Shown: one piece after another, positions 1 through 64,000 of the stretch
Position numbering within the stretch: position 1 is the stretch's first letter
How the letters are laid out: each line of letters opens with the position of its first letter
Assembly: GCA_947478405.1 (NCBI GenBank)
Contig: CANJVX010000003.1
Span: 62,001 to 126,000 of the forward strand
Direction of reading: 5' to 3'
Origin: Beijerinckiaceae bacterium
Lineage (GTDB): Bacteria > Pseudomonadota > Alphaproteobacteria > Rhizobiales > Beijerinckiaceae
Length of the DNA stretch: 64,000 nt
Made by a program: the position numbers and the translations under genes
Notes under the pieces: model-generated
Database searches by the model: none
Told to the model about the DNA's origin: nothing
The model's input: only the letters and a program-made list of their open reading frames with translations

Positions 1-2422
1 CAATCTGCTGCTTGGCTTCGTCCGCCAGCGACTTCAGATCCTTCATCTCAACGCCGCTCACTGCGCGCGCAAACAATTTTATACCAGCGATTTCGGCGAC
101 CACATTTTCCGCGCCCGAAACGCCACCGCCCATGGCGAGTTTCTTGCGCGCATCGGTCAATTCACGCTCAAGTTTTTTACGCTCTTCGAGAAGCGCATTG
201 AGGCGCTCAGCGGCATCATCAGCGGGTGTTTTCAGCAAAGCAGCAAGGCCATGCAGCGCGCGCGATTCTGCATTGAGATGATGCCGCGCGCCATGGCCCG
301 TCTTGGCTTCAAGGCGACGAATGCCCGATGCCACGGCCCCTTCGCTGACAATAGACACGAGACCAATGTCACCGGTGCGCGATACATGCGTGCCGCCGCA
401 CAATTCCACCGAGAAGGGACGCGGGCCATTGGGACCATCTGTCGTGCCCATGATGACCACGCGAACTTCATCGCCATATTTTTCACCAAACAAAGCGCGC
501 GCACCCGATTGGATGGCTTCATCCACCGCCATCAGGCGTGTCACGACGGCTTCATTCTGCAGTACGACCTGATTGGCAATTTCTTCGATCTGAACAAGTT
601 CATCATTGCTGATCGGCTTGTTATGGGTGAAGTCGAAACGCAGGCGGTCGCCTGATACCATCGAGCCTTTTTGCGCCACATGATCGCCTAGCACAACACG
701 CAGTGCCTCGTGCAACAGATGGGTCGCCGAATGATTGGCACGGATGGCAGAGCGGCGCCCATGATCGACATGCAATTCGAGTGCGGCACCCAAAGTCACG
801 GTGCCTGCAACAACTTTGGCCTCGTGCACGAAGAGATCGCCGAGCTTTTTCTGCGTGTTGGTGATTTCGACTTTGATGCCAGCAGCGCTCATCACGCCTG
901 TGTCACCGACCTGACCACCCGACTCGCCGTAAAACGGTGTCTGGTTGACGATAATAAAACCCGTCTCGCCAGCTTTCAGCGCATCGACCGGTTTGCCCTC
1001 GCGCACAAGTGCGGCGACAATGCCTTCAGCCGTTTCTGTGCCATAGCCCAGAAATTCTGTCGCGCCCTGCGTCTCGCGAATGCCAAACCAGACGGTTTCA
1101 GTGGCCGCTTCACCAGACCCGGACCAGGCTTTGCGCGCATCTGCTCGCTGGCGCTCCATAGCGGCATTGAACCCATCGGTGTCGACATCGATTTTGCGCA
1201 GACGCAAAGCATCTTGTGTGAGATCGAGCGGGAAGCCGAATGTGTCATAGAGTTTGAACGCGACGTCGCCGGGCAATTTGCCTCCTGCGCCGAGGTTCTT
1301 CGTCTCGTCATCAAGGATCGCGAGGCCGCGCACGAGCGTGGTCCGGAAGCGGCTTTCTTCGGTCTTCAGTGTGTCGGTGATCGTGGCTTCGGCACGGATC
1401 AATTCGGGATAGGCCGTGCCCATTTCACGCACGAGTGCAGGGACGAGCTTGTACATAACCGGTTCTTTGGCGCCCAGAATCTGTGCATGGCGCATGGCGC
1501 GGCGCATGATACGGCGAAGCACATAGCCACGCCCCTCGTTAGAGGGATTGACGCCATCGGCGACAAGAAATGCGGAGGCGCGCAAATGATCGGCAATGAC
1601 GCGATGGCTGGCCGTGCGGTCCCCTTGTGCGGAAACGCCGATCACATCTTCGCCCGCGCGGATCAGCGCCTTGAACAGATCAATTTCATAATTTGATTTC
1701 ACGCCCTGCATGATACCGGCGATACGCTCGAGGCCCATGCCGGTATCAATTGAGGGTTTTGGCAGCGCAACGCGCTCATCCTTGGAAACCTGCTCATATT
1801 GCATGAAGACAAGGTTCCAGAATTCCAGAAAGCGATCGCCATCTTCATCCGGCGAGCCGGGCGGTCCGCCCTTCACACTCTCTCCCTGATCGTAGAAAAT
1901 TTCCGAACATGGACCGCAGGGACCTGTGTCACCCATCGCCCAGAAATTATCGGAGGTCGGAATGCGGATGATGCGCTCATCCTTGAAGCCCGCAATCTTC
2001 TTCCACAAATCTGCCGCCTGATCATCCGTGTGATAGACGGTGACCAGCAGGCGATCTTTGTTGAGGCCATATTCTTGGGTGATCAATTTCCAGGCGAGCG
2101 AAATCGCTTCTTCCTTGAAATAATCGCCGAAAGAGAAATTGCCGAGCATTTCGAAAAATGTGTGGTGGCGCGCTGTATAGCCGACATTTTCGAGATCATT
2201 GTGCTTGCCGCCCGCGCGCACGCATTTTTGCGCGGAGGTTGCGCGCGTGTAGGGGCGCTTTTCAACGCCGGTAAAAACATTCTTGAACTGGACCATGCCC
2301 GCATTTGTGAACATGAGGGTTGGATCATTGCGCGGCACGAGCGGGGATGAGTCCACCACCTCATGGCCATTGGTCTTGAAGAAATCGAGAAAGGCTGACC
2401 GGATTTCGTTGACGCCGCTCAT
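1..2422 (-). CDS. alaS: Alanyl-tRNA synthetase AlaS (3' end outside window)
   Basis: This enzyme charges tRNA-Ala with alanine and edits mischarged serine and glycine. About 807 codons are present and read without interruption from an ATG at 2422 to the window edge, so roughly the last 70-80 residues are missing. The class II core is clear near the start ([12 protein letters not shown], then [19 protein letters not shown]). The editing domain follows, with the zinc-binding HSATHLLH and [13 protein letters not shown] motifs. A coiled segment and the start of the C-Ala domain lie at the edge. The gene is downstream of recA on the same strand but is separated from it by a strong terminator, so it probably has its own promoter. 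Confidence 0.97.
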
Positions 2423-2580
2423 CTCAAACGTGCTCGCTTCATGCCCGTGGCGCCTTTAGGCGCGCTGGGAAAGGGGGCCGTGGAGACCGCCCCGATCCTT
2501 AAGGAATGACCGGAAATACAAGGTATTTCACCTTGTTTTCACAATCGCGCCCGTTCTAGCGGGTGGGCTGGCATGAGTCG

Positions 2581-2773
2581 AGGGCTTGGGGGCAGATCGG
2601 GTGCCCTAACACAGCCTCTTGTAGAGGCTTTTAGCTGGGCCAAGCCCTTGGGTTGGCAGGACAAACGTCGAAAGGAGAGGGCTGGACGGGCTCGGCCTGT
2701 GCGCGGGGGGACCTTCCGCTAGCAGGCTTCGGGCGGCTTGGGCGGCAAAAGTCCGTCCCTCGCACCCGTCCAG
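2581..2773. ncRNA. Candidate structured RNA between recA and alaS
   Basis: About 440 bp lie between alaS and recA with no plausible gene. Two GC-rich foldback modules stand out. In the first, AGGGCTTGG at 2581 pairs with CCAAGCCCT at 2640-2648 and encloses a small hairpin AGCCTC-TTGTA-GAGGCT at 2612-2628. In the second, CTGGACGGG at 2682-2690 pairs perfectly with CCCGTCCAG at 2765-2773 around a GC-rich loop. The rest of the gap (2423-2580 and 2774-2830) shows nothing clear except the alaS upstream region. No Rfam family was recognised with certainty: the RNase P core, the SRP tetraloop region and a tmRNA tag are all absent. A 6S-like RNA is possible. Strand is undecided. Confidence 0.25.
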
Positions 2774-2830
2774 AATAAAATCTGCGCGCCATAAGTGCCG
2801 CAGGTGATGCCTGTTTCAGGCTGTTTTGCG

Positions 2831-2857
2831 AAAAGCGCCCGGAATGTCCGGGCGCTT
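2831..2857 (-). terminator. recA Rho-independent terminator
   Basis: A perfect 11-bp inverted repeat (AAGCGCCCGGA, 3-nt loop, TCCGGGCGCTT) lies 10 nt past the recA stop codon. On the minus strand it is followed by a short T run. It should end recA transcription before alaS. Confidence 0.85.
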
Positions 2858-2867
2858 CCCGTTTAAA

Positions 2868-3956
2868 TTAAGCGTCGCTGTCAGTATCGGTGTCGGGCGC
2901 TTCCGGTCCATCTTCGAGAATCTTTTCAGCAATCAGGCCGGAGTTCGCACGGATCGTCTGTTCGATCTTGTTCGCCAAATCCGGATTTTGCTTCAAAAAG
3001 GCCTTCGCATTTTCGCGGCCCTGGCCCAGACGCTGGCTATCATAGGAGAACCAGGCACCGGATTTTTCGACCACACCGGCCTTCACACCCAGATCGACCA
3101 GCTCACCCATCTTGGAAATGCCTTCGCCATACATGATGTCGAATTCAACCTGCTTGAAGGGCGGGGCCACCTTGTTCTTGACCACCTTCACGCGCGTTTG
3201 GTTGCCGACCACTTCTTCGCGATCCTTGATCGCGCCGATGCGGCGAATATCGAGGCGGACAGAGGCGTAAAATTTCAACGCATTACCGCCGGTCGTCGTT
3301 TCGGGCGAGCCATACATCACGCCGATCTTCATGCGAATCTGGTTGATGAAGATCACCATCGTGTTTGACCGCGAGATCGAGGCAGTCAGCTTGCGCAACG
3401 CCTGGCTCATCAACCGGGCTTGTAGACCCGGCTGCACATCGCCCATTTCGCCTTCGATTTCAGCGCGCGGCGTCAAAGCGGCGACCGAGTCAATCACCAG
3501 AACGTCGACTGCACCTGAGCGCACTAGCGTGTCAGTGATTTCGAGCGCTTGTTCTCCTGTGTCGGGCTGCGAGATCAAGAGATCGTCGAGATTGACGCCG
3601 AGCTTGCGGGCATAGACGGGGTCGAGCGCATGCTCGGCATCGACGAAGGCGCAAACGCCACCATTCTTCTGGGCCTCAGCAATGACATGGAGTGTCAGCG
3701 TCGTCTTGCCCGAGGATTCAGGACCATAAATTTCAACGATACGCCCACGCGGCAGACCGCCGACGCCCAGCGCAATGTCGAGGCCCAGGGATCCCGTGGG
3801 CACTGTTTCGATTTCGACCGGCTGCTGGTTCTTGCCCAGACGCATAATGGAGCCCTTGCCGAAGGCACGCTCGATCTGGGAGAGGGCGGCATCAAGTGCC
3901 TTGGTCTTGTCCACGGAGTTGTTTCCTTCGACGACGCGGAGATTCGCTGAGCTCAC
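2868..3956 (-). CDS. recA: Recombinase RecA
   Basis: RecA is the ATP-dependent strand-exchange protein of homologous recombination and the co-protease that triggers LexA self-cleavage. The 362-residue product has Walker [10 protein letters not shown] (about 78-86), Walker [13 protein letters not shown], the loop-2 region [14 protein letters not shown], and an acidic C-terminal tail ending DTDTDSDA. I chose the GTG at 3956 because AGAAGGA lies 9 nt upstream and the resulting N-terminus ([11 protein letters not shown]) fits alphaproteobacterial RecA. An upstream in-frame GTG at 3977 would add seven residues but has no good ribosome site. Regulation is by the LexA site at 4054-4068. Confidence 0.97.
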
Positions 3957-4025
3957 GGCTTCAATTCCTTCTGACACGAGGGGTTTTGACGGGCAACGGG
4001 GCCGGTCAAAATTGACTGTGAGATA

Positions 4026-4053
4026 AGTGTACCCCGTTTGTTCTCATTCGCAA
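4026..4053 (-). promoter_or_regulatory. Probable recA promoter
   Basis: On the minus strand, TTGCGA (4053-4048) and TACACT (4031-4026) are separated by 16 nt and resemble sigma-70-type -35 and -10 boxes. The LexA box touches the -35 element, so a bound repressor would block RNA polymerase. Assigned by eye only. Confidence 0.55.
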
Positions 4054-4068
4054 GTTCTTTTTTTGTTC
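4054..4068 (-). promoter_or_regulatory. LexA operator (SOS box) of recA
   Basis: The sequence GTTC-TTTTTTT-GTTC (GAAC-N7-GAAC on the other strand) matches the alphaproteobacterial LexA consensus GTTC-N7-GTTC exactly. It lies about 100 nt upstream of the recA start, next to the predicted -35 box. A second pair of GTTC half-sites at 4040-4057 has a 10-nt spacer and does not fit the rule. Confidence 0.85.
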
Positions 4069-4069
4069 T

Positions 4070-4284
4070 CATACGGGTAACGTGAATAAAAGTTGAACTT
4101 ACTTGATAAAACAATGACTTGGATATTTTTTTACTGAGGTTCATTCGCCCAATACAGGTTTTGGTCCGAAATATTGGTTTGCTTGGCTCACCGTCATAAA
4201 TGCGAATCGGGCGACGAACCGCTTGGCCTTTGTCCGGACTGCTTCGTCATTTCTGGCGCCTCGCAGTGACGGGCCACACGGTCC
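4070..4284. other. Gap between recA promoter and cckA end
   Basis: No gene is seen here. The part near 4236-4273 (GCTTCGTC, then CTCGCAGTGACGGG) looks like one decayed half of the dispersed palindromic repeat described elsewhere in this window. No terminator was found for cckA. Confidence 0.4.
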
Positions 4285-6780
4285 TCACCCCAGTGCCCCC
4301 TTCACCGCCTCCACCAGCTGTTTCAGCGTGAAAGGCTTGGGTAGGAAGCCGAATTCCTGGCCTTCGGGGAGGTTTTTGGCAAAGGCATCTTCGGCATAGC
4401 CCGAGACGAAAATCACCTTGGCCATAATGCCGCGCTTGCGTAATTCGCCAAACATGGTGGGGCCGTCCATTTCCGGCATGACGACATCCGAGACGATGAG
4501 ATCAATCTCGCCGGCATTGGCTTCCACCACTTCCAGAGCTTCCACACCCGAGCCTGCTTCCAGCACAGTGTAGCCGCGCGAGATCAGCGCGCGGGCGCCA
4601 AAGGCGCGTACGGCCTCCTCGTCTTCGACAAGCAGAATGGTGCCATGCCCTGTGAGGTCGGTTGCGGGCGCTTTGATGCTTTCGCGTAACGGCGCTTCTT
4701 CAGCTTGGGCAATATGGCGGGGCAGGAAAATGCGGAACATCGTGCCGCGTCTTGGCTCGCTTTCACAAAACACCCAGCCGCCTGTCTGTTTGACGATGCC
4801 ATAGACCATGGACAGGCCAAGACCGGTGCCTTTGCCGACTTCTTTGGTCGTGAAGAAGGGCTCGAAAATTTTGTCCATCACACCGGCGGGAATGCCGGTG
4901 CCATTGTCTTCGACTTCAATGGCCACATAATCAGCCGCTATCAATGTGGGCTGTCGGAAGAGGGCGCATTCGGCCGAAGTTACGTTGCGTGTGCGCACAG
5001 AAATCTTGCCGCCATCTGGCATGGCATCGCGCGCATTGACGACGAGATTGACGACGACTTGCTCGAATTGATTGAGGTCGGCTTTGATGAGCCACAAATC
5101 GCGGCCATGTTTCAAATCAAGTTCGATCTTTTCGCCGACCAGTCGACGCAGCAGCATTTGAAGCTCGGCCAGAACATCGCCGAGCTGCAGCACTTGCGGA
5201 CGTAGCGTCTGGCGTCGTGAGAAAGCAAGCAGCTGGCGTGTCAGCGCTGCGGCACGGTTAGCATTCTGTTTGATCTGCATAATGTCCTGAAAGGACGGGT
5301 CGGTTGGCCTATGGTTGGCCAGCAGCAAATCGGAATAGCCGATAATCGCGGTCAGCACATTGTTGAAGTCATGCGCAATGCCGCCCGCCAGCTGGCCGAT
5401 GGCCTGCATTTTTTGGGCTTGGGCAAAATTTTCCTGCAGCGCGCGCTGTTCAGTTGTGTCCAGCGCATAAATATTGGCGCGCGTGCCATCGCCCATGTCT
5501 TCGGCGGTCGACACAAAGAAGCGCGCCGAATGGGTTTTGTCGCCCAGAAGTGTGGCATCAACCGGCACGATTTCACTCTTGCCAGCCATGGCAGCGGCGA
5601 GCGCTGCGCGCAATTGGTCATGGTCACGATCAACGACGCCGGCATAGAGATCGTGCATTTCATGGGCGCGTGGGCAGAGTTTGGCGAAAGCAGCATTGGC
5701 GCGCGTGATGCGCCCGCCACTGTCGACCGCAGCAATGGCCATCGGCGTCTGGTTGAAGAAGCGCGCGAAGCGCACTTCGGCTGCGCGCAAATCTTCGCCC
5801 GGTTCTTCGCCCGGCGCCCGGTTGATGACCAGCGTGCGTGAGGAGCCTGGTGTGCGGTCATGGCCAAAGGCCACGCGATGGAGAAGACGCACGGGCAGGC
5901 TTTGTCCATTGCGCCGCTTCAAATCAACATCAAATTGCTCGGTGCGCACTTCGCCCGCACTGCCTGCAGTGGATGATAGCAGGGACGAGCCATCACCCAC
6001 CACAAGGTCGGTGAGCTTCAGTCCACCCGATCCCACTTGCGCGAGATCATAATCGAGCCATGCCGCCAGCGTGGCGTTGATATAAGTCACAGCGCCATCA
6101 GCATCTGCCGAGAAAAAGCCAGCGGGCGCGTGATCAAGAAAATCGATTGCGTGCTGCAATTCCTGAAAGACATTTTCATGCCGCTTGCGCTCGCGTGTGA
6201 CGTCGGCGACCGACCACAAAGTGGCGCGCGCCGCACCCTCACGTTCCAGCGGGCGCACACGGATGCGATACCAACCGACAGTGCCCTCACCAGATAGAGG
6301 CGGGGAGAGGCGCAGCTCTTCTGTGGCGCGCTTGCCCTCACGCGCCGCTTGCGCCAGACGGTAGACGGCCTCTGACACTTCGGATGTGCCAGCAAACAGC
6401 CGCTCCACGCTGCGAATGTCAGCTGTATCCTGCGCGCCCGAAAGAGACATATAGGCTTCATTGGCAAAGATGATCTCGCCATTGGTCTGCGTCACCAGCA
6501 TGCCTTCGGGTGCGGTGTCGGCCAATGTCTTGGTGACATCATTGCGCCCAGCCTGTCCGGCCAGGTTCAGAAAGCCCGCAGCATAGGCAAACAGCGCAAC
6601 GACGCCGCAGATTGCGAGCAGTGCCAGTAGGCCAATGGTGAAACGTCCGGCTTGGTCATGGGGAAGTAGCGACAAAGCTGCAGCCGCACCGACAAGCAAT
6701 ACCGCCAGCCCGAGCACAAGGGCTGGATTGCCGGAGCGTTCCGTCCGGTCGAGAAAGCCCTGGGAGGGCAGTTTCACCAT
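4285..6780 (-). CDS. cckA: Hybrid sensor histidine kinase CckA
   Basis: CckA is the membrane hybrid kinase-phosphatase at the top of the CckA-ChpT-CtrA/CpdR phosphorelay that controls the alphaproteobacterial cell cycle. The 831-residue product has two transmembrane segments (about 20-40 and 48-70), two to three PAS-like domains (about 90-440), a HisKA domain with the phospho-accepting His near 470 ([11 protein letters not shown]), a HATPase with N box [14 protein letters not shown] and G boxes VEDNGTGIP and [11 protein letters not shown], and a C-terminal receiver with [10 protein letters not shown] (Asp near 765) and the Lys of FLPKPF. I placed the start at the ATG at 6780, just before the first membrane helix. 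An upstream ATG at 6918 would add an unlikely basic leader. Confidence 0.93.
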
Positions 6781-7041
6781 GATCTTGTCCTGATCCTGAG
6801 GCTGCCGCCTGTGGTGGGGCCGATTCGTAGGGAGGATGGGGTTTGTGCGTCGCCTTTGCAATCGCACAAACCATCCCTGCCTGTCAGGTAAAAAGCTTTC
6901 CCCTGCGGTAGTCTGCATGCGCGGGGCGGCATTTAGAAATTTTCAACTATATGATGTGCGATAGGGTTAATTCTCGTTAACGAAAGTGCTATGGTAGGGG
7001 CGCCGTGAAGGGGCTTGCCTGGCACGGGTGGGAAAAACGTC

Positions 7042-7743
7042 ATGTTCTTGAGTAGCCTTTTGGACGGTTCGGTCGCTTCGGCTCTGGTCCTTTGTGTCGG
7101 GGTCGTGGTAGCGGGGCTTGTCGCTTATGGCCTTTTCCGCGTCTTGGGCCGCGGCAATCGGGCCGCTGATCACATGGGCCAGCGTCCCTCGCGGCTCTCC
7201 CTTGTGGATGCCTTTGATCTCGATCGCCATCGCCAGCTTGTCATTGTCCGGCGCGACAATGTCGAACATCTCATCATGATTGGCGGCCCCAATGATCTCC
7301 TGATCGAAGGCGGGATTGTCTGCGCCAGTTCTGTCGCTCTCGACCTTGATCATGAGACGGGCAAGGGATCGTCTGAAAAAGGCTCCGTGCGTCGTCTGGT
7401 CTCGGAAGCGGCTGCTCAGGCCACTTCAGCGGCTCAAAACCCGTCGTTCAATTCCTCTACTGTGTCTAAATCGGCGGGTTCAGAGCGCGTGGACGAGGAC
7501 AAGCAGGCTTCTTCTGCCTTGCGCGCGGCGCCCGTTGTTGGCGCACCCTTGTCCAGCTTGTCCACTCGCTGGCCTTCAACTCAATTGCCGCCCCGTCCGG
7601 TTCTGTTGTCACGTGATCAGGAACAGGCCTCGCGGGCTGGTTTCAGCAGGCAACCAGAAAAAACGCGTCTGACGATGATTGACCGGCTGGAAGAGGAAAT
7701 GTCGAAATTGCTAAGCCAACCTCCGGATCAACCGAAGTCCTGA
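7042..7743 (+). CDS. FliO-like membrane protein
   Basis: The 233-residue product has one N-terminal transmembrane helix (ASALVLCVGVVVAGLVAYGL) and then a small soluble domain with RRDNVEHLIMIGGPNDLLIE. This matches the FliO/FlgN-export-type core (RLxLVxxxRxVEHLIxxGGPxD) found next to cckA in many Hyphomicrobiales. FliO helps assemble the flagellar export gate. No other flagellar gene is in this window, and similar proteins occur in non-motile relatives, so a flagellar role is uncertain. The C-terminal third is Ser/Pro/Gln-rich and probably disordered. The ATG at 7042 was chosen; an in-frame TTG lies at 7015. The gene is divergent from cckA. Confidence 0.7.
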   Translation: MFLSSLLDGSVASALVLCVGVVVAGLVAYGLFRVLGRGNRAADHMGQRPSRLSLVDAFDLDRHRQLVIVRRDNVEHLIMIGGPNDLLIEGGIVCASSVALDLDHETGKGSSEKGSVRRLVSEAAAQATSAAQNPSFNSSTVSKSAGSERVDEDKQASSALRAAPVVGAPLSSLSTRWPSTQLPPRPVLLSRDQEQASRAGFSRQPEKTRLTMIDRLEEEMSKLLSQPPDQPKS

Positions 7744-7746
7744 CAT

Positions 7747-7774
7747 AAAAAAGCAGCCCCCGAGGCTGCTTTTT
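7747..7774. terminator. Bidirectional terminator between the fliO-like gene and dksA
   Basis: AAAAAGCAGCC, a 5-nt loop and GGCTGCTTTTT form a perfect stem with A and T runs on both sides, between two convergent genes. It can serve both strands. Confidence 0.85.
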
Positions 7775-7798
7775 GCAAATCACAAATGGCAAAGTCTC

Positions 7799-8221
7799 TT
7801 AATCGTCGCGGTAAACTTTTTCGCGCCTCTCATGGCGCTCCTGAGCTTCGACAGAGAGCGTTGCAATAGGGCGCGCGTCAAGGCGCTTCAGCGCGATCGG
7901 TTCACCCGTCTCTTCGCAAAAGCCATAGGTACCTTCTTCGATGCGCGCGAGCGCGGAATCAATCTTGGCGATCAGCTTGCGCTGGCGGTCACGCGCACGC
8001 AGCTCAATAGCGCGATCTGTTTCCGATGACGCACGGTCTGCAATGTCCGGATGATTTTCGTTTTCGTTTTGTAGCGCAGTGATGGTCTCACGCGCTTCGC
8101 GCAAGATTTCTTCTTTCCATTGCAGAAGCTTCCGGCGGAAATAGTCTCGCTGGCGCTCATTCATGAACGGCTCGTCATCAGACGGCCTATAAGTGGCTTC
8201 AACCGTAACCGCGCTAGCCAT
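7799..8221 (-). CDS. dksA: RNA polymerase-binding transcription factor DksA
   Basis: DksA binds the RNA polymerase secondary channel and, with ppGpp, adjusts transcription during starvation. The 140-residue product has the coiled-coil arm (about 25-95, including DRASSETDRAIELRARDRQ) and the C-terminal globular part. The zinc finger is degenerate: only Cys102 of the usual four is present, and positions 105, 123 and 126 are Thr, Ser and Ala. This C-T-S-A pattern is known from alphaproteobacterial DksA proteins and suggests function without zinc. The gene is followed by the shared terminator at 7747-7774. Confidence 0.93.
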   Translation of the reverse strand: MASAVTVEATYRPSDDEPFMNERQRDYFRRKLLQWKEEILREARETITALQNENENHPDIADRASSETDRAIELRARDRQRKLIAKIDSALARIEEGTYGFCEETGEPIALKRLDARPIATLSVEAQERHERREKVYRDD

Positions 8222-8444
8222 GCCTCAGGACTCCTGAAACCCAAACTGTCGGCGCCCTTATATCGGGGTGCGCATGACGACACAATGACGGAATCTGAGC
8301 CTGTGCGTTCTGAGGTGCCACCTTGGGGTATGTTGATCACAACACTGATTTTTTTAGGGTTTTTTATTGGTTTCGGGCGTGATCGGCTCGGGGCGGGTAA
8401 CAGGCCAGACAGCGCGCGACAGGAGAATCACGCGCTTTTTGGCC

Positions 8445-8999
8445 TCAGGCTTTCAGCGCGATTACGGCGCGTTCAAGCCGATTGGCGAGGGGGCCGGGAT
8501 GGCCGGCCTGAAAGATATTGGACATTTCGCGATAGTACCAAAGCGTTTCATCGCGCTCGACTGAAAAACGATCGTAGACGAGATCGCCCAGAACCAGCCA
8601 GTCACTATAGATGCACTCGGCATTATGCGTTTTGTCAGCCAGTGAGACGAGCAGAGAACTTTTTGGCTTGTGGGGTAATTCAGAAATATAAGCCAGTTTG
8701 CGCGGCTTCCACGGGCTCTTAATTTGATCATAGGAATCCGTACAATCGGCGACGATTTGCGCAACAGCCTCACCAAAGCGTGTGCGGATTATCTCCAGTG
8801 TTTCCGTTCCACCACAATCTTCAGCTGCATCATGCAGCAAAGCCGCAATGGCCTGATCCTCATCGCCGCTATGTTCGAGTACGAGACTTGAGACACTCAT
8901 GAGATGAGAAATATAGGGAGTTTGTGATTGTTTGCGCGTCTGCTTATTGTGCAACAAGCGTGCATAGGCAAACGCTTCGTCAAAGCGTGATGTGAGCAT
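8445..8999 (-). CDS. HD-domain hydrolase, single-domain ppGpp hydrolase-like
   Basis: The 184-residue product is a stand-alone HD metal-dependent phosphohydrolase resembling the hydrolase domain of SpoT/RelA and the small alarmone hydrolases. It has the metal-binding pattern: His in YISHLM (about 32), HD in LLHDAAED (56-57) and a later Asp in SLADKTHN. A GDxxDxA-like segment follows. No synthetase domain is present. The ATG at 8999 has AAAGGAG six nt upstream; an upstream in-frame start at 9032 is unlikely. Its location beside dksA suggests, but does not prove, a part in stringent-response control. Substrate is inferred from fold only. Confidence 0.8.
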   Translation of the reverse strand: MLTSRFDEAFAYARLLHNKQTRKQSQTPYISHLMSVSSLVLEHSGDEDQAIAALLHDAAEDCGGTETLEIIRTRFGEAVAQIVADCTDSYDQIKSPWKPRKLAYISELPHKPKSSLLVSLADKTHNAECIYSDWLVLGDLVYDRFSVERDETLWYYREMSNIFQAGHPGPLANRLERAVIALKA

Positions 9000-9145
9000 G
9001 ATAGCTCCTTTCATTTGAGGTGTTCCTGCCATCGCGTCGCCAAAAGAATCTGACCCCGATCCTTGCGGAACGTGGTTTTTGCGAACTTTGATGTCAGGAA
9101 TTCAAACAAAGTGCGCCCCGCCATCAGTTTTGGCAAGCGGTTTTT

Positions 9146-9176
9146 AAAAAAAAAGGGCGACCCGCAGGCCGCCCTT
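9146..9176 (-). terminator. icd Rho-independent terminator
   Basis: On the minus strand a GC-rich hairpin (arms AAGGGCG and CGCCCTT) is followed by nine T residues, 26 nt after the icd stop codon. Confidence 0.85.
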
Positions 9177-9201
9177 GAAATATGCTTGATAGCGGAAAGG
9201 C

Positions 9202-10416
9202 TTAGTGGCCCATCGCTGTCTTCAGGTTTTCGTCGATCTTGTCCAGGAATCCCGTGGTCGAGAGCCATTTCTGTTCGGCGCCAACCAGCAGCGCCAGATC
9301 CTTGGTCATGAAGCCCGACTCGACTGTATCCACGCAGACCTTTTCGAGCGTCAGCGAGAATTTCATCAGTGCATCATTATTGTCGAGCTTGGCGCGGTGG
9401 GCGAGGCCACGGGTCCAGGCAAAGATCGACGCCATCGAATTCGTCGAGGTTTCCTTGCCCTTCTGATGTTCGCGATAGTGGCGTGTCACCGTGCCGTGCG
9501 CGGCTTCGGCTTCCACCGTCTGGCCATCGGGCGTCATCAGCACGGAGGTCATGAGGCCGAGCGAACCAAAGCCCTGAGCCGCCGTATCCGACTGCACGTC
9601 GCCGTCGTAGTTCTTACAAGCCCAGACATAACCGCCCGACCATTTCAGGCAGGAGGCGACCATGTCGTCGATCAAGCGATGCTCATAGGTCAGGCCGAGC
9701 GCCTTGAACTTGGATGCGAATTCCGCGTCGAAGACTTCCTGGAACAGATCCTTGAAGCGGCCGTCATAGGCCTTCAGAATCGTGTTCTTCGTCGAGAGAT
9801 AGACTGGGTATTTGCGCGCGATGCCGTAGTTGAGCGAGGCGCGGGCGAAATCGCGGATCGACTCGTCGAGATTGTACATCGACATGGCGACACCAGCGCC
9901 CGGGAACTTGAAGACTTCCTTCTCGATCACCGTGCCGTCATCGCCTTCGAACTTGATTGTCAGGCGGCCTTTGCCCGGAACCTTGAAATCGGTCGCGCGA
10001 TATTGGTCTCCATAGGCATGGCGGCCGATGACGAAAGGCTGCGTCCAGCCGGGCACGAGGCGCGGCACGTTTTTGCAGATGATCGGCTCGCGGAAAATCA
10101 CGCCGCCCAGAATGTTGCGGATCGTGCCGTTGGGCGACTTCCACATTTCCTTGAGCTTGAATTCTTCAACGCGCTGTTCGTCAGGCGTGATGGTCGCGCA
10201 TTTCACGGCGACGCCGTATTTTTTGGTGGCTTCGGCTGAATCAATCGTCACCTGGTCATTGGTGGCATCGCGATGCTCAACCGAGAGGTCGTAATATTTC
10301 AGATCAATGTCGAGATAGGGGGTGATCAGCTTGTCTTTGATGAGCTGCCAGATGATGCGGGTCATTTCATCGCCGTCCATTTCGACGACCGGATTGGCAA
10401 CCTTGATCTTGCTCAT
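9202..10416 (-). CDS. icd: NADP-dependent isocitrate dehydrogenase
   Basis: This TCA-cycle enzyme converts isocitrate to 2-oxoglutarate, CO2 and NADPH in the cytoplasm. The 404-residue product is the homodimeric eukaryote-like (subfamily II) type common in alphaproteobacteria. It begins [17 protein letters not shown], carries the substrate loop [12 protein letters not shown] and has the metal-binding Asp region [13 protein letters not shown]. The ATG at 10416 follows GGGGAATT at suitable spacing. An upstream in-frame start at 10500 is not needed. The gene has its own terminator and no operon partner. Confidence 0.96.
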
Positions 10417-10566
10417 CGGAATTCCCCTTGATGTCCCTGTGAGTAGCCCTTGGGCGGGTTCGGAGCCCCTATAGCACCCCCAGTTAAGGGGGCAAAGCAT
10501 ACCTTTTGGGCCATAGGGGAAAGGGTGTGGGTGACGGGGCGGTTTGGGGTGGGCATAATGCCTCGC

Positions 10567-10659
10567 CCGTCATTGCGAGGAGGCCCTTCAGGGCCGACGT
10601 GGTAATCCAGAGGGGTCACGTGAGGCCCCCGCATTGCTTCGCTTCGCTCGCAATGACGG
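10567..10659. repeat. Dispersed palindromic repeat, copy 1
   Basis: Full-length copy with terminal inverted repeats CGTCATTGCGAG and CTCGCAATGACG and inner arms that also pair. It lies between icd and the chromate transporter genes. Confidence 0.8.
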
Positions 10660-10688
10660 CTTAGGCTAAAAGAAAAAAGGGGGAAGCC

Positions 10689-11249
10689 TTGGACCAGACC
10701 CGGCGTGTGCCACTGTCCGAAATCTATCGGACATTTTTCGTCATCGGCCTGTTTTCGTTTGGCGGCGGGCTCGTCTCCTGGATTTATCGGGACACGGTGG
10801 ATGTGCGCAAATGGATGAGCCGCGAGGATTTCCTGCCCGGCGTTGCCTTGGCGCAAGTCATGCCCGGTGTCTCCTCCACCAATTGCGCCATTTATGTAGG
10901 CCAGATTTTGCGCGGCTGGCTTGGTGCCTTGACCGCTATCACCGCCATGCTGAGCGCACCCTTCCTCATCTCGCTTGCCGCGGCTTGGGCCTATAAATCT
11001 CTGCTCCATATTCCGGGCTTTCAGGAAACCATGATTGGCGTGGCCGCTGCGGCGATCGGCATGCTGATGCGGACCGGTGTAGAAGCCGCGCGCCCGCAGA
11101 TACGCGATATTTCGGCCATGGCTGTGATGATTGCGAGTTTTCTCGCCGTGGGTGTGTTTCGCTTTCCGCTCGTGCCCGTCATTTGCGTGATGGGGCCGAT
11201 CAGCGTGGCGCTGGCATGGCCGAGCGCCAAAGCGGAGGGCGCAAAATGA
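10689..11249 (+). CDS. chrA: Chromate transporter family protein, first half
   Basis: This is a short-chain ChrA protein, one half of a split CHR transporter that would act as a pair in the inner membrane, exporting chromate or an unknown anion. The 186-residue product has about five to six membrane segments and the family signatures FSFGGGLVSW and VALAQVMPGVSSTN. The start is TTG at 10689, supported by AAGGGGGAAG just upstream. It overlaps the second half by 4 nt (ATGA), so the two are translationally coupled. Substrate cannot be told from sequence. Confidence 0.85.
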   Translation: MDQTRRVPLSEIYRTFFVIGLFSFGGGLVSWIYRDTVDVRKWMSREDFLPGVALAQVMPGVSSTNCAIYVGQILRGWLGALTAITAMLSAPFLISLAAAWAYKSLLHIPGFQETMIGVAAAAIGMLMRTGVEAARPQIRDISAMAVMIASFLAVGVFRFPLVPVICVMGPISVALAWPSAKAEGAK

Positions 11250-11782
11250 ACGCCGATACACTCATCCGCATCTTCACCATCATCGCGCCTTTGTCGCTCG
11301 CCTCCTTCGGTGGTGCGAGTTCGATCTATGCGCCCATGCAGCATGAAGTGGTCGATATTGAAAAATGGATCACGGCGCGCGAGTTTTTGGATCTCTTCGC
11401 CATTTCGCGCGCTATGCCGGGGCCTGGTTCGTTGTTTTGCACGCTCGTCGGCTGGCAGGTCGCGGGTCTTGCAGGTGCGATCATTGCTTCCATTGCGATT
11501 TATCTGCCGTCTTCGCTGGTGGTCTATGGCGTGGGTCATGTCTGGTCGCGCCATCGCGGCAAACGCTGGCACAATGCTTTGGAAAAGGGCCTCAATCCGC
11601 TCGGCGCTGGCTTGCTCTTTGCGGGTGTGGTGACGCTTGCCAAACTCGCCTCTGATGGATTTCTGCCCATTGCCATTATCGGGGTCGTCTGTGCGCTTAA
11701 TGTCTGGAAGCCCAAAATTCATCCGGTGATTTTTCTCATCAGTGGCGGGGCGCTTTGCTATGGCGCCTATGCTTTCGCCTGA
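11246..11782 (+). CDS. chrA: Chromate transporter family protein, second half
   Basis: Partner of the preceding gene: 178 residues, about six membrane segments, with the CHR motifs SFGGASSIYAPM and FAISRAMPGPGS. The ATG at 11246 overlaps the stop codon of the first half, giving near-equal production of the two. Together they correspond to one two-domain ChrA protein. Confidence 0.85.
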   Translation: MNADTLIRIFTIIAPLSLASFGGASSIYAPMQHEVVDIEKWITAREFLDLFAISRAMPGPGSLFCTLVGWQVAGLAGAIIASIAIYLPSSLVVYGVGHVWSRHRGKRWHNALEKGLNPLGAGLLFAGVVTLAKLASDGFLPIAIIGVVCALNVWKPKIHPVIFLISGGALCYGAYAFA

Positions 11783-11821
11783 CGGCTTGCCTTTGGATGA
11801 GAGCAGAGGCACATAGCGCGC

Positions 11822-12673
11822 ATGACAGGTGCAGGAACCAACAAGACCCAAGTCGGCATTGCCGGTGGCCCAGCGATTATTCTGGTGCGGCCGCAATTGG
11901 CTGTGAACATCGGCATGTGCGCGCGCGCTATGGCTAATTTCGGGCTCGATGATCTGCGCCTTGTGACACCGCGTGAGGGCTGGCCGCGCACCGATGCGCG
12001 CCGCAAGGGCGCTTATGCGGCGGCCGCGGGTGCTGTGCATCTGCTGGAGCGCGCGCGTGTGTTTGATAGTGTGGAAGAGGCGATTGCCGATCTCAATTTC
12101 GTCTGGGCAACAACGGCGCGCGAGCGTGGTCAAGGCAAGCGTGTCGAACCGCCAGCCGTTGCAATGTCTGAAACAGCCGCCGCGATCAAAGCGGGCCAAA
12201 AGCATGGCATTATTTTTGGGCCAGAGCGCACGGGGCTTGCCAATGATGATGTGGCGCTGGCGGATGGCATCATCACCTTTCCGGTGAACCCTGCTTATGC
12301 TTCGCTCAATTTGGCGCAGGCTGTGTTGCTCACAGGTTATGAACATTTCCGCGCGGCCCAAGGCGACGCGCTGCCTTTTGCCACGCCCGACAAATCACCG
12401 CCCGCTGATCGGCAGATGGTGATTTCCTTCTTTGATTTTCTGGAAGACCATTTGGAGAAGAATGGTTTCTTCCGCCCCTTGGGCAAGAAGCCGCTGATGC
12501 AGATCAATCTGCGCAACATGTTGCACCGCATGCAAATGACGCAGCAAGATGTGCGGACTTTGTGGGGTGTTGTTGTGCGCCTCGTCGAAGGCCCGCGCAC
12601 CAAAGTGCAAACGCGCAAGAGATTGGGCCCCAAGCAAACGCCGAAGGGGACGAAGCCTTCGTCTGCTGATTAG
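11822..12673 (+). CDS. trmJ: tRNA (cytidine/uridine-2'-O-)-methyltransferase TrmJ
   Basis: TrmJ 2'-O-methylates position 32 of certain tRNAs using SAM. The 283-residue product has the SPOUT (SpoU/TrmH) fold with motif 1 NIGMCARAMANFG, motif 2 HGIIFGPERTGL and motif 3 NPAYASLNLAQAV, which form the trefoil-knot SAM site. The C-terminal extension (about 165-283) is typical of TrmJ and ends in a basic tail. The gene starts 39 nt after the chrA pair and ends just before a palindromic repeat. Confidence 0.92.
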   Translation: MTGAGTNKTQVGIAGGPAIILVRPQLAVNIGMCARAMANFGLDDLRLVTPREGWPRTDARRKGAYAAAAGAVHLLERARVFDSVEEAIADLNFVWATTARERGQGKRVEPPAVAMSETAAAIKAGQKHGIIFGPERTGLANDDVALADGIITFPVNPAYASLNLAQAVLLTGYEHFRAAQGDALPFATPDKSPPADRQMVISFFDFLEDHLEKNGFFRPLGKKPLMQINLRNMLHRMQMTQQDVRTLWGVVVRLVEGPRTKVQTRKRLGPKQTPKGTKPSSAD

Positions 12674-12674
12674 C

Positions 12675-12754
12675 CGTCATTGCGAGCCGAAGGCGAAGCA
12701 AACCAGAAGCCCCACGTGAGGCTTCTGGATTGCTTCGCTACGCTCGCAATGACG
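12675..12754. repeat. Dispersed palindromic repeat, copy 2
   Basis: Copy with ends CGTCATTGCGAG and CTCGCAATGACG between convergent trmJ and murD2. Its right end runs into murD2, supplying that gene's last five codons (S-S-L-R-A) and stop codon, so insertion appears to have changed the C-terminus. Confidence 0.8.
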
Positions 12755-14045
12755 AGCTGAGAGATGTCGCTTTAAACGCTTCGCCACGTTCTTCGAAATT
12801 GCGAAACTCTTCAAAACTTGGCGCAGCCGGCGAGAGCAGCACGACGCCATCTTCGGGCACATGCGCAAAAGCTTGCGCCACTGCCTCGGCCAGTTTGCCC
12901 GCATCAATCATCGGAAATGATGCACCACGCTTTTCAAGATCCGCGCGCAGACGGGCACCTGTCACCGGCAGAAGCACAAGTGCGGCGATCTTCGCGCGCA
13001 TCAGCGCATCGGCCAGCTCTTCATAGTCTTGTCCGCGATCAGACCCGCCAGCAATCAGCACAATCTCGCGCTCCGCATAAGCGGCGAGTGCTGCGAGTGT
13101 CGCCTGCGGCACGGTCGAGATGGAATCATCCACACAAGTGATGCCATGCGCGACAAATTCCTCGAGGCGATGGGCGAGCTGCTCAAAACCCGTCATCTCC
13201 ACGCCCTCGCGCAAGCCCGTCACACCAGCCTGTTCGGCCGCGGTGCAAGCGGCAGCAAGATTGGCGATATTATGCGCGCCGCGTAGCGCAAAATTTGTGA
13301 CAGGCACTTCACACGCGCCAAAGAAGAGCTTGCCGCCCTTCTCGTGAAAGCCACTCTTCTCATTGAACCAGACGACATTCGCGCGGGTTTTCACGCGCGC
13401 AAAAACGTCTGCATGCGCATGATTGGCAATAGCGCGCGTTTTACTGTCACGAAAAATATTCAGCTTGTCGCGATAATAGGTTTCAACCCCGCCATGCCAA
13501 GGCGCATGTTCGGGATAGAGATTGGTGAGCACGCCGATATCCGCGCTGAAATCAAAATCAGCGAGCTGATAGGAGGACAGTTCAAACACGGTCCAATCGC
13601 GTGCAGGCTTTTCGCTGAGTGCCGCCACGCCAACATTGCCCAGCAGCTTGGCGTCAAAACCACCTTTGACCAGCAGATGATGGATGAACCGCGAGACAGT
13701 GCTCTTGCCCTTTGTGCCGGTGACAGCAATCGTGCGCGCTTGCGGGTGCGCTTCAAACCAGAGATTCGTGCCCGATGTGAAGCGCGTGCCTTTGGCCTTC
13801 GCTTGCGCGATTTCAGGTCGATAGAGAGAAATGCCGGGGCTTTTCACGACCAGCGCAAAGCGCCCGCTGATGAGCGCGTCTTTTGCAGCATCACCGACCA
13901 GAACATGGGCGCCAGCAGGCTCATCTGAGATTGGCGTATCATTCAAAATGACAAGCGTCAGATCAGGTCGCGTCTCTTTGAGATGCGCAAATGCAGCTTG
14001 TCCTTCGCGTCCATATCCCCAGATCGCTGCTTCAGAGGAAGCCAT
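12738..14045 (-). CDS. murD2: UDP-MurNAc-L-Ala ligase of the MurD2 type (adds L-Glu)
   Basis: This is a Mur ligase of about 435 residues. It has the ATP loop VTGTKGKST (the canonical MurD form is GTNGKST), FELSSYQLADF, a central-domain HGGVETYYRDKLNIF and the C-terminal GGSDRGQDYEEL motif. It overlaps murL, so I assign it to MurD2, which attaches L-Glu instead of D-Glu to UDP-MurNAc-L-Ala for later epimerisation. Ordinary MurD is the alternative; the neighbour decides. The ATG at 14045 has GAGGAG upstream. The last five codons lie inside a palindromic repeat. Confidence 0.85.
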   Translation of the reverse strand: MASSEAAIWGYGREGQAAFAHLKETRPDLTLVILNDTPISDEPAGAHVLVGDAAKDALISGRFALVVKSPGISLYRPEIAQAKAKGTRFTSGTNLWFEAHPQARTIAVTGTKGKSTVSRFIHHLLVKGGFDAKLLGNVGVAALSEKPARDWTVFELSSYQLADFDFSADIGVLTNLYPEHAPWHGGVETYYRDKLNIFRDSKTRAIANHAHADVFARVKTRANVVWFNEKSGFHEKGGKLFFGACEVPVTNFALRGAHNIANLAAACTAAEQAGVTGLREGVEMTGFEQLAHRLEEFVAHGITCVDDSISTVPQATLAALAAYAEREIVLIAGGSDRGQDYEELADALMRAKIAALVLLPVTGARLRADLEKRGASFPMIDAGKLAEAVAQAFAHVPEDGVVLLSPAAPSFEEFRNFEERGEAFKATSLSSSLRA

Positions 14046-15390
14046 GCAGCATCTCCTCATAGCGTTTGGGGAGATAATGATGAGGCGAGGGCGTCATCAA
14101 TTCGGCCCAGATTTTTTTGGGCTCGGGCATCAGCGCGAGCAAACGCACGGCGAGCTGGCGCACGAGTTTGGCGTCTTTCCAGTCCGGTTGTTCAGCCAGC
14201 ATCAGCAAAGCCGCACCCGATTCCGCGAGTTCGCCCACACATTCCCACGGCTTGTGGCCCGACAGGCCCATCAATTCTTCATAGCCCGCGAGCTGGCTTT
14301 CATCTTCGAGCAGATTGCCACCAAAAATGCTCTCAAGCCGCGCGCGCGGCATGTGGTTGGCGAGCATCAAAAAGGTAAAGCGGCATTTGGGGCAATCGCG
14401 GCACCAGCGTTTGGGCTCTTCTTTCGGGCGCAATTGAAAAGCGCGGTTGCAGCTCGTGAAGGCGCCGTCATAGAGGCTCGTGCGCGCCATCAAGCTCGCA
14501 ATATGGGCTTCCGACAGCGGGCGCAGCAGCGAGAAATAAGACAGCTTGGTGTCGATATAGCGCGCGACATAATCCGACAGCGCGACTTCCATGCCGCTGG
14601 TCTTGGAAAACTGGTGATTGATCATGCGCCCATCGCGCGACAGATTGCCTTGGTCGGCTGAGCGTTCATTCGACAAGATCACGGCATCAAAGCCATGCAC
14701 AAAGGCAGAGGCGAGCGCGATGAAGGAGACAATGGCGGTGATCGGCACATGGCCATTCAGCGCGCCCTGTTCATTCAGGGCGAAGAGCTTTTCATCCAGA
14801 TGTCGTTCAACACGAATGAAGGGCAGGCCGGAGGCGGTGGCGCAATCAAGGATCGGTTTTTTCGGATTGACCGCAAAAAGCGCCATCGGCTCTTTCGCGG
14901 CTTTCAGGATTTCGAGCGAGACGAGCGAATCCTTGCCGCCGCCAATCAGCACTGCCGAGCGGCGCGCGAGTGGCGCATGCGCGGCTTGCGGCTTTGCTAC
15001 GCTTGCACCCGCCACATTGAAATTCACATGGCCGGCAATGCCGACATTGTTGCGCACGCCGAATTCGCCCAAGCCATCGACATAGAGATTTTCAAAGAAG
15101 CGGCGCTGGTCCGCATCCGGATTGATGCCGCGGTAGCCAATGGCAGGCGGCAGAAAGGCTTTGTAATATGAGACACCCGCTGCCAGGCTCAGGGCTTCAA
15201 GTGCTGCCTCGAAGCCGGGGCGCAGGCTCGAGCCTTTGGCGGGAAGGGGCGCATTGAAAGCGATGGTCTCGCGAAAATCCGGCCCGTCTTCATAAGCGTA
15301 TAGAAGATCGACCTCGCCCGTTTCATCACGGGTTTCAAATCCGGCGAAATCAAACCGGCGAGGTTTTTGGGTGCGGTACAGGTCGCTCAT
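14032..15390 (-). CDS. murL: UDP-MurNAc-L-Ala-L-Glu epimerase MurL
   Basis: MurL epimerises the terminal L-Glu of UDP-MurNAc-L-Ala-L-Glu to D-Glu in an ATP-dependent step, giving the normal peptidoglycan precursor without glutamate racemase. The 452-residue product has a PP-loop-like motif VLIGGGKDSLVS (about 147-158), an NERSADQGN segment and a cysteine cluster WCRDCPKC near 330. It precedes and overlaps murD2 by 14 nt, the arrangement known for the MurD2-MurL pathway. No MurI is seen in this window, but the rest of the genome is not visible. Confidence 0.88.
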   Translation of the reverse strand: MSDLYRTQKPRRFDFAGFETRDETGEVDLLYAYEDGPDFRETIAFNAPLPAKGSSLRPGFEAALEALSLAAGVSYYKAFLPPAIGYRGINPDADQRRFFENLYVDGLGEFGVRNNVGIAGHVNFNVAGASVAKPQAAHAPLARRSAVLIGGGKDSLVSLEILKAAKEPMALFAVNPKKPILDCATASGLPFIRVERHLDEKLFALNEQGALNGHVPITAIVSFIALASAFVHGFDAVILSNERSADQGNLSRDGRMINHQFSKTSGMEVALSDYVARYIDTKLSYFSLLRPLSEAHIASLMARTSLYDGAFTSCNRAFQLRPKEEPKRWCRDCPKCRFTFLMLANHMPRARLESIFGGNLLEDESQLAGYEELMGLSGHKPWECVGELAESGAALLMLAEQPDWKDAKLVRQLAVRLLALMPEPKKIWAELMTPSPHHYLPKRYEEMLHGFL

Positions 15391-15474
15391 CGGTCTTTGG
15401 GGTTACAGCCTCGCCGTTTTGTGTCAAGCGCAGGTGTGGGGCAGGTCGTGGGCTCCAGACTTTGAGGGGTCTCG

Positions 15475-16179
15475 ATGGTGTTGTCTTTGATCAATCTATG
15501 GCGCAAATGGGCGTCTCCGCCAGCGGCCCATCCGCTGCTGCTCAAGGCCAATGACAGCTATAATGTCTATGAGGTCGCCAAATGGCGGGCAGCGCTCCAG
15601 AGCGCGCGCTATTTTGAAGAGCGCCTTCTGACCACCCTGCAATTTGCCGATCGCAGCGCCCTTTTGAGCCATTCGCTGTCGCTGGCCCCCCAAGAGGGGC
15701 TGGTGTTGGAATTTGGCGTGGCGGGGGGCGAATCGATCCGCCAGATCGCGGCTGAGCGCTCTGGCCCGATCTACGGGTTCGATTCCTTCGAGGGCCTACC
15801 GGAGGATTGGTTCGGCTATCTCCGCAAGGGCTTCTTCGCGCAGGATCTGCCCAAGGTTCCCGCCCATGTCAGCCTGATCAAGGGCTGGTTTTCGGACACG
15901 CTCGCCGGCTTTTTGGCGAACCAGCCCGGCCCTGTGGCCTTTCTGCATGTTGATAGCGACCTCTATTCCTCAGCTGATTACGTCTTTCGCGCACTGGAGG
16001 GCCGTATTGTTCCGGGCACCATCATCCTGTTCGATGAATATTGGAACTATCCTGGCTGGCGGCAGCATGAATACAAGGCTTTTCAGGAGTTTATCGTCCG
16101 CTCGGGGCTAGGCTATCGCTATGAGGGGTTTGTGCCGACAGCCCATCAGGTCTGTGTGGTGATCGAGAGCGGTGCCTGA
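15475..16179 (+). CDS. Class I SAM-dependent methyltransferase, TylF/MycF-like
   Basis: The 234-residue product has the SAM-binding sequence LVLEFGVAGGESI (about 76-88), the acidic motif IYGFDSFEGLPEDW and FLHVDSDLYSS. This order resembles the TylF/MycF (macrocin O-methyltransferase) family and related sugar or small-molecule O-methyltransferases. Its target is unknown. It stands alone, divergent from murL, with GAGGGG upstream of its ATG. Confidence 0.75.
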   Translation: MVLSLINLWRKWASPPAAHPLLLKANDSYNVYEVAKWRAALQSARYFEERLLTTLQFADRSALLSHSLSLAPQEGLVLEFGVAGGESIRQIAAERSGPIYGFDSFEGLPEDWFGYLRKGFFAQDLPKVPAHVSLIKGWFSDTLAGFLANQPGPVAFLHVDSDLYSSADYVFRALEGRIVPGTIILFDEYWNYPGWRQHEYKAFQEFIVRSGLGYRYEGFVPTAHQVCVVIESGA

Positions 16180-16444
16180 TCATTTGACAGGCCAAGCCCA
16201 GCCCAATAGAAACCGGTAGTCGATTGGCCCTTGGGCCATTTGATACACGCACCCGTGGCCTCTCCCCCGCTTTAGGTAGAGAGACCTGTCGGCCCTTCGG
16301 GGCAGAGGAGGGCGCGTTCCTCAGCCGCCGGATGTCCGGCGCACGGCTGGAGGGGCGCGGATGGGACGGTGCAAGGCCTACGGGCTTGTCGCGCGCGTCC
16401 GCCGTTTCCTTTTGGCCGTTTCACGAGAACCAAGAGGAACCGCG
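16180..16444 (+). promoter_or_regulatory. rpsD upstream region and probable long leader
   Basis: The 265 bp before rpsD lack a convincing gene but hold several short GC-rich foldbacks (for example CGGCCCTTCGGGGC near 16291 and GCCGCCGGATGTCCGGCG near 16324). S4 genes are often autoregulated through their leader, so this could be a structured 5' UTR. The match to any known leader is not established. Confidence 0.3.
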
Positions 16445-17062
16445 ATGACGAAGCGCGCAGAATCCAAGTATAAAATTGACCGCCGTATGGGCCAGAACAT
16501 CTGGGGCCGTCCGAAGAGCCCTGTGAACCGTCGTGAATACGGTCCCGGCCAGCATGGTCAGCGCCGCAAGGGGAAAATGTCTGACTTCGGCACGCAGCTG
16601 CGCGCCAAGCAGAAGCTCAAGGGCTATTACGCCAACATCTCGGAAAAGCAGTTCCGTGGTTATTATCAGGAAGCGATCCGCATGAAGGGCGACTCGGGCG
16701 ACAACCTGATCGGCCTGCTGGAGCGCCGCCTCGACGCGGTCGTCTACCGCGCCAAGTTCGCGCCGACGCCGTTTGCTGCCCGCCAGTTCGTGAACCACGG
16801 CCACGTCAAGGTGAACGGCCGCCGCGTGAACATTTCTTCCTATCAGGTTCGCCCCGGCGATTTGATCGAAGTGAAGGAATCCTCACGCCAGCTCCTCGTT
16901 CTGCTCGAAGCCATTGGCCTGCCAGAGCGTGACGTGCCTGATTATTACGAAGTCGATCATACCAAGATGACGGCCAAGATGACCCGCGTGCCGCTCCCGG
17001 CAGACGTTCCCTATCCGGTCGTCATGGAACCGAACCTGGTTGTCGAATTCTATTCGCGCTGA
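16445..17062 (+). CDS. rpsD: 30S ribosomal protein S4
   Basis: S4 is a primary 16S rRNA-binding protein that nucleates small-subunit assembly and takes part in translational accuracy. The 205-residue product begins [16 protein letters not shown], includes [17 protein letters not shown], and has an S4 RNA-binding domain at about 95-155 ([25 protein letters not shown]). It ends [17 protein letters not shown] precedes the ATG at 16445. It is a single-gene unit with its own terminator, not part of an S13-S11-S4 operon. Confidence 0.97.
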
Positions 17063-17086
17063 TTTATCTCGCGCGAGACAAGACGC

Positions 17087-17114
17087 AAAGGGCGGCCTTC
17101 GGGTCGCCCTTTTT
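17087..17114 (+). terminator. rpsD Rho-independent terminator
   Basis: Stem AAAGGGCGGCC, loop TTCG, stem GGTCGCCCTTTT followed by T residues, starting 25 nt after the rpsD stop codon. Confidence 0.85.
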
Positions 17115-17149
17115 CTTAAGCGTGGCGGATTTTTGGCAAAGGGCAGACG

Positions 17150-17371
17150 ATGAGCGAAGAGACCACACGCGACAGCAATGGAACGATTCTGAATGATGGC
17201 GATAGCGTGACCCTCATCAAGGATCTCAAGGTCAAGGGCACATCCGTCACGCTGAAGCGCGGAACACTCGTCAAAAACATTCGCCTCACTGGCGTTCCGG
17301 CCGAGATCGAATGTAATGCGGAAAAGGTAAAGGGCCTTGTCTTGCGGACTGAGTTTTTGAAGAAAGCCTGA
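17150..17371 (+). CDS. PhnA-domain protein (YjdM-like), short form
   Basis: The 73-residue product consists of the C-terminal PhnA/YjdM domain alone: DGDSVTLIKDLKVKG, LKRGTLVKNIRL and LVLRTEFLKK are typical. The N-terminal zinc ribbon of full-length PhnA is absent. The family was once called alkylphosphonate uptake protein, but a role in phosphonate metabolism is unsupported and its function is unknown. It stands alone between the rpsD terminator and a palindromic repeat. Confidence 0.8.
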   Translation: MSEETTRDSNGTILNDGDSVTLIKDLKVKGTSVTLKRGTLVKNIRLTGVPAEIECNAEKVKGLVLRTEFLKKA

Positions 17372-17400
17372 GGCGCGGCACCTCGGCATCACCTCTCCAA

Positions 17401-17485
17401 CGTCATTGCGAGGAGCGTTAGCGACGAAGCAAACAGGAGGCATCACGCGTTGCTTCTGGTTTGCTTCGCTACATTCGCAGTGACG
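17401..17485. repeat. Dispersed palindromic repeat, copy 3
   Basis: Copy with ends CGTCATTGCGAG and TTCGCAGTGACG (slightly diverged on the right). It ends 12 nt before the stop codon of the convergent cytochrome gene and may act as its terminator hairpin. Confidence 0.75.
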
Positions 17486-17497
17486 GCGGATATGTCG

Positions 17498-17803
17498 TCA
17501 GCCGCCACTTTTCACATAGGCCCAGAGAAGATCGATTTCTTCTGCCGAGAGTTTGCCTTCCCATGGCGGCATGCCGGTGCCTTTGCCTTTGCTGACAGAG
17601 GTCACAAACCGCGCTTTGTCGTCTTGCGGAAATTTGCGCAAATCAAATGCCAGGCCGGGATTCATCATGTCTTTGCCATGGCATGTCGCGCACATGTCAT
17701 TGTAGATGAGATAGCCTTCTTGCACGCCATCGGCTGAAGCGGGGAGCGGCGCGAAAAGAGCGCCAATCAAGAGACCGGCGCCAATCAGTCCCTTGTTCAT
17801 CAT
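17498..17803 (-). CDS. Small periplasmic c-type cytochrome, distal gene of ThDP-enzyme operon
   Basis: The product of about 101 residues has a Sec signal peptide (MMNKGLIGAG, then a hydrophobic stretch, cleavage after PASA), one haem-binding CATCH motif near residue 37 and a probable axial Met in GTGMPPWEG. It is a class I monohaem cytochrome c of the CcoP/cbb3-domain type and would carry electrons in the periplasm. Its ATG overlaps the stop of the ThDP-enzyme gene (TGATGATG), so the two are translationally coupled and probably work together. The partner redox protein is inferred from position. Confidence 0.88.
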   Translation of the reverse strand: MMNKGLIGAGLLIGALFAPLPASADGVQEGYLIYNDMCATCHGKDMMNPGLAFDLRKFPQDDKARFVTSVSKGKGTGMPPWEGKLSAEEIDLLWAYVKSGG

Positions 17804-19731
17804 CACACTTTCTTCGTGCGCATCTGCGCACCACTGATTGGGGGGATCCATGGCTCGGCCACTTGGTTCACGCCGCGCCGGCCAACCTGCACATCGAGTA
17901 GATAGGGCTTGCCTTCAATGGTGGCTTTGCGCGCCCGCGCCAAAGCTTCTTTCATCTGCGCCGGATTGTGTACGACCTCGGCGGCGACACCGAAGCCATT
18001 GGCAATCTGCGCCATATTCATATCGGGTTTGCCCAGATAGCCATTCACCATCTGCCCCGTTTCGACCATGCGGCCGGACGGCACATTGGCAATGGTGCGC
18101 GAATGCGGGCCACCGTAGCCGTGGTTGTTATAGACGACCGTGATGACCGGCAGCTCAAGGCGCGCCATGTTCCACAAAGCGTGTGGACCAAAGAGGAATG
18201 AGCCGTCGCCCACCATGCAGATGACCTGCTGGTTGGGGCGTGCAAGCTTCACGCCCGCCGCTGTGCCGACACCCGAGCCCAGATGTCCCCCATAATAGAA
18301 GAATAATTCGCGGCCACCGACAGGATTGAAGTCGAAGGAATGCATCACATTCGCACCGGCTTCGTGAATGATGATTGCATCAGGATCGGCAAATTGTGCC
18401 ACTTCCCATGTCACGCGATCGGCAATGAGCGGCGCATTGTTCCATTCGGGTGAATTGACAAAGCCCATGCGCAGCGAGCGCGCACGCTCGGTAAATTTAC
18501 GCACCTCTCCTGCCCGTGTGGCAGCCTCTTCACGCAGCTTGGCCGTCATGAGTTGTTCGACAGCAGCGTAAAGATCATCCAGTCCCAAGCCCACATCGCA
18601 AACGAGCGGGACGTCGGTCGTCATGACCTTCCCCATATTGTTATAATCAATGCGCATATCGATGAATTTCACGCCGCGCGCGACGATCGGGTTCACGCCA
18701 TTATGCTGCATCTTGTTGCCGACATTGATGACGACATCATAATTTTTGGGCCAAGTGATCGAGGCCAGAGTGCCTGCCGGCGCATTGGCCACAAAGAGCG
18801 GATGCGCTTCGGGGAAATTGGCCCAGAGCTGGCGCATTTGCGTGACCGGCATGCCGAGTAATTCGGCAAGTTTGATCGCTTTGGCTGCCGCCTTGGCCTT
18901 GGTGACTTCATCCCCCACGATCATAATCGGCATTTTCGCTTCAACCAGCATTTTGGCTGCGCGAATGACTTCATCGGGGTTGGGGCGCACACGCATGCGC
19001 GTGTCATAATGGCTTTGCTGGATGATTTCCGTACGCGTGCGCTCATCCGTATAATCCGAATGCCATGTCAGATAGGCAGGGCCATGCGGGGGCGTCCATG
19101 CGGTTTTGAACGCATGGCGCACGGTTTCGGGAATCATGGAAGGGCCACGCGCCATCCACGAATATTTCGTGATGGGTTGCACCACCTGTTCCTGATTGGC
19201 AATTTCTTCAAATCCGTCGCGGCCTGCGCGGCGTGATTGATCGGTGCGATAGGAATAAACGACGAGCGGCGTCTGTTCCTTGTGTGCATTGTAAATCTGG
19301 CCCATGGCATTCATGAGCCCGACAGACCCCGCCTGCATGACAATGGCCGGCTTTTGCGAGGCTTTGATATATCCTGCCGCCATCGCGGCACCCGGGCCTT
19401 CGTGCGGCGAGATGATATATTGCAATTGCGGGCGATCGACGAGCGCTTCGTAGAATTGCGCATCTTCGCTGGCTGAATTGCCGAAGACATATTTCACGCC
19501 GCAGGCAGTGAGTTGTTCGGCAAAGCAGGCGCCGCCTGTGCCTTGGAATTGTTTCACCGGATTGTTTTGCTGCGTGGCGGGGGCAGCGGCGTCCTGCGCA
19601 TTGGCGGATGTTGAAATAGCATCCAGTACATTTTCGGCAGCGGCGACAGTAATCCCGGCTTTGGTCATATTGTCGAGAAAGCCGCGGCGCGAAATGCCTT
19701 CAGAGAGATATTTATAGACGAGATCTTTCAT
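17803..19731 (-). CDS. ThDP-dependent enzyme of the acetolactate synthase fold with twin-arginine leader
   Basis: The 642-residue product has the three domains of the POX/acetolactate synthase group. The N-terminal pyrimidine domain has catalytic Glu111 in SPHEGPGAAMAAGY. The central domain covers about 250-390. The C-terminal pyrophosphate domain has GDG (508-510) and Asn-Asn (535-536), 24 residues apart, for ThDP-Mg binding. Unusually, it starts with a twin-arginine-like leader (ISRRGFLDNM, RR at 15-16) and a possible ANA cleavage site near 44, so it is probably exported by Tat. It lies between two periplasmic cytochrome genes. Decarboxylating oxidation of a 2-oxo acid or cleavage of a ketone with cytochrome c as acceptor is an inference; the substrate is unknown. 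The leader's hydrophobic part is weak. Confidence 0.85.
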   Translation of the reverse strand: MKDLVYKYLSEGISRRGFLDNMTKAGITVAAAENVLDAISTSANAQDAAAPATQQNNPVKQFQGTGGACFAEQLTACGVKYVFGNSASEDAQFYEALVDRPQLQYIISPHEGPGAAMAAGYIKASQKPAIVMQAGSVGLMNAMGQIYNAHKEQTPLVVYSYRTDQSRRAGRDGFEEIANQEQVVQPITKYSWMARGPSMIPETVRHAFKTAWTPPHGPAYLTWHSDYTDERTRTEIIQQSHYDTRMRVRPNPDEVIRAAKMLVEAKMPIMIVGDEVTKAKAAAKAIKLAELLGMPVTQMRQLWANFPEAHPLFVANAPAGTLASITWPKNYDVVINVGNKMQHNGVNPIVARGVKFIDMRIDYNNMGKVMTTDVPLVCDVGLGLDDLYAAVEQLMTAKLREEAATRAGEVRKFTERARSLRMGFVNSPEWNNAPLIADRVTWEVAQFADPDAIIIHEAGANVMHSFDFNPVGGRELFFYYGGHLGSGVGTAAGVKLARPNQQVICMVGDGSFLFGPHALWNMARLELPVITVVYNNHGYGGPHSRTIANVPSGRMVETGQMVNGYLGKPDMNMAQIANGFGVAAEVVHNPAQMKEALARARKATIEGKPYLLDVQVGRRGVNQVAEPWIPPISGAQMRTKKV

Positions 19732-19745
19732 AGCGTCGTCTCCTC

Positions 19746-20039
19746 TCAGCGTTGTTGTGGCTTGGCGCGTGGTACATCAAGTCCAAATTCACGGCCTAGA
19801 AACGCGGCCATTGTCTTCACTTCATCCGTGGTCCAGATGCCGCCGCGTGCCATCATGCGATAGGCAGTGGCTTCCCAGGCGCCGGCGTTTTGGCGCTGGT
19901 CACGCCAGATGGAATCGGTATGGCATTGCGAGCATTTCTGCATGACAAGATCGCGGCCTGGATCGGCAGGCTTGTCTTGGGCCAGCGCAGAGGCGCTTAC
20001 CGTATAGAGAGCAACAAAAGCAAAGATTGGGCGCAGCAT
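19746..20039 (-). CDS. Small periplasmic c-type cytochrome, first gene of ThDP-enzyme operon
   Basis: The product of about 97 residues has a signal peptide (cleavage near ASALAQ) and one CSQCH haem motif around residue 36. Its C-terminal part (TTDEVKTMAAFLGREFG) resembles small cytochromes that accompany periplasmic molybdenum or quinoprotein dehydrogenases. It lies 14 nt upstream of the ThDP-enzyme gene on the same strand. I prefer the ATG at 20039, eight nt after GAGGAG; an ATG at 20045 is only two nt from it. With the downstream cytochrome it makes a three-gene periplasmic redox operon. Confidence 0.87.
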   Translation of the reverse strand: MLRPIFAFVALYTVSASALAQDKPADPGRDLVMQKCSQCHTDSIWRDQRQNAGAWEATAYRMMARGGIWTTDEVKTMAAFLGREFGLDVPRAKPQQR

Positions 20040-20130
20040 GGCCATATCTCCTCCCCGAAATGCCGATTTTGATCCAGCTTGGAGGAAAGCCTAGCTGGGA
20101 CGTACAGGCTGCGCAATTGAGACTTTATAC

Positions 20131-20216
20131 CGACACTGCGAGCGAAGGGACGCCATCCAGGGGCTTCATATGTGGCCTCTGGATAGAGTGGTCGCAATTC
20201 TCATTGCGGGTGACGG
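20131..20216. repeat. Degenerate copy of the dispersed palindromic repeat
   Basis: A decayed copy (CACTGCGAGCGAAG at the left, TTGCGGGTGACGG at the right, with CATCCAG and CTCTGGAT inside) sits between a Bug-protein gene and the cytochrome operon. It may separate their transcripts. Confidence 0.5.
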
Positions 20217-20229
20217 GGCCGGTGTCGCT

Positions 20230-21240
20230 CTATTTAAGAACCGCACGACCGCGCTGCACAAGAGCGGCGGGTGCCTGATAAATATCGGCGACCATTTTCT
20301 GCGCTTCCTCGCCCAGAATGGCGCTGACTGGCAGTCCCTGACGATCTGCCTCGCTCAGAAAATCCTTGTTCTCAATCGTCTTTGCAAAAGCCGCGCGCAA
20401 AGTATTGAGGCGGTCGGCTGGAACAAGTTTCGAGACAACAAAGGGTCGCCCCACTTCAGATGGTGCCAGCAAAAAGTCGATCAGCTTGCGATCCTCTTCG
20501 CTTGAAACAAGATCACCTGCAAAGACCGCACTCGCCGGCATGTCGGGCAAAGCAACGCGCGAAAAACGCACGAAGGGAACGATCTGTTTCTTGGCGCGCC
20601 AATCTTGCGGAATACTGACCCAAGCGCCGCAATGGCCTTCGAGTTCGCCGCGCTCAATTGCAATGCGGCTTTCAGCTGATCCCGTATAGCCCAATATGGT
20701 GCGCACTTTCACGCCAAGCAATTGCGAAAGAATGGTGGCATTGATCGAGGCAGATGATCCGCGCGCTGAATCGCCGATAATATATTCCTTATGCGCTCTC
20801 GCATCAGCGATGGATTTGATGCCTGTCGCATGCCACGCGTAGCATGCGCTGAAATCGCGCGTGATCGAGCCGACCCAGCCGAGGTCCGAAAAATTATATT
20901 TCACCGTTTCCGGATCAGCGATGGATGCGGTGATGAGCCCCGTTGTGAAAGCCGCGAGCATCGTGCCGTCTTTGGGCGTGTTGCCATCGAGATAGCGCAC
21001 AGCGGTCAGCGTGCCGCCACCTGGCATATTTTGCACGATGATTGTTGGGGAGCCTAGAATATATTGCGGCATGTGGCGGGCCAGCATGCGCGAATAAGCA
21101 TCATAGCTGCCACCGGGCGTGAAGCCGACGATGATCGAGATGGTCTTGCCTTTGTAAAAGCTCTCGTCTCTGGGCGCTTGCGCCTGCGCACCCTGCATCA
21201 TGAGAGCGAGCGCGCCCAGTGTCAGGCCGATCTTGTTCAT
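20230..21240 (-). CDS. Bug/TctC family tripartite tricarboxylate-type solute-binding protein 1
   Basis: The 336-residue product has a signal peptide (MNKIGLTLGALALMMQGAQA) and the family pattern FYKGKTISIIVGFTPGGSYDAYSR, then PTIIVQNMPGGG in the first lobe. Bug proteins bind carboxylates, amides or similar small molecules in the periplasm, often for a TctAB carrier. No TctA or TctB is in this window, so its transporter is unknown. GGGAGGGG precedes the ATG at 21240. It reads toward the ThDP-enzyme operon but is separated by about 190 nt, including a decayed repeat. Confidence 0.9.
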   Translation of the reverse strand: MNKIGLTLGALALMMQGAQAQAPRDESFYKGKTISIIVGFTPGGSYDAYSRMLARHMPQYILGSPTIIVQNMPGGGTLTAVRYLDGNTPKDGTMLAAFTTGLITASIADPETVKYNFSDLGWVGSITRDFSACYAWHATGIKSIADARAHKEYIIGDSARGSSASINATILSQLLGVKVRTILGYTGSAESRIAIERGELEGHCGAWVSIPQDWRAKKQIVPFVRFSRVALPDMPASAVFAGDLVSSEEDRKLIDFLLAPSEVGRPFVVSKLVPADRLNTLRAAFAKTIENKDFLSEADRQGLPVSAILGEEAQKMVADIYQAPAALVQRGRAVLK

Positions 21241-21451
21241 GATGCCCCTCCCGGTATGTTTATTTTGGCGTTTGGCGTTTGCGCCATGATGGTCGCCCAT
21301 CCGCGCGCGGCCAATAAAATTCTGGGCCGGGCCCATCGAAATGCGGTTTCGGGGCCGCTTGGCCCCGATTTTTGCTCGCAGGGCATTTCGTTTATAATGG
21401 GGGCAGCCGGGCTTGCGGGCCCGCAAGAACAAGAATCACGGGAGACTGAGC

Positions 21452-22330
21452 ATGACGACTTTGGGTTTCATCGGCACCGGCGGCATGGGTGTCGGCATGG
21501 CGGCCAATCTGATCAAGGCGGGTTACAAGCTCGTCATCACCGATCTCAACCGCGCCCAATGCGCGCCGCTTGAGGCACAGGGCGCTGTGTATAAGGATTC
21601 GCCCAAGGCGATTGCCGAATCCTGCGAAATAGTTTTGTCCATGCTGCCCCATAATGCGGCGGTTGAAGCTGTGGGCCTTGGCAAGGGCGGTTTGGTGGAA
21701 GCCACCAGCGGCGCCAAGCTCTGGATCGATTTCAGCTCCATCGATAAAGAAACCATCGTCAGCGTCAATGATGATCTGGTGAAGAAGGGCTGGACGGTTG
21801 TTGATGCCTCCGCCGGTGGCGTTGAGGAAGTGGCGGCCGCTGGCCAGCTCGCGCTTTGGTTATCAGGCTCGAAAGAAGTTTTTGATGCGCATCAGCCGAT
21901 CTTCAAGGCGATGGGCAAGTCGGTTCTGCATGTCGGTGAACTGGGCACCGCCAAGCTCGTTAAAAATGCCATGGCCATGCTGGCGGCTGTTCAGCACATG
22001 AGCATTGTCGAAATTTGCTGGCTTCTCAAAAAGGGCGGTCTGGAAGAATCCGCGTTTCAGGCAATCTTGAAAAATTCGCAGCAGGATTCTGTGGCAACCC
22101 AGCGCATCATGGAAGTTGTGGTGAGCCGCAAGTTCAAGCCGCGCAAGTCATGGATGCCGAAGGATGTGGGCTTTGGTCTTGACATGGCGCGCGAAATGGA
22201 AGTGCCCATGCCTTTCGTGGGTCTCGCCCAGCAGATGTTCGGCATTGCGCAGGCCAATGGCCAAGACGGCTATGAAGCCACCGGCATTGCTTGCAACATT
22301 TACGACACGCTTTATGGCATCAAGCGCTGA
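21452..22330 (+). CDS. 3-Hydroxyisobutyrate dehydrogenase-like NAD(P)-dependent oxidoreductase
   Basis: This beta-hydroxyacid dehydrogenase has 292 residues, with a Rossmann dinucleotide site GFIGTGGMGVGMAANL at the N-terminus and the catalytic Lys region GTAKLVKNAMAM near 168-179. The usual substrate motif DAPVSGG is changed to DASAGGVEEVAAAG, so its substrate may differ from 3-hydroxyisobutyrate or tartronate semialdehyde. It is divergent from a Bug-protein gene and next to the ThDP module, which hints at hydroxy- or oxo-acid metabolism. It ends at a strong terminator. Confidence 0.88.
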   Translation: MTTLGFIGTGGMGVGMAANLIKAGYKLVITDLNRAQCAPLEAQGAVYKDSPKAIAESCEIVLSMLPHNAAVEAVGLGKGGLVEATSGAKLWIDFSSIDKETIVSVNDDLVKKGWTVVDASAGGVEEVAAAGQLALWLSGSKEVFDAHQPIFKAMGKSVLHVGELGTAKLVKNAMAMLAAVQHMSIVEICWLLKKGGLEESAFQAILKNSQQDSVATQRIMEVVVSRKFKPRKSWMPKDVGFGLDMAREMEVPMPFVGLAQQMFGIAQANGQDGYEATGIACNIYDTLYGIKR

Positions 22331-22353
22331 GCGCTTGATGTTTTTGCATGAAG

Positions 22354-22382
22354 AAGGGCGGCCTTTCGGGGCCGCCTTTTTT
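22354..22382 (+). terminator. Terminator after the beta-hydroxyacid dehydrogenase gene
   Basis: GGCGGCC and GGCCGCC arms around a short loop, followed by six T residues. It lies 23 nt after the stop codon and meets the end of the convergent membrane-protein gene. Confidence 0.85.
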
Positions 22383-22869
22383 ATGCGCTCTTGGGCCATT
22401 CGAGTTTGGGCCGCCAGATGCCAAGCGCGGTCTGCGCGGCTGAAATGGCGAGAATGGCCCACAGCACATTCCATTCAGAATGCAGCGCCTCGGTCAGCAA
22501 TTGTTGGGCTGCGGCGACATTCTCATTCTTGGCGATTTGCGCGGCGAGTTCGGCTGCATCAATGGCTTTGGCCTGTGTGATGGCGAGCGTGGATTCAAAC
22601 ATGGCCAACCCTAAAAAGGCTTTCGCCCAGGCCCAGCGCCTTTCCTGATAGGGCTTGTGCACCATCATCGAGAGCAGGCCGCTGACCAGTGAGAGGCCGA
22701 GCGATGGCACGAGAATGTAGCGGGCAATGAGGCTGATGATCTCGCGCATATCGGCATATTGCGCGACGCTCTCCTGCGGCGCCTTCCAAAGCACCAGCAG
22801 ATAGGCCACCAGCGCGCCGATCAGACCGCAGGAAGAGAGGGTGTGTAAGAATTTAACCGTTTGGCGCAT
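22381..22869 (-). CDS. Four-helix membrane protein, DUF2269-like
   Basis: The 162-residue product has four predicted membrane helices (about 7-28, 47-68, 83-100 and 135-152), with polar MRQTVKFLHTLSSCG at the N-terminus. The overall form resembles DUF2269 integral membrane proteins, whose function is unknown. It is followed directly by the convergent terminator and preceded by a repeat-rich gap, so it seems to be a single gene. Confidence 0.65.
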   Translation of the reverse strand: MRQTVKFLHTLSSCGLIGALVAYLLVLWKAPQESVAQYADMREIISLIARYILVPSLGLSLVSGLLSMMVHKPYQERRWAWAKAFLGLAMFESTLAITQAKAIDAAELAAQIAKNENVAAAQQLLTEALHSEWNVLWAILAISAAQTALGIWRPKLEWPKSA

Positions 22870-22909
22870 GGGGCGGTTACGCGCGGGGTTTGCAGAAGGA
22901 TCACCATCG

Positions 22910-23051
22910 CATCTGGATTGCTTCGTCGCCTTCGGCTCCTTGCAAGGGCGGGCGAAAAATGCCCCCCATTGCGAGCGAAGCGAAGCAATCCAGTGGCCTC
23001 AGGTGTTGCCTCTGGATTGCCGCGTCGGCCTATGGCCGCCTTGCAATGACG
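22910..23051. repeat. Compound dispersed palindromic repeat, copy 4
   Basis: One and a half copies lie in tandem: a left half (CTGGATTGCTTCGTCGCC ... TTGCAAGGGCGG) followed by a full unit from CCCATTGCGAG to TTGCAATGACG. It fills the gap between the membrane-protein and hydrolase genes. Confidence 0.75.
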
Positions 23052-23058
23052 AAGGGGG

Positions 23059-24054
23059 TCAGAGCTTAAAAACCGCCTTTAATGTCTCGCGTACGCTGGC
23101 GCGGGCGGCTTTTGCGCCTTCCGCATTATAGCCTCCATGTGGCCCCCGCTCGACGCAGGGGTCCTCATAAGTAAAGGCCTTTCCTGTTTTGCTATTTGTG
23201 ATCTGGCCACGCGGCTCTTCTATCAGGACGCAATTGCGAACGGTCATCGAGCGTGGCGAGATTGTTGGGGTGGTCGGGCCCAGCGGTCCATCGAAGGAAT
23301 GGGCTGCATCCTTGTAAGTCGTTATGTCGATATTGGCACCCGCCGCTTTCAGACGATCGACATAGGCCTTGCATTGAGGAGCTGGATTATAATCATCAAT
23401 GGCGCCGTGATGGAGGCGGATCGGCACGGGCTTGACCTTTGTATCATCGACAAAAGTTGTCATGCAATCGGCATAGAAAGGAAAGTAAGCCGCAAAATCA
23501 ACACCGCTATCATTCCACATTGTGTGGAAGCGTTCGAGGCTGGCGTAAAGCGTCGCCTGTCCGCCGCGTGAAAAGCCGATAAGAGCGACGCGCGATGTAT
23601 CGACGCGGGGATGGTCTTTGATTTTTCCCAGCGCACGATAAGTGTCGAGAATCATGTTCAGGCGACCAAGTAGCCCCTGATTATCACTGGTGGCGACAAG
23701 GCCGCGTCCGGTGAAGGCATCGATGAGCAATGTCGAGACACCCATTTCTGCAAATTCGCGCGCCCAGAGTTCATGACCGCCATTGAGCGCGCCCGAACCA
23801 TGCAGCAGAACGACAAGCGGGCGCTTTCCAGGGCCTTGTGCAACATGCAATTCAGCGGCAAGCAAAGCAGGTTTCGCAGCCGACTTGTCACCTTTCAGAA
23901 ACGCACTGTCTGGCAGCGTGAGCGATTCAAAGGGAATAAGCTCGATGCGTGCAGGCAGAGATGCCGTGGCATTTTGTGCTTGTGCAAAGCCAGTCGCGGC
24001 CAGTGTGAAAGCAAGGCCTGCCAGCAGGTTGAGAGTTCGGTGAACGATGGCCAT
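23059..24054 (-). CDS. Exported alpha/beta hydrolase, dienelactone hydrolase-like
   Basis: The 331-residue product has a signal peptide (hydrophobic core LLAGLAFTLAATGF, cleavage near AQA) and an alpha/beta hydrolase domain. It has the oxyanion-side VVLLHGSG, nucleophile Ser in IGFSRGGQA, an acid Asp in HHGAIDDYNP and the catalytic His in DAAHSFDGP. Dienelactone hydrolase-like exported enzymes act on esters or lactones; the exact substrate is unknown. It starts 17 nt after the stop of a Bug-protein gene on the same strand, so hydrolysis and uptake of a product may be linked. AGGA precedes the ATG at 24054. Confidence 0.85.
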   Translation of the reverse strand: MAIVHRTLNLLAGLAFTLAATGFAQAQNATASLPARIELIPFESLTLPDSAFLKGDKSAAKPALLAAELHVAQGPGKRPLVVLLHGSGALNGGHELWAREFAEMGVSTLLIDAFTGRGLVATSDNQGLLGRLNMILDTYRALGKIKDHPRVDTSRVALIGFSRGGQATLYASLERFHTMWNDSGVDFAAYFPFYADCMTTFVDDTKVKPVPIRLHHGAIDDYNPAPQCKAYVDRLKAAGANIDITTYKDAAHSFDGPLGPTTPTISPRSMTVRNCVLIEEPRGQITNSKTGKAFTYEDPCVERGPHGGYNAEGAKAARASVRETLKAVFKL

Positions 24055-24071
24055 GAAAATCCTCACTTGCC

Positions 24072-25130
24072 TTACTTGGCGATAATCAACTTGCCCAAAC
24101 GCTCGCGCACATCTTTGGGTGTGGCGGCCGCGTCTTCGATCACCTTTTTCACAAATTTGCCGTCTACTGGGCTGGTGTTCATGCCTGCCTGTTGCATCTC
24201 GGCACGGAAGGCGGGTGTCATTGCCATTTGCATGAAAGCTTTTTCGAGAATCTCGGCGCGATCTGCCGGAATTTCTGGCGGGGCTGCGAAGGGCAGGGCC
24301 ATGAAGAAGGGGTTTTCGGCAAATTCGAGATAGGCGCGATCTTTCGGATCTTTTACCAATTCACGGCCGGTGGGCACATCCTGCAAGTTCGCCATGCGTG
24401 TGTTGCGGGCAAATTGTACAAGCACGCGTATTTTCTTTTCATTCCACAATTGTGGACGTGACGCCATAATCGCCGAAATGTCGATCACCTGACCATCGAT
24501 TTCACCGCGCTCCATCGCGAGCCAGATATCATTCGCGCCCGGGAAGCCGCGTACGACATCCGTATTCACACCGAGCAATTCTTTGGCAATCAGCGCGAAG
24601 GTCGTGTTGGTTGAGCCGACGCCCACACCTGCCAGATTGACTTTCGTCTTGCGCGCATCTTCGATGTTCTTCACGGGGCTCGTCGCCATCACGACGAGCA
24701 GGTAAGCATCATCGGCATAAGACGACAGCGAGCCGAGCCATGTGAGCTTCATCGGGTCGAATTGCACATTGGCATCGCCGCAATAATAGAGCTGCGGAAT
24801 GGAGCGGCTGACAGTGGCAATGGTGAGCCCGTCACGCGGCGTTGAATTGGCGAGGCGATTGGCGGCTGACAGGCCACCGGCACCCGGCTGGTTTTGCACC
24901 ACCACACTCGGGTTGCCTTCAATGTGATTGGTGAGATGGCGGGCCACAATGCGTCCGGCAATATCGAAAATACCACCGGGCGAGAAAGGCACGACGAGCT
25001 GTACGGTTTTGCCTTTGTAAAAGTTGGAATCAGCAAGTGACGAGCGTGGCACGATGGCGGCGGCGGTGACGCCTGCAGCTGCAGCACAGATCTGGCGGCG
25101 CGTAAAAACTTTCGTCGTCCTGGACGTCAT
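24072..25130 (-). CDS. Bug/TctC family solute-binding protein 2, with Arg-Arg leader
   Basis: The 352-residue product shows FYKGKTVQLVVPFSPGGIFD and PSVVVQNQPGAGG, typical of the family. Its leader TRRQICAAAAGVTAAAIVP has a twin arginine followed by an alanine-rich hydrophobic part, so it may use Tat instead of Sec. It is probably co-transcribed with the downstream exported hydrolase (17-nt gap). No membrane subunits are nearby. Confidence 0.9.
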   Translation of the reverse strand: MTSRTTKVFTRRQICAAAAGVTAAAIVPRSSLADSNFYKGKTVQLVVPFSPGGIFDIAGRIVARHLTNHIEGNPSVVVQNQPGAGGLSAANRLANSTPRDGLTIATVSRSIPQLYYCGDANVQFDPMKLTWLGSLSSYADDAYLLVVMATSPVKNIEDARKTKVNLAGVGVGSTNTTFALIAKELLGVNTDVVRGFPGANDIWLAMERGEIDGQVIDISAIMASRPQLWNEKKIRVLVQFARNTRMANLQDVPTGRELVKDPKDRAYLEFAENPFFMALPFAAPPEIPADRAEILEKAFMQMAMTPAFRAEMQQAGMNTSPVDGKFVKKVIEDAAATPKDVRERLGKLIIAK

Positions 25131-25212
25131 ATGCTGATCCTCCGCTATGGGCCTGTCTGATGCGGCCCTTATTTCGCAAGCCTATGTGAGGCCTTCTGTT
25201 TTGTGAAGCGCT

Positions 25213-26232
25213 TCATTCGCGAATGGCTTCGCGGGCCCTCTCGACGATCTCTTTGGGTGTGGCATAGATTTTGGCCACCCCTTGCTGCACGCGCTCGCCA
25301 CCTGCTGGCAGAATATCGATGCGGGCTTTTTCTGCATCAGCCAGAAGGTCGGGGTCCTTCATCGCAAGATCAAAGGCTTTGCGCAAAATTTCCACCCTGT
25401 CGGCAGGTGTCTCTGGCGGTGCAATATAGGGGCGGCCAAATAATTGCTGGGCTATGACGAGTTCCGCGACCTGCCTGTCTGTGTCGTTCTGAAAGAAATC
25501 CCAGATCATCGGCACGCTCATTTTCGTCAGTTCTTCTGAGGGCTCAAGTCCAGCCTGCACGAGTACGCGCAATTTTCCATCGCGCACCCAATCGGCCTTT
25601 TGCGAGCGCAGGCTCGACCAGTCGATGCCGCAAAGCCCATCTGTCTCGCCGCGCTCCATCGCCAGCATGGCTGATGGTGTGCCGTGATAGCCCGAGATGA
25701 TGCGGAAATTCACATGCGATGTTTTTTTATGCAGATAGGCATAATCGCGCGTCGAGCCGCCTTCGGCAGAAGCCGAGATGATCGCTTCTTGCGTATAGGC
25801 ATCTTTGAACGTCTTGATCGTCGATGTGTGGAAGACCGCGCAGACGCGCGTCGAATTATTGGCAGTCGCCAGATATTGAAATTTGGTCGGATCGTAGAGC
25901 CCGTTCAGCTTGCCTTCTAGCAGAGGGCCAACAACAGCGCCGGGTGAAATGGCGGCAATGGATGTGCCGTCTTTGGGCGCGATTTTATAAATGAAGCCTG
26001 CCGCGCGCACCGTGCTCGCACCTTCCATATTCTGCACCAGCACATGCGGATTTCCGGGGATATATTTGCCCAGATGTTTGGCGGCAACGCGGCCGTAAAT
26101 ATCATAGCCGCCGCCAGGACCTGTGCCGATAATGAAGGTGAGGGTTTTGCCGGCATAGAAATCGGCGGCTGTTGCGGCATTAGCGCCAAAGACCGCCGCG
26201 CATGCTGCTGTCAGCGCAAACTTGCGCATCAT
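25213..26232 (-). CDS. Bug/TctC family solute-binding protein 3
   Basis: The 339-residue product has a Sec signal peptide (MMRKFALTAACAAVFGANA) and the FYAGKTLTFIIGTGPGGGYD pattern, with GNPHVLVQNMEGA in the first lobe. The glycine-rich GTGPGGGYD replaces the usual PFxPGGxxD. It lies 82 nt upstream of Bug gene 2 on the same strand and may share its transcript. Confidence 0.9.
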   Translation of the reverse strand: MMRKFALTAACAAVFGANAATAADFYAGKTLTFIIGTGPGGGYDIYGRVAAKHLGKYIPGNPHVLVQNMEGASTVRAAGFIYKIAPKDGTSIAAISPGAVVGPLLEGKLNGLYDPTKFQYLATANNSTRVCAVFHTSTIKTFKDAYTQEAIISASAEGGSTRDYAYLHKKTSHVNFRIISGYHGTPSAMLAMERGETDGLCGIDWSSLRSQKADWVRDGKLRVLVQAGLEPSEELTKMSVPMIWDFFQNDTDRQVAELVIAQQLFGRPYIAPPETPADRVEILRKAFDLAMKDPDLLADAEKARIDILPAGGERVQQGVAKIYATPKEIVERAREAIRE

Positions 26233-26377
26233 GTGCTTCCCCTCCCATGGTGCCGGACTTATTTTCCAGCTTATGTAGGGAGCCTAGCCCCGCCTACCCA
26301 TGGGTGCAATTGCTTGTGCGCCGCGAAAGATTGCTTCTGCTTTCATCAATTGGGCTGATTTCCCGGCAGGTGCCTGC

Positions 26378-26605
26378 CTATTTCCTAGCGGGGTTTTCGG
26401 GCTGCTGGGGGGCTTTGTTCAGCCATCGGCCACCATTGGAAATGAATTTGGCCCGCCAGAGCGCAATGTCAGAGGGGCGCTGGTCCTCGACACCCATCAG
26501 CACGCCACAACATTCGCATTTCATGTCACGGGCTTCTGGCTGTGGCTCGTTCAGAAAGGTGCATATGCGACAGATAGTTCCTTCGTGAAAATGGTCGGCG
26601 CTCAC
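26378..26605 (-). CDS. Small four-cysteine protein
   Basis: The 75-residue product has two cysteine pairs, CRIC near 12-15 and CECCG near 30-33, which could bind one zinc ion like a small zinc ribbon. The remainder is rich in polar and Trp residues (RPSDIALWRAKF, GGRWLNKAPQQ). The start is GTG at 26605 with GAGGGAGA upstream at good spacing, which supports translation. It was not recognised as a known family. It may be part of the neighbouring Bug region, but no functional link is visible. Confidence 0.6.
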   Translation of the reverse strand: MSADHFHEGTICRICTFLNEPQPEARDMKCECCGVLMGVEDQRPSDIALWRAKFISNGGRWLNKAPQQPENPARK

Positions 26606-26804
26606 GCTTGTTCTCCCTCGGTGTCTGCAAAGCGCGCGACCAGTTTTTGGTCCTGTTATGGGGTCGCTGCACTCCGCCTAGAAGGAGAGCAAGGAGTGTG
26701 CCGGTTTTGAAACAAACGTGTCACGCTTGCAGCCGGGCCTGTGTTGGTTCAAGACTTGGCTCATCCCTTCCCTGCGGGAACGCGGCCTCAAACAGAGTGT
26801 GACG

Positions 26805-27893
26805 ATGAAGCAGCTTTTCCATCGCGTGACTGTAACCATTCTACTGGGTCTTGGTCTGGCCGTCCCTGCGGTTGCGCAGAGCGTCGATTTTGCTGGCAAG
26901 ACGATCACTATGCTTGTCCCCTATCCAACAGGGGGCGGTGTCGATCTCTGGGCGCGATTCAACCAGCCTTTGCTGGCGCGCCATTTGCCTGGCAAGCCTA
27001 CTGTCCTTGTGAAGAACATGCCGGGTGGCGGCTCCACTGCTGGCGCCAATTTCTTTCAGGTAACGGCCAAGAATGACGGGATGACGTTGCTGATGAGCTC
27101 GGCCTCGACGCAATTTCCCTATCTGCTGGGCGATCCGCGCGTGAAATATGAATATCAGGATTGGCGCGTGATCCTTGCCGCACCCACAGGTGGGGCTGCT
27201 TATGTCTCGTCAAAATTTGGCGCGAAATCCATCCGCGACATCGACAAGCTGCGCGGTCAGGAATTGTTCTTTGCAAGCCCTGGACCCACAGCGCTCGAAC
27301 TCGTGTCGCTACTGGGCTTCCGCCTGCTCGATCTCAAAGTGAATCACATCTTTGGTGTGGTGGGTCGTGCAGAAGGTCTGTTGGGTTTCGAGCGTGGTGA
27401 ATTCACCATCGACTCGCAAACAACAACGGCTTACCTGCGCCGCTCGCAGGGTCTGGTCACAGAAGGCCGCGCGACGCCGCTCTTCTCGTGGGGTGTGCTC
27501 GACAAGAATGGTCAGCTCGCGCGCGATCCTAATTTCCCCGACTTGCCCCATATTGGCGAGGCCTACGAGATTGTTCATGGCAAAAAGCCCTCGGGCATTG
27601 AATGGGATGCCTTTATGGCCTTCCTGGTATCGGGGTTTCCGGCGCAAAAGCTGATTGTTCTGCCCAAGACAACGCCTGACAATATTGTCGAAACCTATCG
27701 GTCCGCCGTGCGCGACATGTTGAAAGACACGGATTATCTCGCCAAACGCGATGAGGTCATAGGCGAATATGAGCAGGTAACGGATGCGGAGGCTGAGCGC
27801 CTTTACAAGGCCGGCACAACGATTGCGCCGGAAGCCAAAGCCTGGGTGCGGCAGTTTCTGGAAAAGACCTATCAGGTGCAATTCAAGGAATAG
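26805..27893 (+). CDS. Bug/TctC family solute-binding protein 4
   Basis: The 362-residue product has a signal peptide (MKQLFHRVTVTILLGLGLAV, cleavage near AVAQ) and the signature VDFAGKTITMLVPYPTGGGVD, here read as two shorter motifs around FAGKT and PTGGGVD, followed by PTVLVKNMPGGGS. It is the only Bug gene of the cluster on the plus strand and is divergent from the others. Its C-terminal part is longer than in its neighbours. Confidence 0.9.
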   Translation: MKQLFHRVTVTILLGLGLAVPAVAQSVDFAGKTITMLVPYPTGGGVDLWARFNQPLLARHLPGKPTVLVKNMPGGGSTAGANFFQVTAKNDGMTLLMSSASTQFPYLLGDPRVKYEYQDWRVILAAPTGGAAYVSSKFGAKSIRDIDKLRGQELFFASPGPTALELVSLLGFRLLDLKVNHIFGVVGRAEGLLGFERGEFTIDSQTTTAYLRRSQGLVTEGRATPLFSWGVLDKNGQLARDPNFPDLPHIGEAYEIVHGKKPSGIEWDAFMAFLVSGFPAQKLIVLPKTTPDNIVETYRSAVRDMLKDTDYLAKRDEVIGEYEQVTDAEAERLYKAGTTIAPEAKAWVRQFLEKTYQVQFKE

Positions 27894-27915
27894 GCGCCCG
27901 CGATGTCCTAAAGAA

Positions 27916-27941
27916 AAAGGCCGGCTGAACAGCCGGCCTTT
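27916..27941. terminator. Bidirectional terminator between two convergent Bug genes
   Basis: AAAGGCCGGCT, loop GAAC, AGCCGGCCTTT: a perfect 11-bp stem flanked by A and T residues, placed between the convergent genes 4 and 5. Confidence 0.85.
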
Positions 27942-27962
27942 GTGTTTGATCAGAAGATGATC

Positions 27963-28976
27963 TTATTCTTCGGTGATCTTCTGCATGCGGGCGACGACTT
28001 TTTCATCCGCATTGGCGGCGGCTGCCACGATCTTGGCAAGCGAAGCGCCATCCAGCGGCTCGAAGTCGAGATTCGACTTCTGGATTTCAGCCAAAAGCTC
28101 GGGATCCTTCATCGTCGCATCGAAGGCTTTGCGCAGGAGCGCCGTGCGGTCGGCGGTCAAACCGGGAGGTGCCAGTATCGAGCGGCCGATTTCCGCACTC
28201 GACACGGCGAAAGCCAGCAGCTTGCGATCATCTTCATTGGTGGCGAGTTCGACGAGTGTTGGCACGTCTTTCAGATCGGGCGAGCGCTGTGTGACATATT
28301 GCACAAAGATCGCAGCTTTCTTGTCTGTGATCCATTGCATGCGGGTGGACTTCATCGTGTTCCACGACGTGAGTGCGGATTCTGTTTCGCCGCGTTCAAC
28401 CGCTAGCAGCCCATCGGTTGATCCGGGGAAGCCGCGAATGATCTTGTACTTCGTGCCCAGCACTTCATTCATCAGCTTTGGATAGGTATCAGAAGGAGAG
28501 CCAGGGCCGGTGGAGGCTGTTGGCACAACAAGTTTCCTCGCGCCTGCCAGCGTATAGGCTTCGGTGCGCGTTGAGACGACCTGCACTTCAATGTTGGAGG
28601 TGACGCGGCCGATCCAGGTGAAATCGGTAGCCTTGAACTGCACGCCCTTGGCCTTCAGCGCCTCGTCAATGGCGAGCGTCTGTGAGACGGTACCAAGCGC
28701 AGTGCCATCCTTAGGAGCGATGCGATAGAGCCAGTTGGAAGCGGTAAAAGAACCAGCGCCTGGCATATTGGAGGCAACCACTGTGGGCGTGCCCGCGATA
28801 TGTTTGCTGATAAAACGCGCGACCATGCGGCCGAACAGATCGTAAGTGCCGCCCGGCGAGAAGCCGATATAGACGGTGATGGTCTTGCCCTTGAAGAAAT
28901 CCTCATCCGCAGCAAAAGCGGGTGAAGCGGCAATGAGGGTCGCGGAAAGCGCGGCAGCGCCGAACGTCCTTTTCAT
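27963..28976 (-). CDS. Bug/TctC family solute-binding protein 5
   Basis: The 337-residue product has a signal peptide (MKRTFGAAALSATLIAASPA) and FFKGKTITVYIGFSPGGTYD, with PTVVASNMPGAGS. It closely follows the family length and lobe pattern (PTASTGPGSPSD in the ligand-loop region). It is a single gene between its terminator and the MFS gene. Ligand unknown. Confidence 0.9.
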   Translation of the reverse strand: MKRTFGAAALSATLIAASPAFAADEDFFKGKTITVYIGFSPGGTYDLFGRMVARFISKHIAGTPTVVASNMPGAGSFTASNWLYRIAPKDGTALGTVSQTLAIDEALKAKGVQFKATDFTWIGRVTSNIEVQVVSTRTEAYTLAGARKLVVPTASTGPGSPSDTYPKLMNEVLGTKYKIIRGFPGSTDGLLAVERGETESALTSWNTMKSTRMQWITDKKAAIFVQYVTQRSPDLKDVPTLVELATNEDDRKLLAFAVSSAEIGRSILAPPGLTADRTALLRKAFDATMKDPELLAEIQKSNLDFEPLDGASLAKIVAAAANADEKVVARMQKITEE

Positions 28977-29097
28977 AGGGTTTCCTCCTTGAGATCAGTT
29001 CTTTCTGGTGCTCTGCCGCAGACAATGCAAGACCCAAATCGTGGTTTCGGGCTGTCGCAAGACCGTCTGCCTTGCTAGAAGATCATAAAAAGTTCGT

Positions 29098-30333
29098 GTG
29101 TCCCGGCCCCCGGGGCCGGGGGAAATATCAGAATTGCATCCTGTCCGTACCCTTTTGTCCCGTTGGATTCCCGATTTACCCTCGGGGCCGCTGCTTGTGC
29201 TGATGTCGCTGGTTTTCCTGAAGCAGATCGGCAATGGCATGATCTGGTCGGTGATTGCCCTCTACGGGCAAGAGCTTGGCGCTGGCCCCACGCTGATTGG
29301 CCTTCTTGTCTCCTGCTATGGCGGGGCACGACTCATGGCCAATATGCCCTCGGGCTTTGCTTCTGAACGTTTCGGGCGCCGTCGGCTGATGCAATTGGGC
29401 TGTGTGCTCCTGACCATCGCGTCCTTCGGCGTGGTGATGACCCATTCCATCGAAGCCTTTTTCGTCGGCATTCTTCTGCTGGGTATCGCCTCGGCCTCCT
29501 TTATGACGGCGGCGCTGGCAGCGGTGGCCGATCTGGGTACACCCGGCCAACGGCTGCGTGATGCCTCTTTCTATCAGGCAGCCAATATGACGGGCACGGC
29601 GCTGGGCCCCGCGATTGGCGGTCTGGTGGCGGCGGGTTGGGGCTATTCCGCGCCTTATTTCGTCAATGGATTGATCGCGCTGGCGGGCGTCGTTGCTTTC
29701 ATGGTCATTCCTTGGCCTGAGGAAAAGAAGCACAAGGCGGGTTCCCAGAAATTAGGTTCGCTGCGCGCCATTGCTATTGCGAGCGCTGGCGTCGGCTTGA
29801 TGTATTTTGCGATTTTCTATGCGCGCACAGCGTCCAACTGGATCGTGATGCCGCTGATTGCGCAAAGCCATTTTGGTTGGGATATGGCTGCCATTGGCCT
29901 GCTTCTGACCGCCGGTGCCTGCGCCAATCTGGCTGTTTTGCCCTTTAATGCGGCTTTGTCGCGTGAATTCGGTCGGGTTGGGTCGATCATTTTGGCGGGT
30001 GCTGCGACCTTTGCCGCCTGCGCCATGCTGGCCTTTGGCGACCATCCGGTGTTCCTCTGGCTGACGGCTATCATGTTTGGTGCAGGCTCGGGGATCGCCA
30101 CACCAACTCTCATTGCCTATGTCGCCGATGTCGCGCCTGAAAACCAGCGCGGCATTTATATGGGTCTGCTGCGCACGAGCCAGGACTTCGCCCTGATCCT
30201 GGGGCCCTTCTTCACCGGCTTCCTGTCCGATAATTTAGGCTTTGGCTATCGCGGCGGGCTGATGGGCTCGATGCTCATTCTGGGGCTGTCGATCTTCGTT
30301 TTCTGGCGTGGCGCGCGGGGCACGAAACTCTAG
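29098..30333 (+). CDS. MFS transporter
   Basis: The major-facilitator protein of about 400 residues has 12 predicted membrane helices, with the loop 2-3 motif GFASERFGRRRLMQ matching the MFS A-motif and a second PEEKKHKAG loop between halves. It would move a small molecule or drug by proton coupling. The start is uncertain: the GTG at 29098 gives 411 residues, while a TTG at 29134 follows GGGGGAAA and may be the true start. It lies 86 nt upstream of the RND operon on the same strand. Confidence 0.85.
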   Translation: MSRPPGPGEISELHPVRTLLSRWIPDLPSGPLLVLMSLVFLKQIGNGMIWSVIALYGQELGAGPTLIGLLVSCYGGARLMANMPSGFASERFGRRRLMQLGCVLLTIASFGVVMTHSIEAFFVGILLLGIASASFMTAALAAVADLGTPGQRLRDASFYQAANMTGTALGPAIGGLVAAGWGYSAPYFVNGLIALAGVVAFMVIPWPEEKKHKAGSQKLGSLRAIAIASAGVGLMYFAIFYARTASNWIVMPLIAQSHFGWDMAAIGLLLTAGACANLAVLPFNAALSREFGRVGSIILAGAATFAACAMLAFGDHPVFLWLTAIMFGAGSGIATPTLIAYVADVAPENQRGIYMGLLRTSQDFALILGPFFTGFLSDNLGFGYRGGLMGSMLILGLSIFVFWRGARGTKL

Positions 30334-30419
30334 TCCCTGCCGACATTTGCCCGTCGCCTTGCTTTCCCCCGGTAAACCTCTAGCTTTAATCACAAGAATG
30401 AGAGCAGGAGGAATGTGAC

Positions 30420-33400
30420 GTGCTGGCGTTGGTGAAGCTTGCTTTGAGGCGGCCTTATACAATGGCCGTGACCGCTGTCCTGATCATGCTGACGGGTTTT
30501 ATTTCGGTCTCGCGCATGATCGTCGATATTTTCCCCGCCATTGATATTCCTGTCGTCTATGTCGCTTGGTCCTATAATGGACTGTCGGCAGAAGATATGG
30601 AACGGCGTGTTGTGCTCGTCTCCGAGCGCGCCTATTCGACCACCGTGAATGGTGTGGATCATATCGAATCCCTGTCTATTCCCGGCCAGGGCATTTTGAA
30701 GATCTATTTCCAGCCAGGCACAGATATTGGCGGCGCCATTGCGCAGATTTCCGCGCAAAGCAATGCTGTGCTGCGCATCGCGCCTCCCGGCATGCAACCG
30801 CCCAATATCATCCAGTTCAATGCATCCAATGTTCCGGTCGTGCAGGTGACGCTCAATTCCACCAGTGTGCCCGAGCAGCAGATTTCCGATTATGCCAATA
30901 ACTTCCTGCGCGTAAAACTCTTCACCATTCCAGGCCTGTCCATTCCGTCAGCCTTTGGCGGCAAGAATCGCCAGATCATTGTCGAAGTCGATCCGTTGAA
31001 GGCGGCTTCCAAAGGCCTGTCGCAGATGGATGTCGTCAATGCTTTGGGCACGAGCAATGTGATTGTGCCCGCAGGTGTCGCCCGCCTGGGCGCCAAGGAA
31101 TATGCGATCCAGCTCAATTCAAGCCCGCGCTTTGTTGAGCAATTCAACAATATCCCGGTGGGCGTGCGCGAAGGCGTGATGGTGACTCTGGCTGATATTG
31201 CTATTGTCAAAGACAGTTTTTCGCAGCAGTCCAATATTGTGCGTATTGACGGGCAGCGTGCGGCCTTCATTCCGATTTTGAAACACACCCATGCCTCGAC
31301 GCTGAAAGTTGTCGATGCGGTGCGTGGCATTCTGCCCGAGATTCAGGAGACGGCCCCCTCGGGTCTTGAATTGCGCATGGACTTTGACCAGTCGATCTTT
31401 GTGCGCGCCGCGGTACACAATGTGGTCGAAGAGGCGATCATCTCCTCAATTCTTGTCTCGCTGATGATTCTTGTATTCCTGGGCAGCTGGCGCAATACAT
31501 TGGTTGTGGCAGCCTCCATTCCACTTTCGATCTTTGCTGGCATGGCGGGGCTCTATTTCACCGGCCAGACGATCAATCTGATGACTTTGGGCGGGATGGC
31601 TCTGGCTATCGGCATGCTGGTCGATAATGCGACTGTGGTGATGGAAAATATTCACCGCAACCAAGCGCTCGGCAAACCGCTGACCATTGCCATTGTGGAA
31701 GGGTCGGGCGAAGTCGTGCAGCCGCTTACGGTGGCAACACTTTGCATCTGTATCGTCTTCATTCCGGTGCTCTTGCTTGAAGGGGCGGCGCGCTTCCTCT
31801 TTATCCCGCTCGCCATCACCGTTGTTTTGTCGATGCTGGCCTCTTTTGTTTTGTCCTTTACAGTTGTGCCCGCGCTCGCGCGGCAATTGCTGTCGGGCGA
31901 AGATCACGGTCATTCGGGTCCGAAATCCTTCGGCGCACGCATGGCTGAGGCTTTTGATCGTCGCTTCGATGCATTCAAGGCAGGCTTTGTGAAAGTACTG
32001 ACGGGTGCCTTGGGCATGCGCAAGCAGGTGCTGTTTGGCTTTGGCGGCTTGCTCGCCATCACCTTCATGCTCGCGCCCAATGTGGGAACAGATTTCTACC
32101 CCACAGCAGATGTGGGTATTCTGAAGCTCCATGTGCGTGCGCCCGCAGGTAATCGTCTGGAATCAACCGAAGACCTTGTCTCCGACGTGGAGATTGCCCT
32201 GCGCAAGATTATCCCGGCTAAGGAAATGCGTACGATCAATGCGATGATCGGCGTGCCTGGTGGTCTCAATCTGGCGTTTGTGCCTTCTGACAATACGAGC
32301 GGTGCAGATGCTGAATTGCTGATCTCGCTGAAAAGCCCGCACCGCCCGACTGATGAATATAAACAGCTCATCCGTCGCCAGCTCACAGCTGAATTTCCCG
32401 GTGTGATTTTCTATTTCCAGACGGCTGACATTGTCAGTCAGGTGTTGAACTTCGGCCTGTCGGCGCCCATCGACATCCAGATTCAGGATCAGAATTTCGA
32501 ACGCTCCTATGCGGTCGGTCAGCAGCTGTTACAAAAGCTGAAAGTGATTCCAGGTGTTGTTGATCCCCATATCACGCAGGTGCTGAACTTCCCCTCGCTG
32601 CAGATTGAAGTTGATCGCCAGCGTGCGGTGCGTCTTGGTGTCTCGCAGCGCGATGTCGCCAATAATATGTTGGCATCCTTGTCGGGATCATCCTCGATCA
32701 GCCCGACCTATTTTCTGAATCCTCAGAATGGCGTGAATTATTCGGTGGTCGTCAATACGCCGATTGATCGTCTGGAAACAGTGCAGGACATTTTGTCCTT
32801 CCCGGCTCAGTCAGCGCCGACGTCGCTGACACCGCCACCGGCTGTTGTAACGCCCACGACCTTGCCATCAGCGCCTGTGACGCGACTGGGTGACTTTGCG
32901 TCCGTGACGCCCGGCACTGCAATGAATGCGATCAATCATTACACGATCCAGCGCGTGATTGACGTGGCGGCCAATGTCGAGGGACGTGATCTGGGTTCCA
33001 CGGCGGCCGAAATCAAACAGGTGATTGCTGACGTGCAAAAAGATTTGCCTTCGCAAACCAAGATTGTTTTGCGCGGACAAAATGAGGTGATGGAAAAGAG
33101 CTTCAAAATGCTCGCTTTTGGCCTCTTGCTGGCGATCTTCCTCGTCTATGCGGTCTTGGTTGTGCTGTTTCAGTCCTGGCTTGACCCATTCATCATTATG
33201 ATGGCAGTGCCCGGCGCCTTGATCGGCATTATCTGGATGCTGGCTGCCACCGGCACGACGATCAATGTCGTCTCACTGATGGGCGCCATTATGTCGGTGG
33301 GCATTTGCGTCTCGAACTCGATCCTTGTCGTTTCCTTCGCCAATGATCTACGCGGGCGCCAGCCTTCGCTTACGCCGTTTGAGGCAGTGGTGGAATCGGC

Positions 33401-33665
33401 GTCCACGCGTTTGCGCCCCATTATGATGACGGCGTTGGCGATGATTATCGGCATGATCCCGATGGCTCTGGGTCTTGGTGAAGCTGGCGAGCAGAATGCG
33501 CCGTTGGGCCGCGCCGTGATTGGTGGTCTGGCGGTGGCGACTTTCGCTACATTGTTCCTTGTGCCGATTTTCTACACGTTGTTGCGCAAAGAGATGCCTG
33601 AATTGCTAAAGCTTGATCAGAAATTCAATGAAGAAATGCTCGCTGAAGGGGTAGTTGATGGTTGA
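30420..33665 (+). CDS. RND efflux transporter, HAE1/AcrB-type inner-membrane pump
   Basis: The 1081-residue product has the RND layout: 12 helices, two large periplasmic loops and the mid-membrane proton site around ALAIGMLVDNATVVMENI. The second half has IMSVGICVSNSILVVSFAND. This form resembles the shorter-spectrum AcrB-like or MdtABC-type family. A GTG start at 30420 has AGGAGGA upstream. The pump gene comes first and overlaps the adaptor gene that follows by 8 nt, opposite to the common adaptor-pump order. No TolC-type outer-membrane gene is present. Confidence 0.92.
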   Translation: MLALVKLALRRPYTMAVTAVLIMLTGFISVSRMIVDIFPAIDIPVVYVAWSYNGLSAEDMERRVVLVSERAYSTTVNGVDHIESLSIPGQGILKIYFQPGTDIGGAIAQISAQSNAVLRIAPPGMQPPNIIQFNASNVPVVQVTLNSTSVPEQQISDYANNFLRVKLFTIPGLSIPSAFGGKNRQIIVEVDPLKAASKGLSQMDVVNALGTSNVIVPAGVARLGAKEYAIQLNSSPRFVEQFNNIPVGVREGVMVTLADIAIVKDSFSQQSNIVRIDGQRAAFIPILKHTHASTLKVVDAVRGILPEIQETAPSGLELRMDFDQSIFVRAAVHNVVEEAIISSILVSLMILVFLGSWRNTLVVAASIPLSIFAGMAGLYFTGQTINLMTLGGMALAIGMLVDNATVVMENIHRNQALGKPLTIAIVEGSGEVVQPLTVATLCICIVFIPVLLLEGAARFLFIPLAITVVLSMLASFVLSFTVVPALARQLLSGEDHGHSGPKSFGARMAEAFDRRFDAFKAGFVKVLTGALGMRKQVLFGFGGLLAITFMLAPNVGTDFYPTADVGILKLHVRAPAGNRLESTEDLVSDVEIALRKIIPAKEMRTINAMIGVPGGLNLAFVPSDNTSGADAELLISLKSPHRPTDEYKQLIRRQLTAEFPGVIFYFQTADIVSQVLNFGLSAPIDIQIQDQNFERSYAVGQQLLQKLKVIPGVVDPHITQVLNFPSLQIEVDRQRAVRLGVSQRDVANNMLASLSGSSSISPTYFLNPQNGVNYSVVVNTPIDRLETVQDILSFPAQSAPTSLTPPPAVVTPTTLPSAPVTRLGDFASVTPGTAMNAINHYTIQRVIDVAANVEGRDLGSTAAEIKQVIADVQKDLPSQTKIVLRGQNEVMEKSFKMLAFGLLLAIFLVYAVLVVLFQSWLDPFIIMMAVPGALIGIIWMLAATGTTINVVSLMGAIMSVGICVSNSILVVSFANDLRGRQPSLTPFEAVVESASTRLRPIMMTALAMIIGMIPMALGLGEAGEQNAPLGRAVIGGLAVATFATLFLVPIFYTLLRKEMPELLKLDQKFNEEMLAEGVVDG

Positions 33666-34779
33666 GGTCCCGCAGAATAAGTCTCAAATCGCGCGGATCG
33701 CCGGCGGTATTTTTCTTCTCGCAGCAGCTGTCTTTGTCTGGCGCCATTATGCGGGCGAAAATGATCGTGTTGAATCCATGCGCAGTGCGCAGGCCAAGGT
33801 GGCCGAGCTGGGTCCGCGCGTTGAAATGGTCGAAGCCAGCGCCGGCCCCAAGTCGCGCACGATTAAATTGCTCGGCGACGTGCGTTCGGCTGCGACGGTC
33901 ACGCTCTATGCCAAAATCTCTGCCTATCTGAAGACGATCTATGTCGATAAGGGCGACAAGGTGACTGCAGGTCAGGTGTTGGCCGAACTGGATAGTCCCG
34001 AACTTGAGCAGCAATATGCAGCTGCCTCCAATGACCTCATTCAGAAGAAGCGTAATCTTGAACGACTGCGCGGCTTGTTTGATCGCGGTTCGACGACACA
34101 GGTTGCTATGCTGCAGGCCGAGACGGATTTCATGGTCGCAGAGAACAATGTTGCGGGCCTTGCCGCAACCCGCGCCTATCAGACCATTCGCTCACCGCTG
34201 GAGGGCCGCGTCACAGCACGCTTTGTTGATCCGGGCGCTCTGGTCACCAATGCGCAGACTAATGCGGTGAGTGCACAACCGTTGGTGACAATTTCTGACA
34301 ATACGCGTGTGCGCATTTATGCCTTTTTGCAACAGCCAGATGTGCCTTTCATCAAGCTTGGCCACAAGGCTGAAGTGGTGGATGCCAGCCGTCCTGAGCG
34401 GCGCAAGTCCGGCGAGATCACCCGCATGACGGGCGAGCTTGATCCCAAGTCACGCACTATGCTGATTGAAGTGCATCTCGATAATGCCGATGAGTTTTTT
34501 GTCCCCGGTTCCTTTGTCAATCTGACACTGGATGTCCCTTTGCCCCCCTCAATCCAGATTCCGGCACCTGCACTATTGCTGCGCAATGGGCGCGCGGTTG
34601 TGCCGGTGTTTGATAAGGAAAAATCAACGGTGCAGCTCCGCTCCGTGGTTGTCGGCGGCACCGATGGCGCGCGCGTCACCGTGACCGAGGGGCTAAAAGT
34701 GGGCGAGCCGATCTTGCTCAATCTGCCCGATGAAGTCACGGATGGCGGTAAGGTGCAGGCGGTGGCCCCGCGCCGCTGA
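33658..34779 (+). CDS. RND efflux periplasmic adaptor subunit
   Basis: The 373-residue membrane-fusion protein has one N-terminal helix (IAGGIFLLAAAVFVW) acting as an anchor, a split lipoyl domain (IYVDKGDKVTAGQVLAELDSP and later TIRSPLEGRVTARFVDPGALV), a short coiled coil at about 115-150, and beta-barrel and membrane-proximal domains. It links the upstream RND pump to an outer-membrane channel. The ATG at 33658 overlaps the pump gene's stop codon, so the two are coupled. Confidence 0.92.
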   Translation: MVEVPQNKSQIARIAGGIFLLAAAVFVWRHYAGENDRVESMRSAQAKVAELGPRVEMVEASAGPKSRTIKLLGDVRSAATVTLYAKISAYLKTIYVDKGDKVTAGQVLAELDSPELEQQYAAASNDLIQKKRNLERLRGLFDRGSTTQVAMLQAETDFMVAENNVAGLAATRAYQTIRSPLEGRVTARFVDPGALVTNAQTNAVSAQPLVTISDNTRVRIYAFLQQPDVPFIKLGHKAEVVDASRPERRKSGEITRMTGELDPKSRTMLIEVHLDNADEFFVPGSFVNLTLDVPLPPSIQIPAPALLLRNGRAVVPVFDKEKSTVQLRSVVVGGTDGARVTVTEGLKVGEPILLNLPDEVTDGGKVQAVAPRR

Positions 34780-34864
34780 AGCTTGCCACTTGATCCGCGC
34801 CATTTTATTGCCACCTTGGTCCGTTCACTCTGTACGCTTCGAATCGAAAAAGGGGGTTTGTCCC

Positions 34865-35449
34865 ATGTTGCAACTTGCCAAAGTCCTCATGGCTGCCAGT
34901 GCTGCGTCGCTGACGCTGGCGGGTTGTGCCTCCACAGGCCCCGCGTCGCCTAGCGTTAATGTCATGCCTGCTAAGGGCAAATCTTACGAAGCTTTCCAGC
35001 GCGATGATAATTATTGTCAGGCTGCGGCCCAGCGTCAGGTTGGCTACAACTCGCCTGGTGAAGCGGCCAACACATCGGCCGTGCAGAGTGCGGCGGTTGG
35101 TACGGCGCTAGGTGCCTTGGCGGGCGCGGCCATTGGCTCTGCATCGGCGAATATGGGCAAGGGCGCGGCTATTGGCGCGGGAACAGGCCTGCTTGCGGGT
35201 GCATTGGTAGGTTCTGGTAATTCTAGTCAGGCGGGAGGTGCCGTGCAGGGCCGCTTTGACATGGTTTATGCGCAATGCATGAAGGCGCGCGGCAATATTG
35301 TCGAAGATGCGCCCCAGCCAGTGCGCGATGTGATTGTCTATGAGCGCCCGACACCAGTCTATATGGCGCCGCGTCCATATTATTATGAGCCGCGTCCCTA
35401 TTATTACCAGTCGCGGCCTTACTATCGGCAGCGTCCCTATTATTATTGA
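34865..35449 (+). CDS. Glycine-zipper outer-membrane lipoprotein with Tyr-rich tail
   Basis: The 194-residue product has a lipoprotein signal with lipobox LAGC (Cys near 20). A glycine-zipper segment follows (ALGALAGAAIGSASANMG, then GAAIGAGTGLLAGALVG), likely inserted in or packed on the outer membrane. The C-terminus repeats short RPYYY units after APRPYYYEPRPYYY. Related 17-kDa-antigen-type lipoproteins are cell-envelope components. It follows the RND genes by 85 nt and ends at its own terminator. A structural role is inferred. Confidence 0.8.
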   Translation: MLQLAKVLMAASAASLTLAGCASTGPASPSVNVMPAKGKSYEAFQRDDNYCQAAAQRQVGYNSPGEAANTSAVQSAAVGTALGALAGAAIGSASANMGKGAAIGAGTGLLAGALVGSGNSSQAGGAVQGRFDMVYAQCMKARGNIVEDAPQPVRDVIVYERPTPVYMAPRPYYYEPRPYYYQSRPYYRQRPYYY

Positions 35450-35472
35450 GGTGCGGCGTTCCAAAAGAATGC

Positions 35473-35499
35473 AAAGGCGGGCCATGTGCCCGCCTTTTT
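35473..35499 (+). terminator. Terminator after glycine-zipper lipoprotein gene
   Basis: AAAGGCGGGC, loop CATGT, GCCCGCCTTTTT: strong hairpin with a T run, 23 nt after the stop codon. Confidence 0.85.
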
Positions 35500-35604
35500 G
35501 TGTGTGTGTACGGAAGAAGCCCATCTCTTTGCTGAAGCTATGTGGCGTCTTGCGCGCTGCTTCCTGATTGCCGGGTAGTTCTTCGGCCAATCATAATGGC
35601 GGGC

Positions 35605-36156
35605 TCACAACCTCGACAGAAAGTGCGCGAGGCTCATCAAGCCTTCGGGCCAAGGGCCGTGGCCTGATCCTGAATTTAAATGGCCAGCTTCACCTGCATC
35701 CAGCATGGCCGAGCCCCAGGCAAAGGCGAGATCTTCGACAGCCGCGTAAGAGGCGTGTGGATCATTGCGGCTACCCACCAAAAGTGAGGGAAAGGGCAGT
35801 GGATCGCGCGGATGCGTTTCAAACGCACCGAAATCCATTGCATGCGCGCGTAGCCATTCCTCGGACGGGGGCGCGACCAGAAACGCGCCTTTCACTTTCT
35901 CCGGATCAAAATCTCGAACCGCATGCGCTGTGGCCGCCACGCCGAGTGAATGGGCAATCAGAATGACAGGTTTTTGCGCTGCATTCACGGCGTCACGAAT
36001 AGCGCTCACCCAAGCTGCATGATCAGGCGCATCCCAGTCGCTTTGTTCCACGCGCTTGGCGGTTGAAAGTTTTTGCTCCCAGCGCGATTGCCAATGGTCG
36101 GGGCCGGAATTGTTCAGGCCCGGGACAATAAGGATCTCGGCATCAGACGTTCGCAT
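35605..36156 (-). CDS. RBBP9/YdeN family alpha/beta hydrolase
   Basis: This small serine hydrolase has 183 residues. The N-terminal VPGLNNSGPDHWQSRWE is the family signature. The nucleophile lies in IAHSLGV, the acid in GSRNDPHAS and the His in SGHGPWPEG near the C-terminus. Activity in this family is mostly uncharacterised in bacteria. It lies five nt downstream of the CcdA gene on the same strand and is probably co-transcribed with it. Confidence 0.88.
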   Translation of the reverse strand: MRTSDAEILIVPGLNNSGPDHWQSRWEQKLSTAKRVEQSDWDAPDHAAWVSAIRDAVNAAQKPVILIAHSLGVAATAHAVRDFDPEKVKGAFLVAPPSEEWLRAHAMDFGAFETHPRDPLPFPSLLVGSRNDPHASYAAVEDLAFAWGSAMLDAGEAGHLNSGSGHGPWPEGLMSLAHFLSRL

Positions 36157-36161
36157 AAAAT

Positions 36162-36893
36162 CTATCCAAGTTTGGCAAGTGCTGGAAACATTTCAATGAG
36201 CCAGAAACTCATACTCTGCATGGCGCCGGTGAGAAAACCGATGCCAGTGAGAACCAGCAAACCACCAACGACTTTTTCCAACACGCCGAAATGGCGCTTG
36301 AAGCGGGCTATGAAAGCCATGAAGGGCTCGATGGCCAAAGCTGCGATCAGAAAGGGCACGCCGAGGCCCGCTGAATAAGCGCCCAGTAAAACCATGCCGC
36401 GCGACACCGTGTCTTCTGAGCCGGCAACAGCGAGAATGGCTGCGAGAATGGGGCCGATGCAGGGCGTCCAGCCAAAAGCAAAGGCCAACCCCATGAGATA
36501 GGCGCCGAAAATACCGACCGGCTTTTCAACCTGCATGCGCTTTTCGCGATACAGAAAGCCAAGCCGGAATGCGCCCATGAAATGCAGGCCCATGATGATA
36601 ATGCCTGCACCCGCCACCCATGTGAGCACATCGAGATAAGCGCGGATGATCTGGCCAAACAGCGAAGCTGTGGCACCCAGCGCCACAAAGACGGTGGAGA
36701 AGCCCGCGACAAAGAGAATGGCCGAGAGCGCCACATCGCGCCGCGCACCTGTGACACCTTCTTCGGACAGCTCTTCAATGGTGGTGCCCGCAATATAGGT
36801 GAGATAGGGCGGCACAAGCGGCAGCACGCAGGGGCTCAAGAAGGAGAGCACCCCGGCAAAGGCAGCGGCAGGAAGCGTGACGTCTGTGGCCAT
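36162..36893 (-). CDS. ccdA: Cytochrome c biogenesis protein CcdA (DsbD transmembrane-type)
   Basis: CcdA moves reducing equivalents from cytoplasmic thioredoxin across the inner membrane, keeping apocytochrome c cysteines reduced for haem attachment. The 243-residue product has six to seven predicted helices and the two family cysteines, one in LSPCVLPLVPPY and one in GWTPCIGPIL. The cytochromes encoded near 17-20 kb would depend on such a route, but other ccm genes are not in this window. Confidence 0.92.
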   Translation of the reverse strand: MATDVTLPAAAFAGVLSFLSPCVLPLVPPYLTYIAGTTIEELSEEGVTGARRDVALSAILFVAGFSTVFVALGATASLFGQIIRAYLDVLTWVAGAGIIIMGLHFMGAFRLGFLYREKRMQVEKPVGIFGAYLMGLAFAFGWTPCIGPILAAILAVAGSEDTVSRGMVLLGAYSAGLGVPFLIAALAIEPFMAFIARFKRHFGVLEKVVGGLLVLTGIGFLTGAMQSMSFWLIEMFPALAKLG

Positions 36894-36945
36894 AAGGGGT
36901 GTTTAGACGGTTTGGGGGAGTGGTGCAAAGCCCTCAACCGCGCCC

Positions 36946-36997
36946 AATCATTGCGAATGCGGCCTTCTGGATTGCTTCGCTGTGCTCGCAATGACGG
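36946..36997. repeat. Short copy of the dispersed palindromic repeat
   Basis: A shortened copy (CAATCATTGCGAATGCGG at the left, CTCGCAATGACGG at the right; the middle is deleted) between ccdA and the liv operon. Confidence 0.65.
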
Positions 36998-37074
36998 GGA
37001 GGGCTTAACTGGACCCATAGCCGCGCCCTTGGTAGCCTCGCGACCAAGCCCGAATCCGGCCCTTTGGGAGAGGC

Positions 37075-37991
<917 letters not shown>

Positions 37992-37992
<1 letters not shown>

Positions 37993-39329
37993 TGAGCCCC
38001 GCCATGCCCATCACGCGCGCTTTGCGCGAGGCTGCTTTTGCCGGATTGGTGGCTGCAGGTCTGGCCTTTCCCATTCTGACACTGGGCACGGAGCTGGATC
38101 AATCGAACCGTCTTGTGCTCGAGCAACGCTGGTCCTGGATGGCGATTGCGGCTGCACTTGTATGTGTCGGGCGCTTTCTCGTTTTGATCTTGGCATCTGC
38201 GCCTGTCACTTCGGTTGCGCGCGCGCCGCTCGTGTCGCCAGCTCTGACACGCTTGCTGCCGTCTGTCAGCGTGATGGCGCTGTTTCTGTTTCCACTCGTC
38301 ATGCTGTTTTGGCTGGGGCCGCAAGGCTCGCTGAAATGGATCAATAATTACGGCGTGCAAATTCTCATTTACGTCATGCTGGGCTGGGGCTTGAACATTG
38401 TGGTCGGGCTCGCGGGCCTTCTCGATTTGGGCTATGTCGCTTTCTATGCCGTGGGTGCTTACACTTACGCGCTGCTCTCCACACAATTTGGTCTGTCTTT
38501 CTGGCTCTGCCTGCCGCTCGCCGGATTGATGGCGGCGAGCTGGGGCGCCATGCTGGGCTTTCCGGTTTTGCGGTTGCGGGGCGATTATCTCGCCATTGTC
38601 ACTTTGGCCTTTGGTGAAATCGTCAGCGCCGTCCTGACCAATTGGACAGATTTTTCCAATGGCAAGGCGGGCATCATGTCGATCCCGCGCGTGACCTTTT
38701 TTGGTCTGCCCTTCACCGCGAGCGAGAACGGATTTGCCGCCACCTTCGGTCTTGAGTTTCAAGCCATCCACCGCACGATTTTTCTCTTCTATCTGATCTT
38801 GGTGCTGGCGCTCATCACCCATGTGGTGACGCTGCGCTTGCGCCGCCTACCTGTGGGGCGCGCGTGGGAAGCTTTGCGCGAAGATGAAATTGCCTGCCGG
38901 TCGCTTGGCATCAATACGGTCAATACCAAACTCACGGCCTTTGCACTGGGCGCGATGTTTGCGGGCTTTGCCGGCTCTTTCTTTGCCGTGCGTCAGGGCT
39001 TTGTGAATCCCGACAGTTTCACCTTCATGGAATCAGCGACCATTCTGGCCATTGTCGTGCTGGGCGGCATGGGCTCGCAATTGGGCGTCGCGCTGGCCGC
39101 TGTTGTCATGGTGGGTGGCACAGAAGTGTTGCGCGAGCTGACGTTTCTGAAAGAAATCTTCGGCTCGTCTTTTGATCCCTCGCTCTATCGCATGTTGCTG
39201 TTTGGCCTTGCCATGGTGGTGATGATGATCTGGCGTCCGCGCGGTCTCATCTCGTCGCGCGAGCCCTCCGTCTTTTTGGCGCAGAAGAAAAATGTGTCGG
39301 GCACGCTGGTGCAGGAGGGACACGGCTGA
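37992..39329 (+). CDS. livM: Branched-chain amino acid ABC transporter permease LivM
   Basis: The 445-residue permease carries an extra N-terminal membrane region of about 130 residues. The LivM core follows ([20 protein letters not shown]) with coupling loop [19 protein letters not shown]. It overlaps livH by one nt. The length is on the long side for the family but agrees with alphaproteobacterial LivM proteins. Confidence 0.92.
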
Positions 39330-40222
39330 TGACCCGCCGCTGGCTCGACGCGCCTCTGCTCACCATCGAACATCTCACCATGCGTTTTGGTGGGCTCACA
39401 GCTGTGAATGATGTGTCTTTCACGGTTGGGCGCGGCGACATTACCGCCTTGATCGGCCCCAATGGGGCGGGCAAAACCACGCTTTTCAATTGCATCACGG
39501 GTTTCTACAAGCCCGTGCAGGGGCGGCTGGCGCTCGCGCGTGAAGGTGTCGCGCCTGCGCAAGATGTGGAGGCGTTGACGGACAGCGGGTCGCGCCACAA
39601 AGATGGTCTTTATCTTCTGGAGCGCATGCCGGATTTTGAAATCACGCGTGATGCGCATGTGGCGCGCACGTTCCAGAATATCCGCCTCTTCTCCGGCATG
39701 ACTGTGCTCGAAAATCTGGTTGTGGCGCAGCATAATGTTTTGATGCGGGCGTCCGGCCTGTCGCTGTTAGGCCTGATCGGTTGGCCGCGTTTTCATGCGG
39801 CTGAGCAGCGCGCGATCGACAAGGCGCGTTTCTGGCTTGATAAAATCGGTCTCACCGATCGCGCCGATGATCCGGCTGGCGCGCTGCCCTATGGCGCGCA
39901 GCGCCGTCTCGAGATTGCGCGAGCCATGTGCACCGATCCTGTGCTGCTGTGTCTTGATGAGCCTGCCGCTGGTCTCAATCCGCGCGAAAGTGCGGAGTTG
40001 AATGATTTGCTTTTGTCGATCCGCGCCGAGCAGGGGACATCGATCTTGCTGATCGAACATGACATGAGCGTGGTGATGAAAATCTCCGATCATGTGGTGG
40101 TGCTTGATTATGGCCGACTGATCGCTGATGGCACGCCGGATGAGATCCGTCATGATCCGCGCGTGATTGCTGCCTATCTGGGTGTTGAAGATGCGGACGA
40201 AGCCGCCGGGGTTCTCGCATGA
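39329..40222 (+). CDS. livG: Branched-chain amino acid ABC transporter ATP-binding protein LivG
   Basis: The 297-residue ATPase has Walker A GPNGAGKTT, Walker B VLLCLDEPAAGLNP, an ABC signature in the divergent form LPYGAQRRLEIARAM, and the His switch in IEHDMSVVM. An insert of about 35 residues follows Walker A, before ARTFQNIRLF, as is common for LivG. Overlaps livM and livF. Confidence 0.93.
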   Translation: MTRRWLDAPLLTIEHLTMRFGGLTAVNDVSFTVGRGDITALIGPNGAGKTTLFNCITGFYKPVQGRLALAREGVAPAQDVEALTDSGSRHKDGLYLLERMPDFEITRDAHVARTFQNIRLFSGMTVLENLVVAQHNVLMRASGLSLLGLIGWPRFHAAEQRAIDKARFWLDKIGLTDRADDPAGALPYGAQRRLEIARAMCTDPVLLCLDEPAAGLNPRESAELNDLLLSIRAEQGTSILLIEHDMSVVMKISDHVVVLDYGRLIADGTPDEIRHDPRVIAAYLGVEDADEAAGVLA

Positions 40223-40941
40223 GTGCGCCTTTGCTCTCCATCCAGAAACTCGAGGCCGCTTACGGTCAGATCATGGCGCTGAAGGGCATTGATCTTGATG
40301 TGATGCCGGGCGAGATCGTCACCATCATTGGTGCCAATGGTGCGGGCAAATCCACCACAATGATGAGCGTCTTCGGGCGTCCGCGTGCCAGTTCAGGCAA
40401 AATCATTTTTGATGGGCAGGATATTACCGATAAGCCCGCGCATGAGATTGCGCGCATGGGGCTTGCGCAATCGCCCGAAGGGCGGCGCATTTTTCCGCGC
40501 ATGTCTGTGTTGGAAAATTTGCAAATGGGTGCGGCCGTGAATGGCATGGCCCATTTTCAGGCCGATCTCGAGCGGATGTTTGCGATTTTTCCGCGCCTCA
40601 AAGAGCGCATCGACCAGCGTGGTGGCACATTGTCGGGTGGTGAGCAGCAAATGCTCGCCATTGCGCGCGCTTTGATGAGCCGCCCGCGTCTGTTGATGCT
40701 GGATGAGCCTTCTTTGGGTCTGGCGCCACTTGTCGTGAAACAGATTTTTGAGGTGATCGCCGAACTCAACCGCAAAGACGGGCTCACCGTTTTTCTGGTC
40801 GAGCAAAATGCCTTTCATGCTTTGAGGCTGGCGCACCGCGGTTATGTCATGGTCAATGGCCAGATTACTTTGTCAGGCACGGGGCGTGATTTGCTCGACA
40901 ACCCCCAAGTGCGCGCGGCCTATCTTGAGGGGGCGCATTGA
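40219..40941 (+). CDS. livF: Branched-chain amino acid ABC transporter ATP-binding protein LivF
   Basis: The 240-residue ATPase has Walker A GANGAGKST, signature LSGGEQQMLAIARAL, Walker B LLMLDEPSLGLAP and the switch region VEQNAFHAL, where Asn replaces the usual His as in other LivF proteins. It overlaps livG by 4 nt and the next gene by 1 nt. Confidence 0.93.
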   Translation: MSAPLLSIQKLEAAYGQIMALKGIDLDVMPGEIVTIIGANGAGKSTTMMSVFGRPRASSGKIIFDGQDITDKPAHEIARMGLAQSPEGRRIFPRMSVLENLQMGAAVNGMAHFQADLERMFAIFPRLKERIDQRGGTLSGGEQQMLAIARALMSRPRLLMLDEPSLGLAPLVVKQIFEVIAELNRKDGLTVFLVEQNAFHALRLAHRGYVMVNGQITLSGTGRDLLDNPQVRAAYLEGAH

Positions 40942-41243
40942 TGGGTGTCTTTGCTTTTCTTCCCCTGATCTTACTGGCGCTGCTGGGCGGGGCTGCCTCC
41001 GCGGCGGCGGGCCGGGCGGTTGCGCAGACCTGGCGCGCACCGATGATCCTTTTTTTCTATGCGTTCCTTCTGGCCTTGGTTTTGTTGTTTTTGGCCTTTG
41101 CCTTGTTTGACGTGTCGCCACGCCTGTCGGGGCTGGCCTTGGCCTTTGGCTGGTCGCTTGCTTTCGCGCGGGTGGCGTTTCAACTGACGCGGGCGCGCCA
41201 GATGGTCGCTCAATATAGCTTTACCCGTCACCCCAAGGCGTGA
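40941..41243 (+). CDS. Small membrane protein within the liv operon
   Basis: The 100-residue product has three hydrophobic stretches (about 3-27, 36-56 and 62-80) and a basic C-terminus ending FTRHPKA. It was not recognised as a known family. Its ATG overlaps the livF stop codon by one nt and it precedes the binding-protein gene by 58 nt, so it is part of the liv operon. It may be an accessory membrane factor; its function is unknown. Confidence 0.75.
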   Translation: MGVFAFLPLILLALLGGAASAAAGRAVAQTWRAPMILFFYAFLLALVLLFLAFALFDVSPRLSGLALAFGWSLAFARVAFQLTRARQMVAQYSFTRHPKA

Positions 41244-41301
41244 CAGGGCGGTTGAAACGGGTAAGCTTGGCTCAGAGATTCACTTCAGCTGAGGGCCTCC
41301 C

Positions 41302-42429
41302 ATGAAATCCCCGTTCATCTCCCGATTGGTTCTGGCGGCGCCTGTTGCTGGCGCACTCATTGCCTCTTCTGCTCTGGCGCAAGTGAAGATGGGTGTCGGT
41401 GGGCCGATGACCGGGTCTTCCGCCGCCTTCGGCTCCATGCTGAAGAATGGTGCTGAGCAGGCAGCGGAAGATATCAACGCTGCCGGCGGCATTCTGGGCC
41501 AGAAGATTCAGCTCTTCATTGGTGACGATGCATCCAAGCCTGAACAGGGCGTTTCGGTAGCCAATAAATTTGTCGGCGATGGCGTGAAATATGTCATCGG
41601 CCATTTTAATTCAGGCGTGTCGATCCCGACCTCTGCGGAAGTCTATTCCGAGAATAATATGTTGCAGATCACGCCGGCCTCTACCAGTCCGCGTTTCACC
41701 GAGCGGGGATTGTGGAACGTGTTTCGCACGTGTGGTCGCGATGACCAGCAGGGCGAGGTGGCTGCAAAATATATTATCGACAAGCTGAAGGATAAGCGCA
41801 TCGCCGTGGTTCACGACAAGACGCCTTATGGCAAAGGGCTTGCTGATGAAACACAAAAGGCGATGAAGGCGGGCGGCGTGAAAGAAGTGCTCTATGAGGG
41901 CATCAATCCGGGCGAGCGCGATTATTCAGCCATTGTCACCAAGCTAAAGGCGCAACGCGTCGAGGTTCTCTTCTGGGGTGGTCTGCATGGTGAAGCTGGC
42001 GTGCTCTTGCGCCAGATGCGCGAGCAGGGCTTGAGTACTTTGATGATTGGCGGTGATGGCATTGCGACAGCCGAGCTTGCCGCCATTGCGGGTGATGCGG
42101 TGGAAGGCACTCTGATGACCTTTGGTCCTGATCCGATCAAGCGTCCCGATGCGGCCGAGGTGTTGAAAAAGTTCGAAGCCAAGAAGATCAATCCGGAAAG
42201 CTACACGCTTTATTCTTATGCGGCTGTGCAGGTGGTGAAACTGGCAGCCGAGAAAGCAGGCACGCTCGACACCAAAAAGGTGGCGGAGGTGATTCATTCC
42301 GGCATGACGTTCCAGACGGTGCTGGGCAAATTGTCTTTCGACAAGAAGGGCGATCGCACGGATGCCGATTACGTCATGTATGTCTGGAAAAAGGGCGCTG
42401 ATGGAAAGATGGGCTTTGTCCAGTTGTGA
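41302..42429 (+). CDS. livK: Branched-chain amino acid ABC transporter substrate-binding protein
   Basis: The 375-residue periplasmic type I binding protein has a signal peptide (hydrophobic core VLAAPVAGALIASSALA). The ligand-binding surface includes VGGPMTGSSAAFGSM and the NSGVSIPTSAEVY and TPASTSPRFTERG segments of the LivJ/K group. It is the last liv operon gene and is followed by a strong terminator. Ligand identity is not readable from sequence. Confidence 0.92.
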   Translation: MKSPFISRLVLAAPVAGALIASSALAQVKMGVGGPMTGSSAAFGSMLKNGAEQAAEDINAAGGILGQKIQLFIGDDASKPEQGVSVANKFVGDGVKYVIGHFNSGVSIPTSAEVYSENNMLQITPASTSPRFTERGLWNVFRTCGRDDQQGEVAAKYIIDKLKDKRIAVVHDKTPYGKGLADETQKAMKAGGVKEVLYEGINPGERDYSAIVTKLKAQRVEVLFWGGLHGEAGVLLRQMREQGLSTLMIGGDGIATAELAAIAGDAVEGTLMTFGPDPIKRPDAAEVLKKFEAKKINPESYTLYSYAAVQVVKLAAEKAGTLDTKKVAEVIHSGMTFQTVLGKLSFDKKGDRTDADYVMYVWKKGADGKMGFVQL

Positions 42430-42450
42430 TCATCTATAGAGGCAAAATGA

Positions 42451-42476
42451 AAAAGGCGGGCTTAGGCCCGCCTTTT
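42451..42476 (+). terminator. liv operon terminator
   Basis: AAAAGGCGGGC, short loop, GCCCGCCTTTT, 21 nt after the last stop codon of the operon. Confidence 0.85.
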
Positions 42477-42638
42477 CTCTGGATTGCCACGTCGCCTTCG
42501 GCTCCTCGCAATGACGGGGAAAGAGGGTAGCCTCTCCGCCGTCATTGCGAGCGCAGCGAAGCAATCCATAGCACCAATCTCGCAAGTTATGCGCTATGGA
42601 TTGCCGCGTCGGCCCTGCGGGCCTCCTTGCAATGACGA
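42477..42638. repeat. Compound dispersed palindromic repeat, copy 5
   Basis: A right half unit (CTGGATTGCCACGTCGCC to CTCGCAATGACGG) is followed by a full unit from CCGTCATTGCGAGCG to TTGCAATGACG. It lies between the liv operon and purB, ending 4 nt before the purB stop codon. Confidence 0.8.
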
Positions 42639-42641
42639 GAA

Positions 42642-43943
42642 TTAGCCGAAGACACGATTGAAAATCGTGTCCACGTGTTTCAGGTGGTAGCCCAGATCAA
42701 ACAGCTCTTCGAGCTCCTTGTCTGACAGGGCTTTCGACACTTCCGCGTCTTTCTTGAGCAGCGTCAGGAAGTCGCCTTCGCCGCGCCAGACGGGCATCGC
42801 GTTGCGCTGTACGAACTTATAGCTGTCCTCGCGCGAAATGCCTTTTTGCGTGAGCGCCAGCAAGACACGCTGCGAATGGATGAGCCCGCCCAGGCGATCC
42901 AGATTCTTCTGCATGTTTTCCGGATAGACAATCAGCTTGTCGATCACGCCCGTCAGACGTGCCAAAGCAAAGTCGAGTGTGATGGTTGCATCAGGGCCGA
43001 TCATACGCTCGACAGACGAATGCGAAATATCGCGCTCGTGCCAGAGCGCGACATTTTCCATGGCGGGCAGGGCCATGCCGCGCACGAGACGCGCGAGGCC
43101 GGTGAGGTTTTCCGTCAGCACAGGATTGCGCTTGTGCGGCATGGCGGAAGAGCCCTTCTGGCCTTCCGAGAAAAATTCTTCTGCTTCCAATACTTCCGTG
43201 CGCTGCATGTGGCGCACTTCGGTGGCCAGGCGCTCGATGGAAGAGGCAATCACGCCCAAGGTCGCAAAGAACATGGCGTGGCGATCACGCGGAATGACCT
43301 GTGTCGAGACGGGCTCGACAGCGAGGCCCATTTTCTTGGCGACATGTTCTTCAACACGCGGGTCGATATTGGCGAAGGTGCCGACAGCGCCAGAAATGGC
43401 GCAGGTGGCGATTTCCTTGCGCGCATGCACAAGGCGTTCGCGGCAGCGGGTGAACTCGGCATAGGCTTGTGCGAGTTTCAGGCCGAAGGTCACAGGCTCT
43501 GCGTGAATACCATGCGAGCGGCCGATGACCGGTGTCATTTTATGTTCCAGCGCGCGTCGTTTGATGGCGGCAAGCAGCGCATCGAGATCAGCCAGCAGAA
43601 TATCGGAGGCGCGGGCGAGCTGCACGGCAAGGCACGTGTCGAGCACGTCGGACGACGTCATGCCTTGGTGGACGAAGCGTGACTCGGGGCCGATGAATTC
43701 GGCGAGATGGGTCAGGAAGGCGATGACGTCATGCTTGGTGACGCGTTCGATTTCATCGATCCGGTCGACGTCGAAAGTGACATGGCCAGCGCCGTCCCAG
43801 ATCGCCTTGGCGCTTTCTTTCGGAATGGTGCCGATTTCGGCCAGCGCGTCACAAGCATGGGCCTCGATCTCGAACCAGATGCGAAAACGCGTCTGCGAAT
43901 CCCAGATGGCAACCATTTCGGGGCGGGAATAGCGGGGGATCAT
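42642..43943 (-). CDS. purB: Adenylosuccinate lyase PurB
   Basis: PurB catalyses two steps of purine synthesis: SAICAR to AICAR and adenylosuccinate to AMP, each with loss of fumarate. The 433-residue product begins MIPRYSRPEMVAIWDS, has the MTSSDVLDT region, the catalytic His in IGRSHGIHAEP and the fumarase-superfamily signature GSSAMPHKRNP. The ATG at 43943 was chosen because GGAG lies eight nt upstream and the N-terminus matches the family; a start at 44129 would begin inside a repeat. Confidence 0.96.
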   Translation of the reverse strand: MIPRYSRPEMVAIWDSQTRFRIWFEIEAHACDALAEIGTIPKESAKAIWDGAGHVTFDVDRIDEIERVTKHDVIAFLTHLAEFIGPESRFVHQGMTSSDVLDTCLAVQLARASDILLADLDALLAAIKRRALEHKMTPVIGRSHGIHAEPVTFGLKLAQAYAEFTRCRERLVHARKEIATCAISGAVGTFANIDPRVEEHVAKKMGLAVEPVSTQVIPRDRHAMFFATLGVIASSIERLATEVRHMQRTEVLEAEEFFSEGQKGSSAMPHKRNPVLTENLTGLARLVRGMALPAMENVALWHERDISHSSVERMIGPDATITLDFALARLTGVIDKLIVYPENMQKNLDRLGGLIHSQRVLLALTQKGISREDSYKFVQRNAMPVWRGEGDFLTLLKKDAEVSKALSDKELEELFDLGYHLKHVDTIFNRVFG

Positions 43944-44025
43944 CGGCGGGCTCCGGATAGGGATTCTTATCGGGGTCGGCGTAGCACGGCAGGGGGGCGA
44001 GGGCCTAGTGCGGGGCGGGGATAAC

Positions 44026-44114
44026 CCCGTCATTGCGAGCGAAGCGAAGCAACCCAGAAGCCTCACGCGTGCCTCTGGTGTGCCGCGTCGCCCGCGGCTC
44101 CTCGCAATGACGGG
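44026..44114. repeat. Dispersed palindromic repeat, copy 6
   Basis: Full unit with outermost arms CCCGTCATTGCGAG and CTCGCAATGACGGG, between divergent purB and the VUT gene. It lies upstream of both genes, so it cannot act as their terminator. Confidence 0.8.
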
Positions 44115-44180
44115 TGAAAAGCCTTGCATCTGGCCGTCATTACCTGCATGTAGCGGCCAAATCCCGTTGAGACCTAAACC

Positions 44181-44744
44181 ATGACCCTCGAACGCCAGCG
44201 CCTCGTTGAAGGCCTCGCCTGTCTGATTGCTTTCGGTGCCTGTATTCCGCTTGCCAATTGGATGATTGGAAATGTCGGCGCTTTTTGTACGCCGGAAGGG
44301 ATTTGCCTGATCCCGGTCGCTCCGGGCGTCATGGCACCGTCAGGTGTTTTGATGATTGGTCTTGCCTTGGTGTTGCGCGATCTTGTGCAGCGCCGCCTTG
44401 GCACTAAGTTTGCCCTAGCGGCCATTGCCGCTGGGACAGCCATTTCAGCGCTTTTGGCCCCGCCAGCATTGGTCGTTGCCTCAGCTGCGGCTTTCCTGTT
44501 TTCGGAACTGGCCGATTTTGCGGTCTACACGCCCTTGCAGCGCCGCCGCCTTGTTCTGGCGGTCTTCGCCTCCAGCGGCACGGGTCTTGTGGTCGATTCC
44601 ATCGTCTTTTTATGGCTGGCCTTTGGATCGCTGGATTATCTGGGCGGCCAGATCATTGGAAAGGCGTGGATGGTGCTGATTGCGCTGCCCCTCATCCATC
44701 TGCTGCGCCGTCGCGATGAACGCATTGGATTGCAGCCGGCCTGA
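44181..44744 (+). CDS. VUT family membrane transporter, YhhQ-like
   Basis: The 187-residue product has six helices and motifs of the VUT/DUF165 family (GLALVLRDLVQRRLG and AAAFLFSELADFAVYTPL), whose YhhQ members import queuosine precursors. It is shorter than typical YhhQ (about 220 residues). No queuosine genes are nearby, so another vitamin or precursor is possible. Confidence 0.82.
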   Translation: MTLERQRLVEGLACLIAFGACIPLANWMIGNVGAFCTPEGICLIPVAPGVMAPSGVLMIGLALVLRDLVQRRLGTKFALAAIAAGTAISALLAPPALVVASAAAFLFSELADFAVYTPLQRRRLVLAVFASSGTGLVVDSIVFLWLAFGSLDYLGGQIIGKAWMVLIALPLIHLLRRRDERIGLQPA

Positions 44745-44801
44745 GGTTTCTTCCACGGGCAAAGAATGTTAGTCCCCCGTGAGTACATCCGGAGCCAAAA
44801 C

Positions 44802-45482
44802 ATGCGCCCCCTTCAGATTTTGCCCTCCATGCTCGCCAGCGATTTTTCCAAGCTTGGCCAGGAAGTCAGCGACATTATGGGCGCGGGCGGCGACATTGTG
44901 CATCTGGATGTGATGGACGGGCATTTCGTGCCCAACATTACTTTCGGCCCCGATGTCATCAAAGCCATCCGCAAATGCACGGATAAGCCGTTTGATACGC
45001 ATTTGATGATTGCTCCTACGGATTCGTTTCTGGAGGCGTTTGCCAAGGCGGGTTCTGATTACATCACAGTCCATGCCGAAGCAGGCCCGCATGTGCATCG
45101 TTCGTTGCAGGCGATCCGCGCACTCGGCAAAAAAGCGGGCGTTGCTGTCAATCCCGGCACGCCGGAAGATCTCGTCGAATATCTCCTCGACGATGTCGAT
45201 CTCATTCTCGCCATGACTGTGAACCCCGGCTTTGGCGGCCAGAGTTTCATCCGTCCCGTGCTCGAAAAAGTGCGCCGCATTCGCGCCATGGTGGGAGATC
45301 GCCCGATCGACATTGAAGTCGACGGCGGCGTGACAGCTGACAATGCGGGTGATTGCGCCAAGGCGGGCGCCAATTTTCTGGTGGCTGGCTCGGCGGCTTT
45401 CAAAGGCGGGCCGAATGCCTATGCGGCCAATATCGAAACCATCCGCAAAGCAGCGCTTTTGGGTCGTGGTGAGCTGGTTTAA
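44802..45482 (+). CDS. rpe: Ribulose-phosphate 3-epimerase
   Basis: Rpe interconverts ribulose-5-phosphate and xylulose-5-phosphate in the pentose phosphate or Calvin pathway. The 226-residue TIM barrel has HLDVMDGHFVPNITFG (metal-binding His and the acid Asp), FDTHLMI, MTVNPGFGGQ and the second catalytic Asp in EVDGGV. CGGAG precedes the ATG at 44802. A possible operon partner is the VUT gene 57 nt upstream, though the link is weak. Confidence 0.96.
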   Translation: MRPLQILPSMLASDFSKLGQEVSDIMGAGGDIVHLDVMDGHFVPNITFGPDVIKAIRKCTDKPFDTHLMIAPTDSFLEAFAKAGSDYITVHAEAGPHVHRSLQAIRALGKKAGVAVNPGTPEDLVEYLLDDVDLILAMTVNPGFGGQSFIRPVLEKVRRIRAMVGDRPIDIEVDGGVTADNAGDCAKAGANFLVAGSAAFKGGPNAYAANIETIRKAALLGRGELV

Positions 45483-45487
45483 CAGCT

Positions 45488-45576
45488 CGTCACCGCGAGG
45501 AGGCCGCAGGCCGAAGCAGCAATCCAGGAGCCAACGTCAGGCTGTCTGGATTTCTTCGCTGACGCTCGCAATGACG
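45488..45576. repeat. Dispersed palindromic repeat, copy 7
   Basis: Unit with ends CGTCACCGCGAG and CTCGCAATGACG between convergent rpe and pcaC. Confidence 0.75.
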
Positions 45577-45590
45577 GCGCATATGGCCCG

Positions 45591-45971
45591 TCAAATCCCC
45601 ATATCGTCGAAAACTTCCTGCGCCAGTTTGAAGGCGTGATTGGCTGGCGGCACGCCGGCGTAAATTGCGCATTGCAGGATGATTTCTTTCAGCTCGTCCT
45701 TGGTCAGGCCATTGTTGAAACAAGCACGCACATGCAGCTTGAACTCTTCCCAATTGCGGGTCGAAATGGTTGATGACAGCACAACGACTGATCGGGTGCG
45801 GCGATCAAGACCGGGGCGCGACCAGATATCACCCCAAGCGGTGCGCTGGATGAAATCAAACCAGTCCGCATTGAATTCGGTCTGCGCCTTGTTGGATTTG
45901 TCCACCCAGGCATCGCCCAGAACTTCGCGGCGGACTTTCACGCCTTGTGTGAAGCGGGTTTTATCGTCCAT
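45591..45971 (-). CDS. pcaC: 4-Carboxymuconolactone decarboxylase PcaC
   Basis: PcaC decarboxylates gamma-carboxymuconolactone in the protocatechuate branch of the beta-ketoadipate pathway. The 126-residue product belongs to the CMD/AhpD-like family, with RTRSVVVLSSTIS, HVRACFNNGLTKDELKE and IYAGVPPANHAF. It overlaps pcaD by one nt and both are on the minus strand. Other pca genes (pcaGHB) are not in this window. Confidence 0.88.
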   Translation of the reverse strand: MDDKTRFTQGVKVRREVLGDAWVDKSNKAQTEFNADWFDFIQRTAWGDIWSRPGLDRRTRSVVVLSSTISTRNWEEFKLHVRACFNNGLTKDELKEIILQCAIYAGVPPANHAFKLAQEVFDDMGI

Positions 45972-47056
45972 CAGCGGGCGCTCCTCTTCTTGGTTTTTCT
46001 CACAATGCGGCGCGTGATCTTTTTGGTCGCCTTCTTGGCGACTGTCTTGACGGTTTTCTTCGGGGCTTTTTTAGCCACTTTCTTCACGCTCTTTTTCGGA
46101 GCTGATTTTTCCGCGTTCTTTTTGGCGACTTTCTTGGCTATTTTCTTGACCACTTTTTTGGCCGTCTTCTTCGTAGCCTTTTTGGCGGCCTGCTTCACAA
46201 GTTTGCGCGAAGGCTTTTTCACAGCCTTCTTTTTGGCAGGTGCTTTTTTTGCCTTCGGTGCGGCGGGCTTTTTGGCAGCCTTGGTCAGGAATTGCATTAC
46301 GGCGCGGGCGAAAGCGTCGGGCATTTCCACATTGGATAGATGCGCCGCATCCAGTTCTACATAATCCGAGCCCTCGATCAGCGAGGCGAGTTCCATACCG
46401 AGCTTGGCTGGAGTTGCGGGATCGCGCGTGCCGGCAATCACCAGCACGGGAGCTTGCGCACGGCGCACGGTTTCGCGCTGGTCCATGTCGCGCACGGCGG
46501 CGCATGCGGCGATATAGCCCTGGGCGGGTGTTGCGACCAGCATCTGGGCAATGCGCTGGACGCCGGCCGGATCGAGAGCCTGAAACTCAGGTGTGAACCA
46601 GCGCTCAATCAACCCACCGGTGATCGAGGCCATGCCATTCTTCTGCACATTCACAATGCGCGTATTCCAGGGGCGTGCATCAGGCATATAGGCGGAGGTA
46701 TTGGCCAGTACGGCGCGGGTGATGCGCTCGGGCGCATGCGCCAGCAGCCATTGGCCGACCATGCCGCCCAAGGAGAGACCGAGCCAATTGACGCTGGAAA
46801 GCTCCAGCGCATCCATAATGGCCAGCGCGTCGGCGCCCAGCATAGCAATGGAATAGGGGCCGCTATTGGCCACCGAGCCGCCGTGCCCACGGGAATCATA
46901 GCGCACGACGCGGAATTTCTTCGTCAGCGCGGGCATCTGCGCATCCCACATGTGGAGATCGGTGCCCAGTGAATTGGATAGCATGAGGACGGGCGCCGAG
47001 GCGGGCCCCTCAATTTCAACGCGGAATTGGCCGGTTGCAGTGGTCAGATGGGCCAT
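45971..47056 (-). CDS. pcaD: 3-Oxoadipate enol-lactonase PcaD with histone H1-like C-terminal tail
   Basis: Residues 1-258 form a normal alpha/beta hydrolase with nucleophile Ser95 (GLSLGG), Asp212 (GTRDP) and His239 (DAAHLSN), matching 3-oxoadipate enol-lactonase, which opens the enol-lactone made by PcaC. Residues 259-361 are an added tail in which 42 of 103 residues are Lys, with Ala, Val and Pro between (repeated AKK/VKK units), like histone H1 or AlgP tails. The tail is in frame and runs to the stop codon overlapping pcaC. Such a tail could bind DNA or polyphosphate; it is not a normal part of PcaD. Confidence 0.87.
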   Translation of the reverse strand: MAHLTTATGQFRVEIEGPASAPVLMLSNSLGTDLHMWDAQMPALTKKFRVVRYDSRGHGGSVANSGPYSIAMLGADALAIMDALELSSVNWLGLSLGGMVGQWLLAHAPERITRAVLANTSAYMPDARPWNTRIVNVQKNGMASITGGLIERWFTPEFQALDPAGVQRIAQMLVATPAQGYIAACAAVRDMDQRETVRRAQAPVLVIAGTRDPATPAKLGMELASLIEGSDYVELDAAHLSNVEMPDAFARAVMQFLTKAAKKPAAPKAKKAPAKKKAVKKPSRKLVKQAAKKATKKTAKKVVKKIAKKVAKKNAEKSAPKKSVKKVAKKAPKKTVKTVAKKATKKITRRIVRKTKKRSAR

Positions 47057-47199
47057 GCTCTCTTGCTCCTGCGGCGCGCGGGCTTTAACACCAAGCTATA
47101 GGGCTTGGCACAAGCGCATAGACCGCCCGGGGCGTCAGCGCAACCGGAGGCGGCCGCGAGGTCGCCAACCAGCCCGCGCAAAATGGAGGATAAGGCAGC

Positions 47200-47658
47200 A
47201 TGGCGATGACGATGACGGGCGAAGTGGCCCTTCCCGCGACCCGCGAAACAGTCTGGGTGAAGCTCAATGACCCGGCCGTTCTGAAAGCCTGCATCCCTGG
47301 CTGTGAAATCCTCGACAAAACGAGCGAGACCGGCTTTTCCGCAGTTGTGAAGCTCAAGATCGGCCCGGTCTCTGCCACGTTCAAAGGCTCGGTTGAATTG
47401 TCCGATCTCGACCCGCCGAATGGCTACCGCATCTCGGGCCAGGGCGAGGGCGGCGTCGCCGGCTTTGCCAAGGGTGGCGCGACCGTGCATCTGACAGATG
47501 CGCCCGATGGGGCCGAGGGCTGCGTGCTGTCTTATAATGTCGAAGCCAATGTGGGGGGCAAAATTGCCCAGCTCGGCGCGCGTCTTATCGATGGCGTCGC
47601 GAAGAAAACGGCCGACCAGTTTTTCAACAATTTTGCGAATGCGGTGAAGGCAGGCTGA
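47200..47658 (+). CDS. coxG: CoxG-like SRPBCC protein
   Basis: The 152-residue product begins MTMTGEVALPATRETVWVKL and has the ligand-cavity fold typical of CoxG (carbon monoxide dehydrogenase subunit G family), with the GEGGVAGFAKGGATVHL region. CoxG helps anchor or mature CO dehydrogenase-type enzymes at the membrane. The C-terminal membrane-binding tail of long CoxG proteins is absent. It is the first gene before coxSLM. Confidence 0.88.
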   Translation: MAMTMTGEVALPATRETVWVKLNDPAVLKACIPGCEILDKTSETGFSAVVKLKIGPVSATFKGSVELSDLDPPNGYRISGQGEGGVAGFAKGGATVHLTDAPDGAEGCVLSYNVEANVGGKIAQLGARLIDGVAKKTADQFFNNFANAVKAG

Positions 47659-47819
47659 CGCCTGCGCCGGTCTGCATCTTTCCCGCACATCTCCACCTTT
47701 CTGGCGGGGTGCGGTGGGCTTGACCGGCGTCAATGGGTCGGCTCAACTTGGGCTATCTCACGGGTGCTTTTGGTGCCCGCTTTCCGGCGCAAAGACCGGA
47801 CTTTTGGAGGAAGAGGCGA

Positions 47820-48308
47820 ATGGCCAGTGTGACATTGACGGTGAACGGCAAGACCATCACCCGCGACATCGATCCGCGCACTTTGCTTGTTGAGTTTCTG
47901 CGCGAGCATATGCGCCTCACCGGCACACATGTGGGTTGCGACACGACGCAATGCGGCTGCTGCACTGTGCATGTGGATGGCAAGGCTCTCAAGAGCTGCA
48001 CGCTCTTGGCCGTGGCTGTGGACGGCTCCACCATCATGACGATTGAAGGTCTCGCCAAGGGCGAAGATCTGCATCCGATGCAGGCGGCGTTTCGTGAATA
48101 TCATGGTTTGCAATGCGGCTTCTGCACGCCGGGCATGATCATGAGTGCGGTCGATATGGTGCGCCGCAAGGGCACCGACCTTGATGACAAGACGATCCGT
48201 GAAGAGTTAGAGGGCAATATCTGCCGCTGCACGGGCTACCATAATATTGTGAAGGCGATTCATTACGGCGCCGAAGCTATGGGTAAGGCGGGCACTGCAG
48301 CGGAGTGA
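47820..48308 (+). CDS. coxS: Molybdenum hydroxylase iron-sulfur (small) subunit, CoxS-like
   Basis: The 162-residue subunit carries two [2Fe-2S] clusters. The plant-type ferredoxin cluster uses Cys40, 45, 48 and 60; the second uses Cys99, 102, 135 and 137 (CGFC ... CRC). It passes electrons from the molybdenum site to FAD. The ATG at 47820 follows GGAGGAAGAGG. Confidence 0.94.
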
Positions 48309-48389
48309 TCCTCCGCTTTTTCACGCAAGCAATCATAAAAGAGCCGGGCGCATCACAGCGGAACCGGCCCGTTCTCTGGAGGAAAACAG

Positions 48390-50756
48390 ATGAGTGGGAC
48401 CGGTATTGGCGCGCGCGTTCAGCGCAAAGAAGATTTCCGTTTCATCACTGGCAAGGGACAATATACGGATGATGTGAACTGCTATGGCCAAGCCCATGCG
48501 GTTTTTCTGCGCTCGCCGCATGCCCATGCAGATATTGTGTCCATCAAACTTGATGCGGCGCGCGACATGGCCGGTGTTGTTGATATTTTTACAGGCGATG
48601 ATCTCGCCGCCGACAAGATCGGCGGTCTCATCTGCGGCTGGATGATCCATTCCAAAGACGGCTCACCCATGAAAGCGGGTGCACATCCAGCCCTAGCGCA
48701 AGGCAAGGTGCGCTATGTTGGTGATCATGTGGCGGTGGTGATTGCCGAGACGCAGGCGCAGGCGCGCGATGCGATGGAAAAGATCGAAGTTGATTACAAG
48801 GTTTTGTCGCCCGTCGTCTCCATGGCCGATGCGGTGAGGGCGGGTGCGCCGGTTCTGCATGACGTGGCTCCCCATAATATTGTCTATAATTGGTCGCTGG
48901 GCGATGAGGCGGCTGCTGATGCGGCTTTTGCAACAGCGGCACATGTGACGAAACTTGATATTATCAACAATCGTCTCGTCCCCAATGCTATGGAGCCGCG
49001 TGCGGCTGTCGGCGATTATAATTCTGGCAGCGGTGGTTTCACGCTGTATACGACGAGTCAGAATCCGCATGTCGCGCGTCTCGTACTCTCGGCTTTCATC
49101 GGGATCGCGCCCGAACACAAGTTGCGCGTGATCGCGCCGGATGTGGGCGGTGGTTTCGGCTCGAAGATCTTCATTTATGCGGAAGAAACCGTTTGCGTCT
49201 GGGCAGCCAAGAAAGTCGGCCGTCCGGTGAAATGGGTGGCGGACCGCACGGAAGCGTTTCTGTCGGATGCACATGGGCGCGATCATGTGACGCATGCTGA
49301 AATGGCACTTGATGCGTCGGGCAAGATTCTCGGATTGCGCGTGAAGACGAGGGCCAATCTGGGCGCTTATCTTTCAACCTTCTCCAGCTGCGTGCCTACC
49401 TATCTCTATGCGCCGCTCCTGTCCGGCCAATATGACATCCCCGCCATCTATGCGGAAGTCGATGGCATTTACACCAATACGGCGCCGGTCGATGCCTATC
49501 GCGGTGCGGGGCGGCCGGAAGCCACGTTCGTCATTGAGCGCATGGTGGAAGTTGCTGCGCGCGAGATGAAGCAGGATCCGGCGGAATTCCGCCGCAGGAA
49601 TTTCGTGCGCAACTTCCCCCATCAGACACCGGTCATCATGTGCTATGACGCAGGCGATTATGATGCCTCGATGACCAAGGCGTTGGAGATGGCCGATTAT
49701 AAAAATATCGGCGCACGCAAGGCGGCCTCCGCCAAGAAGGGTCTTCTGCGCGGCGTTGGTTTTTCGGCCTATATTGAAGCCTGTGGTATTGCGCCTTCAG
49801 CCGCTGTTGGGTCGCTGGGTGCAGGTGTGGGCCTGTGGGAATCAGCCGAAGTGCGCGTGAATCCGGTCGGCACGGTGGAAATTCTCACCGGTTCCCATTC
49901 ACATGGGCAGGGACACGAGACGACTTTTGCGCAGCTTGTCTCCGAACGTCTGGGCATTTCCATCGACAATGTCGCGATCATTCATGGCGACACGGACAAA
50001 GTGCAGATGGGCATGGGTACTTATGGCTCGCGCTCGGGCGCGGTGGGCATGTCAGCGCTCTCCAAAGCGCTCGACAAGATTGAAACCAAGGCGAAGAAAG
50101 TCGCTGGCTTTGTGCTGGAAGCCTCGCCTGATGACATTGAATTCAAGGACGGCAAATTTTCTGTGCGCGGGACTGACAAGGAGATCGATTTCGCCTCGGT
50201 CGCTTTGCAGGCCTATATTGCGCATAAGTTCAACGGGCAGGAGCTCGAGCCCGGCTTGAAGGAAAGCGCTTTCTGGGATCCGACCAATTTCACCTTCCCG
50301 GCGGGTGTGCATATTTGCGAAGTAGAGATCGACCCCGCCACCGGTGTCACGCGCATCGACCGCTGGACGGCGGTGGATGATTTCGGAAATGTTATCAATC
50401 CGATGATTGTTGAGGGCCAGGTCCATGGCGGTATTGCCCAGGGTGTCGGCCAAGCGTTGCTCGAGGGGGCGGTCTATGATGCCAACGGGCAGCTCGTGAC
50501 CGCCAGCTATATGGATTATGCCATGCCCCGCGCGGATGATCTGCCCTCTTATGATGTCGGCATGACCCAAACGGCCTGTCCCTCGAATCCGCTTGGCATT
50601 AAAGGCTGCGGGGAGGCCGGCGCCATTGCCGCCCCGCCGGCCGTCATGAATGCCATCACCGATGCGCTCGGCCATGAGGAAATTGCTATGCCGGCCACCC
50701 CCTTGGCCGTCTGGCGGGCGGCGCAACGGCTGGCGCCTCGGGCTGCGGCAGAATGA
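48390..50756 (+). CDS. coxL: Molybdenum hydroxylase large subunit, form II CoxL-like
   Basis: This molybdopterin-cytosine-dinucleotide subunit has 788 residues. The active-site loop is AYRGAGR (369-375), the signature of form II CoxL. True CO dehydrogenase (form I) has AYxCSFR with the Cu-binding Cys, which is absent here. The base-catalyst Glu is E742 in GCGEAGAI. The S-L-M gene order also fits form II. Form II enzymes have mostly unknown substrates, probably aldehydes, aromatic N-heterocycles or similar compounds. CO oxidation is unlikely. Confidence 0.93.
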   Translation: MSGTGIGARVQRKEDFRFITGKGQYTDDVNCYGQAHAVFLRSPHAHADIVSIKLDAARDMAGVVDIFTGDDLAADKIGGLICGWMIHSKDGSPMKAGAHPALAQGKVRYVGDHVAVVIAETQAQARDAMEKIEVDYKVLSPVVSMADAVRAGAPVLHDVAPHNIVYNWSLGDEAAADAAFATAAHVTKLDIINNRLVPNAMEPRAAVGDYNSGSGGFTLYTTSQNPHVARLVLSAFIGIAPEHKLRVIAPDVGGGFGSKIFIYAEETVCVWAAKKVGRPVKWVADRTEAFLSDAHGRDHVTHAEMALDASGKILGLRVKTRANLGAYLSTFSSCVPTYLYAPLLSGQYDIPAIYAEVDGIYTNTAPVDAYRGAGRPEATFVIERMVEVAAREMKQDPAEFRRRNFVRNFPHQTPVIMCYDAGDYDASMTKALEMADYKNIGARKAASAKKGLLRGVGFSAYIEACGIAPSAAVGSLGAGVGLWESAEVRVNPVGTVEILTGSHSHGQGHETTFAQLVSERLGISIDNVAIIHGDTDKVQMGMGTYGSRSGAVGMSALSKALDKIETKAKKVAGFVLEASPDDIEFKDGKFSVRGTDKEIDFASVALQAYIAHKFNGQELEPGLKESAFWDPTNFTFPAGVHICEVEIDPATGVTRIDRWTAVDDFGNVINPMIVEGQVHGGIAQGVGQALLEGAVYDANGQLVTASYMDYAMPRADDLPSYDVGMTQTACPSNPLGIKGCGEAGAIAAPPAVMNAITDALGHEEIAMPATPLAVWRAAQRLAPRAAAE

Positions 50757-50839
50757 AGGAACTGGCGGTGGGCGCCCGCGCCCGCTAATATGTTTGCAGA
50801 ACGTCAACGCGGCGAAGGCCAGCGTTCAGGGAGAAGAAA

Positions 50840-51631
50840 ATGTATCCGTTCACCTATCATCGCCCCGGCTCGCTGGCGGATGCCGTGAAACTCGCGGGCA
50901 GCGACGAAGCCAAAATTATGGCAGGCGGCATGACGCTCCTGCCGACGATGAAGCAGCGCCTTGCGGCGCCCTCCGACATTGTCGATTTGAACGGTCTGGA
51001 TCTCGCGGGCATCAAGGTTGAAGGCGGCAAGGTGACCATTGGTGCCATGACGCGCCACGCCGATGTGGCCGGCAATGCTGATTTGCACAAGGCGATCCCC
51101 GCGCTCGCAGAGCTGGCTGGCATGATCGGTGATCCGATGGTGCGCCATCGCGGTACGATTGGCGGCTCGGTGTCTAACAATGATCCGGCGGCCGATTATC
51201 CCTCAGCCTGTCTTGCGCTGGGCGCGACCATTGTGACCAGCAAGCGTGAAATGGCTGCGGAGGATTTTTTCACCGGCCTGTTCGAGACAGCCCTTGAGCC
51301 GGGCGAGATCGTGACCAAATTCGTCTTCCCCGTACCGGAAAAGGCGAATTATCAGAAGTTTCGCAACCCCGCCTCGCGCTACGCGATTGTGGGCGTGTTT
51401 GTTGCTAAATTTGCAGCCGGCGTGCGTGTGGCTGTGACGGGTGCAGGCTCGAGCGGCGTGTTCCGCCAGTTTGATTTCGAAGAGGCTTTGTCGAAGATTT
51501 TTTCGACTCAGGCGATTGAAGGGATCAAGCAGTCGGCTGATGGTCTGAATTCCGACATTCATGCCGACGCCGCCTATCGTGCCCATCTGATCGGCGTGAT
51601 GGCGCGCCGCGCGGTTGAGGCTGCGCGCTAA
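50840..51631 (+). CDS. coxM: Molybdenum hydroxylase FAD subunit, CoxM-like
   Basis: The 263-residue subunit begins MYPFTYHRPGSLADAV and has the FAD-binding motifs AGGMTLLPTMK and TIGGSVSNNDPAADYP. It passes electrons from CoxS to the acceptor. GGGAGAAGAAA precedes the ATG. It ends in the tandem of inverted repeats at 51630-51760. Confidence 0.94.
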   Translation: MYPFTYHRPGSLADAVKLAGSDEAKIMAGGMTLLPTMKQRLAAPSDIVDLNGLDLAGIKVEGGKVTIGAMTRHADVAGNADLHKAIPALAELAGMIGDPMVRHRGTIGGSVSNNDPAADYPSACLALGATIVTSKREMAAEDFFTGLFETALEPGEIVTKFVFPVPEKANYQKFRNPASRYAIVGVFVAKFAAGVRVAVTGAGSSGVFRQFDFEEALSKIFSTQAIEGIKQSADGLNSDIHADAAYRAHLIGVMARRAVEAAR

Positions 51632-51760
51632 CCCTCTCCCAAAGGGAGAGGGTTAGCGCGGAGCGCCGGGGTGAGGGGTTACACCCTCACAATGTAAGAT
51701 CGTAACCCCTCATCCGCCCGCTCGCGCGGGCACCTTCTCCCTCTGGGAGAAGGAGAGGGC
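51630..51760. repeat. Second repeat type: nested inverted-repeat block between coxM and coxD
   Basis: Three foldbacks lie in a row: AACCCTCTCCCAAAGGGAGAGGGTT at 51630-51654 (too long to quote further), GTGAGGGGTTAC with GTAACCCCTCAT, and CTTCTCCCTCTGGGAGAAGG at about 51733-51752. Blocks of this CCCTCTCC type are common intergenic repeats in alphaproteobacteria. It could lower expression of the genes after coxM. Confidence 0.7.
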
Positions 51761-51789
51761 AGCGCTAGGGCGGCAGACGGAGACTTGGT

Positions 51790-52695
51790 TTGACCGCATT
51801 GCCTGCATCCATCGACGAAACCCTCGCCCTTCTGACGCGTGGTGGCTATGTCGCTGATCGCTCTTTGGCGACGGTGGTTTTCCTCTCATTGAAAATGGGA
51901 CGCCCGCTTTTTCTGGAAGGTGAGGCAGGTGTCGGCAAAACAGAAATTGCGAAAGTTCTGGCCAGCACACTGGGACGCAAGCTCATTCGACTGCAATGCT
52001 ATGAGGGGCTTGATGTCTCCTCAGCCGTGTATGAATGGGATTATGCGCGCCAGATGATGGCGATCCGTTTGGCGGAAGCCAGCGGCGAGCAAGATCGTGC
52101 ACGTATCGAGAGTGATATTTTTTCGGAACGCTATTTGATCAAGCGTCCACTCCTGCAGGCGCTCGAAACATGCACCGAAGGTCCACCCGTTTTGCTTATT
52201 GATGAGCTGGACCGAACAGATGAGGCTTTTGAGGCCTTTCTGCTGGAAATTCTTTCTGATTTTCAGGTGAGCGTGCCTGAGCTTGGCACCATCCGCGCAG
52301 ATCATCCCCCGATTGTTATCATCACCTCCAACCGCACACGCGAAGTGCATGACGCGCTGAAGCGGCGTTGTCTTTATCATTGGGTCGATTATCCCGATGC
52401 TGCGCGCGAGCTTGAAATTTTGCGCATAAAAGTCCCCGGTGCCGACGCGCGGCTGTCGCGCGAGATTGTTGCTTTCGTGCAGGCCTTGCGCAAAGTCGAT
52501 TTGTTCAAACTGCCCGGTGTTGCTGAAACACTTGATTGGGCATCCGCGCTCACCGAACTGGATGCAGTCTCGCTTGATCCTGCTAGCATCGGCGACACGC
52601 TGGGTGTGCTGTTGAAATATCAGGATGACATTCAAAAGTTGCAGGGCTCGGAACTGCAAAAGACGCTTGAGGCGGCAAAGGCCGCTGTCGTCTGA
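51790..52695 (+). CDS. coxD: MoxR-family AAA+ ATPase, CoxD-like
   Basis: The 301-residue AAA+ protein has Walker A GEAGVGKTE, Walker B LLIDELDRTD, sensor 1 in ITSNRTREV and the arginine-finger region ALKRRCLYHW. CoxD is the chaperone ATPase needed to insert sulfur or copper at the active site of CO dehydrogenase-like enzymes. The start is a TTG at 51790; an alternative cannot be excluded. It works with the next gene, separated by three nt. Confidence 0.9.
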   Translation: MTALPASIDETLALLTRGGYVADRSLATVVFLSLKMGRPLFLEGEAGVGKTEIAKVLASTLGRKLIRLQCYEGLDVSSAVYEWDYARQMMAIRLAEASGEQDRARIESDIFSERYLIKRPLLQALETCTEGPPVLLIDELDRTDEAFEAFLLEILSDFQVSVPELGTIRADHPPIVIITSNRTREVHDALKRRCLYHWVDYPDAARELEILRIKVPGADARLSREIVAFVQALRKVDLFKLPGVAETLDWASALTELDAVSLDPASIGDTLGVLLKYQDDIQKLQGSELQKTLEAAKAAVV

Positions 52696-52698
52696 GAC

Positions 52699-53895
52699 AT
52701 GGGCAAGCTTCCTGAAAACATCGCGCATTTTGGCCGGCTTTTGCGAGATGCAGGCCTGCCCGTTGGCCCCGGCCATTTAATTGATGCCCTAGAAGCGGTG
52801 GAAGTGGCGGGCGTATCCTCGCGGGAAGATTTTCGTAGCCTCTTGCATGCAGTCTTTGTGAGCAAGCATGAGCAGAGTGTTATCTTTCATGCCGCTTTCG
52901 ATCTCTTCTGGAAAAAGCGTGGCTTTATCGAAAAACTGATTGCGATGATGTCGCCTCTGGCTGAGCCGCAAAAACAATCGGCCAAGCCCGCACCAGGTGC
53001 CACGCGTCTGGCAGAAGCGCTCGCCAAAAACAGGCCCAAGCGCGAGCCCCCCCCCGAGATCGAACATGATATGCGCCTCACCATGTCGGGCGATGAAGTG
53101 CTGCAGAAAAAAGATTTCGCTCAGATGAGCGTCGAGGAATTGCGCCGTGCAGAAAAAGTAATTGCGCGCCTGCATCTGCCCGAGGACGAGTTGCGCACAC
53201 GCCGCTTTCGTGCAGATGCTCGCGGGGGTAGGCTTGATCCGCGCGCAAGTTTGCGGCTGGCTTTGTCACGCGGCGGAGATATGTTCCAGCTCGCAAGGCG
53301 AGAGCCTGTCATGCGCCCGCCGCCTCTTGTGGCGCTGTGCGATATTTCAGGGTCAATGAGCGAATATTCGCGCGTCTTCCTGCATTTTCTGCATCGACTC
53401 ACTGATGAGCGGCAGCGTGTCGAGACATTTCTCTTCGGCACGCGGCTCACCAATGTCACACGTGCCTTGCGCCATCGCGATATTGACGCCGCCTTGGCGC
53501 AAGTATCATCGGCGGTGCCCGATTGGTCGGGCGGAACACGGATCGGTGCCTCTCTTCATGCCTTTAATCAGCAATGGTCGCGCCGCGTCTTGGGGCAGGG
53601 CGCGACTGTGTTGTTATTTACAGATGGGCTTGAGCGCGAGGGCATCGAGCAACTCTCTTTCGAAATAGGCCGACTGCACCGCTCCTGTCGGCGTCTCATT
53701 TGGTTGAACCCGCTTTTGCGCTATGATGGCTTTGAAGCGAAAGCCTCGGGCATTCGCGCCATCTTGCCCCATGTCGATGAATTCCGCTCCGTCCATCGCC
53801 TGGCGTCGTTGCAAGATTTGGCCGAAGCTTTGTCGCGCCCCGTCTTGCGGCGGAAAAGCGATCCGCGTGTGTGGTTGAAAAAGGCGTCTGCATGA
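52699..53895 (+). CDS. coxE: VWA-domain protein, CoxE-like
   Basis: The 398-residue product has an N-terminal helical region and a von Willebrand A domain with the MIDAS motif DISGSMSEYSR (about 214-224), then GTRIGASLHAF and LLFTDGLERE. MoxR and VWA proteins act together as a metal-centre assembly pair, and CoxE is needed with CoxD for enzyme maturation. It overlaps the next gene by 4 nt (ATGA). Confidence 0.9.
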   Translation: MGKLPENIAHFGRLLRDAGLPVGPGHLIDALEAVEVAGVSSREDFRSLLHAVFVSKHEQSVIFHAAFDLFWKKRGFIEKLIAMMSPLAEPQKQSAKPAPGATRLAEALAKNRPKREPPPEIEHDMRLTMSGDEVLQKKDFAQMSVEELRRAEKVIARLHLPEDELRTRRFRADARGGRLDPRASLRLALSRGGDMFQLARREPVMRPPPLVALCDISGSMSEYSRVFLHFLHRLTDERQRVETFLFGTRLTNVTRALRHRDIDAALAQVSSAVPDWSGGTRIGASLHAFNQQWSRRVLGQGATVLLFTDGLEREGIEQLSFEIGRLHRSCRRLIWLNPLLRYDGFEAKASGIRAILPHVDEFRSVHRLASLQDLAEALSRPVLRRKSDPRVWLKKASA

Positions 53896-54419
53896 GGCAG
53901 TTCAAACAAATCGGCTGGACGGCGCTGGCACTTGTCTTTCTTGGCGTGTCTTGGTTGTGGGACACGTTTGCGCCTCTCGTACAGGCCATCATCGATGTCT
54001 TGCCGCTGCGCCGCCTGAAAGCATGGGCGCATGCCTTGCTTGAGCGCCTGTCGCCCTATGGAACGCTACTGGTTTTTCTCATTCCGCTGGTGCTGAGCGA
54101 GATCATCAAGCTCATTGCTTTTGTGGGCTTTGCGCGGGGACAGATTTTTGCAGGCATTCTGATTTATCTCTTTGCCGAAATCGTCCGCTTTGGTCTGGCG
54201 GCCTATGTCTGGGCCGTGTGCCGGGACAAGCTTTTGTCCATTGACTGGGTGGCAAGGCTCCATGTTTGGCTGTTGCGGTTGAATGATTTGGCGCAACGCC
54301 AGATCGCACCGGTGCGGGCCTGGATCAGGCAGGCGTTGGCAGAGGCTGGCCTCACTGGAGGCACAGCGGGGCTATGGGCTCGCATCAAGGCGCTGTGGCG
54401 TTACGCACGGCGGGGGTAA
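53892..54419 (+). CDS. Membrane protein coupled to coxE
   Basis: The 175-residue product has an N-terminal helix (WTALALVFLGVSWLW), two strong helices at about 58-77 and 84-108, and amphipathic basic C-terminal helices (LARLHVWLL to ALWRYARRG). It was not recognised as a known family. The ATG overlaps the coxE stop codon by 4 nt, so it is translationally coupled to coxE and may anchor the maturation complex; that role is inferred. Confidence 0.7.
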   Translation: MRQFKQIGWTALALVFLGVSWLWDTFAPLVQAIIDVLPLRRLKAWAHALLERLSPYGTLLVFLIPLVLSEIIKLIAFVGFARGQIFAGILIYLFAEIVRFGLAAYVWAVCRDKLLSIDWVARLHVWLLRLNDLAQRQIAPVRAWIRQALAEAGLTGGTAGLWARIKALWRYARRG

Positions 54420-54436
54420 GGCGGCCCCGACCCTCG

Positions 54437-54524
54437 CCGTCATTGCGAGGAGCCGAAGGCGATGCGCCAATCCAGAGGTGACGCGTGACGCTCCCGGATT
54501 GCTTCGCTTTGTTCGCAAGGGCGG
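54437..54524. repeat. Dispersed palindromic repeat, copy 8
   Basis: Unit with left end CCGTCATTGCGAGG and a diverged right end GTTCGCAAGGGCGG, inside the cox region between the membrane-protein gene and the XdhC-N gene. It may split the operon into two transcripts. Confidence 0.7.
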
Positions 54525-54581
54525 CGGTTTGTCCTGCGCCCTTGCCGAGGCTATATTCTGCACCAACATCACGGAGGCAAC

Positions 54582-54908
54582 ATGCTGGCGAGCGATGAAG
54601 ATATTTTGGGACAGGCAGAAGCCTGGCTGCGCGCGGGCAAGGGCGTGGCGCTTGCGACCGTGATCGAGACTTGGGGCTCGGCGCCCCGTCCCGTGGGCTC
54701 GCATCTGGCGATTACTGAAGACGGGCATTTTCTGGGCTCGGTTTCAGGCGGTTGCGTTGAGGGGGATGTGGTGACCGAGGCACTCGACTGCATTGCCGAT
54801 GGTAAGACACGCATGCTGGAATTTGGCGTGGCGGATGAAACCGCCTGGCGCTCGGGCCTCTCTTGCGGTGGGCGTATTCGCGTTTATGTCGAGAAGGTCT
54901 CCTCATGA
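54582..54908 (+). CDS. XdhC/CoxI family protein, N-terminal-domain form
   Basis: The 108-residue product corresponds to the XdhC_CoxI domain (IETWGSAPRPVGSHLAI, SVSGGCVEGDVV, GLSCGGRIRVYVE), which binds molybdenum cofactor and passes it to molybdenum hydroxylases after sulfuration. The Rossmann domain usually fused to it is encoded by the next gene, which overlaps by 4 nt. Confidence 0.9.
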   Translation: MLASDEDILGQAEAWLRAGKGVALATVIETWGSAPRPVGSHLAITEDGHFLGSVSGGCVEGDVVTEALDCIADGKTRMLEFGVADETAWRSGLSCGGRIRVYVEKVSS

Positions 54909-55606
54909 AGCGCGCTCTTCTGGAACAATTGAACGCCGCACGCCAAGAGCGGCGCGCGGCTGTATTGGTGACAGCGCTTGAGAGCGGTGATCAGCGTCTG
55001 GTGACGCCTGACATGTTGGGCACTGATCTTCTGGGTGACGAGATTGATGCCGCTTTGCGCGCTGGCAAAAGCCGCTTGGTGGAACAAGAGGGCAAAAGTT
55101 TCTTCCTCACCGTGCAAGTGCCACCTGTGCGCCTGGTTGTGATTGGCGCCGTGCATATTTCGCAAGCTTTGGCGCCCATGGCCAAACTGGCTGGTTTCGA
55201 CATGGTGATTGTTGATCCGCGCACCGCTTTCGCCACGCCCGAGCGTTTTCCTGATGTGCAAGTGATCGCTGAATGGCCAGAAACTGTTCTGCCGCCGATG
55301 AAGATTGATCGCTATACGGCGATCTGCTGTTTCACCCATGATCCCAAGATTGACGATCCGGCGCTTGAGCAGGCGTTGCGGGCACAATGTTTCTATGTCG
55401 GAGCTTTGGGCTCGCGCAAAACACATGCAAAACGTGTCGAACGGCTGGAAGCAAAAGGTTTCACGCCAGACGATATCGCGCGCATTCGTGCCCCGATTGG
55501 TCTTGATATTGGCGCGGTGACGCCGACAGAGATCGCCGTATCTGTTCTGGGCGAGGTCATTCTGGCGCTGCGTAAAAAGCCGCTGCGGATGGAGACCCCA
55601 GCGTGA
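54905..55606 (+). CDS. XdhC/CoxI family protein, Rossmann-domain form
   Basis: The 233-residue product begins with a short region and has a Rossmann-like domain (VIGAVHISQALAPMAKL, CCFTHDPKIDDPAL) and the C-terminal signature RIRAPIGLDIGAVTPTEIAVSVLGEV, typical of XdhC proteins. Together with the previous small protein it makes one complete two-part XdhC. It is coupled at both ends by 4-nt overlaps. Confidence 0.9.
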   Translation: MKRALLEQLNAARQERRAAVLVTALESGDQRLVTPDMLGTDLLGDEIDAALRAGKSRLVEQEGKSFFLTVQVPPVRLVVIGAVHISQALAPMAKLAGFDMVIVDPRTAFATPERFPDVQVIAEWPETVLPPMKIDRYTAICCFTHDPKIDDPALEQALRAQCFYVGALGSRKTHAKRVERLEAKGFTPDDIARIRAPIGLDIGAVTPTEIAVSVLGEVILALRKKPLRMETPA

Positions 55607-56619
55607 AATTTGGTCCCGTTGCCATTGCGCAAGCTGAAGGGGGTGTTCTTGCCCATTCGCTGCGCACAGACACGATGAGCCTGAAAAAAGGTGAGCATCT
55701 CACGCGCGCCCATGTGGAAGCTTTGCAGGCCGCAGGTTTCGCGCAGGTGGTCGTGGCGCATATGGAGCCGGGCGATCTGAGCGAAGATGAGGCGGCGGCA
55801 CGTGTTGCAGAATATGTGGCTGGAGTGCATGTGCGTGTTGATGCGGCCTTTACCGGCCGCGCCAATCTTTTTGCGCAATGCAATGGCGTGTTGGTGGCAG
55901 ATCCCGCATCTGTGGATGCGCTGAATGAAATTGACGAGCAGATCACGTTGGCCACGCTCCCCCATCACCGCGCTGTGGTGGAAGGCGAGATGATTGGCAC
56001 TGTGAAAGTGATCCCGTTCGCTGTATCGGAGCAGCTTGTCACGCGCACTATGCAGGCTATGCCAAAACACACGCTCTGCGTGGCGCCTTATGCGCCCAAG
56101 CGGATTTGCATCATCTCGACACTTCTGCCGGGACTGAAACCTTCAACTGTTGAGAAAACGCTTCGCATCATGGGCGAGCGTATTGCGCCTGCCAATGCTT
56201 CGATTGTTGACGATGCGCGTGTGGACCATGACATGGCAGCGCTGGCAGATGTAATTGCCCAATATACTGGGAGCTGCGATCTGATGATTGTTTTTGGCGC
56301 GTCTGCCATCACCGATCGGCGGGATGTGATTCCGGCGGCACTTGTAGCCGCTGGTGGCGAGATCGAACAATTCGGCATGCCGGTTGATCCGGGTAATCTC
56401 CTGTTGATCGGTTGCATAGCCGGCAAGCCTTTTCTCGGTGCACCCGGCTGCGCGCGATCCGCAAAAGAAAATGGCTTCGATTGGGTCTTGCAACGCATGC
56501 TGGCAGATATTCCCGTCAGTGCGCGGGATATTCGCCGTATGGGCTCGGGTGGCCTGCTGATGGAAATTGTTTCACGTCCGCAGCCACGCTCGGGTGGTGC
56601 GCCCCATGATGAAGAATAA
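55603..56619 (+). CDS. Molybdopterin-binding (MoCF-like) protein
   Basis: The 338-residue product has an N-terminal region with LAHSLRTDTMSLKKGEHL and a C-terminal MoaB/MogA-like domain (VFGASAITDRRDVIP, GMPVDPGNLLLIG), often fused to a cytidylyltransferase in other genomes. It would bind molybdopterin during MCD cofactor formation. It overlaps the cytidylyltransferase gene that follows by 14 nt. Confidence 0.85.
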   Translation: MKFGPVAIAQAEGGVLAHSLRTDTMSLKKGEHLTRAHVEALQAAGFAQVVVAHMEPGDLSEDEAAARVAEYVAGVHVRVDAAFTGRANLFAQCNGVLVADPASVDALNEIDEQITLATLPHHRAVVEGEMIGTVKVIPFAVSEQLVTRTMQAMPKHTLCVAPYAPKRICIISTLLPGLKPSTVEKTLRIMGERIAPANASIVDDARVDHDMAALADVIAQYTGSCDLMIVFGASAITDRRDVIPAALVAAGGEIEQFGMPVDPGNLLLIGCIAGKPFLGAPGCARSAKENGFDWVLQRMLADIPVSARDIRRMGSGGLLMEIVSRPQPRSGGAPHDEE

Positions 56620-57208
56620 AATAGCAGCTGTCATCCTTGCTGCTGGAGAAGGTAAACGCTTTCGCGCAGCCTCTGGCACGCAAGCACTCGCTACAAAATT
56701 GATTGCGGATTATAAGGGAAAGCCGCTGGTGCGCCACGTCGTTGATGCGGCGCTCGCAGCGGGGCTTGCGCCGGTGATCGTGGTCACCGGCCATGCAGCG
56801 GACGACGTGAAGCGCACGCTCGTCAATTGCCCGGTGAGGTATGTGCAGAATGATGATTATGCAAGCGGCATGGGGTCATCCTTACGCCTAGGCTTTGCCG
56901 CTCTCGATGGGCAGACAGGCGGGGCCATGGTTCTCTTGGGCGACATGCCATTGGTTGATGCGGCGCTGATCAGCGAAATGACCCGCGTCTTTGCAGATGA
57001 TGTGAGCGCCATTGTGCCTGTTTTTGAGGGCGAGCGAGGTAATCCCGTGCTTCTATCGATGCGGTTGGCACCTGAAATTGCCGTACTCACAGGTGATGCG
57101 GGAGCGCGCTATCTCTTGCGCGGGCGCGAGGACGTGCGGGAAATCGTGGTGTCTACTCCCGCCGCTCGGCTCGATATTGACACACCCGATGCATTGAAAA
57201 ATCTCTGA
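56606..57208 (+). CDS. Molybdenum cofactor cytidylyltransferase-like NTP transferase
   Basis: The 200-residue product has the nucleotidyltransferase motif AVILAAGEGKRF, the NDDYASGMGSSLR signature of the MocA group and LLGDMPLVD (metal Asp). MocA attaches CMP to molybdopterin, giving the MCD cofactor used by CoxL-type enzymes. The gene directly follows the MoCF-like gene; in related species the two form one protein. Confidence 0.9.
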   Translation: MMKNKIAAVILAAGEGKRFRAASGTQALATKLIADYKGKPLVRHVVDAALAAGLAPVIVVTGHAADDVKRTLVNCPVRYVQNDDYASGMGSSLRLGFAALDGQTGGAMVLLGDMPLVDAALISEMTRVFADDVSAIVPVFEGERGNPVLLSMRLAPEIAVLTGDAGARYLLRGREDVREIVVSTPAARLDIDTPDALKNL

Positions 57209-57263
57209 GCGATCCGTTGGCCGTTGGACTGCGTATGCACAACGCAGGTTCATGGAGGTTGAT

Positions 57264-57998
57264 ATGTCGGGCAAGATCGTGATTTTCGGGGCAAATGGTG
57301 GCATCGGCGAAGCGAGCGCGCGCCGCCTTCATGCGCAGGGCCGCGAAGTGCATCTTGTGGCGCGCGATGCTGAGGCACTTGCCCCTCTTGCTGCGGAGCT
57401 TGGTGCAAGCCATACGCTGGTCGATCTGGATGAAGCGGGTGCCTTTGCACGTGTGGCTGAAGAGGCCGCGCAAGGTGGCGCGCTGGCAGGGCTCATCTTT
57501 GCGGTTGGCACGATCAATCTGAAGCCTTTTGCGCGCCTCACGCGTGCAGATTTTGAGCGTGATTATCTTGTCAATGCACTTTGGGCGGCTGAGGCTGTGC
57601 AATCCGCTGTGCCCGCTCTTGCCAAGCAAGAGGGCGGCGCAAGTGTTGTGCTGTTTTCTTCCGTTGCCGTCGCTCAGGGTTTTCCCAATCATGCATCCAT
57701 CGGCATGGCTAAGGGCGCGGTGGAAGGCCTTACCCGCTCACTGGCAGCAGAGCTTGCACCCAAAGTGCGCATCAATTGTATTGCGCCCTCTCTCACGCGC
57801 ACAAAGCTTGCCTCAAAGCTGACAGCCAATGCGCAAATGGCCGATGCAATCGCCGCGATGCATCCGCTGCCCCGGCTAGGTGAGCCTGAAGATGTCGCGT
57901 CACTCGCAGCTTTTCTCGTTTCAGGCGAAGCGACCTGGATCACGGGTCAGGTGATGGCCGTTGACGGCGGTCGTTCTACATTGCGCCCGAGGGGGTAG
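57264..57998 (+). CDS. Short-chain dehydrogenase-like protein lacking the catalytic Tyr
   Basis: The 244-residue product has the SDR fold, with cofactor loop GANGGIG (9-15), a Ser region LFSSVAV (about 130-136) and C-terminal motif GQVMAVDGG. The canonical YxxxK active site reads I-G-M-A-K (residues 146-150), so Tyr is replaced by Ile while Lys150 remains. The product may not be a normal dehydrogenase. The ATG at 57264 has GGAGG upstream. It ends the cox-related gene group. Confidence 0.85.
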   Translation: MSGKIVIFGANGGIGEASARRLHAQGREVHLVARDAEALAPLAAELGASHTLVDLDEAGAFARVAEEAAQGGALAGLIFAVGTINLKPFARLTRADFERDYLVNALWAAEAVQSAVPALAKQEGGASVVLFSSVAVAQGFPNHASIGMAKGAVEGLTRSLAAELAPKVRINCIAPSLTRTKLASKLTANAQMADAIAAMHPLPRLGEPEDVASLAAFLVSGEATWITGQVMAVDGGRSTLRPRG

Positions 57999-58089
57999 GC
58001 GATAATAATTCTGCTTGGTTGCGTTGGTCGGCCGCTAAAAAGTGATCGTCCCTGAAGTATGGCTTTTGAGCCTTACGAAGTGCTGCGGA

Positions 58090-58301
58090 ATGCCCAGGAA
58101 GAGACACAAGGCTGTAGAGACTGTCAGGAAGCTCCGGTAAGTTGGCGTGCTTGCGGGTGCTGCCGCCGGCCGGTAGAGGAGGGCATCGGGTCGATAGGGG
58201 TAACGGAAGTTACGTATTATCGTTGGTGGTCGGCATAAGGTGGCCTGAAAGGCGATCGGGTGAGGCAGCTGAAAGAGCTTGAGGCTGAAAATAATAAATA
58301 A
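58090..58301 (+). pseudogene. Degenerate IS3-family transposase OrfA fragment
   Basis: The translation MPRKRHKAVETVRKLR in one frame, and after a frameshift TEVTYYRWWSA (stop) GGLKGDRVRQLKELEAENN in another, is recognisable as IS3-family (IS407/IS51-like) OrfA, where the intact sequence would read TYYRWRxEYGGLKxDQ. At least two stops and one frameshift make it non-functional. OrfB, terminal inverted repeats and target duplications were not seen. It lies in the otherwise empty gap 57999-58388 and marks a past insertion. Confidence 0.75.
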
Positions 58302-58388
58302 CCTCTTTCTTTACGGTGTCTAAGTGGGTCAAGTTTTTCTGCATCTCCACTCTCAAGATTACAGGCTCTAACTAAGACTTGAATGCAG

Positions 58389-59663
58389 CTAGGGCCTCTT
58401 CCCGTTTTCGTTGATCTCAAAAACATCTCTCACATCGAGGCTGCGCACAAAGTGTTCGAAACGTCCGCTGATCAGAGTGTAGCGGGGACGCCGAACGATG
58501 ATTTCGACTTCACGTCCCTCCGTAGCTTTGAAAGCAGCTAAAACTTCCGACAGATTGCGCACGCTGGTCCCGTTTACGGAAACAAGCTGGTCACCTTCTA
58601 CAATCTGGGATTGCTCCGCAGTAGAGGCCTCGTCAACAAAATGAACCCACATTACTGACGGATCATAACCTGTAATCGTTGATCTTCCGACAACCATGCC
58701 GGAGACATGAACTCCCGTACGCTTTACTTCATCAAGGGGAGCGGGAACATTCAGCTGGATGTCTTCGGTGCCTTCGCCACGCCGCAGCTTCATGGTTAAG
58801 CTGGTTTGACCCCGCATGTGACTGATAACACGCGATCCGAAGCGGGCGCTGTCATCGCCATTGATAGCCAGTACCCGATCCCCCGGCAAAAGCTTGCCAG
58901 CCCAATCACCACGCACTTGCGCGATTACGAGCTCCCGATCCCGCGCGGTCGTTGCAAAATCAATAGGCAATATTGGCGGGGCCGGATTTTTTCCCTGCTT
59001 CAAGAGATCAAGAATTCTGCAGGCCAGTCTTGCGGGAACTGCAAAATTAAGCCCCTCTGCTAGGGATTTAACGAACCCCGATGAATTGATACCAAGAATA
59101 AGCCCTGTCTCGTTGTCGATCAGAGCGCCCCCGGAATTTCCCGGGTTGAGTGCGGCGTCCGTCTGGAGCTTTTCCTCACCATCACGGGGCTTTGTCCCGC
59201 TGATAATGCCGCGTGTCGCTGTGAAGTCGAGACCCCAGGGGTGCCCGAATGCAATGACTGCCCCGCCAGCAGAGGGCTCACCATCGCATTTGAGTTTTGC
59301 CTCTTCGGCAGAGGCTGGGATCTTTGAGGGATCCATTTTGATGACGGCTAGATCAAGATGATTATCTACATATACCTTCTCGATCGCGGCATAGGGACGA
59401 TCTTTGAAACTCGCGCGGATCGTCGAGGGGGATTTCGATGCAACATGTGCATTTGTGAGAAACCAGCCACGCTGTTTATCCACCAGAAAGCCCGAGCCGC
59501 GGGAGGTGCCCTTTCTGTCGGACCCGAATGGATAATCAACGGCGGTAATAATCTTGATCGTGTAGCGATTTGCCTGCTCGATCACATCGAGGGATTGTGA
59601 ATGACCTTGTGTCGCCATGGCACCCAAGGCGAGGCCGGCTATGAATACTTGGCGAACAAGCAT
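58389..59663 (-). CDS. Secreted trypsin-like serine protease with PDZ domain, HtrA/DegP-like
   Basis: The 424-residue product has a signal peptide (cleavage near QGHSQS) and a chymotrypsin-fold protease with the triad His73 (LTNAHVAS), Asp104 (NHLDLAVIK) and Ser177 (NPGNSGGAL). One PDZ-like region follows at about 235-310 and a second at about 340-395. It is a periplasmic quality-control or processing protease of the HtrA type, but the ligand residues and extra features are not diagnostic for DegP itself. It is alone, downstream of the cox-SDR group and convergent with it. Confidence 0.85.
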   Translation of the reverse strand: MLVRQVFIAGLALGAMATQGHSQSLDVIEQANRYTIKIITAVDYPFGSDRKGTSRGSGFLVDKQRGWFLTNAHVASKSPSTIRASFKDRPYAAIEKVYVDNHLDLAVIKMDPSKIPASAEEAKLKCDGEPSAGGAVIAFGHPWGLDFTATRGIISGTKPRDGEEKLQTDAALNPGNSGGALIDNETGLILGINSSGFVKSLAEGLNFAVPARLACRILDLLKQGKNPAPPILPIDFATTARDRELVIAQVRGDWAGKLLPGDRVLAINGDDSARFGSRVISHMRGQTSLTMKLRRGEGTEDIQLNVPAPLDEVKRTGVHVSGMVVGRSTITGYDPSVMWVHFVDEASTAEQSQIVEGDQLVSVNGTSVRNLSEVLAAFKATEGREVEIIVRRPRYTLISGRFEHFVRSLDVRDVFEINENGKRP

Positions 59664-60034
59664 TTTAATCCTCCTCGACTGACGCTCTCAGGTCACCCAT
59701 TTCGTCGCCTGTGTTTCAGTCGTAACGGCGTTAGCTTACAGGTTCCCCAAAAGTAAGGGCGCTCCGACATCTGACTTTCCACTAGAGTTTTCATAGGGCA
59801 ACTCATTTTGAATTGAGCTCTTCGGTTTTTCTTTGATTGACGTTGAGTGCGTGCCCATGGCAGCGGGGCCGACCAATCTCTAGATTTGCTTTTCGAAGCG
59901 TTGGAGGCCCGCCGCCCCGTTTTCTGGAGCTAAAAATCTTGCCCTTGCGGGCAGTGTTAAACCCGTCATTCGTCGCTGAAAGGAATTCCGTCACAAGATC
60001 ATTTGCAATGAGATTGCGCTGTAGGCCTTCACGC
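59664..60034. other. Gap between protease and Bug genes
   Basis: About 370 bp hold the protease promoter region and a weak terminator for the Bug gene (see 59931-59953). No gene was recognised. Confidence 0.5.
59931..59953 (-). terminator. Weak terminator downstream of Bug gene 6
   Basis: On the minus strand TGCCC, loop GCAA, GGGCA is followed by AGATTTTTA, about 80 nt after the Bug-protein stop codon. The stem is short, so confidence is moderate. Confidence 0.45.
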
Positions 60035-61063
60035 CTATTTCTGCATGTTTGGGTCAAGGATTTCTCGTAGGCGCGCAACGGCCGAGGGTGGCGTTGCCAT
60101 GATTTCGCGCGTGATTTCCTCCAGTTCTTCTCCTGAAATAGGATCGATCTCAAATTCAAAACGCTCAGCTTGTATGAGTAGTTCTTTGTCTTTCATTGTC
60201 GCTTTGAATGCTTCACGGATCGCTTGTACACGATCTATAGGTGTGTCTGGCGGCATCAGAAAGGGGCGGCCATATTGCATGCGCGCGTACATAAATTTGA
60301 CAGCCTGAAAATCAATTTCATTTTTAGGCTTATCGAAGAGAGGAACTTCTGGCAGTTCTGGATGTTTCTTCCAGCCAAATTGAGCAACCACACGAAGGCG
60401 CCCAGATTTAACCTCATTTAATTGGCTTGCCTTGACACTTGACCACCCAATGCCAGCTAGCCCTTGTAACTCTCTCCGCTGAATCGCGAGAAAAATTTTT
60501 GCAGCCCCATCATAGCCGGCAATAATTTGGAATTTTGTCCCGAGTAACGCGTTTGAAATTTGTGGGAGATCAAAAATGGCGCCACCAAGACCAGAGGCAC
60601 CGACGATGGCTATTTTATTTTGTAAATCTTTAATGGATTGATGCGGCGCTTCTGCCGCCATAATCACAACGTCAATTTCGGGAGCATTACTTCCGATCCA
60701 GTTGAATTGTCGCGGATCAAATTGGGCCGTCGATGGTGATAGAAGCGGAGTAGCTGCTACAGCATTGGAGACTAACGCAAGAGCTGTGCCGTCGCGTGGG
60801 GCTGTCCGGTACATTTGATTTGCGAGCGTAAGGCTGCCGGCGCCGACAACATTTTGCACGATGACAGTTGGATTGCCGGGGATATGGGGACCAATATGCC
60901 GTGCGACCAAGCGGCCCGCGAGATCATAGCCTGAGCCGGGTGGGAAGCCAACCTTCACCTGCAATTGTTTTCCGCGATAAAATTCTTCCGGCGTTTCTGC
61001 GGCAACTATTTGGGTTGCCGTAAGTGCGCATGCAGCAGAGATGATTAGGATCTTCTTGAGCAT
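60035..61063 (-). CDS. Bug/TctC family solute-binding protein 6
   Basis: The 342-residue product has a signal peptide (MLKKILIISAACALTATQIVA) and the family signature FYRGKQLQVKVGFPPGSGYD, followed by PTVIVQNVVGAGS. It lies immediately downstream of the LysR gene on the same strand and faces away from the oxygenase genes. Codon use here is visibly richer in A/T than in Bug genes 1-5. It may bind the substrate of the oxygenase cluster. Confidence 0.9.
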   Translation of the reverse strand: MLKKILIISAACALTATQIVAAETPEEFYRGKQLQVKVGFPPGSGYDLAGRLVARHIGPHIPGNPTVIVQNVVGAGSLTLANQMYRTAPRDGTALALVSNAVAATPLLSPSTAQFDPRQFNWIGSNAPEIDVVIMAAEAPHQSIKDLQNKIAIVGASGLGGAIFDLPQISNALLGTKFQIIAGYDGAAKIFLAIQRRELQGLAGIGWSSVKASQLNEVKSGRLRVVAQFGWKKHPELPEVPLFDKPKNEIDFQAVKFMYARMQYGRPFLMPPDTPIDRVQAIREAFKATMKDKELLIQAERFEFEIDPISGEELEEITREIMATPPSAVARLREILDPNMQK

Positions 61064-61101
61064 TTCGTCCCCCTACAAATTCGTGTTGACCTCGCTGAAT
61101 A

Positions 61102-62004
61102 CTACTCAAATTTATTCTTAAACCGCGCCTTAAGGAAGGCTGTCAGCGCTCGTACCTTTCGGGGCACATATTCATAATGGGGATAGACCGCGGTAATCCG
61201 CCCCTTAGAGATTTCGAAATCAGAAAGGATGCGGCAGATAAGTCCATTTTCCAAATCATCCTTGATACAAAAACTTGGCAGCAAGCTCACTCCGCTGTCG
61301 TTTAAAACGGACTGTCGCAAAGCAAGATAATTTGTGATTGCAACGACTGTCTTGATTTTAGCATTAATTTTCCGACCTAATTTACGGAGTACAATATTTG
61401 AATTAGGAACCTGAATTTGATTCATCAATGCCGGATGATCAATCAATTGGTTTGGTACATTAATCGGTCCATGGCGTTCGAGATAAGATTTACTCGCACA
61501 TAGAACCCATTCAAAATCAGCAAGTTTAGTCTCGACCGATGACAATGTCTTGCTGTGTGAAATGCTGATACCTAGATCAAAGCCGCTTTCATGAAGTTGG
61601 AGGGGTGTTTTTGTCCCCGCTGCCAGTTCCATTTCAATTTTTAAATTGCCATGCGATGCCTGAAAGTCACAGATCGCCGTTGCCATATGGAGTTCGCCAA
61701 ATGAGCGCGCAGAGACAATTCGCAGGCCGCCCTGAATTTCAGTATGTAAATCGGCAAGACGGGTTTCCTCGACCGCAAATTGGGATGTAAGTTTGATACA
61801 GGCGCCCAAATATTGATGCCCTGCTTCGGTGAGCGAGACGTCGCGGGTTGTCCTATGAAAAAGACGCGTCCCCAAAACGGATTCCAATTCACTGATCTGC
61901 CGACTGACCAATGCTCTCGAAATACGCAACTTTCGCGCAGCAACAGAAAAATTTTTTGTCTGTCCGGTAACGATGAAAGTTTCGATCGCTTTGAAACGGT
62001 TCAT
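61102..62004 (-). CDS. LysR-family transcriptional regulator
   Basis: The 300-residue product has a winged helix-turn-helix at the N-terminus (ARKLRISRALVSRQISELE, about 23-41) and a substrate-binding domain from about 90 onward. It is divergent from the Rieske oxygenase gene, separated by 148 bp, the usual arrangement for LysR control of a neighbouring catabolic operon. A palindromic LysR box lies between them. Confidence 0.92.
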   Translation of the reverse strand: MNRFKAIETFIVTGQTKNFSVAARKLRISRALVSRQISELESVLGTRLFHRTTRDVSLTEAGHQYLGACIKLTSQFAVEETRLADLHTEIQGGLRIVSARSFGELHMATAICDFQASHGNLKIEMELAAGTKTPLQLHESGFDLGISISHSKTLSSVETKLADFEWVLCASKSYLERHGPINVPNQLIDHPALMNQIQVPNSNIVLRKLGRKINAKIKTVVAITNYLALRQSVLNDSGVSLLPSFCIKDDLENGLICRILSDFEISKGRITAVYPHYEYVPRKVRALTAFLKARFKNKFE

Positions 62005-62062
62005 TAGAATTAAATAACCCGCGCAAGGTTAATGGATGGAGGCACGCTCGAGTGTTGCAGAA

Positions 62063-62083
62063 TTGTTGACACAGCGCAAACAA
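62063..62083. promoter_or_regulatory. Candidate LysR-type operator
   Basis: The sequence TTGTT-N11-AACAA is a perfect palindrome with the T-N11-A core of LysR-type boxes. It lies between the divergent LysR gene (62004) and the Rieske gene (62153). A TTGACA motif overlaps it at 62066-62071. The best -10-like TATTCT is 21 nt away, longer than normal, which would fit a promoter needing an activator. Confidence 0.6.
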
Positions 62084-62152
62084 ATTTAGTGCTATTCTGA
62101 AGGCCCCCCATGTGTTGCACTTCCGAGCAGGAAAAACAGATCGAGTGAACCA

Positions 62153-63277
62153 ATGGGGGCAATATACGAGGATTTCGTATCAATCGGGCCAGGGACATTG
62201 GCCGGTCGTTTCTTGCGTAATTTTTGGCAGCCCGTTGCCCTTTCGGGATCTCTGGTACTCAAACGGTCCATGCCGATACGCATTTTGGGTGAGGATTTCA
62301 CGCTTTATCGCGGGTTGTCCGGAGCGGCGCATCTCGTTGCGCCGCAGTGTCCGCATCGCGGCGTGTCTTTGGCTTTGGGGCGAGTTATTGGCAACAATAT
62401 TGAATGCTTATATCACGGTTGGAACTTCGGGCCCGACGGGCATTGCACCGCACAACCCGCTGAAGACTCGGAATTTAAAAAAGACGTTTGCATTGCAACA
62501 TACCCGGTGCACGAGGCTTTGGGGTTAATCTTCGCTTATTTGGGAAGAGGTGACCCACCTGCCTTCCCGGTCCTGGATGTCTTTAAGGAAGGACGTATTG
62601 AGAATAGGGCCTCCTATCGTCCATGGCCTTTCTTTGCTCAAATTGAAAATAGCGTGGACGAGACGCATTTCAATTTTGTGCACCGAGGGACAAAATTCGA
62701 CGAAATTGGCATGAATACTCAAATACCAATGCTCACATGCGAAAAGACCGCCTATGGCATGCGGCGCCTGGCCATGCGCGGTGGCGCGGTTCGGGAAGGT
62801 TATTTTTTCATGCCTAATTGGAGCCTCTCGTCAAAATATGAACATGAGGAAGGTTGGTCCGATCATGTAGTTTGGCGCGTACCGATCGAGGATCATGCCC
62901 ATATCAGCTTTACCTGCGAGATCTTTTACCAGAACAGTGTGGAACGCGAAGCCTATGACAAAGCTATGCAGGCCAAGCATATCAAACGGCAATCTATGGG
63001 TTCCGCACTTGATCTCATGAAGGAGATCGTCGCGGGAAAGATGCATATTGATGAAGTACCAACTGATCATCCAGATATCATTCTTATTCAAGATGGCGTG
63101 GTCTGCTCGGCGCAGAGGTTCCACAAAGACCGCGCGACAGAATATCTCGGCGCATCAGACCGACAGGTTGTGATGCTCCGTCGCCTTTGGGGTGCCGAGC
63201 TTAAATCTTTGAATGCCGGAAAAAATCTAACACTGTGGAAAGTGCCACACGATTTAAAAACGTCACGAGGAATTTAA
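62153..63277 (+). CDS. Rieske-type aromatic ring-hydroxylating oxygenase, large subunit
   Basis: The 374-residue product has the Rieske [2Fe-2S] site with Cys66-x-His68 (CPHRG) and Cys85-x2-His88 (CLYHGW). The mononuclear iron site lies in ENSVDETHFNFVH (His172, His177). This is the phthalate/vanillate-dioxygenase-like group, which hydroxylates or O-demethylates aromatic acids. A reductase gene is not seen in the window. It is followed by a TauD-like gene 20 nt downstream and is probably controlled by the divergent LysR. Confidence 0.92.
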   Translation: MGAIYEDFVSIGPGTLAGRFLRNFWQPVALSGSLVLKRSMPIRILGEDFTLYRGLSGAAHLVAPQCPHRGVSLALGRVIGNNIECLYHGWNFGPDGHCTAQPAEDSEFKKDVCIATYPVHEALGLIFAYLGRGDPPAFPVLDVFKEGRIENRASYRPWPFFAQIENSVDETHFNFVHRGTKFDEIGMNTQIPMLTCEKTAYGMRRLAMRGGAVREGYFFMPNWSLSSKYEHEEGWSDHVVWRVPIEDHAHISFTCEIFYQNSVEREAYDKAMQAKHIKRQSMGSALDLMKEIVAGKMHIDEVPTDHPDIILIQDGVVCSAQRFHKDRATEYLGASDRQVVMLRRLWGAELKSLNAGKNLTLWKVPHDLKTSRGI

Positions 63278-63297
63278 ATTTAGTGGAGGAACGGAGC

Positions 63298-64000
63298 ATG
63301 TTTTATCTCAATCAACTCGACAAGCCTTTTGCAGCAGAAATCACCGGTCTTGACCTTGGAAAGCCGCTTAACGACGAAATTTTTAAGGCCATTTATGCGG
63401 CATGGATGAAGCATCCGGTACTTGTTTTTAGGGATCAATCCTTCGACGTAAATGACCATCAGGCATTTGCAGAGCGTTTCGGTAAATTGAAGCCGCGTTT
63501 ACGCAAAAATGGTCAACAGGGTGCGACAGCATCCGACAATCCCGATGTGATGTATGTATCAAACATCAAGGAAAACGGCGTTTTAATTGGAACGTCACCA
63601 AACGGGGCGCTTAACTTCCATTCGGATTCGTCTTTTGACGAAATCCCGTCAAAGGCTGGGCTGCTCTATGGTATGGAAATCCCCACTATTGGTGGCGACA
63701 CGCTCTTTGTTGATATGTGTCAGGTTTATGAAAGCCTATCCCAGGAGATGAAGGATTTTATTGCCGATAAATGGGTAACGAATATACATCTGCCATCACT
63801 GCCGTTGGATCCAACGCAGACGCAAGAAGAGCGAATCCGAACTGCCCGCAAGGCTGTGCATCCGATGGTGATTTCCCATCCTGAAAGCGGACTACCCATA
63901 CTCTATGTAAATCGTCATCAGACGTATAAAATTAACGGCATCACGAAAGCGGAATCGGATCCCATTCTCGAAAGGTTTTTCGAACTTGTGGATAGTCCCA
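63298..64000 (+). CDS. TauD/TfdA-type 2-oxoglutarate-dependent dioxygenase (3' end outside window)
   Basis: The frame runs from an ATG at 63298 (GGAGGAACGGAGC upstream) to the window end, 234 codons, so the C-terminal part is missing. The Fe ligands HxD are His108 and Asp110 (NFHSDSSF). The EITGLDLGKPL N-terminus and LYVNRHQTYKI region fit TauD/TfdA enzymes, which oxidise taurine, phenoxyacids or similar compounds. The distal His and the 2-oxoglutarate Arg lie beyond the edge. Probably in an operon with the Rieske gene. Confidence 0.9.
   Translation, partial: MFYLNQLDKPFAAEITGLDLGKPLNDEIFKAIYAAWMKHPVLVFRDQSFDVNDHQAFAERFGKLKPRLRKNGQQGATASDNPDVMYVSNIKENGVLIGTSPNGALNFHSDSSFDEIPSKAGLLYGMEIPTIGGDTLFVDMCQVYESLSQEMKDFIADKWVTNIHLPSLPLDPTQTQEERIRTARKAVHPMVISHPESGLPILYVNRHQTYKINGITKAESDPILERFFELVDSP

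Follow-up and report, generated by a model that had tools for sequence, protein, structure and literature searches.

A candidate Tat-exported ThDP enzyme encoded with two small c-type cytochromes in a Beijerinckiaceae bacterium

ThDP enzymes are, to our knowledge, treated as cytoplasmic. Pyruvate oxidase, whose ThDP-dependent oxidation feeds the respiratory chain with quinone or oxygen as the acceptor, is cytoplasmic and uses FAD. The enzyme of the periplasmic sulfite dehydrogenase SorAB is exported by Tat. Benzoylformate decarboxylase is treated as intracellular in one source (PMC10384211). For the 2-oxoacid:ferredoxin oxidoreductases, another describes a stable radical that results from one-electron oxidation of the ThDP intermediate and, in an enzyme with a single [4Fe-4S] cluster, a requirement for that cluster in oxidative but not in non-oxidative decarboxylation (PMC5020499). 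The open-access literature searched contained no description of a ThDP enzyme that is exported and paired with a cytochrome c, which is weak evidence of absence, as subscription papers lay mostly outside the search.

The window analysed here is a stretch of 64,000 nucleotides from a Beijerinckiaceae bacterium (GenBank assembly GCA_947478405.1). We propose that one of its loci encodes a periplasmic respiratory module, in which a Tat-exported, cofactor-loaded ThDP enzyme would oxidise a 2-oxo acid or ketone and pass the electrons to cytochromes; to this reading we assign a probability of roughly 55%.

The three-gene unit and its close relatives

Inspection of the minus strand at 17498-20045 revealed genes for a cytochrome c, a full ThDP enzyme that carries an SRRGFL leader, and a second cytochrome c (Table 1), the same trio, at the same positions, that an earlier note on this DNA had described. 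The upstream cytochrome and ThDP genes are separated by 14 bases. The open reading frame listed for the downstream cytochrome begins at 17851, within the ThDP gene; the ATG at 17803 is likely the better start and would give a 1-base overlap with the ThDP stop codon. A promoter scan returned two promoter-like sites (1.9 in shuffles), none of them on the minus strand, and a terminator scan returned six terminator-like sites (4.3 in shuffles).

Table 1. Coordinates of the features of the three-gene unit in the window
Feature	Coordinates	Strand	Remarks
Small c-type cytochrome, CSQCH	19746..20045	-	First gene of unit; SorB/quinohemoprotein-amine-dehydrogenase-like haem domain
ThDP-dependent enzyme, benzoylformate-decarboxylase/acetolactate-synthase fold, N-terminal leader	17803..19731	-	642 aa
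Putative Tat leader of ThDP enzyme	19594..19731	-	Residues 1-46, SRRGFL at 14-19
Small c-type cytochrome, CATCH, Cytochrome_CBB3 type	17498..17803	-	Likely start overlaps ThDP stop codon

Scanning a single genome for each species yielded 29 loci, of which 28 (L011-L038) were kept as relatives and one, a 25% match (L039), was left out; since the scan relied on two short peptide patterns, remoter relatives would be missed. Group A comprises 22 relatives with 77-98% identity, some of them near copies of each other, from Alpha- and Betaproteobacteria MAGs named Beijerinckiaceae, Rhizobiales, Rhodospirillales, Comamonadaceae, Burkholderiales, Betaproteobacteria and Sterolibacterium. Group B comprises six relatives with 37-39% identity to the window protein and a leader that starts as in the window; one (L033) is titled acidobacterium. 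The leader and a downstream haem gene are present in 22/22 group A loci and an upstream haem gene in 21/22 (L016 is cut by its contig); the outcome named in the earlier note as refuting, homologues mostly without leader and cytochromes, was sought and was absent among these close relatives. In group B, a two-haem cytochrome lies downstream in five of the six loci, the contig of L037 being cut. Searches with stricter cut-offs gave 1/385 at class level (E 1e-120) and 3/199 at family level (E 1e-60), and no plasmid homologue of the window protein was found at E 1e-50.

The window protein belongs to the ThDP-dependent decarboxylase-type (POX/ALS/BFD) superfamily, with N, middle and C domains in one chain: it matches Pfam TPP_enzyme_N (PF02776; 84.5 bits, cut-off 26.8), TPP_enzyme_M (PF00205; 74.0 bits, cut-off 30.4) and TPP_enzyme_C (PF02775; 86.6 bits, cut-off 21.9). 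The catalytic Glu111 and the ThDP/Mg motif residues D509, G510, N535 and N536 are invariant in 29/29 sequences, that is, the window protein and its 28 group A and B relatives. Among solved structures, benzoylformate decarboxylases and similar lyases (1bfd, 6a50 and 4q9d) come closest, at ∼25% identity, and decarboxylase-type lyases are also the first structural matches of the predicted model, itself of moderate confidence (pLDDT 70.5, pTM 0.63). Among the 25 listed of the 63 NCBIfam curated models matched by the enzyme, none reached its cut-off; the benzoylformate decarboxylase model scored 235 (cut-off 493) and the pyruvate oxidase model 138 (cut-off 742). At the position aligned with what we take to be the active-site His70 of benzoylformate decarboxylase, Ala or Ser is present in 23/23 group A sequences and Ala in 6/6 of group B, and His is present in a protein of a separate lineage, C (L019:10288-12246).

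Acetolactate synthase and pyruvate oxidase, fold relatives that bind FAD, are among the family matches of the enzyme, which would favour an exported protein that carries FAD like pyruvate oxidase and whose flavin, rather than its ThDP intermediate, reduces the cytochromes. In both sequence and fold, however, the enzyme is best matched by benzoylformate-decarboxylase-like proteins, a group without FAD, and this reading appears quite unlikely.

The upstream cytochrome has 99 residues and a hydrophobic Sec-like signal ending in ALAQ. Its HMM matches to SorB (2.7e-4) and QH_alpha (1.2e-4) are weak and fall under the curated cut-offs, and no solved relative was found by sequence at E 0.1. With its predicted model (pLDDT 77.1), Foldseek ranked SorB (2blf_B) first, with a probability of 0.95 and a poor E value of 0.46, and quinohemoprotein amine dehydrogenase third, also with a poor E value (1.8). 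The downstream cytochrome matches Cytochrome_CBB3 (54.9 bits, cut-off 27), and among solved proteins it comes closest to the cytochrome domain of a type II quinohemoprotein alcohol dehydrogenase (1kv9; 2.1e-7). Both haem domains of the group B two-haem cytochrome match the profile of the group A upstream cytochrome; that this protein is a fusion of the group A pair was rejected, given that both halves are of the upstream type and neither matches the downstream profile.

Co-occurrence of leader and cytochrome in two lineages

A survey of genome neighbourhoods, which the earlier note had suggested, brought out a separate ThDP lineage (C) that repeats the pairing, with better-scoring Tat leaders. 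In L019, a second ThDP protein is encoded just downstream; it has a PRRGFL leader, shares ∼25% identity with the first and is accompanied by a cytochrome of its own. Relatives in the C lineage were found on contig C53 of the window's own genome, on Caballeronia zhejiangensis plasmid NZ_CP084287.1, where the gene after the ThDP gene is annotated as a c-type cytochrome, and on a Novosphingobium plasmid. Remoter C homologues (32-39%) are mostly leaderless and lack a haem neighbour. Fourteen further stretches were classified later, outside the 91-row count given below. Each of the 11 newly classified C copies is followed on the same strand, within 210 bases, by a haem gene; the leader is visible in seven of them, the 5′ end being cut in L141 and the ORF start lying too far upstream in three. 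One stretch (L144:1506-5794) carries a tandem pair of C-lineage ThDP and cytochrome units, in a genome that holds at least four C copies.

An automatic table of 98 homologues contained 48 rows with leader and haem gene, 41 with neither, seven with the leader only and two with the haem gene only. Five rows were dropped: L113, a part duplicate; the incomplete ORFs of L043, L062 and L064; and L089, which has a haem gene and is truncated at its 5′ end. L046 and L059 were reset to leaderless (stray RR); L127, its own 5′ end cut by the locus end, was reset to leader-bearing after its near relative L083; and L118 and L092 were reset to haem-positive on inspection, the cytochrome of L092 lying on the opposite strand. 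The flanks of L037 and L093 were not scorable. The curated count of 91 ThDP homologues comprises 50 with leader and cytochrome, 40 with neither, one with the leader only (L091) and none with the cytochrome only (Fisher's p 4e-25, although the rows are related and the tree therefore weighs more). A same-strand CxxCH ORF within 700 bases accompanies 50/51 leader-bearing ThDP genes compared with 2/96 other ORFs of at least 300 aa, a control set from the relatives' loci that includes some non-genes. Chance is an unlikely cause of the pairing.

For leaderless L094, a haem ORF starts at a distance of 778 bases, beyond the 700-base limit. Three leader-bearing proteins, L091, L134 and L147, have no cytochrome gene in the stretch seen. 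In the B-like L147, which has an SRRGF leader, the 1300 bases downstream contain no haem gene and the contig extends upstream for just 104 bases; L135 is truncated at the 5′ end. L134 (35% identity, outside the 91-row count) bears a leader, with no haem gene in its flanks, and in this stretch (L134:1501-4899) the gene that follows the ThDP enzyme encodes an ethylbenzene-dehydrogenase-like molybdenum enzyme of the DMSO-reductase type, itself with a twin arginine.

The exported enzyme could instead be non-oxidative, decarboxylating its substrate to an aldehyde or cleaving an acyloin, with the product then oxidised by a separate periplasmic dehydrogenase that the cytochromes serve. The closest solved relatives are lyases that need no electron acceptor, and the molybdenum enzyme beside the divergent L134 would suit such an arrangement. 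Against this, the unit consists of the ThDP gene and two cytochrome genes in group A and of the ThDP gene and a cytochrome gene in the C lineage, no further redox enzyme being encoded in between, and a cytochrome neighbour occurs in 0/40 leaderless homologues. We regard the non-oxidative alternative as unlikely.

In a tree of 93 proteins built with the leader omitted, the leader label needs two changes. The A/B clade (32 rows) and the C clade (21 rows) each have an SH-aLRT of 99, and the C lineage is placed among leaderless relatives. A single clade of all leader-bearing rows was rejected by the AU test (p-AU 0.0025); the tree comes from a quick search and contains long branches. Given that the leader-bearing proteins fall into two groups, the simplest reading is that the arrangement of leader and cytochrome was probably gained twice, although one gain followed by losses may also account for it.

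The SRR of the putative leader lies within the first 25 residues in 22/22 group A proteins and recurs in 6/6 of group B; cleavage is predicted by eye near ANAQ/D. The Tat prediction that the earlier note had proposed as a check lent no support at the window itself, its leader matching neither TIGR01409 nor Pfam TAT_signal (PF10518). Ten leaders were scored: the TIGR01409 cut-off was passed by two, each from the C lineage, and the PF10518 cut-off by none. The core of the window leader is weak, with a best 12-residue mean hydropathy of 1.32 and charged residues nearby; the corresponding medians are 1.37 for A (n = 24), 1.365 for B (n = 8) and 1.565 for C (n = 20), and leaderless N-termini (n = 33) have a median of -0.08 and a highest value of 2.27. 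A tatC gene was found in the window's genome.

The weak hydrophobicity of the window leader, and its lack of a score with the Tat models, would be in keeping with a leader that does not export, a cytoplasmic enzyme and adjoining cytochromes unrelated to its reaction. However, the twin arginine is invariant across A and B, which are otherwise 37-39% identical, two C-lineage leaders exceed the TIGR01409 cut-off, and leader and cytochrome gene travel together in two lineages; this reading seems very improbable. We infer Tat export of the window ThDP enzyme from its secreted partners, the invariance of the twin arginine and the parallel provided by the C lineage.

Genome context and hints at the substrate

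The window's genome carries 12 ThDP-fold genes (17 matches merged). Ten have neither leader nor haem neighbour, and two, in the window and on contig C53, have both, so that this genome carries the A and the C version. It also carries two COX1 homologues. Among 16 genomes tested from the 28 A/B loci, a C-lineage copy is present in 15 (in G587 as a 5′-cut fragment) and absent in G841. In 250 Burkholderiales genomes, A/B occurs in three and C in five, with all three inside the five; when the centre genome is excluded, C is present in 2/2 genomes with A/B and in 2/247 others (p 2e-4). By contrast, a set of 372 Alphaproteobacteria contains two more genomes with an A/B-like protein (G202 and G294), neither of which has a C match.

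The earlier note had taken nearby Bug receptors and a hydroxyacid dehydrogenase as context for organic-acid metabolism. At E 0.001, however, the 3.03-Mb draft genome yields 97 TctC/Bug (PF03401) matches, or about one per 31 kb, so that a few such receptors nearby say little, and they were dismissed as a substrate clue. The dehydrogenase is of the 3-hydroxyisobutyrate-dehydrogenase type, lies on the opposite strand outside the operon and, judged by position, is not among the neighbour clusters common to at least four of the 29 loci; it lends no support either. One TctC-family receptor in the window (24072-25130, minus strand) bears a twin-arginine-like leader in which FTRRQI precedes an alanine-rich stretch.

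Recurrent neighbours in Burkholderiales-type group A loci, with names taken from L017, are the alpha (seven loci) and beta (six) subunits of a ring-hydroxylating dioxygenase, a thiolase (six) and an OB-fold protein (six), which hint at aromatic metabolism. The Beijerinckiaceae loci have other neighbours, and neighbour genes vary between lineages. Shared neighbours did not settle the substrate. The C module of the window's own genome (L072, on contig C53) has as neighbours TctC/Bug-like receptors and genes of the UbiD, fumarylacetoacetate hydrolase, CoxG, enoyl-CoA hydratase and molybdenum hydroxylase families. The C53 neighbours and the Burkholderiales dioxygenase would fit aromatic carbonyl compounds, a substrate class that is our guess.

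Proposed mechanism and comparison with known systems

For the preferred reading, periplasmic oxidation coupled to the cytochromes, the following steps are envisaged. The ThDP enzyme would fold, bind ThDP and Mg in the cytoplasm and leave by Tat; we propose that twin-arginine leaders occur in two lineages because Tat carries folded proteins and ThDP is made inside the cell. In the periplasm, attack on the carbonyl of a 2-oxo acid, alpha-hydroxyketone or diketone would yield the enamine. A c-type haem, the SorB-like one first, would then take the enamine electrons one by one with release of a carboxylic acid, and the CBB3/c6-like cytochrome would pass them to a haem-copper oxidase. Given that the operon has no other redox enzyme, the electrons would most simply come from the ThDP reaction. 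The more specific proposal that c-type haem, outside the cytoplasmic membrane, directly oxidises a ThDP enamine, and that this evolved at least twice from cytoplasmic enzymes, is put forward tentatively, as possible rather than probable.

If true, the module would provide energy from carbonyl compounds without their import and would give Tat export of a ThDP enzyme a clear reason, and c-type haem would join lipoamide, FAD and iron-sulfur clusters among the electron acceptors of vitamin B1 chemistry. The module is testable with small gene sets, and the C-lineage version is present on two plasmid records of named isolates.

The window enzyme shares with benzoylformate decarboxylase and related ThDP lyases the three-domain fold, the catalytic Glu and the ThDP/Mg motif, but differs from benzoylformate decarboxylase in its leader, its cytochrome partners and an identity of only ∼25%. 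It has the fold of pyruvate oxidase. With the 2-oxoacid:ferredoxin oxidoreductases it would share oxidation of a ThDP intermediate by one-electron carriers (PMC5020499); those enzymes, however, have their own ThDP architecture, iron-sulfur clusters, ferredoxin, a cytoplasmic location and CoA as acceptor, none of which is seen here. The arrangement resembles that of SorAB, in which an enzyme is likewise encoded beside a small dedicated cytochrome c, and the upstream cytochrome is itself SorB-like, but the catalytic subunit of SorAB is a molybdenum protein, whereas the partner here is a ThDP enzyme.
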